From Proteiniphilum sp. (GTDB lineage Bacteria; Bacteroidota; Bacteroidia; Bacteroidales; Dysgonomonadaceae), in contig WOYT01000104.1 in the NCBI GenBank assembly GCA_011620695.1, forward strand, positions 1-46,890: a DNA stretch of 46,890 nucleotides, in the 5' to 3' direction. Below are positions 1 to 46,890 of this stretch, one piece after another. Every line of letters begins with the position of its first letter. Positions within the stretch are counted from its first letter, which is position 1. The notes under the pieces are model-generated. The model worked only from the letters and a program-made list of their open reading frames with translations, did not search any database and was not told where the DNA came from. The translations under genes were made by a program, and so were the position numbers.

Positions 1-2
1 AC

Positions 3-305
3 CCTGACGGTAAAATCAAACCGGGACAGTCGGCCAAAATTGAGATCAAACTGGACCAGAAAGAGAATGCCATCATGATCCCGAGTATCGCCAGTGTCAA
101 GGAGATGGGACGCGATATTGCCTATGTCTATGAAAACGGTAAGGCGAGAGAGGTAGAGATCATTACCGGTATGCGCACCTCCTCATCTGTTGAGGTGATC
201 AGCGGCCTCACGGTGGGCGACACCCTGCTGACCACCGGCGTGATGCAGCTCAGAAGCGGCATGCCGGTCAGGATAGGGCAGATGGTACCAAACAGCGCAG
301 AATAA
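3..305 (+). CDS. RND efflux periplasmic adaptor (membrane fusion protein), C-terminal fragment, truncated by window start
   Basis: Frame open from base 3; C-terminal MFP-like sequence (VEIITGMRTSSSVEVISGLTVGDTLLTTGVMQLRSGMPV); directly upstream of RND permease. Confidence 0.85.
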   Translation, partial: PDGKIKPGQSAKIEIKLDQKENAIMIPSIASVKEMGRDIAYVYENGKAREVEIITGMRTSSSVEVISGLTVGDTLLTTGVMQLRSGMPVRIGQMVPNSAE

Positions 306-310
306 AAGAG

Positions 311-3300
311 ATGAACTTTTCGGAATTAAGCATCAAAAGACCGGTACTCGCCACTGTGATGGTCCTGATCATCATCATCTTCGGCATCATCGGTTACACC
401 AGTCTCGCCGTGCGGGAATACCCGAGCGTGGACAACCCCATCATCACCGTGCAGGTCTCCTACCCCGGTGCCAATGCAGAGGTGATCGAGAACCAGATCA
501 CCGAGCCACTGGAACAGAACATCAACGGTATCCCGGGTATCCGCTCGCTGGTCAGTCGCAGCAGCCAGGGCAGCTCCCGTATCACGGTTGAGTTTGAGCT
601 GAGTGTCGATATGGAGACTGCGGCAAACGATGTAAGGGATAAGGTATCCATTGCCCAGCGTTATCTGCCGCGGGATGCCGACCCACCTACTGTTTCCAAG
701 GCCGATGCCGACTCCGACCCCATCATGCAGATCACCATACAGAGTCCTACCCGTTCGCTGCTGGAGCTCTCCGAGATTGCTGACCTCACGGTAAAAGAAC
801 GGCTTCAGACCATCTCCAATGTGAGTGCGGTGGATATATGGGGTGAGTACCGCTACGCCATGCGTCTCTGGCTCGATCCCATTCAGATGGCCGCTTACAA
901 CATCACACCCATGGATGTAAAAAATGCACTGGACCGTGAGAACGTGGAGCTGCCCGCGGGCAGCATCGAGGGGGACTATATCTCACAGTCGATCCGTACC
1001 ATGGGGCTGATGCAGACACCTGAAGAATTCAACAACCTGATCCTGATCGAGGACAACTTCCGTATCGTCCGTTTCCGCGATGTGGGGTATGCCGAACTGG
1101 ATGCCGCCGACCGGCAGAATATCCTACGCCGCAATGGCGTACCGATGGTGAGCTGCGTGATCATCCCACAACCGGGTGCCAACCATATTGAGATTGCCGA
1201 TGAGGTACGCAACCGCATGGAACAGATGAAAAAAGACCTTCCGGAAGATGTGATCCTCGATGTAGCCTTCGACAACACCAAATTTATCAGGGCCTCGATT
1301 GCGGAAGTACAATCAACGGTAATCATCGCATTTATCCTGGTGGTCTTCATCATCTTTGTCTTCCTGCGCAACTGGCGGGTCACCCTGATTCCGGCTGTAG
1401 TGATTCCGATATCCCTCATCGGAATTTTCTTCGTGATGTATCTCGCCGGATTTTCCATCAATGTGTTGTCGATGCTCGCCGTGGTGCTTGCCGTGGGACT
1501 GGTGGTGGATGACGCGATTGTGGTGACGGAGAACATCTTCCAGAAGGTGGAGGCCGGGATGAATCCCAAAGAAGCCGCGATTAACGGCTCCAAGGAGATC
1601 TTCTTCGCCGTCATCTCCACCACCATCACCCTGGTGGCCATCTTCTTCCCGATCGTCTTTCTGGAGGGGATGACGGGACGATTGTTCCGGGAATTCAGCA
1701 TCGTCATCTCAGGAGCAGTGATCATCTCCTCTTTCGTGGCACTCTCATTCGTGCCAATGCTTGCCTCCAAGCTATTGAAGAAGAAAGAGAAACACAACCC
1801 GTTCTACGACAAAACCGAGGTTTTCTTTACCGGGATGAATCGCTTCTACGACCGGATGTTACGCGCTTTCACTCAACGCAAATGGTTGGTGCTACCCATC
1901 CTGATTCTCTCCACCCTGCTGATCGTTCTCTTCTGGAACATCGTTCCATCAGAGATGGCACCCCTGGAAGACCGCTCCCAGATCATGATCCGCAGCACGG
2001 CTCCGGAGGGAGCTACCTTTGAGTTTGTGCGGGATTATACCGACCGCATCGCCGCCCTTGCCGACTCAATTGTCCCGGAAAGGGAGTCGAACATCGTATT
2101 CACCCGTAATGGCTTCAGCATGATACGCCTCATCCTGCCCGACATGCAGGAGCGAGAGCGGAGCCAGATGGAGATTGCCGCGGAACTGTCGGCAGCTGTA
2201 AGGAATGAGAATGCCGCCCGCGCGTTCGTCCAGCAACAGTCCACTTTTGGGGGACGACGTGCGGGAATGCCGATCCAGTACGTGTTGCAGGCACCCAATA
2301 TCGAGAAACTACAGGCGTTCATCCCTCCTTTCCTGGAAAAGGTGAATGCCAGCCCCTATTTCCAAATGGCCGACGTGGACCTGAAGTTCACCAAGCCGGA
2401 GACCCGTATTCTGATCGACCGTGACAAGGCAGCACTGCTCGGGGTAAGTACCCGTGACATCGGTCAGACGCTGCAATACGCGCTGAGCGGTCAACGGATG
2501 GGATACTTCTACATGAACGGTAAACAGTACCAGATACTGGGGGAAATCAACCGCCAGCAGCGCAACACGCCGGTGGATCTGAAAACCATCTACATCAAGA
2601 ACAACATGGGACAGATGATTCAGATGGACAACCTGGTAAAACTGGAAGAGTCGGTAGCCCCTCCACAGCTCTATCGTTACAACCGCTTCAACTCAGCTAC
2701 CATCTCGGCGGGTCTGGCACCCGGTTATTCACTCGGAGACGGACTGGAGGAGATGGACCGCATTGCAGCCGAGGTGCTGGACGACAGCTTCAGAACCGCG
2801 CTGGAAGGTGAGTCGAGAAACTTCAGGGAGAGCTCATCCAGCCTGCTCTTCGCCTTTGGACTGGCCATCCTGCTGATTTTCCTGGTGATGGCCGCTCAGT
2901 TCGAAAGCTTCAAAGACCCGTTTGTCATCATGTTCTCCGTGCCGATGGCACTCTTCGGAGCACTGCTGTTCATGTGGCTCTCCGGCGTAACAATGAACAT
3001 CTACAGCCAGATCGGCATCATCATGCTGATCGGCCTGGTAGCCAAAAACGGGATTCTGATCGTGGAGTTCGCCAACCAGCGTCAACAGGCAGGGCTCAGC
3101 AAGTACAATGCCATCATCGAAGCATCGGTGCTGCGTCTGCGTCCCATCCTGATGACCAGCATCTCCACCATGCTGGGCTTGCTGCCGCTGATGTTTGCCA
3201 CTGGCGAAGGTGCCAATGGCCGCATCGCGATGGGAACAGCGGTGATAGGCGGTCTGCTGATTTCCACCCTGCTCACCCTGTTCGTGGTCCCGGTGATGTA

Positions 3301-3376
3301 CATCTACCTCTCTACCGACAGGGAAGCAAATAACAAAAAGATGAAACAAGAAGAAACCAATCATGCACAGGACTAA
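311..3376 (+). CDS. Efflux RND transporter permease subunit (AcrB/MexB-like, HAE1 type)
   Basis: 1021 aa; N-term MNFSELSIKRPVLATVMVLIIIIFG; TM4 motif VVLAVGLVVDDAIVVTENIFQ; two repeated TM halves. Confidence 0.95.
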   Translation: MNFSELSIKRPVLATVMVLIIIIFGIIGYTSLAVREYPSVDNPIITVQVSYPGANAEVIENQITEPLEQNINGIPGIRSLVSRSSQGSSRITVEFELSVDMETAANDVRDKVSIAQRYLPRDADPPTVSKADADSDPIMQITIQSPTRSLLELSEIADLTVKERLQTISNVSAVDIWGEYRYAMRLWLDPIQMAAYNITPMDVKNALDRENVELPAGSIEGDYISQSIRTMGLMQTPEEFNNLILIEDNFRIVRFRDVGYAELDAADRQNILRRNGVPMVSCVIIPQPGANHIEIADEVRNRMEQMKKDLPEDVILDVAFDNTKFIRASIAEVQSTVIIAFILVVFIIFVFLRNWRVTLIPAVVIPISLIGIFFVMYLAGFSINVLSMLAVVLAVGLVVDDAIVVTENIFQKVEAGMNPKEAAINGSKEIFFAVISTTITLVAIFFPIVFLEGMTGRLFREFSIVISGAVIISSFVALSFVPMLASKLLKKKEKHNPFYDKTEVFFTGMNRFYDRMLRAFTQRKWLVLPILILSTLLIVLFWNIVPSEMAPLEDRSQIMIRSTAPEGATFEFVRDYTDRIAALADSIVPERESNIVFTRNGFSMIRLILPDMQERERSQMEIAAELSAAVRNENAARAFVQQQSTFGGRRAGMPIQYVLQAPNIEKLQAFIPPFLEKVNASPYFQMADVDLKFTKPETRILIDRDKAALLGVSTRDIGQTLQYALSGQRMGYFYMNGKQYQILGEINRQQRNTPVDLKTIYIKNNMGQMIQMDNLVKLEESVAPPQLYRYNRFNSATISAGLAPGYSLGDGLEEMDRIAAEVLDDSFRTALEGESRNFRESSSSLLFAFGLAILLIFLVMAAQFESFKDPFVIMFSVPMALFGALLFMWLSGVTMNIYSQIGIIMLIGLVAKNGILIVEFANQRQQAGLSKYNAIIEASVLRLRPILMTSISTMLGLLPLMFATGEGANGRIAMGTAVIGGLLISTLLTLFVVPVMYIYLSTDREANNKKMKQEETNHAQD

Positions 3377-4733
3377 AGAGTGGTTCATCATACTGCTTTG
3401 CTTTCTGCTCCCCCTTGCCTCCTCTGCACAAGAGCTGATGGATCTGCAGGAGTGTTTACGGAAAGGACTGGAGAACAACTACGCGCTCCGGATCGTCCGG
3501 AACGAGGAGCAGATATCAGACAACAACGTCACCCTGGGTAATGCAGGATTCCTGCCCTCCGTAACCCTCAACTCAGGATATAACCTCCGTAGCAGCAACA
3601 GCGATCAGTTTCCCGCCGGCGAGGAGGCCACCCTCCAGCAGCGCAATGCTTCTACCGGCACCCTGGATGCAGGGGTGAACCTCAACTGGACCCTCTTTGA
3701 GGGATTCAGTGTGCAGACCAGTTACAGGCGGTTACAGGAGTTGAAGAGAGTGGGTGAACTCAACACCCGCCTGGCGGTGGAGAATTTTATCGCCAACCTC
3801 ACTGCGGAGTACTACAACTACGTCCAGCAGCAGATACGTCTGGGCAACCTCAAATATGCGGTGGCGCTCTCCAGGGAACGGCTCCGCATCGTGGAGTCAC
3901 GCTATCAGGTGGGGTCACTCTCACGACTTGATCTGCAACAGGCAAAGGTTTACTTCAATGCCGACAGCTCACTGCTGATCCAGCAATATGAGATCCTGCA
4001 CAGCTCCCGTATCCGGCTAAACGAGATGATGGGTGGCGATGTGAATCACACTTTTGCTGCAATCGATACAACGATTTCCTACAACGCCTCTCTGCAGAAA
4101 GAAGAACTGCTGGAGGATGCCCTGCAGCAGAACACCCAGTTGCTGCTGGCTGTGAAGAACAAAACGCTCAGCGAGCTGGAACTGAAGAGCCGCCAGAGTC
4201 AGAATTTCCCCTATCTCCGGCTCAACACCGGATATGGGTTCACCCATTACAACTACAACAGCGGCACATTGGACCGACAACGCAACTGGGGCCCCACGGT
4301 GGGTGTGACGCTGGGTTACACCCTCTTCGATGGCTTCAATCGCAGGCGAGAACAGAAAAATGCACAGATATCCATTCAAAACCGGCAACTGGAGCTGGAG
4401 CAGAGCAAGCTGGCGCTGGAGAGCGATTTTGCCTATATGTGGATGGCCTATCAGAACAACCTGGAGCTGACACAGCTGGAGGTGGAGAGCCTGGAGAATG
4501 CGAAGCTGAACTATGAGATTGCCATGGAGAGGTATCAGATCGGCGACCTCTCAGGTCTGGAGCTACGTGAAGCACAGAACAGTCTGCTGGAAGCAGAGCA
4601 GCGCCTGCTTACCGCACAGTACAACACCAAGCTATATGAGATCTCACTGCTGCAGGTCAGCGGCAGAGTAGGCGAATACCTGATACCCTTATCACCTCCG
4701 GCAGGTCGATCATCCCCAACAGAGGTACGGTAA
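3363..4733 (+). CDS. TolC family outer membrane efflux protein
   Basis: 456 aa, signal peptide, repeated OEP coiled-coil segments; overlaps RND gene by 14 bp. Confidence 0.92.
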   Translation: MHRTKEWFIILLCFLLPLASSAQELMDLQECLRKGLENNYALRIVRNEEQISDNNVTLGNAGFLPSVTLNSGYNLRSSNSDQFPAGEEATLQQRNASTGTLDAGVNLNWTLFEGFSVQTSYRRLQELKRVGELNTRLAVENFIANLTAEYYNYVQQQIRLGNLKYAVALSRERLRIVESRYQVGSLSRLDLQQAKVYFNADSSLLIQQYEILHSSRIRLNEMMGGDVNHTFAAIDTTISYNASLQKEELLEDALQQNTQLLLAVKNKTLSELELKSRQSQNFPYLRLNTGYGFTHYNYNSGTLDRQRNWGPTVGVTLGYTLFDGFNRRREQKNAQISIQNRQLELEQSKLALESDFAYMWMAYQNNLELTQLEVESLENAKLNYEIAMERYQIGDLSGLELREAQNSLLEAEQRLLTAQYNTKLYEISLLQVSGRVGEYLIPLSPPAGRSSPTEVR

Positions 4734-4858
4734 TGTTGGTGATGATGTTTGGCAATGCCTGTTTGATCGGATAAGACAACAGCTAAGAAAAATTAACATT
4801 CTGATGCGATGAAATGTTCCTTTTTTTGGGAAATAGCAATAGATTACCCATTTTTTTG

Positions 4859-4866
4859 TAACTTTG
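4859..4866 (+). promoter_or_regulatory. Candidate Bacteroidota -7 box (TAACTTTG, consensus TAnnTTTG) for the V-ATPase operon
   Basis: Exact TAnnTTTG match 117 bp upstream of subunit E; no -33 TTTG at canonical spacing. Confidence 0.4.
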
Positions 4867-4982
4867 CTTACTCCATAACAGCATAAAACATGCCTGCATA
4901 AGAGCTCCATTAACCGGAGTTTCATGAGGGGTAACGATGGCAATTAAGCGTCACGCGAGAAACAACATTTAGGAACTACCAT

Positions 4983-5570
4983 ATGGATAAAATTCAGGAA
5001 CTTACCTCAAAGCTTTACACTGAGGGGGTGGAAAAAGGCAGGGAAGAGGCTGAGCGAATCATTGCTGAAGCCAGGAAAAAAGAAAAACAGATCCTTGAGG
5101 AGGCTGAAGCAAAGGCGACCGAGATGATTGCATCAGCACAGAAAGAGCAGGAGGAACGAAAGAAAAACACGGAGGCAGAACTGAAGCTTTACGCCACACA
5201 GGCCGCAGAGGCACTCAAAACAGAGATCATCAACCTGGTAACCGACAAGCTGGCCACCATGAACGTAAAAGCAGCAATGGAAGATAAGAACTTCATGAAA
5301 AAGCTGATCAGCGAATTGGTGATGAACTGGGCCAGGAACGAAAGCCTTACCGTGGGTGTAGAGAATGCTGAAGCACTCAATGCATACATCGCCTCCAACG
5401 CGAAGCACCTGCTCGACAAGGGATTAAAAATCGAATCGGTCAACGGTATCGGGAGCGGGTTTACCCTCTCGCCCCAGGACGGATCCTACAAGGTGCGTTT
5501 CGGCGAGGAGGAGTTCATCAACTACTTCCGCGAGTTCCTGCGTCCGCAGATACAACAGCTCCTCTTTTAA
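4983..5570 (+). CDS. V-type ATP synthase subunit E
   Basis: 195 aa, charged coiled-coil N-terminus (EEAERIIAEARKKEKQILEEAEAKA), first gene of V-ATPase operon. Confidence 0.88.
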   Translation: MDKIQELTSKLYTEGVEKGREEAERIIAEARKKEKQILEEAEAKATEMIASAQKEQEERKKNTEAELKLYATQAAEALKTEIINLVTDKLATMNVKAAMEDKNFMKKLISELVMNWARNESLTVGVENAEALNAYIASNAKHLLDKGLKIESVNGIGSGFTLSPQDGSYKVRFGEEEFINYFREFLRPQIQQLLF

Positions 5571-5612
5571 CACAGAGAGGGAGTAAATCACTCCCCCTGA
5601 TTGTACTTGCCT

Positions 5613-6464
5613 ATGCTATTCAAAAATCAGTATTACTATTTTGTTTCAGGTTTACCTGACTTCTCGTTCGACAGCACCAAACTCCCTTTCACTGTTGATA
5701 GATTTCGGGAGATGCTCTTCGATGCCATCAAACCGGAGGACAGAAAGCTTTTATCCCGCTATTTCCTGCGGTACGACAACGACAACCTCTTTCATTACCT
5801 GAAGAAGAGCGGCGCTGCATGGCGTCCCGCGGGTAACTTCACGCGCGAGGAGCTCGAAGAGCTGGTCAACAGGGTGAAAGCCGATGAGCCCATGGAGCAT
5901 CCGCTGGCACCCGACTACTTCGCAGCAGCTGTCAAAGCCTGGCTGAATGATGAGGGAACCAATGGTGCACGCACCCTGGAGGACCTGATCAGCTCCTTCT
6001 ACATGGACTACGGGCTGGAAGCCAGGAACAGCCTGATTGCCCGCTGGTTTGAGCTGAACCTCAACATAGGAAATATCCTCTCAGCCATCTACGCCCGCAA
6101 ATATGGAATCGACATCCAGAAGGTGGTAGTGGGCAACAATCCGCTGGCTGTCACCATCCGGGAGAATCCCAACGCCCGTGATTTCGGTATCGGACAGGAG
6201 CTGGACTGGTTCGAAACCATCGTGCGCATCTCGGAGGAAAGCGACATTTATGAGCGGGAGCGCAAGCTGGACAAGTTTCGCTGGGATTGGCTCGAGGAGG
6301 AGACCGCCCTGGACTATTTCAACATCGAGTATCTCTTTGCCTATCTCTGCAAGCTGGAGATACTGGAACGGTGGGTCAGCCTCAATGCTGAGGAGGGTGA
6401 ACGAATCTTCCGGGAGCTGATCCAGGAGCTGAAAAGCGGTATCGGCATGCCGGATGATATCTGA
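5613..6464 (+). CDS. DUF2764-family protein in V-ATPase operon (subunit C position)
   Basis: N-term FKNQYYYFVSGLPDFSFDSTKLPFTV resembles DUF2764; between E and A subunit genes. Confidence 0.8.
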   Translation: MLFKNQYYYFVSGLPDFSFDSTKLPFTVDRFREMLFDAIKPEDRKLLSRYFLRYDNDNLFHYLKKSGAAWRPAGNFTREELEELVNRVKADEPMEHPLAPDYFAAAVKAWLNDEGTNGARTLEDLISSFYMDYGLEARNSLIARWFELNLNIGNILSAIYARKYGIDIQKVVVGNNPLAVTIRENPNARDFGIGQELDWFETIVRISEESDIYERERKLDKFRWDWLEEETALDYFNIEYLFAYLCKLEILERWVSLNAEEGERIFRELIQELKSGIGMPDDI

Positions 6465-6489
6465 CAAGGATAAACAACAACAACCATAT

Positions 6490-8271
6490 ATGTTAACAAA
6501 AGGAACAGTAAAAGGAATCATTGCCAACCTGGTCATCGTGGAAGTAAACGGACCGGTATCCCAAAACGAGATCGCCTACATTGACCTCGAGGGTACCCGC
6601 CTCATGTCGGAGGTGATCAAGGTGGTGGGAAAGAATGTCTATGTGCAGGTGTTCGAGAGCACCCGCGGACTGCAGGTGAACAGCACGGTGGAGTTTCAGG
6701 GACACATGCTGGAGGTGGTGCTCGGACCGGGACTGCTGGAACGTAACCTGGACGGGCTGGAGAACGACCTCGACAAGATGGAGGGTGTCTTCCTGAAACG
6801 GGGGGAGTACACCTTCCCGCTCGACGAGGAAAAGGAGTGGTCGTTCAAGCCGCTGGCAACACCCGGCGACAAGGTGACCGGCGGCTCCTGGCTGGGCGAA
6901 GTGGATGAGAACTTCCAGCCGCACAAAATCATGGTTCCATTCGTGATGAAAGAGGAGTATACCCTCAAGAGCATCGTGGAGGAGGGCAACTACAACATCC
7001 ACCACACCATCGCGGTGGTGACCGACCAGGCCGGCAAGGAGCATGCCATCACCATGGTGCAGCGCTGGCCGGTGAAGGTACCGATCACCACCTACAAGGA
7101 GAAGCCGCGTCCCTACAGGCTGCTGGAGACTGGTGTCCGCTCCATCGACACACTCAACCCGATCGTGGAGGGAGGTACCGGCTTCATCCCCGGCGCCTTC
7201 GGTACGGGCAAGACCGTGCTGCAACACGCCATCTCCAAGCAGGCGGAAGCCGATATCGTGATCATCGCTGCCTGTGGCGAACGCGCCAACGAGGTGGTGG
7301 AGATCTTTACCGAGTTTCCCGAGCTGATCGACCCCCACACGGGACGCAAGCTGATGGAGCGTACCATCATCGTGGCCAACACCTCCAACATGCCGGTGGC
7401 GGCACGCGAGGCATCGGTTTACACGGCGATGACCATCGGCGAGTATTACCGCTCCATGGGACTGAAAGTACTGCTGATGGCCGACTCCACCTCTCGTTGG
7501 GCACAAGCCCTTCGCGAGATGAGTAACCGACTGGAGGAGCTGCCCGGCCCCGACGCCTTCCCGATGGACCTGTCGTCCATCATCTCCAACTTCTACGGCC
7601 GCGCGGGACATGTCACGCTCAACAATGGCCAGGAGGGATCCATCACATTCATCGGCACCGTGTCGCCGGCCGGTGGTAACCTGAAAGAGCCGGTGACGGA
7701 GAACACCAAGAAAGTGGCCCGTTGCTTTTACGCGCTGGAGCAGGATCGTGCCGATAAAAAACGATACCCGGCCATCAACCCGATTGAATCCTACTCCAAG
7801 TATATTGAATATCCGGAATTTGAAGAGTTTATCTCGGAACATATCTCCTCCGACTGGATAGAAAAAGTCAATGAGGTCAAAACACGACTGCTCAGGGGGA
7901 AAGAGATCGCAGAACAGATCAATATTCTGGGCGACGACGGTGTACCGGTGGAGTACCACATCACCTTCTGGAAGTCAGAGCTGATCGACTTCATCCTGTT
8001 GCAACAGGATGCATTCGATGAGATTGATTCGGTCACCCCCATCGAGCGGCAGAAGCATATCCTCAACCTGGTGACGGAGATCTGCCGCACCGACTTTCAG
8101 TTCGATCACTTCAACCAGGTGGCTGACTTCTTCAAAGAGCTGATCAACATCGGCAAGCAGATGAACTATGCCGAGTTCCAGTCGGAGCCGTTCAACGATT
8201 ATCAAAAGCAGATGAAAGAGCTGGTATCGGATTTTCGTCTCACTTCGATCGATCAAGCAGCGAATCAATAA
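6490..8271 (+). CDS. V-type ATP synthase subunit A (catalytic)
   Basis: Walker A GAFGTGKT, DSTSRWAQALREMS motif; in-frame upstream ATG at 6454 would overlap DUF2764 gene, MLTKGTVKGI at 6490 preferred. Confidence 0.96.
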   Translation: MLTKGTVKGIIANLVIVEVNGPVSQNEIAYIDLEGTRLMSEVIKVVGKNVYVQVFESTRGLQVNSTVEFQGHMLEVVLGPGLLERNLDGLENDLDKMEGVFLKRGEYTFPLDEEKEWSFKPLATPGDKVTGGSWLGEVDENFQPHKIMVPFVMKEEYTLKSIVEEGNYNIHHTIAVVTDQAGKEHAITMVQRWPVKVPITTYKEKPRPYRLLETGVRSIDTLNPIVEGGTGFIPGAFGTGKTVLQHAISKQAEADIVIIAACGERANEVVEIFTEFPELIDPHTGRKLMERTIIVANTSNMPVAAREASVYTAMTIGEYYRSMGLKVLLMADSTSRWAQALREMSNRLEELPGPDAFPMDLSSIISNFYGRAGHVTLNNGQEGSITFIGTVSPAGGNLKEPVTENTKKVARCFYALEQDRADKKRYPAINPIESYSKYIEYPEFEEFISEHISSDWIEKVNEVKTRLLRGKEIAEQINILGDDGVPVEYHITFWKSELIDFILLQQDAFDEIDSVTPIERQKHILNLVTEICRTDFQFDHFNQVADFFKELINIGKQMNYAEFQSEPFNDYQKQMKELVSDFRLTSIDQAANQ

Positions 8272-8299
8272 AATCAGCAATTCAGCAAATCAACACAAG

Positions 8300-9613
8300 A
8301 TGGCAAAAGCATTTCAGAAAATATATACCAAGATCACCCAGATCACCAAGGCAACCTGTTCGGTAAAGGCTACCAACGTTGGCTATGATGAGCTGGCAAC
8401 CGTGAACGGCAAGCTGGCACAGGTGGTGAAGATTATCGGTGACGAGGTGACCCTCCAGATCTTTGAAGGTACCGAGGGAATCCCCACCAACGCGGAGGTG
8501 ATCTTCATGGGCAAGGCTCCTTCACTGAAAGTGGGAGAGCAGCTCTCCGGACGTTTCTTCAATGCCTACGGCGATCCCATCGACGGGGGACCCGTGCCCG
8601 AAGGTGAAGAGCGTCCCATCGGCGGACCCTCGGTTAACCCCGTGCGCAGAAAACAACCATCAGAACTGATCGCCACCGGTATTGCCGGCATCGACCTGAA
8701 CAACACGCTGGTGTCGGGACAGAAGATCCCATTCTTTGCCGACCCCGATCAGCCTTTTAACCAGGTGATGGCTACCGTGGCACTGCGAGCCAAAGCAGAC
8801 AAGATCATCCTTGGCGGGATGGGGATGACCAACGACGACTATCTCTTCTTCAAGAATGTCTTCAGTAACGCAGGCGCCCTCGACCGCATCATCTCCTTCA
8901 TGAACACCACCGAGGATCCCGCAGTGGAGCGCCTCCTGGTACCCGACATGGCACTGACCGCCGCCGAATATTTCGCTGTGGACAAGAATGAAAAGGTGCT
9001 GGTGCTGCTCACCGACATGACCTCCTACGCCGATGCGCTCTCGATCGTCTCGAACCGTATGGATCAGATCCCCTCCAAAGACTCGATGCCGGGATCACTC
9101 TACTCCGACCTGGCAAAGATCTACGAGAAAGCGGCACAGTTCCCCACCGGCGGCTCCATCACCATCGTGGCGGTCACCACGCTCTCGGGGGGCGACATCA
9201 CCCATGCGGTACCCGACAACACCGGTTACATCACCGAGGGACAGCTCTTCCTGCGACGCGACAGCGACGTGGGCAAGGTGATCGTCGATCCGTTCCGCTC
9301 GCTCTCGCGACTCAAACAGTTGGTGCAGGGCAAGAAGACACGCGAGGATCATCCGCAGCTCATGAACGCGGCCGTCCGTCTTTACTCCGATGCGGCCAAC
9401 GCCAAGACCAAGCAGGAGAATGGCTTCGACCTGACCGATTACGATGAGCGTACGCTCTCTTTCGCCAAGGATTACTCCGAGTTCATACTGGCCATCGACG
9501 TCAACCTGGACACGGAGGAGATGCTCGACAAGACCTGGAAGCTGCTGGCAACATACTTCAAGCCCGCCGAGGTGAACATGAAGAAAGAACTGGTGGATAA
9601 ATACTGGCATTGA
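8300..9613 (+). CDS. V-type ATP synthase subunit B
   Basis: 437 aa; LLTDMTSYADALSIVSNRMDQIPSKDSMPGSLYSDLAKIYEKA typical of V/A-ATPase B. Confidence 0.96.
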   Translation: MAKAFQKIYTKITQITKATCSVKATNVGYDELATVNGKLAQVVKIIGDEVTLQIFEGTEGIPTNAEVIFMGKAPSLKVGEQLSGRFFNAYGDPIDGGPVPEGEERPIGGPSVNPVRRKQPSELIATGIAGIDLNNTLVSGQKIPFFADPDQPFNQVMATVALRAKADKIILGGMGMTNDDYLFFKNVFSNAGALDRIISFMNTTEDPAVERLLVPDMALTAAEYFAVDKNEKVLVLLTDMTSYADALSIVSNRMDQIPSKDSMPGSLYSDLAKIYEKAAQFPTGGSITIVAVTTLSGGDITHAVPDNTGYITEGQLFLRRDSDVGKVIVDPFRSLSRLKQLVQGKKTREDHPQLMNAAVRLYSDAANAKTKQENGFDLTDYDERTLSFAKDYSEFILAIDVNLDTEEMLDKTWKLLATYFKPAEVNMKKELVDKYWH

Positions 9614-10227
9614 TGGCGATCAGATTTCAATATAACAAGACTTCCCGCCAGCAGCTGGAGAAACAGCTGCAGGTGAGGATACGTGCGCTCCCCACCCTGC
9701 AGAACAAGGAGACGGCGCTGCGTATGGAGGTGAAGAAAGCCAAAAAGGATATCGAACAACTGGATGAGGAACTGGAAAAGAGGATCCACTCCTACGACAA
9801 GATGGTAGCTCTCTGGAGCGAGTTCGATCCAACCCTGGTGCGGGTGGAAGATGTAAAGCTCTCCAGGAAGAAGATTGCAGGAGTGGTCCTCCCCATCATG
9901 GAGAAGGTGCAGTTTGAGACCAGACCATTCAGCCTCTTCAACCGGCCCAAATGGTTCCTCGATGGGGTGAAGACCGTGGAAGAGCTGGCCGAGATAGGTA
10001 TCCGGCGCGATTTCCAGGAGATACGACTGAACCGGCTCGAATTTGCCCGTAAAAAAACCACCCAGAAGGTGAACCTGTTCGAGAAGATACAGATCCCCGG
10101 CTACCAGGAGGCGATCCTGAAGATCAAACGATACCTGGAGGATGAGGAGAACCTCTCCAAGTCGTCACAGAAGATCATGCGTGCCCACCAGGAGAGCCGA
10201 AAAGAGGAGGAGGGAAGCATATGGTAG
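9613..10227 (+). CDS. V-type ATP synthase subunit D
   Basis: ATG overlaps stop of B (TGATG); about 204 aa coiled-coil; operon position. Confidence 0.9.
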   Translation: MAIRFQYNKTSRQQLEKQLQVRIRALPTLQNKETALRMEVKKAKKDIEQLDEELEKRIHSYDKMVALWSEFDPTLVRVEDVKLSRKKIAGVVLPIMEKVQFETRPFSLFNRPKWFLDGVKTVEELAEIGIRRDFQEIRLNRLEFARKKTTQKVNLFEKIQIPGYQEAILKIKRYLEDEENLSKSSQKIMRAHQESRKEEEGSIW

Positions 10228-12035
10228 CAAGAATGAAGAAATTCACTTTCCTGGTCTTTCACAGGGATTATGACACTTTCCTGCATGAGCTGCGGGAGCT
10301 GGGGATGATTCATGTGGTGGAACAGGATCGCAAGGCGCTCGACAGCGAGGAGTTGCAGCAGTTCATGGCGGAGACACGCCGACTAAACGAAGCAAAGAAG
10401 ATACTGGAGAAAGCGATCGACAAGAAGTCGCTCCTGCCACCCAATGCTGTCAGCGTGGAAGAGGGGATGTTGATTCCCGATCGTATCGCTGAGATTGAGA
10501 ATGAGAAATCGACGCTGGCACAGCAGCTGCAGGTAAGCCTCCGGGAGCGGGAAGCACTGCGCCCCTGGGGCAACTTCGACCCGGGGTATATCGCGCGACT
10601 GGAAGAGGCAGGCTACTACGTCACCCTCCTCATCGTGCCCGACAGGAACTATAACCCGGAATGGGAAGAACAATATAACGCGCTGGTCATCAGAAGAGAA
10701 GGATCGAAAACCTATTTCGTCACCATCACCAAAGAAACTGGTCTGGCAGACCGTCTCAACCTGGAGGAGATGAAACGACCCGAATTGTCGCTTCAGGAGC
10801 TCGACCAGCTGATTGCTGAACTGAAAAAACGAATCAGCGAGAAAGATGAGGCACTTAGGCAGCTGACGGCCGACCTGCCCTCACTGGAGGCAGCCATAAA
10901 GGAACTGAACACCCGCATCTTCTTCACCCGTGTAGCCCAAAGCGCCACCCGTGTGGCCGATGAGAAGCTACTGATGCTGCAGGGATGGGCACCAGCCGCG
11001 AAGGAGAACGACATCGCAGCCTACCTGGAATCCAAAGAGAGCTACTTCGAGACTGCTGACCCGGAACCTGAAGATGATGTCCCCATCCTGTTTGCCAACA
11101 ACCGCTTCACGCGCCTCTTTGAGCCGATCGCGGAGCTCTACATGCTGCCCAAATACAACGAGATCGACCTCACGCCCTTCTTCGCCCCATTCTACATGAT
11201 CTTCTTCGGCCTCTCGCTGGGCGATATCGGTTACGGCACTTTCCTCCTGATCGCCTCCACCCTGGCGTTGATCTTCATGAAGAAGGCCGGCAAATCGATG
11301 CGGGGCATGCTGCGGCTGGGACAGATCCTGGGAGCCTCCACCATGGTGTGCGGCCTGCTCACCGGCGGTTTCTTCGGATTCAGCATCTACGAGACCAATA
11401 TCCCCTTCTTCCAGAATATGAAGGAACAGGTTTACTTCGACAACCAGCAGATGTTTGTGCTCTCACTCATCCTGGGTGTGATACAGATCCTCTTCGGCAT
11501 GATCCTGAAGATCTTCAACCGAATCAAACAGTTCGGCTTTCGATATGCCCTCTCCACCATCGGATGGGTGGTACTGTTGCTGAGCGTGATCGTGGCATAC
11601 CTCTTCCCGTCGCTGCTGGCGATGGGAAGCACCCCTCACCAGATTGTGATGGGGGTGGCAGCCATCCCGATCCTTTTCTTCAACTCACCTGGTAAGAACC
11701 CGCTGCTTAACCTGGGACTGGGTCTCTACGACACCTATAACATGGCAACCGGCTTGCTGGGGGATGTACTCTCCTATGTTCGTCTCTTTGCGCTGGGCCT
11801 CTCAGGTGGCATCCTGGCCAGTGTCTTCAACAGTCTGGCACTGGGGCTGAAGCCGGACAACGTGGTGACCGGGTCGCTGGTCTTCCTGATCATCTTCCTC
11901 TTCGGTCACGCGATGAACATGTTCATGAATGTGCTGGGTGCCATTGTGCACCCCATGCGTCTCACCTTCGTGGAGTTTTACAAGAACGCGGAATTCAAAG
12001 GTGGAGGAAAACGTTACGAACCTTTTAGAAAATAG
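10221..12035 (+). CDS. V-type ATP synthase subunit I (a-subunit)
   Basis: 604 aa, soluble N-half plus multi-TM C-half; FGLSLGDIGYG and GDVLSYVRLFALGLSGG motifs. Confidence 0.95.
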   Translation: MVARMKKFTFLVFHRDYDTFLHELRELGMIHVVEQDRKALDSEELQQFMAETRRLNEAKKILEKAIDKKSLLPPNAVSVEEGMLIPDRIAEIENEKSTLAQQLQVSLREREALRPWGNFDPGYIARLEEAGYYVTLLIVPDRNYNPEWEEQYNALVIRREGSKTYFVTITKETGLADRLNLEEMKRPELSLQELDQLIAELKKRISEKDEALRQLTADLPSLEAAIKELNTRIFFTRVAQSATRVADEKLLMLQGWAPAAKENDIAAYLESKESYFETADPEPEDDVPILFANNRFTRLFEPIAELYMLPKYNEIDLTPFFAPFYMIFFGLSLGDIGYGTFLLIASTLALIFMKKAGKSMRGMLRLGQILGASTMVCGLLTGGFFGFSIYETNIPFFQNMKEQVYFDNQQMFVLSLILGVIQILFGMILKIFNRIKQFGFRYALSTIGWVVLLLSVIVAYLFPSLLAMGSTPHQIVMGVAAIPILFFNSPGKNPLLNLGLGLYDTYNMATGLLGDVLSYVRLFALGLSGGILASVFNSLALGLKPDNVVTGSLVFLIIFLFGHAMNMFMNVLGAIVHPMRLTFVEFYKNAEFKGGGKRYEPFRK

Positions 12036-12093
12036 GTGAACACCATTCATAAAAGTATGAAGTGAAAATAAAAAAATAGATTCAAATTATTAA

Positions 12094-12594
<501 letters not shown>

Positions 12595-12620
12595 GCGCGA
12601 TCACAAGCAGCCTATCCAGA

Positions 12621-13541
12621 TCAATCCATCGTGATCTCCCGGCGGACGATGCCGATATCCTTCATCGAGGAGGGATCCCCCACCGGCTCAATATGTGTGG
12701 AGACAGTTACCGGCTCATCAAACAGGCCGATAATTGTCTCTTCCACATCATCGGCACAGTCATGTCCCTGTTTCACGGTCCATTCACCGGGTACAAGCAG
12801 ATGCAATGAGATAAACTTACGCTGTCCCGCCGTACGGGTCATCAAAGAGTGATATTCTATTTGTTTTTCCTGCAATGAATCCAGATAGACCCTTATTTTC
12901 CGCAGGTCTTCCTCCGGGATAGTGGCATCCATCAGTCCGCTGGCAGAGCGGCCTATCAGTTTATATCCGGTATATATAATATTGAGTGCCACCAGGATGG
13001 CGATGACAGGGTCGATAATCAACCACCCGGTAAATTTCACAATCACGATGCCGGCGATCACGCCGGCCGAAGTCCATACATCGGTCATCAGGTGTCTGCC
13101 GTCGGCTTCCAGGAGGAGCGATCTCTTTTCCTTCCCGTTTTTGATTAAAGTGAGCCCCACCACCAGGTTTACTACCGATGCCAGGAGTGAGAACAACAGG
13201 CCGGTGTTGAGATTCTCAAGCGGTTTAGGTTCAATGATGCGGGGTATGGCAGACCGGATGATGCTTAAAGCCGCGATAAGAATGAGCGCTCCCTCCATAG
13301 CACTGGAGAAGTATTCCGCTTTGCTGTGTCCAAATTCGTGACCTTCATCTGCCGGCTTTTGGGAGATATTGAGCATGACCAGTCCAAATACAGCAGCGAA
13401 CAGGTTCACGAACGACTCCAGCGCATCGGACATAAATCCCATCGATCCTGTGATATGATAGGCATAAAATTTCAGCAGGATGGTGGCTACGGCCGCGGCA
13501 ATAGAGAGATACAAAAACTTTGAGAGTGGCGTCTGTTTCAT
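12621..13541 (-). CDS. Cation diffusion facilitator family transporter
   Basis: 306 aa; DALESFVNLFAAVFGL, GHEFGHSKAEYFSS, LLEADGRHLMTDVWTSAGV motifs. Confidence 0.93.
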   Translation of the reverse strand: MKQTPLSKFLYLSIAAAVATILLKFYAYHITGSMGFMSDALESFVNLFAAVFGLVMLNISQKPADEGHEFGHSKAEYFSSAMEGALILIAALSIIRSAIPRIIEPKPLENLNTGLLFSLLASVVNLVVGLTLIKNGKEKRSLLLEADGRHLMTDVWTSAGVIAGIVIVKFTGWLIIDPVIAILVALNIIYTGYKLIGRSASGLMDATIPEEDLRKIRVYLDSLQEKQIEYHSLMTRTAGQRKFISLHLLVPGEWTVKQGHDCADDVEETIIGLFDEPVTVSTHIEPVGDPSSMKDIGIVRREITMD

Positions 13542-13646
13542 TGCAGCGAAATGCTTTATGAACAGACAAAGATAATCTTTTTACACACCTCATCCAATCC
13601 TCCCGGCGGTTTTTTTACGCCTTTTCAGGGTACCCACTTTCGCGCC

Positions 13647-16367
13647 TCATTGGGTGGCAAAACGGTAGCTCCCGGAGCCGATCTCTATCTCCAGCTCTGT
13701 GCCGGTTTCATTTATCCTGCGGATACCGGCACCGGCCGGTGTTTGAATATGCAAAGCCTTTGGCAGCCGCACAATCGCTGAAGTATTGGCAGGAATCGTG
13801 ACATCCCAGCTAAATGCATCCCCCTCGCGGGTCCACTCGCTCTTAATTTCTCCATATACCGAATGGTAGGATGCCTTCACATGCGATAATCCTTCCGGAA
13901 ATTTAGGCTCCATCCATAATTTTTTGTAGGCAACGCTCTCCGGATGATTTTTAATGCCTGCCAGATCCTCGTAGTACCAGATGATCAGGTCACCCAGCAG
14001 CATCACATGGTTGGCAGAGTTCATCGCCGGATCGGCTGTATCACCGTTCCAGAGCTCCCAGATGGTGGTGGCACCCTTCTCGATCATATAGCCCCAGCTG
14101 GGATAGGTCTTGTTGGTGGCGATCCTGTAGGCCAGGTCCACGTTGCCATGCTCCGTGAGGCCGCGCATCAGCTGCTGGATGCCCAGCACACCGGTGCTGA
14201 CATGACCGTCGAAATCCTTCTCGGTCTTCTCCACGATGTTGCGGAAGAGCTCCTCTTCCCTGCCTTCGGGAACAAGTCCCAGCTGCAGCGAGAGGATGTT
14301 GGCCGTGACCGTGTTGTTGTCGTAGTGAGCAGAATCGGCATCAAAATAGCGGGTATTGTAAGCCTCTTTAATCTTCGCCGCCAGCTCGCGGAACTGCGGG
14401 ATATCGGCCTGGTTGCCGGTAATCTCTGCGAACTGGGTCATGAGGTTCAGCAGGCTGTAATACATGGTGGTACTTAACACGGGTCCTGCTGTCTTCCGGG
14501 CGGGGTCCTGCGAGTGGATCAGATCCTGTCTTTCAGGAGGCATGCACCAGTCGCCATAGGTATCTTTTGTCAGGATACCATCCTGCATGGATACCTCCTG
14601 TATCCGTTCCAGGTAGCGTTTCATGGAAGCGTAATGTTTTTTGATCGGTGCTGTGTCACCATACTGCTGCCAGAGCATCTTAGCCGCATAAAACCAGGCT
14701 GCCGGCCAGGTCACGTCGTCGTTGTAGATGGTCCAGTAGCGGGGCGACACAACCGAAACACTGCCTTCAGGACTTTGCGAGTCTTCGATATCCTGTGCCC
14801 ATTTGCTGTAGAGCAGCGCATTATTGAAAACAAATGCTTCACCGAAGCATCCGGTCGCACGATCACCCAGCCATCCCTGCCGTTCATCGCGCTGCGGACA
14901 GTCGGTAGGCATGCCGCGATAATTGCCGCGAATACCCCAGTAAGCATTTCTGAATATCTGGTTGATGACTTCGTTGGAGGTCTCGAACTGACCGGTGGTC
15001 TCCATCTGGTCATAGATCACCCTGCCGGTGAATTGCGACAGTTCCGGCTGCTCATTCAGCCCCGTGATTTCAACGAAGCGGAAGCCATGATAGACAAATG
15101 AGGGTTCCCAGCTGAAAGATCCGTCAGCCGCGGGGGTGTAACTATCGGTCACCTTTGCCGACCGGATATTGGCCAGGTAGAGCGTGCTGTCAGGATTGAG
15201 CAACTCCGCGAAACGCAGGGTGACCGGCTGATCCTTCTTCCCCTTGAGGTTGTTGATGCGCAGCCAGCCTACCATGTTCTGACCCATGTCGAGGATAAAC
15301 TTCCCGTCTTCCAAGCGGGTGATATGCACAGGCTGAATCTCTTCCATCACCCGGATGTTCGGGTTGGGTTGCGCCGTGAGCTCACCTCCCGGAGCATCCA
15401 TCACATCGGCCTGCTTCCAGCCGGCGTCATCAAATCCCGTTTTGTTCCATCCTTCCATCTCCAGGCGGGCGTCATACTCCTCACCGTCATACTCATTGTT
15501 GGCGATGATCGGCCCTTTGGAGGTCACTTTCCAACTGTTGTCACTCACGATGAGTTCCGATGTGCCATCGTTGTATTCAATTTTCAGTTGCGCCAGCAGG
15601 CGGGGTAAGCCAAACACCTGCGTATCAGATCCCCGCATCCCGAAAAAACGGCCGTTCCCTAATTTCACGCCCAACAGATTATCTTCTTTTTGCAGCAGCG
15701 ACGTCACAGGATAGACGTTGTAATAGACCCGTTCGGGATACCAGGAGACCGTAGGTGCGAAAACATCGTCCGATACCCGTTGACCGTTCAGGTAAGCCTC
15801 ATAGCTGCCGAGTCCCGAGATATAGAGCATGGCGCGTTTAACCTCCTTACTGGTTGTGAAGGGCTTCCGCAGATAGCGGGCTGCAAGCCGTGTGTTTCCC
15901 TCGGCAGTCTCTCCCGGGTTGGAGAGTGCATCTTCACCAATCCACTTTGCCTGCCATTCTGATTGATCCAACAGTGCCATGCTCCAGTGTTGCACATCAC
16001 TCCAGGCTGTTTCACCCTGGTTGGTGACTACCTTCACACGCCAATAGTAGGTTTCTCCTGATAAAAGTTCATCTCCCGCATAGGGGATCAGCACCGACTG
16101 ATCATCCTGCACCATCCCTGAATCCCAGATCCGTTCCTCTTCTTTATTGAAAGCATCTTCCGATGCTGCGACCTGTATCTGATAGGATTGTTGTACCAGG
16201 TCATTCATCGTCGATGCTAACTGCCAGGAAAAACGGGGGTTCAGGGTGGCTAACCCTTCCGGGTTTTCCTGCATCTCAACTTTCGGGAATACCACCTCAG
16301 TGTGGATACCCTTACAAGCGGTCATGAGCATGACCAATGTCCATCCGATAAAAAAAATCCGTTTCAT
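13647..16367 (-). CDS. Alpha-L-rhamnosidase (GH78), predicted lipoprotein
   Basis: MKRIFFIGWTLVMLMTAC lipobox; PTDCPQRDERQGWLGD motif; start refined from ORF start 16433. Confidence 0.92.
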   Translation of the reverse strand: MKRIFFIGWTLVMLMTACKGIHTEVVFPKVEMQENPEGLATLNPRFSWQLASTMNDLVQQSYQIQVAASEDAFNKEEERIWDSGMVQDDQSVLIPYAGDELLSGETYYWRVKVVTNQGETAWSDVQHWSMALLDQSEWQAKWIGEDALSNPGETAEGNTRLAARYLRKPFTTSKEVKRAMLYISGLGSYEAYLNGQRVSDDVFAPTVSWYPERVYYNVYPVTSLLQKEDNLLGVKLGNGRFFGMRGSDTQVFGLPRLLAQLKIEYNDGTSELIVSDNSWKVTSKGPIIANNEYDGEEYDARLEMEGWNKTGFDDAGWKQADVMDAPGGELTAQPNPNIRVMEEIQPVHITRLEDGKFILDMGQNMVGWLRINNLKGKKDQPVTLRFAELLNPDSTLYLANIRSAKVTDSYTPAADGSFSWEPSFVYHGFRFVEITGLNEQPELSQFTGRVIYDQMETTGQFETSNEVINQIFRNAYWGIRGNYRGMPTDCPQRDERQGWLGDRATGCFGEAFVFNNALLYSKWAQDIEDSQSPEGSVSVVSPRYWTIYNDDVTWPAAWFYAAKMLWQQYGDTAPIKKHYASMKRYLERIQEVSMQDGILTKDTYGDWCMPPERQDLIHSQDPARKTAGPVLSTTMYYSLLNLMTQFAEITGNQADIPQFRELAAKIKEAYNTRYFDADSAHYDNNTVTANILSLQLGLVPEGREEELFRNIVEKTEKDFDGHVSTGVLGIQQLMRGLTEHGNVDLAYRIATNKTYPSWGYMIEKGATTIWELWNGDTADPAMNSANHVMLLGDLIIWYYEDLAGIKNHPESVAYKKLWMEPKFPEGLSHVKASYHSVYGEIKSEWTREGDAFSWDVTIPANTSAIVRLPKALHIQTPAGAGIRRINETGTELEIEIGSGSYRFATQ

Positions 16368-16395
16368 GTTTTTTTGTTTATGTTTATCCGTAATC

Positions 16396-19173
16396 TTAAT
16401 GGAAGAAGTGATACCTCCCTGCCGGAACCTCAAAAAGGAGATATCCCTCTTTCACGCCAATTTTTTTTGCAAAACCCGATGACTCATGGATGATTTTTCC
16501 AGGTTCATCAGGAAAGTAAACCGTGGCCGTGCAGTTGGGGGGGACGGTCAGGTCTATTTCGGCCTTTCCGTGATCCCGTTTCCAGGAGGAGGTGATCATC
16601 CCGGCAGGTGAATCGAATGAAGCCCGGGCCCACTGCATCTCTGTTTCGGTGAGTTTTGGGAGACGGATGTCAAATTTCCGGAAACCCGGTTCGCGCTTCC
16701 GGATACCCGCCACCCCATCGATGTACCAGGCACCCGGGTAGAGGTAGGAGCTGTGCAGGAGCGAGTGACCCGGCAGATCCTTCTCCCACATCTCCCAGAT
16801 GGTGGTCGCTCCGTTTTCCCGCATAAAACCCCAGCCGGGGTAGGTGGTTTGTGCTGTCATGGCGTATATGAGATCGTCACGTCCCTCTTCACGCAATACT
16901 TTAAAAAGCATCGCCCCGCCGGTGATGCCCACATCAATGTGTCCCTTCTGGTGTACCAGGATCTCCTTTTCGAGCCGTTTCATCACCTTCTCACGCAGTG
17001 TATCGGGCATAATATCTCCATAAAGGGCAGCCGCCAGGCTCCGCATCGATTTGTCGGAGTAGCTATGATCATCGGGATGATAATATTTTTCGTGCAGTGA
17101 AGCCGCTGATCGAGCTGCCTGTTCTTCCCAACGGACTGCCTCATCTGTTCTACCGATCACCCGGCCAATCTTTGCCGCTGTCTTCAGGTTATAGACCCAA
17201 TAACAATTGTTGAAAAAGAGATTCTCCTCGGAGTTGTTGTTCATCCCCTGTGCCGTGGCTCCCGGCCAGAGCCAGTCACCCAGGAAATCCCACGGTCCGC
17301 CGTACCGTTTCAGCAAATCATTTTCAACATGAGTGTCCAGAAACGCCAGCCAACCGCGAATCATTGTAAAGTTCTCTTCCAGCACCCGCGTATCACCCTG
17401 ATACTCGTAAAGGAACCAGGGTAATGTCACCACAATGCCACCCCAGGCAGGGCCACCGCCACCATGATAGGTAGGGGCTGACTGCGGCAGGATGCCCCCG
17501 CCCAGCTGTCGCCCGCTTCCTACCTGTTTGCGCGCCCACTGCGGATCGTTCATGTTACCCACCATCGGCTCGGTACCCTGCACATCGCGCCAGTCCTCCA
17601 GCCACTTGGTGTAGAAAGCACCCAGCTTGTAGTTAAGCAGGCCGGTCTCTGAGGTGGCATGTGCATCACCCCCATACCCGAAACGCTCCCGTTGCGGACA
17701 GTCGACAACATATCCGCCCAACGAGAGGTTCTCGAAGGTCCAGCCAACAGTGTTGTAGATCCAGTTCTGCAGCGGATCGGAACATTCAAACCGGGTGGCA
17801 TCCGCATAACCGGTACGGACAACCCATCCGCTGATCTCCTCCCTGCGCGGGGGCTCTTTCAATCCCTTGATGGTAATCCATCTTCCCGAGCTGTAGTTGA
17901 ACCGGTTCTCAAAGATGCCTTTCCCCGACGGGCCAATCACAAACTGGTTCATCAGGCCGAAGGTGATCGTCTCCTGTTCCCGTTCCGAGAAGAGAAAATG
18001 GATGGTATCTCCGGGGGAGCCCTTCACCGGGATACGGGTCCACCCGGCATAGTTGACCCCCATATCCACACGCCAGCTGCCGTCGGGAAGCGATTCAACA
18101 GCGACAGGCTGAATCTCGTCGAGCCCTATATTGGGCTCTACCTGTTGGGCAGAGATCTTTAAGGCAGGGGTATATACTGTGGCCTGTGGCCAGTTGCGGT
18201 CATCCAGGGTGGGCAGGTTCCATCCACTGATCTCTTTGCCTGCATCCCATATCTCGCCCCCATAACCGCCCACGCCAAAGCCCCAGTTGCCGATCAACTT
18301 ATTGGGACTGGGATGCGTTTTCCAGGATGCATCGGTCGTGATCCTGGTCATGATCCTGTTGTCGTCATCATAGAGGTCAGCCTGGGCAATCACCAGCGGT
18401 GCGCGTGGCTTGTCTGCCGTGGCATAGGGTGCGAAGATAGACCAGGAGGTGCCCAGCCAGAGCGTAATCACGTTGGTACCCGTGGTGAGTGCCGGCGCAA
18501 GCTCATAGGCGATGTAACGAGCCCGCCGTGTATGATCGGTCACGGCCGGTGCCAGCACATGATCTCCAATCTTCACGCCGTTCACATACACTTCATGGTA
18601 GCCCACTGAAGCGACAAACAGGGTCGCTTTGGCGGGCTTCTCTTTCAGCTCGAACGTTTTCCTGAACCAGGGATCGTACATCTTGTTGGGACCCTCGGCA
18701 GGATCGTAAGCCTCGCCCGTACCGATCCACTTCGCCGTCCACTCATCGTCCGAAAAGAGCCCGGTGCTCCATTGTGACACCTGGCTATAGGCCGATATGC
18801 GTCCTTTTTCATCTTGTACTGCCACCTTCCAGTAATAGTCGTGGTCCGACTGGAGGTCGTCTCCCTCGTAGGCTATCAGTTGCATCTTATCCGCATCAAC
18901 CCATCCGGAATCCCACATATCCCCTTTTTGTTGTTCCAGTAGTTCGTGCCTGCTGCTCACCAGGATACGGTAAGCCGTCTGACACTGACCATACTCGTTT
19001 GGGTTGACCGCATCCAGTGTCCAGCTAAAACGGGGATGTCTCACATCCAGCCCACTCGGCCTGGTAAGATACTCACACAGCAGATTGACCGGTAAAACAG
19101 AGGCAGACTGCCCGGCATAAAAGGGAAGCGTTACGGTAGTCAGCAAAAGCAGCAGCATCAATTTATTTCTCAT
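16396..19173 (-). CDS. Alpha-L-rhamnosidase (GH78), secreted
   Basis: Signal peptide MRNKLMLLLLLTTVTLPFYAG; VVDCPQRERFGYGGDAH motif; ENGATTIWEMW motif. Confidence 0.92.
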   Translation of the reverse strand: MRNKLMLLLLLTTVTLPFYAGQSASVLPVNLLCEYLTRPSGLDVRHPRFSWTLDAVNPNEYGQCQTAYRILVSSRHELLEQQKGDMWDSGWVDADKMQLIAYEGDDLQSDHDYYWKVAVQDEKGRISAYSQVSQWSTGLFSDDEWTAKWIGTGEAYDPAEGPNKMYDPWFRKTFELKEKPAKATLFVASVGYHEVYVNGVKIGDHVLAPAVTDHTRRARYIAYELAPALTTGTNVITLWLGTSWSIFAPYATADKPRAPLVIAQADLYDDDNRIMTRITTDASWKTHPSPNKLIGNWGFGVGGYGGEIWDAGKEISGWNLPTLDDRNWPQATVYTPALKISAQQVEPNIGLDEIQPVAVESLPDGSWRVDMGVNYAGWTRIPVKGSPGDTIHFLFSEREQETITFGLMNQFVIGPSGKGIFENRFNYSSGRWITIKGLKEPPRREEISGWVVRTGYADATRFECSDPLQNWIYNTVGWTFENLSLGGYVVDCPQRERFGYGGDAHATSETGLLNYKLGAFYTKWLEDWRDVQGTEPMVGNMNDPQWARKQVGSGRQLGGGILPQSAPTYHGGGGPAWGGIVVTLPWFLYEYQGDTRVLEENFTMIRGWLAFLDTHVENDLLKRYGGPWDFLGDWLWPGATAQGMNNNSEENLFFNNCYWVYNLKTAAKIGRVIGRTDEAVRWEEQAARSAASLHEKYYHPDDHSYSDKSMRSLAAALYGDIMPDTLREKVMKRLEKEILVHQKGHIDVGITGGAMLFKVLREEGRDDLIYAMTAQTTYPGWGFMRENGATTIWEMWEKDLPGHSLLHSSYLYPGAWYIDGVAGIRKREPGFRKFDIRLPKLTETEMQWARASFDSPAGMITSSWKRDHGKAEIDLTVPPNCTATVYFPDEPGKIIHESSGFAKKIGVKEGYLLFEVPAGRYHFFH

Positions 19174-19235
19174 CGGTTGAATGGTATCTGTTTGATTATG
19201 ATTGACAAACTTACGCATTTTTTTTCACACCCGGA

Positions 19236-19249
19236 ATCATTTAAATGAT
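19236..19249. repeat. 14-bp perfect palindrome ATCATTTAAATGAT in the GH78/ffh divergent intergenic region
   Basis: Read directly. Confidence 0.9.
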
Positions 19250-19298
19250 ATAAAAACTATGCAATTTGATAGGAAGAACAGGTTATTGTTTTTTTCGT

Positions 19299-19306
19299 TA
19301 TCTTTG
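19299..19306 (+). promoter_or_regulatory. Candidate -7 box TATCTTTG upstream of ffh
   Basis: Exact TAnnTTTG match 31 bp upstream of the start codon. Confidence 0.5.
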
Positions 19307-19336
19307 TCTTCCAATCACAAAACGCTGTAAGAAACT

Positions 19337-20662
19337 ATGTTTGAAAATTTAAGTGACAGACTGGAGAGGTCGTTTAAGATACTGAAGGGTCAGGGCAGGA
19401 TTACCGAAATAAATGTAGCCGAGACCTTGAAGGAGGTGCGTCGTGCCTTGCTCGATGCCGACGTGAACTACAAGACCGCCAAGGAATTTACCGAGACCGT
19501 CAAACAGAAAGCGCTGGGTCAGGATGTGCTCAATGCCGTGAAACCGGAACAGATGATGGTGAAGATCGTGCACGATGAGCTGGCAGCCCTGATGGGGGGT
19601 ACGGCTGTCGATATCAACATCAAAGGTTCTCCGGCAGTCATTCTCATGGCCGGGTTACAGGGATCGGGAAAGACCACTTTTTCCGGCAAACTGGCCCATA
19701 TGCTCAAAAGCAAACGGGGCAAAAATCCGTTGCTGGTTGCGGCGGATGTCTATCGTCCTGCAGCCATTGAACAGTTAAAAGTGCTGGGAGAACAGATCGG
19801 CGTGCCGGTGTACGCGGAAGAGGAAAACAAGCATCCGGTAAAGATTGCGCAAAACGCCATACAGTATGCCCGTCAGCACGGAAAGGATCTGGTAATTATC
19901 GACACTGCCGGACGTCTGGCCATCGACGAGCAGATGATGGATGAGATCGAATCAATCAAGAAGGCGGTCAATCCGCAGGAGATCCTGTTCGTGGTGGATG
20001 CGATGACCGGTCAGGATGCCGTAAACACAGCCAAAGAATTTAACCAGCGACTCGACTTCAACGGCGTGGTGCTCACCAAACTCGACGGCGATACCCGCGG
20101 CGGTGCAGCACTATCGATACGTTCAGTGGTCAACAAGCCCATCAAGTTTGTCGGTACGGGTGAGAAACCGGACGCGATAGATGTCTTCCATCCCGAACGT
20201 ATGGCCGACCGTATCCTGGGGATGGGCGACATTGTCTCCCTCGTGGAGAAGGCGCAGGAGCAGTATGACGAAGAGGAGGCACGCCGCCTGCAGAAGAAGA
20301 TAGCGAAGAACCAGTTCGACTTCAACGACTTCATCGCGCAGATTCAGCAAATCAAGAAGATGGGTAACCTGAAGGACCTGGCCTCCATGATTCCCGGGGT
20401 CGGCAAACAGATCAAAGACCTGGACATCGACGACGATGCGTTCAAAGGTATTGAAGCGATTATCCGCTCCATGACACCTGCAGAGCGCAGCAACCCTGAG
20501 ATCCTGAACGGAAGCCGCCGTGCACGCATCGCCAGGGGAAGCGGCACCAACGTACAGGAGGTGAATAAACTGATCAAGCAGTTCGACGAGACCCGCAAGA
20601 TGATGCGGATGATGACCACAGGTGGCGGAAAACAGGCGATGCGTAACCTTCAAAGAAGATAA
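19337..20662 (+). CDS. ffh: Signal recognition particle protein Ffh
   Basis: 441 aa; [43 protein letters not shown]-domain with GSGT...NKLIKQF. Confidence 0.98.
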
Positions 20663-21543
20663 TGAAACTGATCGATGGAAAGGCAACAGCTGCCGAGATA
20701 AAGAGAGAGATTGCCCAGGAGGTGGCACAGATAAAAGCTGCCGGAGGCAAAACACCCCACCTGGCAGCGGTGCTGGTGGGTCATGACGGCGGCAGCGAGA
20801 CCTACGTGGCCAACAAAGTACGCGCCTGTGAAGAGGTGGGATTCAAATCGACCCTCATCCGTTATGAGGAGGATGTGACCGAAAAAGAGCTGCTCGCTTG
20901 CGTGGAGCGTTTGAACAAAGATGCCGATATAGACGGTTTTATCGTTCAATTGCCTTTACCCGGGCATATTTCCGAAGAGAAAATTACCGAAGCCATCGAT
21001 TACCGAAAAGACGTAGACGGCTTTCATCCGGTAAACGTGGGACGTATGTCGCTCGGCATGCCCTGCTTTCTCTCGGCTACGCCGGCCGGGATCATTGAGC
21101 TGCTGCGGAGATACAACATAGAAACCAAAGGGAAGCACTGTGTGGTGTTGGGGCGCAGCAACATCGTCGGCAAACCGGTATCGATGCTGATGATGCGAAA
21201 AGGTTATCCCGGCGACTGCACCGTCACAGTCTGCCACAGCCGCACCCAAAACATCAAAGAGATCTGCCTGCAGGCCGACATCATCATCGCAGCCCTCGGC
21301 GTTCCGGAATTTCTGCGGGGGGATATGGTAAAAGAGGGAGCCGTGGTGATCGACGTGGGCACTACGCGGGTACCGAGCGACCAGACCAAGTCGGGCTTCA
21401 AGCTGACGGGCGACGTGGCGTTTAACGAAGTGGCACCCAAATGCTCCTGGATCACCCCCGTACCGGGTGGTGTGGGACCGATGACCATCGTCTCACTGCT
21501 CAGGAATACCCTGCTGGCAGGAAAAAAGATGATCTACGCCTGA
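20662..21543 (+). CDS. folD: Bifunctional methylenetetrahydrofolate dehydrogenase/cyclohydrolase FolD
   Basis: 293 aa; [31 protein letters not shown] overlaps ffh stop (TAATG). Confidence 0.97.
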
Positions 21544-21557
21544 CGGTTCCCGGGTTA

Positions 21558-22550
21558 TTATCTCTTCACCTTGATCAGCAGGATGCCCACCAACGTCCAG
21601 AAAATCTCCCGGATACGCTTGCAGAGACTCACAAAGACACCATAAGAGAGCGGTAGCGAGAGGATGCCGAAGACGATGACGATGCCCCCTTCGCGGGAAC
21701 CCATCTGCATGGGCATAAAAAAGAGAATGTTCCCGATCAGTGACTGGATCGACTCAATCAGCACACTCTGTCCAAAGGTAATTGGATGACCCACAGCCTG
21801 CATCATCAGGATCACCTCCAGGCACAGAAAGAAACGGGTAAAAACCTCCAGTGAGAGCGAGAGTATAAAATCCTTTTTGCGGTTGCGGTAAAGATCGGCG
21901 ATCAGTGAATCCATCTGGTCAATCTTCTCCTGATTATTTCTGCGGTATGCCCTCAGGCTTTTCCCGATAAAAGGAAGCCTACCACCCAGCATCATCGCCC
22001 TGTCTACCCCACCCCGGGTATAAACCCTGTAAGCCCAAAACAGCAGAAAGAAAGAGGTGGCAGTGGAGAGGATCATACCCAGCTCCACCACATCAGAGAG
22101 TACCGGCACCAAAAAAAGGAGCAGAGGAATGGAAACCATCCAGAAGATGAAGTGAGAGACAAAGTGCATCATGGTGGAGAGTAGCACAGATGAGGTAGCC
22201 CGCTGAATACCGAGAGTGGACTGCAACTCGATGATCTTATAGGGTTCGCCGCCCATCAATCCGAAAGGGGTGATATAGTTGATGGCAAAACCGCTGATCA
22301 CCAGCTTGAATAGTCGCAGGAAGCCGATATTCTTTGTCTCCTCACTTCCATCCTGCAGGATGATGTAGAAAGAGTAGGTGTTGAGCAGGTAAACCGGCAC
22401 CCAGAGTCCGATGATAAGGATGAACCACCAGCCGGTCTGGCGGATATCATGCAGGATATTGTCGATCCCGGTTTTATATATCATGAAGCCCAGTGCCAGG
22501 GCACCGAGCAAGAAAAATACATTCTGAGCTATCTTCGCTTTTTTTGCCAT
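21558..22550 (-). CDS. Lysylphosphatidylglycerol synthase TM region / UPF0104-type flippase-like membrane protein
   Basis: Multi-TM; GLMGGEPYKIIEL motif typical of the family. Confidence 0.8.
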   Translation of the reverse strand: MAKKAKIAQNVFFLLGALALGFMIYKTGIDNILHDIRQTGWWFILIIGLWVPVYLLNTYSFYIILQDGSEETKNIGFLRLFKLVISGFAINYITPFGLMGGEPYKIIELQSTLGIQRATSSVLLSTMMHFVSHFIFWMVSIPLLLFLVPVLSDVVELGMILSTATSFFLLFWAYRVYTRGGVDRAMMLGGRLPFIGKSLRAYRRNNQEKIDQMDSLIADLYRNRKKDFILSLSLEVFTRFFLCLEVILMMQAVGHPITFGQSVLIESIQSLIGNILFFMPMQMGSREGGIVIVFGILSLPLSYGVFVSLCKRIREIFWTLVGILLIKVKR

Positions 22551-22645
22551 ATGGGAGCGATTCGTACACAACTGTGGCCCGTTACGTGTAGTATCAGATC
22601 ACAAAAATAGGGCTATTTCGTGAAAAAAGGGTATGAATCACCAAA

Positions 22646-23731
22646 TTATTTCCGGAATGGGGGCTTCACCACCACCGCTTTCAGCATTCTGTTGCGCACG
22701 CTCACGAAAATCTCTGAACCGGGGGTAGCATACGCCGGTTTCAGGTATCCCATGCCAATTCCTGTTTTCAACACAGGGGAGAGGGTTCCCGAGGTGACCA
22801 CCCCGATCGGTTGTCCATCACTGTTTGTTATCTCATAACCCTGACGGGGTATTCCTTTATCGGTCAGCTGAAAACAGGATAGCTTGCGGGAGACACCCTC
22901 TACTTTCTCTCTCTCCAGGACCTCACGTCCAATGAACGGTTTCTCCGGGGTGAACCGGGTGATCCATCCCAATCCAGCCTGCAGGGGAGTGGTGGAATCG
23001 TCCAGATCATTGCCGTAGAGGCAGAAGCCCATCTCCAGGCGGAGGGTATCACGTGCGCCCAAACCTACCGGCTTGATGCCAAAGGGTGCTCCCGCATCGA
23101 AGAGTGCATCCCATATCTTTTTCCCTTCTTCGGGATAGAAATACAGTTCGAAGCCACCGGCACCGGTATATCCTGTATTGGAAATGATGACATTCTCCAC
23201 ACCGGCGAAACGGGCAGTAACGAATGAATAGTAAGGGATGGATGAGAGATCAGCTGTGGTGAGTTTCTGCATCGTCTCCAGGGCACGGGGTCCCTGCACG
23301 GCCAATTGCGCCATATGGTCGGATGCGTTCTCCAGTTCAGCCCCCATCCGATTGTGTTGTATGCACCACTCCCAATCTTTATCAATATTCGCGGCGTTAA
23401 CCACCAGGAGGTATTTCTCCGGTTCGTATTGATAAACGATGAAATCGTCCACAATTCCACCCTGCTCATTCACAAAACAGCTGTATTGAGCCTTTCCGGG
23501 CTGCAACCGTGAAGCATCGTTGCTGGCAATCATCTGCAGGAAAGAAAGTGCCTGGGGACCTTTCACCCAAAACTCACCCATGTGCGACACATCAAACACA
23601 CCCACTGCATTCACCACCGTGAGATGTTCATCTATAATCCCTGAATACTCGATGGGCATGTTGTAGCCTGCAAACTCATGCATCTTTGCGCCCAAAGCAA
23701 TGTGCAGATCGGTAAAAGGCGTTGTCTTCAT
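22646..23731 (-). CDS. gcvT: Glycine cleavage system aminomethyltransferase GcvT
   Basis: [52 protein letters not shown]. Confidence 0.97.
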
Positions 23732-23754
23732 ATTTGTATCGGATTTCATTTATT

Positions 23755-24987
23755 TTACAGTGATGCCTCTTTGGCAACCAGCTCTGCAATTTTCACAATC
23801 ACCTCTGCAGCTTTCCGGAGTGATGGAACGGGCAGGAATTCATAGCGACCGTGAAAATTCATCCCGCCGGCAAAGATGTTTGGACAGGGAAGTCCCATGA
23901 AAGAGAGACGGGCACCGTCGGTACCACCGCGAATCGGCTTGATGTCTGGCTTTATGCCAACCGACTCCATGGCCCGGGAGGCATAATCTACAACAAACAT
24001 CATCGGCTCCACTTTCTCCTTCATGTTGTAGTACTGATCTTTCATTTCCAGTGACAAACGGTTTTCGTACTGACCATTCAGTCGCTCCACCAGATCATTC
24101 ATCAGCTGCTTTCGCGACTCGAATTTCACTCTGTCGTGATCACGGATGATGAAAGAGACCATCGCCTCATCCACTGTACCGTTAATGCCGATCAGATGGA
24201 AGAATCCTTCATAGCCCTCGGTCTGCTCTGGCCGTTCCTGCTCGGGCAACAGTGACACCAGCTCATTGGCGACATGGAGGGCATTGATCATCTTACCCTT
24301 TGCATATCCGGGATGCACGTTACGCCCCCGGATCGCTATCTTCGCTGAGGCGGCGTTGAAGTTCTCATACTCCAGCTCACCCAGCTCACTGCCATCCATC
24401 GTGTAGGCCCACTGAGCACCGAATTTAGCGACATCAAACTTATCGGCACCTCTGCCAATCTCCTCGTCGGGGGTGAAAGCAATGCGTATTGTTCCGTGTT
24501 CAATCTCAGGGTGATCAACCAGATACTGCATGGCGGTCATGATCTCCGCGATACCTGCTTTATCGTCTGCTCCCAGCAGTGTGTTCCCGTCGGTGACAAT
24601 CAGATCCTCCCCCTTGTGGTGCAGTAACTCCGGGAAGTCAGAGGGTGAAAGTACCAGGTTATTCACCTTATTGAGAAGGATATCCTCGCCGTCATAGGCT
24701 TTTACGATGCGTGGGTTCACGTTTGCTCCGCTCATATCCGGGCTGGTATCAAAGTGGGCAATGAAACCGATCACCGGCACCTCTTTCTGTGTGTTGGAGG
24801 GCAGGGTAGCCATCAGGTAACAGTTGTCGTCGAGATTCACATCGGTGAGTCCCATCCCGAGGGCTTCTTTCTCTACCTCCCTGGCCAGGTTGAACTGTTT
24901 CTGCGTACTGGGAGTCTGTGTGCTGTTTTCATCCGATTGCGTATCGATGCGTGCATACTTGATAAACCGGTCTACTATATCCATCAT
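23755..24987 (-). CDS. pepT: Peptidase T (tripeptide aminopeptidase)
   Basis: [65 protein letters not shown]. Confidence 0.97.
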
Positions 24988-25077
24988 GATCTCTTGATAT
25001 GATTTTTTCCGCGTTAAAGGATTGTTATTCGTACAAAGATAAAAAAAGGGGCTGAAACGCAAAAATCAATTTCATCC

Positions 25078-25108
25078 TTTTGTATCTAAATAAAAAGCTG
25101 TATCTTTG
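25078..25108 (+). promoter_or_regulatory. Bacteroidota housekeeping promoter for the SRP RNA (TTTG-N19-TATCTTTG)
   Basis: -33 TTTG at 25078-25081 and -7 TATCTTTG at 25101-25108, spacing 19. Confidence 0.8.
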
Positions 25109-25113
25109 CACGA

Positions 25114-25209
25114 GGGTAAGTCCTATACGGCCAGCTCCCATTGAATCCCCCAGGTCTTGACCGAAGCAAGGGTATTTGGTTGTAGCGGCGCGATATAGAT
25201 CGCTTACCC
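25114..25209 (+). ncRNA. ffs: Bacterial signal recognition particle RNA (4.5S-type)
   Basis: Closing helix GGGUAAG/CUUACCC, inner CUAUA/UAUAG, domain IV core CAGGUC-N6-GAAGCA; followed by T7 tract. Confidence 0.9.
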
Positions 25210-25230
25210 TTTTTTTATGTCATAACAATA

Positions 25231-25263
25231 AAACCCCTTCTACCGTGATTGGTGAAGGGGTTT
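25231..25263. terminator. Bidirectional-looking terminator hairpin AAACCCCTTC...GAAGGGGTTT
   Basis: 10-bp perfect inverted repeat between SRP RNA (+) and doxX (-). Confidence 0.75.
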
Positions 25264-25288
25264 GTTGTTCACAGGATGAGCTGTTCAC

Positions 25289-25705
25289 TTATGCCAGCTT
25301 AGGCAAAAGTCTGGCGTCGAGCGAGTAGCGGCCGGCACCGATCAGGATGGCTCCGGTAAAGACAATCAACAGATCGAGGGCATGTCCAAACACCATGAAA
25401 TCATCGCCGGCAGCCAGGTGTGTAGCCAGTGCCACCACCATGGTACCGGTCAGCATCAAGGCGGCAGGACGAAACAAGAGTCCAAGGGCAAACAGTGCGC
25501 CCCCTATTGCTTCAGCTACTGCTGCCAGGAACCCCCAGAAAGCAGGTGCAAAATTGATTCCAAAGATCGACATACTGCCTCCGATGTATGTCCACATCTC
25601 TACACCACCTGTCAGCTTGGGTATGCCATGCAGGAAGATGGAAATACCGATCCCCGCTCTCAAAATCAACCATCCCAGTTGTAAAAGTTCTTCTTTCTTA
25701 CGCAT
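25289..25705 (-). CDS. DoxX family membrane protein
   Basis: LGWLILRAGIGISIFLHGIPKL; about 138 aa, four TM. Confidence 0.9.
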   Translation of the reverse strand: MRKKEELLQLGWLILRAGIGISIFLHGIPKLTGGVEMWTYIGGSMSIFGINFAPAFWGFLAAVAEAIGGALFALGLLFRPAALMLTGTMVVALATHLAAGDDFMVFGHALDLLIVFTGAILIGAGRYSLDARLLPKLA

Positions 25706-25812
25706 ACTTTGTGAAATTATTTTGTAACCCAAACAGCTTTTCCAATTGAGGTCACATGGTTCAATATTTGTTTTTAAGTTATCAGCTAAACCGATTTTCC
25801 GGATGAATTGTT

Positions 25813-25820
25813 TATCTTTG
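25813..25820 (+). promoter_or_regulatory. Candidate -7 box TATCTTTG upstream of the sulfatase maturase
   Basis: Exact TAnnTTTG match 20 bp upstream of ATG. Confidence 0.5.
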
Positions 25821-25839
25821 GATCATAAATAAAATCGAT

Positions 25840-27075
25840 ATGTCAACATTTGCCCCTTTCGCCAAACCGATGTACGTGATGCTGAAGCCGGTAGGGTCCA
25901 AGTGCAATCTCAACTGCGACTACTGCTACTATCTGGAAAAGGCGAATCTCTTTCCAAAGAAGAACAACCAGGTGATGAGCGAAGAGCTCCTCGAACGGTT
26001 CACCAAACAATACATTGAATCACAGACTCAGCCACAGGTGATGTTCACCTGGCATGGCGGTGAGACGTTGATGCGCCCCCTCTCATTCTACAAAAAAGCG
26101 CTTGCGTTTCAAAAAAAATATGCCGGTGGGCGCCAGATCGATAACTCGATACAGACCAACGGGACACTGCTGAACGATGAGTGGTGTGCCTTCTTCAAGG
26201 AGAATAACTTCCTGGTGGGAATATCGATCGACGGACCTCAGGAGTTTCACGATGAGTACCGTCTTGACAAGATGGGACGGCCCTCCTTTCACCGGGTCAT
26301 GCGGGGTATCAATCTACTGAAAAAGCATGGGGTGGAGTTCAACTGCCTGGCGGTGGTGAACGACTACAACGTGGATTACCCGCTGGAGTTCTATCACTTC
26401 TTCAAGGAGATCGACTGCCGTTACATTCAGTTCACCCCCATCGTGGAGCGGATCCGCAAAACAGATTCACCGCTAAAGCTGGCCACGGCAGCAGATAATG
26501 AAGAGAAGGTGGAACTGGCACCCTTTACGGTGCCTGCAGATAAGTGGGGAAAGTTCCTCTGCGATCTTTTTGATGAATGGATCAAGGAGGATGTGGGTAA
26601 GTTTTTTATTCAGATCTTCGATGCAACGCTGGCTAATTGGGTTGGCGAGCAGCCGGGTGTTTGTACCATGGCAAAGAGATGTGGTCATGCAGGTGTGATG
26701 GAGTTCAACGGAGATGTCTATTCGTGCGACCACTTCGTCTTTCCTGAATACAAACTGGGGAATATCTACAGCACTCCACTCGCATCGCTCATGTACTCGG
26801 AGCAACAACTCACCTTCGGCAATGACAAGTTCGACACCCTACCGCAACAATGCCGCGAATGCGACATGCTCTTCACCTGTTACGGAGAGTGTCCCAAGAA
26901 CCGGTTTATCCGTGACAAGTATGGCAACAAAGGGTTAAACTATCTCTGCAGCGGATATTATCGGTATTATAAACATGTGGCACCCTACATGGATTTTATG
27001 AAGCAGGAGTTGCTTGCAGGACGTCCACCGGCCAATGTGATGGAATGGGCAGGTAACAGGCGGGGCAAAAGGTAA
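25840..27075 (+). CDS. chuR: Anaerobic sulfatase-maturating radical SAM/SPASM enzyme (ChuR/anSME type)
   Basis: CNLNCDYCYYLEKANLF radical SAM motif, TWHGGETLMRPLSFYKKA, SPASM cysteines; closely resembles recalled Bacteroides ChuR. Confidence 0.93.
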   Translation: MSTFAPFAKPMYVMLKPVGSKCNLNCDYCYYLEKANLFPKKNNQVMSEELLERFTKQYIESQTQPQVMFTWHGGETLMRPLSFYKKALAFQKKYAGGRQIDNSIQTNGTLLNDEWCAFFKENNFLVGISIDGPQEFHDEYRLDKMGRPSFHRVMRGINLLKKHGVEFNCLAVVNDYNVDYPLEFYHFFKEIDCRYIQFTPIVERIRKTDSPLKLATAADNEEKVELAPFTVPADKWGKFLCDLFDEWIKEDVGKFFIQIFDATLANWVGEQPGVCTMAKRCGHAGVMEFNGDVYSCDHFVFPEYKLGNIYSTPLASLMYSEQQLTFGNDKFDTLPQQCRECDMLFTCYGECPKNRFIRDKYGNKGLNYLCSGYYRYYKHVAPYMDFMKQELLAGRPPANVMEWAGNRRGKR

Positions 27076-27094
27076 CAGCCAGGGATGAAACCAC

Positions 27095-27132
27095 AAAAAA
27101 AACCGAACCACGGGTAGTGATTCGGTTTTTTT
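27095..27132. terminator. Convergent terminator, A-rich/CCGAA...TTCGG/T-rich hairpin
   Basis: Inverted repeat AAAAAAACCGAA...TTCGGTTTTTTT between convergent genes. Confidence 0.75.
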
Positions 27133-27148
27133 CATGGTCAGTGAGCGC

Positions 27149-27610
27149 CTATTGATTCTGGCCCTGACGGGCAGAATAGCTGATCTTCAGCGCATAGGCC
27201 TGTCGCAGCGCCTGCTTCACATCGGTGATGTATTGCATACGTGTCTCCTCATCGGCCTTGATCGATACAGTCATCAACGGTTGATCAGCTTCATTCATAC
27301 TCGCCTTTTCCTGGGCGATGTAATCCTGAATCTCCGACACCTCCGCGAACCGGTCGTTCAGCTGCATCCGCGTACCGGTTCCCAGACGTTCATCCATCGG
27401 GGGACCGATATTGATATAGGTCACCAGTGACTTCTTCTCCAGTTTCTGTACTTCGGACGCTGTGGGCAGTTTTATCCGCACCATCAGCGTCTCAGAACGC
27501 ATGGTGGTGGTCACCATAAAGAAGAACAGAATGGCGAATACAATATCGGGCATCGACGAAGAGTTCAATGCAGGCATCTCTTTCTTTCCACCCTTATTAA
27601 ATTTTCCCAT
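27149..27610 (-). CDS. ExbD/TolR family biopolymer transport protein (paralog 2)
   Basis: MPALNSSSMPDIVFAILFFFMVTTTMR with conserved TM Asp. Confidence 0.9.
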   Translation of the reverse strand: MGKFNKGGKKEMPALNSSSMPDIVFAILFFFMVTTTMRSETLMVRIKLPTASEVQKLEKKSLVTYINIGPPMDERLGTGTRMQLNDRFAEVSEIQDYIAQEKASMNEADQPLMTVSIKADEETRMQYITDVKQALRQAYALKISYSARQGQNQ

Positions 27611-27611
27611 G

Positions 27612-28241
27612 TTATTGTCCTCCGTAGTTTTTGGGTTCTGCCTCAGAAATACGCTGAGGATAGAGATCGTTGATCTGATTCTTCTGATCTTCTGTCAACT
27701 CATCGTATGAGGTGTTGAAATATTTCCGGGCTCCTTCCTCTCTCAGCTCATTGTAGGCACGCACGACCTCGTTCTGTACAGCGATATACATCTTGTAGCT
27801 GGTGGTGGCATCGTTCTGAATGGAAATCACATGCTGATCCGTTACCGGCACGATGCCGATGGGCGGACCAAAATCTTTCTCTGTCAATTCCGGAAGCTGT
27901 TCACTGTTTGAAGTGTTGAGTACAAATTCCTTTACTTTATCTTTTAAAGGAACTTTCCCTCCTGCTCCACGCAACTCTTCCACTGTAGCGTACCATTCAC
28001 TGCTCATCTGGTTCTGTACCATGGTCTCGTTCCGGGAGTTCACCAGTACCACCAACAGGTTTCTGCGCTGCACCTCTTGCGAAGTCTGTTCCTCGCTTTG
28101 TGGTGGTGGTGGTAAACGGCGAGCCAACCCGGAATCTACGTCCATATTGGATACCAACAGGAAGAAAGTCAGCAACAGGAAAGAAATGTCCGCCATTGAA
28201 CTTGCGTTGAGTGCCGGAACTTTTCTAGATGTTTTTGCCAT
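27612..28241 (-). CDS. ExbD/TolR family biopolymer transport protein (paralog 1, longer)
   Basis: VPALNASSMADISFLLLTFFLLVSNMDVD with conserved TM Asp; 209 aa. Confidence 0.9.
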   Translation of the reverse strand: MAKTSRKVPALNASSMADISFLLLTFFLLVSNMDVDSGLARRLPPPPQSEEQTSQEVQRRNLLVVLVNSRNETMVQNQMSSEWYATVEELRGAGGKVPLKDKVKEFVLNTSNSEQLPELTEKDFGPPIGIVPVTDQHVISIQNDATTSYKMYIAVQNEVVRAYNELREEGARKYFNTSYDELTEDQKNQINDLYPQRISEAEPKNYGGQ

Positions 28242-28277
28242 AAAATAAACCTTTCTTTTTAATGTTCTCGCTGCCGG

Positions 28278-28757
28278 TTAGGCTTTTCTTTTGAAAAGGG
28301 GCAGTATCAAAATAGCAAGAAACGTGAGCGCGAGTAAGACATAGGAGCTATAAAGCCACATATCGGTCAGTTTCAATGTCGCCGGTCTGTTGTCGGGCCC
28401 ATCGTAACCGGGGATATTGAGCCGTGTACCATCACCGATCGAATAGGTGATCAGCAACAGCGCTGCAATACCCACCACCGCGAGCAATCCGCCCAATGCT
28501 TTTCGGGGACTCTCTTTCAACTGTTTGATGAAAGAGGTGAGTGCAAAGAGTAAAAGCACCACGATGGTAATCCCCAGGAGGAAATAGCCCCAATACAATA
28601 CCAGGTCAGTAAACCTGGGCTGACTCATGTCGGCAGCAATCTTTTCATGCCCCGGTACCTGCCCTCCCAGGTAGAACAACGCCATCACCCCTATAGATAT
28701 CAGGACACCTATAATGAGAGCGGTCTTGGAGGTTCTGTGAATTTTCGTAACAGCCAT
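28278..28757 (-). CDS. Uncharacterised membrane protein (about 4 TM) within ExbB/ExbD operon
   Basis: 159 aa, four hydrophobic segments, same strand, tightly spaced between ExbB and ExbD genes. Confidence 0.8.
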   Translation of the reverse strand: MAVTKIHRTSKTALIIGVLISIGVMALFYLGGQVPGHEKIAADMSQPRFTDLVLYWGYFLLGITIVVLLLFALTSFIKQLKESPRKALGGLLAVVGIAALLLITYSIGDGTRLNIPGYDGPDNRPATLKLTDMWLYSSYVLLALTFLAILILPLFKRKA

Positions 28758-28762
28758 ATTTC

Positions 28763-29566
28763 TTACAAGTTTTTGTATTTAACGTTGTATTTGATCACCA
28801 TATCCAGGAATTTGATCGAAGCATCTTCCATCTTGTTGAGGATGCCTTCCATCTTACTGAGGATATAGTTGTAGATCACCTGCAGGATCAGAGCCACGAT
28901 CAGACCACCTACTGTGGTGATAAGGGCTACCTTCATACCGCCGGCTACAATCGTCGGGCTCATGTCACCTGCTCTCTGGATATCGTCGAAAGCCTGTACC
29001 ATACCTATTACCGTACCAAGGAATCCGAGTGAAGGGGCAATGGCGATGAAGAGGGTGATCCAGGAGAGGTTTCGCTCCAGCAGACCAGACTGAACACCAC
29101 CATAAGAGACGATGGAACGTTCTACCACGTCGGGACCCTGGTCCAGACGAAGCATACCCTGGTAAACGATCGATGCAACAGGTCCTCTGGTGTTGCGGGC
29201 GATATCCTTGGCCGCCTCTATATCACCTCTATCCAATGCGTCGCCCACTTTGTCGAGCAAAGAATCGGGATCCACATCAGCCAGACTGAGATAGATAATT
29301 CTTTCAAGGCAGAAAGCCAGACCGAGGATCAAAGCAATCATGATCAAGCTCATAAAGCTGGCACCACCTTCTATGAATTTTGTCTTCAGCGCCTGATGAA
29401 ATCCACCATTGGATGTTTCCTCAACTGCCGCAGAAGCGGTTTCAACAGGTGCAGAAACAACCTCTTCTGTTGGTACCTGGGAAGTTGTGTCTTGCGCCAA
29501 AAGAACCGATGACAATCCCACGGACATCATTCCGAAGATTGCTAAAATTGCAAATAACTTTTTCAT
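28763..29566 (-). CDS. MotA/TolQ/ExbB proton channel family protein
   Basis: 267 aa; LFIAIAPSLGFLGTVIGMVQAFDDIQ, ALITTVGGLIVALILQVIYN. Confidence 0.95.
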   Translation of the reverse strand: MKKLFAILAIFGMMSVGLSSVLLAQDTTSQVPTEEVVSAPVETASAAVEETSNGGFHQALKTKFIEGGASFMSLIMIALILGLAFCLERIIYLSLADVDPDSLLDKVGDALDRGDIEAAKDIARNTRGPVASIVYQGMLRLDQGPDVVERSIVSYGGVQSGLLERNLSWITLFIAIAPSLGFLGTVIGMVQAFDDIQRAGDMSPTIVAGGMKVALITTVGGLIVALILQVIYNYILSKMEGILNKMEDASIKFLDMVIKYNVKYKNL

Positions 29567-29687
29567 TGTGCGTTCAAATTTTTGATTAATGATCTTTTAG
29601 TTGTTTTGTGTATTACGTGTTGTTTAATTGGGTTTTCTGTGCAACAGACTGATGAATAAATCTATCTCTTTTTTACATAAAAACTTG

Positions 29688-29775
29688 CGGAGAGAGCGGG
29701 ATTCGAACCCGCGATACACTTTTGGCGCATACACGCTTTCCAGGCGTGCCTCTTCAACCACTCGAGCATCTCTCC
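29688..29775 (-). tRNA. tRNA-Ser (anticodon GGA), CCA not encoded
   Basis: Reverse strand GGAGAGA...CACGC-CUGGAAA-GCGUG, long variable arm, GCGGG-UUCGAAU-CCCGC, UCUCUCC-G. Confidence 0.97.
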
Positions 29776-29914
29776 CTTTGGACTCTTTTCCAAAAACGGG
29801 TGCAAATTACAAAAAATATTTTATTCGCATCCCATTTGGTGGGCAAAATTACTGAATTTATCAATCATATGCTACTCTGATCAGAATTAATTTTAATAAA
29901 AGGTTCTTACACTG

Positions 29915-30718
29915 TCATTTTCCGCCAACAAAGGGCTCAATATCGTTTATCCGGCTAAAAAGGCGGATGGCATTTCGTGTGGTGAGAGCTGCCACCTCCT
30001 GCTCGCTCACCTGCCAGATGAGTGCCAGTTTTTGTGCGACAAAAGAGATAAAGGATGACTCATTTCGCTTGCCTCGATGGGGTACCGGTGCCAGGTAAGG
30101 TGCATCGGTCTCAAGAATCACCTTTTCTCTTGGACAATCGGCAAGGGTTTCAGCCAGGCCGGAATTTTTAAATGTGACCACACCATTGATTCCTACCATG
30201 AAATTCTTCAGGTCGAGAATCTGCTGCAAATCCTGTTTCGATCCACCAAAGCTATGAAAAACACCCCGGAGGCGATTACTGCCCACCCGTTTGATGCCGC
30301 GAATCACCTCATCGAGCGCATTTCTGCAATGAATGGCTACCGGCAGATCATGCTCAATGCTCCATTTCAGCTGCTCTTCAAACACGTGCAATTGCTCCTC
30401 ACGGAGGGAGCTGTCCCAGTAGAGATCGACACCAATCTCCCCTACCGCTACATAACATTCGTTATCCCATTCACCGGCGATCACCTCTAACTGTCTCTGC
30501 CACTCTTTTGTGACACTGGTAGGGTGAAGTCCTATCATCGGGAAAAGAAAACCGGGATTCTGTGTAACCGCGGTCCTGAGAGCTGCAATTGTGGTCTCAT
30601 CAATGTTGGGAAGCAATATCTTCCCCACACCGCTGGTGGCTGCTCTTGACAACACATCAGCAAAATCTGGTTGAAACTCCTCGAGGAAAAGATGAGCATG
30701 GGTGTCAATCAGCATCAT
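29915..30718 (-). CDS. tatD: TatD family hydrolase/deoxyribonuclease
   Basis: LIDTHAHLFLEEF, GEIGVDLYWD, HCRNA, LETDAPYLAPVPHRGKRNES. Confidence 0.96.
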   Translation of the reverse strand: MMLIDTHAHLFLEEFQPDFADVLSRAATSGVGKILLPNIDETTIAALRTAVTQNPGFLFPMIGLHPTSVTKEWQRQLEVIAGEWDNECYVAVGEIGVDLYWDSSLREEQLHVFEEQLKWSIEHDLPVAIHCRNALDEVIRGIKRVGSNRLRGVFHSFGGSKQDLQQILDLKNFMVGINGVVTFKNSGLAETLADCPREKVILETDAPYLAPVPHRGKRNESSFISFVAQKLALIWQVSEQEVAALTTRNAIRLFSRINDIEPFVGGK

Positions 30719-31410
30719 TCCACCATTTCTCCTTTCCTGTAATAGTAAACAATGCCATACCGGCGGTTCAGTTCCAGACGTTTTTCAGCAGGCAGCTCCA
30801 TATGGCTTGTCTCTACTTCATCCCAAATCCGACAAATCAGCTGATCGGCCGTCTCCCTGTAATCAGTGATCTCCCCTAGGATACGATTCGTTGCTTTCTT
30901 ATGCAGCAGCTGGTTCTGGTAAGCCTCCCTGAAAAGCGAATACATCACTTTAACTTTGGCGATGGAGGGGTTGTAGATGGGCACCCCACCCCGGGAGATA
31001 CGTTCGTTTTCACCCTCGATAATCTTCTCCCCCCAGGAGAGAATCTGTTCATGGGTGGTCATATCGGGTACGACCAACTTCTCACTCCCCAGTCCGTAAT
31101 ATGCCAGCTGCTCTTCCTTGATCTCGGCACGGATGACAGAGAGATACAAAACCTGTACAAAGTGAGAGAGGTACATGCGAACATTCTTCATCTTTACGAG
31201 AAACTGCTTGTTGGCCTTTACCTGTAAGGTGTACATCTGCTGATAACGAGCCGACAATCGCTCCAGCCTGGTCAACACCTCTTGCGCTTCGGTAAGCAGC
31301 GCCGGTGAGAGGGGTAATTGTTGAAAGTCGGTTTCTGCAGCTTTCTCTATCAATGTATGCAGTGCCTTGATGCGTGCATTGTCCGTATTGGGTAATCTAC
31401 GATAGGGCAT
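30715..31410 (-). CDS. Conserved-looking hypothetical protein, translationally coupled to tatD
   Basis: 231 aa ORF, ATGA overlap with tatD; no family recognised. Confidence 0.75.
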   Translation of the reverse strand: MPYRRLPNTDNARIKALHTLIEKAAETDFQQLPLSPALLTEAQEVLTRLERLSARYQQMYTLQVKANKQFLVKMKNVRMYLSHFVQVLYLSVIRAEIKEEQLAYYGLGSEKLVVPDMTTHEQILSWGEKIIEGENERISRGGVPIYNPSIAKVKVMYSLFREAYQNQLLHKKATNRILGEITDYRETADQLICRIWDEVETSHMELPAEKRLELNRRYGIVYYYRKGEMVE

Positions 31411-31431
31411 TCCCTTTGTTGCATCTTTTTG

Positions 31432-32421
31432 TTATTTTTCCCGGTACATCAGGTTCTCCGACAACCAGCATAAATCCTTTTTCCGATTATCTGCCACCCC
31501 CACGGAGGAGAGCAGATCCAAAGATGCAAGGTAGTACTTTTCAATCAGATTCTCAGCAATAATTTTCAAATTTAATTGATCATAGATATTTTTAACAAAG
31601 TTGATCTTCTCCTCAGGATCATAATCGGTTGCGGTAATCCATCTCTCAAGTGCTGCCCGTTGTACCTCATCGGCTTTACTGAGTGCTTTAATCAGAAGGA
31701 AAGTCTTCTTATTGGCCAGGATGTCTCCTCCAATTTTTTTCCCGAAAGTCAGCGGATCTCCATAAACATCCAGCAGGTCATCTTTCAGTTGAAAAGCAAG
31801 GCCGATATGAATGCCGTAGTCATAAAGCAACTCCGCGTCGTGGGGTGAAGCCTTTGCCACGATTGCGCCAATTTTGAGCGCACTGCCTAACAACACAGCT
31901 GTCTTGAGACGGATCATTTCGAGATAATCAGCTTCAGTGACATCAAGCCGCGATTCAAAATCCATGTCATACTGCTGCCCTTTACAGATATCCATTGCCA
32001 TGTTGGAGAAAACATCAAGCACCTGCGGAAGGAGGTGTGACGGCACCTTTGTCACATGACGGTAAGACTCAATCATCATGGCATCGCCCGACAGAATAGC
32101 ACTGTTGACATTCCATTTACAATGCACTGTGGGCATGCCGCGTCGCAGATCGGCATGATCCATCAGATCGTCGTGTAACAGTGAGAAGTTGTGAAAGATC
32201 TCCACTGCCAGGGCCGGTTCCAAGGCGATCTCCGGATCAGCGCCAAACATGTCGGCAGCAAGGAGGGTAAGCAAGGGGCGAACGCGTTTGCCACCGATGG
32301 AAAGGATATAACGAACAGGGGCAAAGAGGGTATCGGGCTCCTCCTGATGCAATACTGCTCCGATCGCTTCTCTGATCTTCTTTTCAAACAGTATAATCTT
32401 ATCATTCATGACGATTGGCAT
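31432..32421 (-). CDS. Polyprenyl (trans-isoprenyl) diphosphate synthase
   Basis: GGKRVRPLL, SLLHDDLMDHADLRRG (FARM) and FQLKDDLLDVYGD (SARM). Confidence 0.95.
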   Translation of the reverse strand: MPIVMNDKIILFEKKIREAIGAVLHQEEPDTLFAPVRYILSIGGKRVRPLLTLLAADMFGADPEIALEPALAVEIFHNFSLLHDDLMDHADLRRGMPTVHCKWNVNSAILSGDAMMIESYRHVTKVPSHLLPQVLDVFSNMAMDICKGQQYDMDFESRLDVTEADYLEMIRLKTAVLLGSALKIGAIVAKASPHDAELLYDYGIHIGLAFQLKDDLLDVYGDPLTFGKKIGGDILANKKTFLLIKALSKADEVQRAALERWITATDYDPEEKINFVKNIYDQLNLKIIAENLIEKYYLASLDLLSSVGVADNRKKDLCWLSENLMYREK

Positions 32422-32441
32422 GGATTAAGGTGAGTAAGAGT

Positions 32442-32474
32442 AAAAAAAGCTGCTTCTGTATCACAAAAGCAGCT
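32442..32474 (-). terminator. Rho-independent terminator of tonB
   Basis: Minus strand AGCTGCTTTTG-tgata-CAGAAGCAGCT followed by T tract. Confidence 0.8.
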
Positions 32475-32495
32475 TCTCGCTTAGAATGTCTCTTA

Positions 32496-33194
32496 TCAGT
32501 TCTGAAGGCGGAATACCACTGGCAAGGTGAAACGGACACGTACTGCCTGTCCACGCTGTCTACCAGGTTTCCAGCGGGGCATCATCTGGATCACCCTCAC
32601 CGCTTCCCTGTCAAGGGAGGGGTCCACACCACGCACCACCTGCACGTCGGTAATACTACCATCCTTTTCCACCACGAAGTTACAGATCACACGACCCTGG
32701 ATGCCATTTTCCTGTGCAATCACCGGATACTTGATGTTGTCGCTGAGGAACTTCATCATGGCAGCATTGCCACCCGGGAATTCAGGTTGGTTCTCCACCA
32801 CCACGAAGATCTCTTCGGTCACCTCTTCCTCCTTGGGCTTTGGAGGTGGGGGTGGCACATAGGTCTGTAGCTGTCTTTGTGACTGGTCATCTTCCGTCTT
32901 GATCTCCAGCCTCGTTTCCACCTTCTCCTCTACCACCTCAATGATCTCAGGCGTTTCTGGTTCCGGAGGGGGAGGGGGAGGGGGAGGAGTGGGCTCGCGA
33001 CGAGTAATCTCAATTTCTTCTTCGGCCAACACATCCTGTACGATGACAGTTTCGTCCAGTTTTCTGGTTCGTGTGGACCATTCAAAAGCGAAGAAAAGAA
33101 GTGAAAGTCCCACCACGAATCCCATTAGGAAAAAGGTGCTTCGATGCACTTCCAAATTCGCTTTTGGCGATTTTTTTACTTCATCTTTGTCCAT
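32496..33194 (-). CDS. tonB: Energy transducer TonB
   Basis: Single N-terminal TM, poly-Pro/Glu linker (PTPPPPPPPPEPETPE), TonB C-terminal domain GIQGRVICNFVVEKDGSITDVQVVRGVDPSLDREAVRVIQMMPRWKPG. Confidence 0.95.
   Translation of the reverse strand: MDKDEVKKSPKANLEVHRSTFFLMGFVVGLSLLFFAFEWSTRTRKLDETVIVQDVLAEEEIEITRREPTPPPPPPPPEPETPEIIEVVEEKVETRLEIKTEDDQSQRQLQTYVPPPPPKPKEEEVTEEIFVVVENQPEFPGGNAAMMKFLSDNIKYPVIAQENGIQGRVICNFVVEKDGSITDVQVVRGVDPSLDREAVRVIQMMPRWKPGRQRGQAVRVRFTLPVVFRLQN
32966..32993 (+). repeat. G-rich GGGGGA tandem tract (putative G-quadruplex) within tonB
   Basis: GGAGGGGGAGGGGGAGGGGGAGGAGTGGG: three G5 runs with 1-nt loops plus a G3 run. Confidence 0.7.
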
Positions 33195-33378
33195 TTTTGA
33201 AATTTTTTTATCTACTTCTTTTTTTTGTTACAAGTCTGCTTCTCATGCAAAAATAGGCATTTTTTTTTTATCACCTCCTTTTTCAGGGATAAAATTAGGA
33301 AAAATAGATTTATTAATGGTTCTCTCTCCTATTCGATGCGGATTTCACATTCTTTTATAAAGTGCGTCAGGCAGCGCT

Positions 33379-33915
33379 CTATTTCATTTTATAAATATCC
33401 TTCAGATTTCTGCCGTAACCATCATAATCAAGACCATAGCCAACAATAAAGTCGTTGGGTATTTCCAGAGCAACATAATCGAGATGAAGCTTTTGTCTCA
33501 GTGCAGCAGGCTTGAAAAGCAGGGTCGCAATCCGGACATCACCGGGACGATGCGTTTTCATCTGCTCCAGGAGTGAGACCATGGTGTTACCACTGTCAAC
33601 AATATCTTCAACGATCACAACACTTCTTCCCTCGATGCTTTCGTTGAGGCCAAGCACCTCTTTTACATTATTCGTGGTAGTGGTTCCATGGTAAGAGGCC
33701 AGGCGCACAAAAGTAATTTCACTGGGGATGGTCACCTCTTTCATCAGCTCACCTGCGAACATGAAAGCACCATTGAGTACCGCCACAAATATGGGGTTCT
33801 TCCCCACGAGGTCGGCGTTCATCTGGCTGGCAATACGTTTAATCCCCTGTTCTATAACCTCTTGCTCAATGAACATCTCGAACGCTTTGTCTTTGATAGT
33901 GATCACTTCTTTCAC
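33379..33915 (-). CDS. hpt: Hypoxanthine phosphoribosyltransferase
   Basis: VVIVEDIVDSGNTM PRPP motif; probable GTG start (VKEVITIKDKAFEMFI). Confidence 0.93.
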   Translation of the reverse strand: MKEVITIKDKAFEMFIEQEVIEQGIKRIASQMNADLVGKNPIFVAVLNGAFMFAGELMKEVTIPSEITFVRLASYHGTTTTNNVKEVLGLNESIEGRSVVIVEDIVDSGNTMVSLLEQMKTHRPGDVRIATLLFKPAALRQKLHLDYVALEIPNDFIVGYGLDYDGYGRNLKDIYKMK

Positions 33916-34035
33916 GATTGTGGAATTTAAGAGGCCAAAATTACTACAATTTTGTGACTTACGGGTGAGGATGAGCGCTTTTTTGCCCAAAATTTGTGTT
34001 TCACTACCTTGCAAGCAGGTTACGCATCTTTTTTT

Positions 34036-34752
34036 TCAGAGGTTGAGGTAGAAATCGCGAACCAGCGCTGCAAACTCAGGTGTATAGTGATGACGCGACT
34101 CCTCAATCAACAGTTGGGTCTCCTCCAGCATCCCTTCACTCCGTGAAAGCTCAACCAGTACCCTGCGAACAGGTTTTCCTGGTGCAGGCACCACACGCGT
34201 CAGCCTTCGCAGGCAGAAAGAGCGTGATTCCGACATCTGCAGCAGTTCAGGCAACCTGTCAGCAGGCAAGATCAGTGCCAGTCGGCCCTCCGGTGAGAGG
34301 CAACGGTCCGCCCCGTGCAAAAGATCATCGAGCGAAAGACTGACGGAATGTCGGGCATGTGCCCTGGCCGCATCGGGAGGAAGAAGGGAACGGGAGAAGA
34401 AAGGGGGATTGGAGACGATCAGATCGTAAAGATCAGTACTGACAGCAGCAAACTGCTGAAAGGAAGAAACCTCAACGGCGATCCGGTCGTGGAAAGGAGA
34501 TGCTTCCACGTTCTCAACTGCCTGCCGGCAGCACTCACGGTCGATATCGATGGCCGTGATTACGGCCCGTGGGCAGCGCTGCGCCATCATCAGGGCTATT
34601 AACCCCGAACCGGTGCCCACGTCCAATATATGGATACCATGATCTACCGATGCCCAGGCACCGAGAAGCACCCCATCAGTACCCACTTTCATGGCACACC
34701 TGTCATGATAAATGGTAAACTGCTTGAAACGGAAAGAGGAATTTGACATCAT
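34036..34752 (-). CDS. tRNA1(Val) (adenine(37)-N6)-methyltransferase-like (TrmN6/YfiC)
   Basis: FRFKQFTIYHDRCAMKVGTDGVLLGAW, DVGTGSGLIALM, IVSNPPFF. Confidence 0.9.
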   Translation of the reverse strand: MMSNSSFRFKQFTIYHDRCAMKVGTDGVLLGAWASVDHGIHILDVGTGSGLIALMMAQRCPRAVITAIDIDRECCRQAVENVEASPFHDRIAVEVSSFQQFAAVSTDLYDLIVSNPPFFSRSLLPPDAARAHARHSVSLSLDDLLHGADRCLSPEGRLALILPADRLPELLQMSESRSFCLRRLTRVVPAPGKPVRRVLVELSRSEGMLEETQLLIEESRHHYTPEFAALVRDFYLNL

Positions 34753-34771
34753 GCACCATCATCATACCTCT

Positions 34772-34788
34772 TTGGCACGGAATTTGTC
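34772..34788 (+). promoter_or_regulatory. Near-consensus sigma-54 (-24/-12) promoter upstream of lon
   Basis: TTGGCACGGAATTTGTC against YTGGCACG-N4-TTGCW; one core mismatch (GT for GC at -12). Confidence 0.45.
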
Positions 34789-34847
34789 ACGCCATAAGGT
34801 ACAGGAAAACAAATATAGTCAATTTTCTGTTTTCAGCACAGAACGAA

Positions 34848-37316
34848 ATGAAGAATATGAATCCATTCAAAAAAAATAGTATCCTCACAGAAGAGAGTGA
34901 ATCCAACGTGATCTCCTTTATTGCCAGCGATTTCATCGATGGTAGCACTGAGATTGATGAAGCGGATCTGAAAGAGTCGCTGCCGCTGTTGCCACTACGC
35001 AACACCATTGTCTTTCCCGGCAGCACGCTGCCTATCTCTGTAGGGAGGAAGAATTCACTGGCGCTGATCCGGTCGCTGGATAAGACACAACGTTACATTG
35101 GCCTGGTATGCCAGAAAGATGCCACCGTGGAGGAGCCTGAAGGTGGTGACCTGTATCGCATGGGCGTACTGGCGGAGGTGATCCGCGTGATCGAGCTGGC
35201 CGACGACAACCTGAGCATCATCGTACAGGCAAAAAAACGGTTTGAGTGGCAGGAGCTCACACAGACCACACCCTTTATGAAAGCAACCTACCGGATCATA
35301 GAGAGCATCAAGGCGCAGAAAGATGACAAGGAATACAAAGCGATCCTGGACTCCATCCGGGAGGCGATGGTGCATATGTTACAGATGTTGGGCGATCCGC
35401 CCAGGGAGCTGTTACAGACCATCCTGAGCGAAGCATTCTCCGATATGCTAATCGGCTACTGTGGTACCAACCTGCCTATCGACAGCAGGGAGAAGCAGGA
35501 GCTGCTGAGCATCCGTGACGAGAAGGAGCAGGCCTATCGCTTGCTGATGATCCTCAACCGGGAATCGCAGATTCTGGAACTGAAGATGAATATCCAGATG
35601 AAAACAAGGGAGGATCTCAACAAGCAGCAGAAAGAGTACTTCCTGCAGCAGCAGATCAGGACCATACAGGAGGAGTTGGGAGGAAACACCCAACAGATTG
35701 AGATTGATGAGTTTCGCAAGAAGGCGGCAAAGAAGAAATGGAGCAGCGCCGTGGCGGAAACCTTCGAGAAGGAGCTGCTGAAACTGGAACGTCTCAACCC
35801 ACAGTCGCCCGACTACTCGGTGCAATACGGCTACCTGCAGACCATCGTGGAGCTGCCCTGGAACGAATATTCCAAAGATAATTTCAACCTGAAACATGCG
35901 CAGAAGATCCTGGACCGTGACCACTTCGGCATGGAAAAGGTGAAGGAACGGATCATCGAGCACCTGGCGGTGCTGAAGCTGAAAGGCGACCTCAAGTCGC
36001 CGATCCTCTGCCTCTACGGGCCCCCGGGAGTGGGAAAGACCTCTCTTGGCAAGTCGATTGCCGAGGCGCTGAACCGCAAGTACGTGCGGATGTCGTTGGG
36101 GGGACTGCATGATGAAGCGGAGATCCGCGGCCATCGCCGCACTTACATCGGTGCCATCCCGGGGCGCATCATCCAGAACATCCAGAAAGCGGGTACCTCC
36201 AACCCGGTATTCGTACTCGATGAGGTAGATAAGATCGGCAATGACTTCCATGGTGATCCCTCCTCCGCGTTGCTCGAGGTGCTTGACCCGGAGCAGAACA
36301 TGGCGTTTCACGACAACTACCTCTCCATAGATTACGACCTGTCGAAGGTGCTTTTCATTGCCACGGCCAACAACCTGAACAGCATCCCGCAGCCACTGCT
36401 CGACCGCATGGAGCTGATCAACGTGGGAGGGTACATTACCGAGGAGAAGATTGAGATCGCTCACCGCCATCTGGTACCCAAGGAACTGCTGAACCATGGC
36501 ATCGAAAAAGGGGCGTTCACGATTCCCAAACCCACGCTGCAGCACATCATTGAAAACTACACCCGCGAGTCAGGGGTGCGCGAGCTGAACAAGAAGATTG
36601 CCAAAATCATGCGTCGTGTGGCGCGTCATATCGCCGCTGATGAACCCTACCCCCGTTCGCTTAAGGTGCAGGATTTGCGTGAATATCTGGGGGTAGAAGA
36701 GTACAGCCGCGATCGTTACCAGGGGAATGAGTATGCCGGGGTGGTAACAGGCCTTGCCTGGACCGCGGTGGGTGGAGAAATTCTCTTCGTGGAGAGCTCA
36801 CTGAGCCGCGGCAAGGGAGCCAAACTGACGCTTACCGGTAATCTGGGCGAGGTGATGAAAGAGTCGGCCATGCTGGCCATGGAGTACATCCGTTCACATG
36901 CAGAGGAGCTGGCGATCGACCCGGAAATATTTGAAAACTGGAATACCCATATCCATGTGCCGGAGGGAGCAATCCCCAAGGATGGACCGTCGGCTGGCAT
37001 CACCATGATCACCTCATTGGCTTCGGCATTCACACAACGCAAAGTACGCCCCAACCTGGCGATGACCGGCGAGATCACGCTGCGGGGCAAGGTGTTACCG
37101 GTGGGCGGTATCCGTGAAAAGATTCTTGCCGCCAAGCGGGCAGGCATCAAGGATGTGATCCTCTGCAGTGAAAACAAAAAGGATATTGAGGAGATCAAGC
37201 CCGATTATCTGAAAGGACTCACTTTCCACTACGTGAATGATGTAAGGGAAGTGCTCGAACTGGCACTGCTCCCTGAGAAAGTGGCCCACGCCAAAGATTT
37301 ATCGGTTGCTAAATAA
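34848..37316 (+). CDS. lon: Endopeptidase La (Lon protease)
   Basis: [29 protein letters not shown] Walker [12 protein letters not shown] catalytic Ser; start refined to [13 protein letters not shown]. Confidence 0.97.
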
Positions 37317-38247
37317 GAAAGAGCTTGTAGGTGAAGTAGATCAGGTAAGCCCCCAGGAAGATGGCCCCCTGGCTGCGTCTGATGCGTGAGCTGCGCTTCA
37401 TGAAGAGCCAGAGCAACACGCCGATGCCCAGGTTAAAGAGTCCATCCACATAGTTGATATCGGTTGTATGCAGGGGTGCGATGAGTCCGGTGACACCCAG
37501 GATCAGGAAAATATTGAAAATGTTGGATCCCACCACGTTTCCAATGGCAATGTCGGAACGTTTCTTGAGCGCCGCCACCACCGAAGTAGCCAGCTCCGGC
37601 ATGCTGGTTCCGGCTGCGACAATGGTGAGTCCGATCAATGCATCCGACATGCCCAACCATCCTGCAATGATCACCGCGTTCACCACCAGCAGGTCGGAGC
37701 CATAGACCAGCGCAGCCATTCCCACACCGATAAAGAGCATATCGAGCAGCCAGTGCTTGCTTATCTTGATCTCATCCTCCTCTTCACCCTTCTGTGCAGG
37801 TTTTTCTTTGCTCGAAGTGATCAGCATATAGGTGATATAGGAAACAATGATCAGCACGAAGATCAACGCCTCCAGGCGGGAGATGGTGGAATCGTGGAAG
37901 AAGAGCAAAAAAAGCAGTGAGGAAAGCACCATCACCGGCACATCGAGCCTGAGCAGCTGCCGCTTCACCGCAAGCGGGTAGATCAGCGCAGAGATGCCAA
38001 GGATGATGCCCAGGTTGAAGAAGTTAGATCCCAGCACGTTCCCCACAGAGAGGGCACCCTGCCCGTTGAGGGCGGCCTTCACGCTGACCAGCAGCTCTGG
38101 CGCACTGGTCCCCACGGAGACAATGGTGAGTCCAATCACCAGGGGGCTGATACCGATCCGCTTGGCCAGTGAGGCAGCTCCCGACACCAACCCTTCGGCA
38201 CCAAAATAAAGAATTACAAGTGAGAGCAACAACCATACAATCTCCAT
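37309..38247 (-). CDS. Calcium/sodium antiporter (YrbG/CaCA family)
   Basis: Two alpha repeats: GLTIVSVGTSAPELLVSVKAAL and GLTIVAAGTSMPELATSVVAALKKRSDIAIGNVVGSNIFNI. Confidence 0.95.
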   Translation of the reverse strand: MEIVWLLLSLVILYFGAEGLVSGAASLAKRIGISPLVIGLTIVSVGTSAPELLVSVKAALNGQGALSVGNVLGSNFFNLGIILGISALIYPLAVKRQLLRLDVPVMVLSSLLFLLFFHDSTISRLEALIFVLIIVSYITYMLITSSKEKPAQKGEEEDEIKISKHWLLDMLFIGVGMAALVYGSDLLVVNAVIIAGWLGMSDALIGLTIVAAGTSMPELATSVVAALKKRSDIAIGNVVGSNIFNIFLILGVTGLIAPLHTTDINYVDGLFNLGIGVLLWLFMKRSSRIRRSQGAIFLGAYLIYFTYKLFLI

Positions 38248-38332
38248 AACTGATCTTTTGGGGGAGGTATAACCTGTTTATTGGAACAATCCATCTTCCG
38301 CGGAAGCAAAGATACCGCTTTTGTTGTAAGCG

Positions 38333-38363
38333 AAAAGACCTCTTTCCGGGAAAGAGGTCTTTT
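38333..38363. terminator. Terminator hairpin AAAAGACCTCTTTC-cgg-GAAAGAGGTCTTTT
   Basis: 14-bp perfect inverted repeat just downstream of the ECF sigma gene. Confidence 0.8.
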
Positions 38364-38384
38364 CATTTATATTCTGTCGCTTCA

Positions 38385-38903
38385 TCATTCCGAATAGTAA
38401 CGGAAATCTTTCAGCATCTCCTGTAGTCGCTTGCGGGCAAAGAAGATCCGACTCTTCACCGTACCGATGGGCAGCTCCAGGTGACGGGCAATCTCCTCAT
38501 ACTTGAAGCCGGAGACATGCATCGAAAATGGCACCTTGTATTCATCGGTGAAGCTGTTGATCGCCTTGTTGATCTCTTTGATGGTGTAGGCACCATCAGG
38601 GGTATCAAAGCCGGAGTCCTGCGGCATGTTCAGATGATAGAGGTTTTCTGTTTTATCAATGATGGTCTGACTTCTCACAATCTTGCGGTAGTTGTTGACA
38701 AAGATATTGTGCATGATGGTGAAGACCCAGCCCTTGAAATTGACATTTTCGTAATATTTCTCCCTGTTGTCCAAAACCCGGAGCGTCGTCTCCTGCAACA
38801 GATCCTTCGCTTCTTCCCGGTCGGCAGTCAGTGTCAGTGCAAAATTGAACATGTTGTCCTGCAAACTCAACAGCTGTTTCTCGAAAGATTTTTTTGTCTT
38901 CAT
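38385..38903 (-). CDS. ECF-type RNA polymerase sigma factor
   Basis: 172 aa; FNFALTLTADREEAKDLLQETTLRVL (region 2), YEEIARHLELPIGTVKSRIFFARKRLQEML (region 4). Confidence 0.95.
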   Translation of the reverse strand: MKTKKSFEKQLLSLQDNMFNFALTLTADREEAKDLLQETTLRVLDNREKYYENVNFKGWVFTIMHNIFVNNYRKIVRSQTIIDKTENLYHLNMPQDSGFDTPDGAYTIKEINKAINSFTDEYKVPFSMHVSGFKYEEIARHLELPIGTVKSRIFFARKRLQEMLKDFRYYSE

Positions 38904-38944
38904 AAGCGTTGACTTTTAATTGTGTTAAATGACCGTTGTCTTTG

Positions 38945-38952
38945 CAAATATA
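38945..38952 (-). promoter_or_regulatory. Candidate -7 box TATATTTG (with GTTG 18 bp upstream) for the ECF sigma gene
   Basis: TAnnTTTG match on the minus strand, 42 bp upstream of ATG. Confidence 0.5.
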
Positions 38953-39175
38953 AAAAATTATATTCAATTCCAACCCTGTTTGTTGAACGAAAAACGATTA
39001 ATGATTGTTAATAGCAGGCTGATCCACCACATCTCACTGATATTCAGTATTTTTATGATCCAGTTAGCGGCGATACAGCAGTTCTATAAATGATAAATAG
39101 TATCAATCAAATTGTTTGTTGGATAAAAAGCAGCGATTCACCCATCCTTGGGCAGCGTCTTTTTTTTGAGATCCA

Positions 39176-39190
39176 TGGCACACTATTTGC
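39176..39190 (+). promoter_or_regulatory. Sigma-54 (RpoN) type -24/-12 promoter upstream of htpG
   Basis: TGGCACA-CTAT-TTGC matching TGGCACR-N4-TTGC; 42 bp from ATG. Confidence 0.6.
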
Positions 39191-39232
39191 AATTTCATCA
39201 GAGCAGAAATAACCCTATTAAAAAATAAATAT

Positions 39233-41128
39233 ATGGTACAAAAAGGACAGATCGGTGTCACCACCGACAACATCTTCCCCGTCATCAAGAAATTTCTCTA
39301 CAGTGATCATGAGATCTTTCTGCGCGAAATCGTTTCCAATGCAGTAGATGCCACACAGAAGCTCAAGACCCTCGCCGATGTGGGCGAGTTCAAGGGTGAG
39401 CTGGGTGATCTCTCGATACGGGTCTCTGTCGATAAGAAGAAAAAGACCATCACTGTCTCAGACCGGGGTATTGGAATGACGGCCGATGAGCTGGACAAAT
39501 ATATCAACCAGATTGCGCTCTCCTCGGCCAACGACTTCCTGGACCGTTACAAGGAGAACAAAAACGCCATCATCGGCCACTTCGGACTGGGCTTCTACTC
39601 CACCTTCATGGTTGCAAAGAGAGTGGAGATCATCACCAAATCGTACAATGAGGAAGCCACTGCCGTCAAATGGTCGTGCGATGGCACCCCTGAGTACACC
39701 TTAGAGGAGACGACAAAGGCAGATCGCGGCACTGACATCATCCTCCACATCGACGATGAGAACAAGGAGTTCCTGGAGAAAGAGAAGATTGAGTCGCTGC
39801 TGAAGAAGTACTGCAAGTTCCTGCCGGTGCCGGTGGTGTTTGGCAAGAAGCAGGAGTGGAAGGATGGCAAGTATGTGGACACGGAGGAAGACAACGTGGT
39901 GAACGAGGTGAACCCTCTCTGGAAGCAGAAACCGGCGGGGCTCAAAGATGAGGATTACCTTCAGTTCTACCACACCCTTTACCCCATGTCGTTCGGCGAT
40001 GAGCCGCTCTTCTGGATCCACCTGAACGTGGATTACCCGTTTCACCTGACTGGTATCCTCTACTTCCCCAGGATCAAGAGCAACCTTGACCTGCAGCGCA
40101 ACAAGATACAGCTCTATAGCAACCAGGTCTATGTGACTGACTCGGTAGAGGGGATCGTACCGGAATTCCTCACGCTGCTGCATGGGGTGATTGACTCGCC
40201 CGACATTCCGCTGAACGTCTCACGCTCCTACCTGCAAAGCGATCAGAACGTGAAGAAGATCTCCAACCACATCACCAAGAAGGTTGCCGACAAGCTGGAG
40301 GAGCTCTTCAAGAAAGAGCGTTCCCAGTTCGAGGAGAAATGGGATAGCCTGAAGCTCTTCATCGAATATGGGATGCTCTCAGAGGATAAGTTCTACGATC
40401 GCGCTGTCAAGTTCGCGCTGGTGAAGAACAGTGAACAGAAATTCTTCACCCTGGAGGAGTACAAAGAGCTGACCAAAGGGTCCCAGACCGACAAGCAGGG
40501 CGACCTGATCTGGCTATATGCCAGCGACCTGCAGGAACAATATTCCTCCATCGAAGCTGCGCGGGAGAAAGGATATGATGTCCTGCTGATGAACGGACAG
40601 CTGGATGTTCACTGGATGGGTCTGCTGGAGCAGAAACTGGAGAAGACTCGTTTCGTGCGGGTTGACAGCGACATCATTGAACATATCATCGAGAAAGATG
40701 AAAGGAGCGCGCTGGAGCTAAGCGAGAAACAGAAAGAGTCCCTCACCGAGGTGGTGAAAGCGCAACTACCGGTCATCGAGAAGAGCGAGTTCAGTGTCGA
40801 TTTCAAGGCACTGGGTGAAAACTCAAAGCCGGTGCAGATCACACAGAACGAGTTTTCACGCCGGATGAAAGAGATGGCTGCCATGCAGCAGCAGATGGCT
40901 TTCTACGGGGAGATGCCAGATAGCTACCAACTGGTACTCAACGCCGATCACCCCTATATCAAAGAGTTAATCACCCAAAGTGAATCCAAAGAGAAAGAGG
41001 AGCTGATGGCATCAGTCACGGCAGATGCAAAGCTCAAACAGATGATAGATCTGGCATTGCTGGCAGGAGGCCTCTTGAAAGGTGAGGCATTGAACAACTT
41101 TGTAAAGCGTAGCTTTGAGATGATCTGA
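39233..41128 (+). CDS. htpG: Molecular chaperone HtpG (Hsp90)
   Basis: IKKFLYSDHEIFLREIVSNAVDATQKL, DRGIGMT, IGHFGLGFYSTFMVA. Confidence 0.97.
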   Translation: MVQKGQIGVTTDNIFPVIKKFLYSDHEIFLREIVSNAVDATQKLKTLADVGEFKGELGDLSIRVSVDKKKKTITVSDRGIGMTADELDKYINQIALSSANDFLDRYKENKNAIIGHFGLGFYSTFMVAKRVEIITKSYNEEATAVKWSCDGTPEYTLEETTKADRGTDIILHIDDENKEFLEKEKIESLLKKYCKFLPVPVVFGKKQEWKDGKYVDTEEDNVVNEVNPLWKQKPAGLKDEDYLQFYHTLYPMSFGDEPLFWIHLNVDYPFHLTGILYFPRIKSNLDLQRNKIQLYSNQVYVTDSVEGIVPEFLTLLHGVIDSPDIPLNVSRSYLQSDQNVKKISNHITKKVADKLEELFKKERSQFEEKWDSLKLFIEYGMLSEDKFYDRAVKFALVKNSEQKFFTLEEYKELTKGSQTDKQGDLIWLYASDLQEQYSSIEAAREKGYDVLLMNGQLDVHWMGLLEQKLEKTRFVRVDSDIIEHIIEKDERSALELSEKQKESLTEVVKAQLPVIEKSEFSVDFKALGENSKPVQITQNEFSRRMKEMAAMQQQMAFYGEMPDSYQLVLNADHPYIKELITQSESKEKEELMASVTADAKLKQMIDLALLAGGLLKGEALNNFVKRSFEMI

Positions 41129-41156
41129 ATAACGACCCAACAGATCTGATTGCAGG

Positions 41157-41193
41157 AAAAAAGGGGATCACCGGTCACGTGAATCCCTTTTTT
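41157..41193 (+). terminator. Terminator hairpin downstream of htpG
   Basis: AAAAAAGGGGAT...AATCCCTTTTTT inverted repeat. Confidence 0.7.
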
Positions 41194-41205
41194 GCACTTT
41201 TTCAG

Positions 41206-41213
41206 TATATTTG
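41206..41213 (+). promoter_or_regulatory. Candidate -7 box TATATTTG upstream of coaA
   Basis: Exact TAnnTTTG match 22 bp from ATG; -33 not at expected spacing. Confidence 0.45.
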
Positions 41214-41234
41214 CAGAGAGAAAAGTATGAGAAA

Positions 41235-42185
41235 ATGAACAAAACCTACGAGGTTACCTACTCTCCTTTCCGTGCTTTCACGCGCAAAGAGTGGAGCAAG
41301 CTGGAGGAACATCCCATGTTTCCTGTTTCCGACATCGATCTCACCCAGCTGCAAGCCCTTAATGAACCGCTCACCACCGAAGAGGTGGAAGAGATCTATA
41401 TCCCGATGATCCGGTTGTTGCAGATCCACCTGACCCACTACCGCAACCTGCACAACGAGCGCGATCAGTTCTTCGACAACACCAGCCAGCCCATCCCCTA
41501 CATCATCGGCATTGCCGGCAGCGTAGCCGCAGGGAAGAGCACCACGGCACGAGTGCTGCAGAAGCTGCTCTCGATGACACCGGGTGCACCGAAGGTAGAG
41601 CTGATTACAACCGACGGCTTCCTCTATCCCAATGCGGAGCTCGAACGGCGGGGCATTTTTAACCGGAAAGGGTTCCCCGAGAGCTACGACGCCAAGCGGC
41701 TGCTGGCCTTCCTGGCAAGTGTCAAATCAGGTAAGGAGACGCTTGAGGTGCCGCTCTACTCCCACCTCGCCTACGATGTGCTGGAGGGGAAGATACAGAC
41801 CTTCGAGCGTCCCGATATCCTGATCGTGGAGGGGATCAACGTGCTGCAGGTCAACACAGCCAGGGAACCGAAGCGCAGGGTGTTCGTCTCAGACTTCTTC
41901 GATTTCTCGATCTATGTTGACGCCAGCGAACGCAACCTACGGGAGTGGTTCCTGGAGCGTTTCAAGAAGCTGCAGCAGACTGCCTTTCGGAACCCGGAGT
42001 CCTACTTCCACCGCTACGCCACCTACACCGAGGAGGAGCTGATGAAATTCGCCAACGAGGTGTGGGATGAGATCAACCTGGTGAACCTGCAACAGAACAT
42101 CCTCCCCACCCGCTTCCGGGCCGACCTGATTCTGGAGAAGGGGGAGTGTCATTTTGTCAGGGGTGTCCGTATCCGGAAAATCTGA
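41235..42185 (+). CDS. coaA: Type I pantothenate kinase
   Basis: YIIGIAGSVAAGKSTTARVLQKLL, VELITTDGFLYPN, ILIVEGINVLQ. Confidence 0.96.
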   Translation: MNKTYEVTYSPFRAFTRKEWSKLEEHPMFPVSDIDLTQLQALNEPLTTEEVEEIYIPMIRLLQIHLTHYRNLHNERDQFFDNTSQPIPYIIGIAGSVAAGKSTTARVLQKLLSMTPGAPKVELITTDGFLYPNAELERRGIFNRKGFPESYDAKRLLAFLASVKSGKETLEVPLYSHLAYDVLEGKIQTFERPDILIVEGINVLQVNTAREPKRRVFVSDFFDFSIYVDASERNLREWFLERFKKLQQTAFRNPESYFHRYATYTEEELMKFANEVWDEINLVNLQQNILPTRFRADLILEKGECHFVRGVRIRKI

Positions 42186-42285
42186 CCTTGTGTGACAATT
42201 GTTGAATGATCAACTGTAGAGAACAGGAAAAAACATAAAGCGCAGAAAGCACAAAAAACGCAGTTCAGCGCAGCAGCGATCCAAA

Positions 42286-42313
42286 AAACGCCGGGAACTG
42301 ATTCCCGGCGTTT
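42286..42313. terminator. Convergent terminator AAACGCCGGGAA-ctga-TTCCCGGCGTTT
   Basis: 12-bp perfect inverted repeat between coaA (+) and susD-like gene (-). Confidence 0.85.
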
Positions 42314-42336
42314 CTCTTTGGATGGTTGCCTGAGGT

Positions 42337-43884
42337 TTAGAATGCGGGGTATCCCGGATTCTGCTCCAGGTTGTTGTTGGTCTCCCATGCGGTTTCGGGT
42401 ATGGGGAAGAGCAACAGGTGCTCAGGTGATGTCTGCGGTCGCAGGTAACCCGGCTGCAGGAAGGTGCCGAAGCGAATCATATCCTGTCGGTTGGTGTTCT
42501 CCCATGCCAGCTCGAGACGGCGTTCCAGGTAGAGCTCGTCGAGGGTCACCGATTCGTAATTATGGCTATCGTCACCGAAAGCACGCTCCCTTATCTCATT
42601 GATCAGGCGTGTGGCTTCCGCGTTATCCTGCTCCAATCGAAGCAGTGCTTCTGCTTTCATCAGGTAAACATCGGCCAGTCGAAAGATGGCAAAGTCATTC
42701 TCCTGATCAGAATTGGAGAGACCTTTTTCAAAAACCCATTTGTTCACGCGTGCACCTTCCTCCTGGTGCACCTCACCCCACATTCCTTCTCTCTCGGTTC
42801 CGGGGATGATGTTAAAGTCGATCGTATGAATGAGGTCACGACCATGACCTGTCACCAACACTTGGCCCGTAGCGGGGTTGATCATTGGCCCGATCAGGAA
42901 GGTGCCCTCCTTACGCGGGTCGGCATCGTCGAACTGCTTCACGTAGTCGGGCTGAGCACTCACCCCATTCCAGGTACCGATGTTCATTCCCAGCGCGATG
43001 GGATCGAGGTAATGCAGTGTGCGATAGTGCATGTGGTTGCCACCGTCAGCTTTACCGAAAGCGATGGGCAGGATGATCTCCCTGGAGACCTGGTTGTTCA
43101 CCTCAAAGTTGGTCTTCCAGTTTGGCTCGATGATGTAATCGAGGGCAATCACCTCATCGCATGCATCCACCACACCCTGCCAGTTGGGTGTGCCGGTCCA
43201 GACCTCGGCATTCAGGTACATCTTGGCCAGCAGTGTGTAGGCTGCCCCGCGGGTGAACTTGCCATAGCTCTCATCGGTCACATCCTCACGCAACTGATCC
43301 TTGATCTCGTTCAGCTCAGAGACCACGAAGTCATAGAGCTGCTGGCGTGAGGTCATCCCCGGCAGCTCGGTGCTATTGTAGTCCGATACAAGGGGTGCAT
43401 TGCCGAAATAGTCGATCAGGATGTAATACCAGAAGGCGCGTATTCCCCTGATCTCGGCCAGCGTCCGATTTTTCAGCTCCTCATCCATCTCCGACTCTTC
43501 GATGGTGGCATAGATCTGGTTACAGGTGGTGATGCCCGACATGCAATTATCCCAGGCGTTGCGGATCAACCCGTTGCGAGGTTCCCAGGTGTGCAGCTTC
43601 AACTCCATATGCACACCTCCATCCCACCAGTCGCCTCCCACGCGGGTAGGAGTTATCGCCATGTCACCCGACTGCTCGGAAAGCAGAAAAATATCACCGG
43701 GCCACACACTCTTCAGTGTCTTGTAGATGGGAGCAATAATCGCGTTTATTTCCGCTGGTTTCTTCCCGAACTGATCGGCCGGGATGGTATCGTAAACGGT
43801 TTCATCGAGGTTGGTGCAGGCAAACATCATTGCCATGAGGCCCAGCACAAAGGGTATCAATGTAAACTTGTATATATTTTTCAT
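42337..43884 (-). CDS. RagB/SusD family nutrient uptake outer membrane lipoprotein
   Basis: Lipobox MKNIYKFTLIPFVLGLMAMMFAC; EIRGIRAFWYYILIDYFGNAPLV; C-term NPGYPAF. Confidence 0.95.
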   Translation of the reverse strand: MKNIYKFTLIPFVLGLMAMMFACTNLDETVYDTIPADQFGKKPAEINAIIAPIYKTLKSVWPGDIFLLSEQSGDMAITPTRVGGDWWDGGVHMELKLHTWEPRNGLIRNAWDNCMSGITTCNQIYATIEESEMDEELKNRTLAEIRGIRAFWYYILIDYFGNAPLVSDYNSTELPGMTSRQQLYDFVVSELNEIKDQLREDVTDESYGKFTRGAAYTLLAKMYLNAEVWTGTPNWQGVVDACDEVIALDYIIEPNWKTNFEVNNQVSREIILPIAFGKADGGNHMHYRTLHYLDPIALGMNIGTWNGVSAQPDYVKQFDDADPRKEGTFLIGPMINPATGQVLVTGHGRDLIHTIDFNIIPGTEREGMWGEVHQEEGARVNKWVFEKGLSNSDQENDFAIFRLADVYLMKAEALLRLEQDNAEATRLINEIRERAFGDDSHNYESVTLDELYLERRLELAWENTNRQDMIRFGTFLQPGYLRPQTSPEHLLLFPIPETAWETNNNLEQNPGYPAF

Positions 43885-43903
43885 TTCTGTTCGTTTTAAA
43901 AGA

Positions 43904-46843
43904 TTAGAATGTGAGGGTAACACCTACGGAGAAAGTTCTCGCCTTGGGATAATACTCACGGTCTTCCACGCCGGGAGCCAGACCATTGTTCCGGTTCTCG
44001 TCCACTTCGGGATCAAGACCCTTGTAACTGGTGAGTACGAAGAGGTTCTGGCCGGTCACGTAGATACGGGCTTGTTCCAGCCAGTTGATACCCTCTGTGG
44101 CGAAGCTATATCCAAGTGATGTGTTGTCGAGGCGCACATGTGAGGCATCCTCCACGTAGAGCGACGAGTACTCGGGCACCACTTTCAGTTGATAGATGAG
44201 CGGGTCGTTCAGAGCGTTGGCACCGATCAGGTAACCGGGGTGTCCGTAGGTCATCCGTCCCATGTTGAGCACCTTGTTGCCCAGGGTACCACGCAGGAAG
44301 AATGAGAAGTCCCAGTTCTTGTAGTTGAAGCGGTTGCTCCAACCGAAAGTCAGGTCGGGTTGTGCGGAGCCGATATAGGTGTAATCCTCAGCCGTGACGC
44401 TGTTCACCTCTTTTCCATCCTTATCGCGGAACACATACTTGCCCTCATCGTCGATACGGATGAACTCAGGCCCGTAGAACTGCCCCACGGGATAGCCCTC
44501 TTCCACCACGTGGGTGGTACGACCGGATCCGCCGCGCACCCAGGCGTCACCCACCATGATGCGGCTGGTGGTGTAAACATCGTCGGAGAGCGAGGTGATC
44601 TCGTTCTTGTTGTGTGCCAGGGTCACCGATGTGTTCCAGAAAAAGTCGCTTGTGCGTATGGCATCGAGGCTGAGTGCCAGCTCGATACCGGTGTTACGCA
44701 TATCCCCCACATTGGCCATCATATCGGGATGGAGGTAGGGCGGTGTCGGTACCCGGTAGGTGTAAAGCATATCGCGTGTACGTTTGTCGTACCATTCAAT
44801 GGTACCGTTGAGGCGGTTGTTGAACATGAAAAAGTCGATACCCACGTTGAACATTGCGGTCTCCTCCCACTTCAGGTCGGGGTTGGCATTCTGGCTGATC
44901 TTGTAGGCAGTGAGCCATGCGCCGTTGTCATAGTAAGTACCGCTGGTGCCGTAGAGCTGTAGGGTCTTGTAGGGGTCGAGGCCGGACTGGTTACCGGTCA
45001 CACCGTATCCCACGCGCAGCTTCAAGTCATCAATCCAGTTCACATCATCCATGAAGGCTTCCTCAGCGATGCCCCATGCAGCCGAGATGGAGGGGAAGAG
45101 ACCCCACTTATGGTTCGCACCAAACTTGGAGGAGCCATCGCGACGCAGCGTGGCTGTCACCATGTAACGCGACATGTAGCTGTAATGCGTGCGGGCATAG
45201 AAGGAGATCAGGCGGCTCATGTTACGGGCCGAACCCACGTCGTTGGGACGGAGTCCCTGTCCCGATTCCAGGTTGTTGGCACCCATCAGATCGGTGGTGA
45301 AGTTACGGTTAGCCGCTTTCATGTAGGAATACTCGTTCTCTTCCCAGGAATAACCGGCCATGGCATTGAAGCGATGTTGTCCGGTGGTTCCGAACTCCTT
45401 GTTGTAGTCGAGTAGCCACTCCATCAGGTTCTTGTCCCAGACCCTGTTCTCCCGCAAGGCATAACCGCCGTCGTTGCGTCCGGCCTGTGTCTCGGAGTTG
45501 TTGTACTGGTTTCTCTCCTCTGTACGTCGTTCCTTGTAGAGCATCGTCTTGATATCGAGGTCCTCGGTGAGGTTGAAGAGGATGTCACCGGAGCCGTAGT
45601 AGTGGACGTTCTTCCAGTGATCCTGGTTCAGCTGCTGGTTCCGCACGGGATTTCCCTGGTCATACTCACGGGTATCGAACCACTCGCCGTCTTCCAGCTT
45701 CACCGGATAGACCGGCAGCATATTGTAGGCCAACACGAAGTTGTAGCGATTGGGACGATTGAAGTCACGCATGGTAGCCGAACCGGTTAGCCCGATACGG
45801 AGCCTGTTGTTGATGGCACGCTGCTGGATTTGAAAGCGGAAATTGTAGCGGTCCATGTCGTTGTCGTGTACCACTCCTTCCCTCCTCTGGTAGTTGAACG
45901 AGGCGCGGTAGTTGTTGCCCGAGCCGCCACCGGAGAGGGAGAGGCTGTGGTTCTGTGAGGTACCGTTTCGGGTGATCTCATCGAACCAATCGGTAGAGGC
46001 ACCGTACTTGTCATAGACAGATGTATCCTTGCCTGTCTCCTGTGCATATGCTCTCCACTCGTCGGCGGTGAGCAGATCCGGTTTGTTGGCGATGGAGGAG
46101 ACGGCAAAATAACCATCGTACGAGACCCTGGGTTTGGTGGCCGATCCCCGTTTGGTGGTGATCAGGATCACACCACCTGCGGAGCGTGATCCATAGATTG
46201 CTGCCGAGGAGGCATCCTTCAACACCGAGATGGACTCGATATCCTGAGGAGCCACGGACAGCAGGTCACCCCCCGGCACACCGTCGATCACGATGAAAGG
46301 TCCCTGATCGTTCTGAAGCGTGGAGACGCCTCTCAATCGTATTCTGGAGCCTTCGGTCACATCACCCGAGGGAGTGGTGATCATCAATCCGGCCACCTTC
46401 CCCTGCAACAGATCGGCAGCATCACGTGTCACCCCTCTGTTGAAGTTCTCCGCCGTGACATTGGTGATCGAGCCGGTGATCTCCCGACGGCGTTGTTCAC
46501 CGTAGCCCACCACTACCAGCTCATCGAGCACTTCGGTATCATCGGTCAGCACAACATCGATCTGAGAGCGCCCTTCTACCGGTACAATCTCTGTTTTCAT
46601 CCCCACATATGATATCTCAAGAATGGCGTTTCGTGACACGTTTTGCAGGGTGAACTGTCCATCCATGTCGGTCACTGTACCTATGGTAGTTCCCTGCACC
46701 TGTACTGTTACACCAATCAGCGGATCGCCGTCGGTATCTGTCACCCTACCTTTCACTGAGATGTTTTGTGCAAACATAATCAGAGAGATTGCCCAGACTG
46801 AGACGAATAGCAACCCTCTTAGAAGAGAATTTTTTTGTTTCAT
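43904..46843 (-). CDS. SusC/RagA family TonB-linked outer membrane protein
   Basis: Carboxypeptidase-like N-domain (GRVTDTDGDPLIGVTVQVQGT), TonB box region VLDELVVVGYGEQRRREITGSI, plug LKDASSAAIYGSRSAGGVILITTK. Confidence 0.97.
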   Translation of the reverse strand: MKQKNSLLRGLLFVSVWAISLIMFAQNISVKGRVTDTDGDPLIGVTVQVQGTTIGTVTDMDGQFTLQNVSRNAILEISYVGMKTEIVPVEGRSQIDVVLTDDTEVLDELVVVGYGEQRRREITGSITNVTAENFNRGVTRDAADLLQGKVAGLMITTPSGDVTEGSRIRLRGVSTLQNDQGPFIVIDGVPGGDLLSVAPQDIESISVLKDASSAAIYGSRSAGGVILITTKRGSATKPRVSYDGYFAVSSIANKPDLLTADEWRAYAQETGKDTSVYDKYGASTDWFDEITRNGTSQNHSLSLSGGGSGNNYRASFNYQRREGVVHDNDMDRYNFRFQIQQRAINNRLRIGLTGSATMRDFNRPNRYNFVLAYNMLPVYPVKLEDGEWFDTREYDQGNPVRNQQLNQDHWKNVHYYGSGDILFNLTEDLDIKTMLYKERRTEERNQYNNSETQAGRNDGGYALRENRVWDKNLMEWLLDYNKEFGTTGQHRFNAMAGYSWEENEYSYMKAANRNFTTDLMGANNLESGQGLRPNDVGSARNMSRLISFYARTHYSYMSRYMVTATLRRDGSSKFGANHKWGLFPSISAAWGIAEEAFMDDVNWIDDLKLRVGYGVTGNQSGLDPYKTLQLYGTSGTYYDNGAWLTAYKISQNANPDLKWEETAMFNVGIDFFMFNNRLNGTIEWYDKRTRDMLYTYRVPTPPYLHPDMMANVGDMRNTGIELALSLDAIRTSDFFWNTSVTLAHNKNEITSLSDDVYTTSRIMVGDAWVRGGSGRTTHVVEEGYPVGQFYGPEFIRIDDEGKYVFRDKDGKEVNSVTAEDYTYIGSAQPDLTFGWSNRFNYKNWDFSFFLRGTLGNKVLNMGRMTYGHPGYLIGANALNDPLIYQLKVVPEYSSLYVEDASHVRLDNTSLGYSFATEGINWLEQARIYVTGQNLFVLTSYKGLDPEVDENRNNGLAPGVEDREYYPKARTFSVGVTLTF

Positions 46844-46890
46844 ACGTTCATAAATATTAAGATTAATAATTAATTATAAATGAAATAAAC

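Follow-up and report, generated by a model that had tools for sequence, protein, structure and literature searches.

A sigma-54 promoter in front of htpG

We consider it highly probable that TGGCACACTATTTGC, at positions 39176-39190 (+ strand) of the window (the whole 46,890-nucleotide stretch of DNA analysed here), serves htpG as its sigma-54 core promoter, that this promoter belongs to a regulon found throughout the Bacteroidales, and that the likeliest activator is a bacterial enhancer-binding ATPase (bEBP) encoded beside lptE and acting through a TGWCA-N3-TGWCA dyad. In the mechanism that we propose, sigma-54 RNA polymerase would bind the -24/-12 element of htpG as a closed complex, and transcription would start at about 39201 only once a bEBP had remodelled that complex. 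An ancient, sensor-less bEBP linked to lptE and secG would most likely activate the regulon, most likely by binding the dyad, which most regulon members carry upstream, always on the same face of the helix.

The gene downstream of the element (39233..41128, + strand) encodes an HtpG (Hsp90) protein of 631 aa, which scores 652 bits against NCBIfam NF003555 (cut-off 371) and also matches Pfam HSP90. A preliminary description of this DNA had placed a consensus sigma-54 promoter 42 nt upstream of the htpG ATG at 39233, with canonical -24/-12 spacing, and its sequence, position, spacing and distance all proved exact. The GG (39177-39178) and the GC (39189-39190) are 10 bp apart on the + strand, and the TGGCAC/TTGC context around them matches exactly. 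Counted from the -12 position, the geometry predicts a transcription start at 39201-39202, and the 5′ untranslated region would be the A-rich stretch at 39201..39232 (+ strand).

When the 329-bp intergenic region was shuffled with dinucleotides preserved, 9 of 5000 shuffles matched TGGCACG-N4-TTGCA at 11 or more of 12 positions on either strand. Matches to the consensus are common in the window as a whole, with 56 observed at up to two mismatches compared to 46 expected (no clear excess), and one of the nine exact TGGCAC-N5-TTGC matches in the 1.76-Mb source genome falls within a coding gene of the window (34266-34280). The consensus alone is therefore weak evidence, and these counts are what would speak for TGGCACACTATTTGC as a chance match to a degenerate motif. 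This reading is countered by the way in which the element is conserved, column by column, among leaders that have diverged, by the matched control that the divergent gene offers and by the recurrence of the element at other chaperone genes, as described below. We regard the probability of a chance match as negligible, and leader conservation together with the matched control rules it out.

Conservation in orthologous leaders

We compared 80 htpG loci from other species, comprising 45 leaders from the Dysgonamonadaceae and 35 mainly from the Tannerellaceae, and counted a site as conserved when it scored at least 9 of 12. The Dysgonamonadaceae leaders reached this score in 42 of 45 cases (shuffles: mean 1.9, maximum 5), with the consensus TGGCAYACTATTTGCA. 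An alignment of these leaders anchored at the motif gave an average of 1.59 bits per column over the 16 motif positions compared to 0.25 in the flanks, and the element stands as an isolated conserved block in leaders that have otherwise diverged. In the mainly Tannerellaceae set, 22 of 35 leaders reached the score (shuffled mean 1.6), mostly as TGGCATTTnTTTTGT. The conservation of both dinucleotides that had been expected held within the family; in the order at large the GG is near-invariant, as is the G of the -12 element, whereas the C, kept in most Dysgonamonadaceae, is often replaced by A or T (GA, GT) elsewhere in the Bacteroidales. In the leader comparison, two loci (L047 and L057) had no sigma-54 site close to the htpG ATG, and the site of a third (L043) was decayed. 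At three other loci (L100, L161 and L164) the DNA directly 5′ of htpG reads like the 3′ part of a Clp-type ATPase gene and carries no sigma-54 site, so htpG may follow that gene in an operon at these loci.

The divergent gene as a matched control

The intergenic region is shared with a divergently transcribed gene (38385..38903, - strand) for an ECF-type sigma factor of 172 aa with Pfam domains Sigma70_r2 and r4_2, an arrangement kept in about 38 relatives. In the window this gene has a housekeeping -7 box of the TAnnTTTG type, TATATTTG (38945..38952, - strand), with which the sigma-54 site can be contrasted inside one intergenic region. Among 38 divergent pairs, the ECF side had TAnnTTTG in all 38 and a sigma-54 score of at least 9 in none. 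On the htpG side, 36 of the 38 had a sigma-54 score of at least 9, four had TAnnTTTG and none had the full housekeeping pair. These opposite patterns exclude base composition or a general likeness to promoters as the cause.

The preliminary description had seen no housekeeping pair (TTTG-N19-21-TAnnTTTG) in the htpG leader, and this holds on the htpG strand of the window. One could still suppose that most htpG transcription comes from a housekeeping promoter that escaped notice, with the sigma-54 site as a secondary start used only under stress: Hsp90 often has basal expression, and nine of the 80 leaders hold a TAnnTTTG somewhere within their last 160 bp. We think this very unlikely, given that the pair occurs in none of the 80 htpG leaders, that TAnnTTTG alone is absent from the htpG-strand leader of the window, and that the standard box for the divergent gene is present in the same intergenic region in 38 of 38 pairs.

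Two textbook systems of heat-shock control were also considered. Their target genes are the same as those described here. However, the window has no match to the CIRCE inverted repeat at up to three mismatches (the best in the htpG leader is 11 of 18) and no match to the sigma-32 core TTGAAA-N11-17-CCCCAT, searched as the exact core; unlike the RpoH and HrcA/CIRCE systems, it has sigma-54 sites instead. On these searches of the window, control of htpG by HrcA/CIRCE or sigma-32 was rejected, and the earlier proposal that sigma-54 takes their place is supported. Taken together, these sequence comparisons argue that 39176-39190 is in all probability a genuine and strongly conserved sigma-54 promoter of htpG, confirming the observation made in the preliminary description and supporting its interpretation.

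A scan of the genome for the sigma-54 machinery, as that description had suggested, found rpoN on contig C134, with all three sigma-54 domains (AID, CBD and DBD) and a TIGR02395 score of 418 bits. It also found two proteins with strong matches to the sigma-54 activator domain; the genome is 78% complete, so further bEBPs may be missing from the assembly. Among 198 sampled Bacteroidales genomes, 192 (97%) had an rpoN match. In the six others the htpG motif mostly persists; they still have the bEBP described below, and we therefore read them as incomplete assemblies with missing contigs, which makes a comparison based on rpoN loss uninformative.

A chaperone regulon

The stricter pattern TGGCAYNNNNTTTGC (TGGCAY-N4-TTTGC) has four matches in the 1.76-Mb genome, and as a negative control the reversed pattern has none. 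Three of the four precede htpG, hsp20 and rsfS-ftsH, and the fourth looks intragenic. Since one or two chance matches are expected by simple base counting, the argument lies in where these sites fall and not in how many there are. The hsp20 site is on contig C7 (5684-5698, - strand), and the rsfS-ftsH site (C67:24522) precedes the gene pair, which puts a ribosome silencing factor together with a membrane protease behind one chaperone-type promoter. The same genome has sigma-54-type sites at groES (TGGCACAGATTTCGC), grpE (TGGCAAACTATTTGC) and clpB (TGGCAAAGATTTTGA), so that htpG, hsp20, rsfS-ftsH, groES, grpE and clpB all carry them. In nearly every relative examined, groES, dnaK, grpE and clpB have sigma-54 sites; dnaK of the source genome is truncated at the start of its contig and its sites are known from the relatives, and the distances from site to start at grpE are approximate because its start codons were assigned mechanically. 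The spacer within the site is largely gene-specific and is kept across the family. Taken together, these results suggest that htpG probably belongs to a Bacteroidales-wide sigma-54 regulon for protein quality control that would include htpG, groESL, dnaK, grpE, clpB, hsp20 and rsfS-ftsH.

A dyad on a fixed helical face

TGWCA half-sites are frequent upstream of the sigma-54 sites, and among all spacings between pairs of them a spacing of 3 bp stands out. The resulting TGWCA-N3-TGWCA dyad was found in 17 of 20 groES, 14 of 21 dnaK, 14 of 21 clpB and 21 of 30 htpG leaders of the mainly Tannerellaceae set, compared to 0.2-0.3 in shuffles. Its density per 110 bp is 0.67-1.05 in these groups compared to 0.018 in bulk DNA of the loci. 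Counted from the T of TGG, the dyad starts cluster near -25, -35, -46, -56, -67, -77 and -88; on a scale that puts the C of GC at -12, the midpoint of the closest class falls at about -45. The phasing has a period of 10.5 bp and a mean resultant length R of 0.83 (46 unique dyads beyond -30), a value not attained in any of 5000 random placements. Relatedness makes the sequences dependent on one another, and nominal p values for these dyad statistics therefore come out too small, but the same phase recurs across genes and families. In the source genome, two perfect TGTCA-N3-TGTCA dyads lie upstream of the hsp20 site, at -46 and -98, and both keep this phase.

The htpG leader of the window itself contains no TGWCA-N3-TGWCA dyad within two mismatches, and in the Dysgonamonadaceae a dyad at up to one mismatch lies within 110 bp in only 4 of 41 htpG leaders. 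A k-mer search of the htpG leaders of this family found no single dominant element, and no clear dyad was seen upstream of rsfS-ftsH. The nearest relative (L040) does have an in-phase dyad, CTGTCATTGCGACAC, at -24 of htpG, and Dysgonomonas species also have one in phase, which makes loss or decay of the dyad in the clade of the window plausible. Activation of htpG in the window would thus use a degenerate, a different or a more distant site.

The candidate activator

One of the two bEBPs (C67:49331-50605) consists of an AAA+ domain and a Fis-type helix-turn-helix (HTH), has no sensor domain, and is followed by lptE and secG. An orthologue is present in all 35 genomes tested, with the best match at 56-100% identity compared to less than 50% for other bEBPs, and in most loci lptE lies 3′ of it, as judged by likeness to a Pfam-confirmed LptE. 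An alignment of 17 orthologues shows invariant residues in the AAA+ domain and an almost invariant recognition helix (ISERTLYRKIKEY), and the linker between the AAA+ domain and the HTH is poorly conserved save for a segment resembling EREILYQVLFDMKKD. In three genomes (G036, G082 and G182) of 99% completeness this is the only bEBP detected, and their chaperone genes carry sigma-54-type sites. The presence of this bEBP in 35 of 35 genomes, its status as the sole bEBP in these three, and the proximity of a bEBP-lptE pair to groES-groEL in Flavobacterium psychrophilum (see below) lead us to infer that the lptE-linked bEBP probably activates the chaperone regulon; heat or protein misfolding may be the signal.

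The second bEBP is an NtrC-type response regulator (contig C52; 10394-11956 of locus L149, - strand) with a receiver domain, and its gene adjoins that of a likely kinase. The promoter could be real and yet answer to another bEBP such as this one, with the dyad belonging to an unrelated regulator. This alternative draws on the presence of a receiver-domain bEBP beside a likely kinase in the same genome and on the missing dyad at the htpG of the window, and we hold it to be possible but rather unlikely. The three genomes in which chaperone sigma-54 sites coexist with the lptE-linked bEBP alone speak against it, as does the helical phasing of the dyad with the -24 element, which is expected if the bound protein contacts the polymerase complex. 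In addition, GSFTTA replaces the GAFTGA loop in the second bEBP, a change that may alter or impair its contact with sigma-54.

The lptE-linked bEBP, our preferred activator, resembles PspF, whose activity a separate protein restrains, in consisting of an AAA+ domain and an HTH and in lacking a sensor domain at its N terminus. The candidate is not a PspF orthologue (272 bits compared to an NCBIfam cut-off of 444), its linker between the AAA+ domain and the HTH is longer, and its proposed targets are cytosolic chaperones. On balance we lean towards a broader model, in which the heat-shock response of the Bacteroidales would be run by sigma-54 and this single, near-universal, sensor-less bEBP beside lptE-secG. 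The protein would bind the dyad either unusually close to the promoter (centre at about -45) or at least one helical turn further up on the same face, and its activity would be governed through the linker or by another protein, possibly free chaperones.

Relation to known systems

Sigma-54-type promoters of chaperone genes, htpG included, are already known from F. psychrophilum, where the accessible text of one study reports promoters of the sigma-54-type class SM4, with mapped transcription start sites, at htpG, groES-groEL, dnaK, grpE-dnaJ, clpB and lon (PMC9723704). The same source places a sigma-54-dependent regulator, THC0290_0733, next to lptE (0732), with groES-groEL at 0729 and 0728. 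The promoters of htpG and other chaperone genes there are of the same -24/-12 type as here, in a different class of the phylum, and the portions of PMC9723704 available to us assign neither an activator nor an activator site; relative to that portion, the present analysis adds conservation throughout the order, a dyad in helical phase and, by elimination, a candidate for the activator. According to a second study, heat-shock genes are enriched among predicted sigma-54 targets in the Bacteroidota, as is HSP90 (COG0326) in the Bacteroidia; it and cites GrpE and GroES of B. thetaiotaomicron (PMC12316311). It is a statistical PSSM survey, and its accessible part gives no leader-by-leader footprint and names no enhancer or activator. 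The order-wide phased TGWCA-N3-TGWCA dyad and the candidate activator were not found in the searchable literature.

The Bacteroidota are a dominant phylum of gut and digester communities, and the searchable literature says little about their means of controlling chaperones when the textbook heat-shock systems are lacking. Our data point to sigma-54, usually viewed as a factor for specialised functions, as a general regulator of chaperones, and such a role would explain why 97% of the searched Bacteroidales genomes had an rpoN match. Both the proposed activator and its proposed binding site are concrete enough to be tested.

Other conserved features of the intergenic region

Conservation is higher in the ECF sigma factor (97-99% identity in near relatives) than in HtpG of those relatives (80-90%). 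Its gene adjoins htpG in about 38 Dysgonamonadaceae loci and was not found there in the five loci of the mainly Tannerellaceae set that were checked; its best NCBIfam model is sigma_PG0214, below the cut-off. In the part of the intergenic region nearer to the ECF gene, the block ACGATTAATGATTGTTAAT (38993-39012) is strongly conserved in three relatives (L040, L041 and L042) and may take part in regulating that gene. Further towards htpG, the leaders of L040, L041, L042, L044 and L048 share with the window a TATCAAT-type block, GATAAATAGTATCAAT (39092..39107, strand unassigned). This block is not a TGWCA dyad, and among the relatives compared only the nearest share it, with no enrichment across the Dysgonamonadaceae; it is a candidate activator or DNA-bending site. 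In two other loci (L049 and L051), AAATAGTAT upstream and ATACTATTT within the sigma-54 site form an inverted repeat, of which 7 bp remain in the window (39092-39107).
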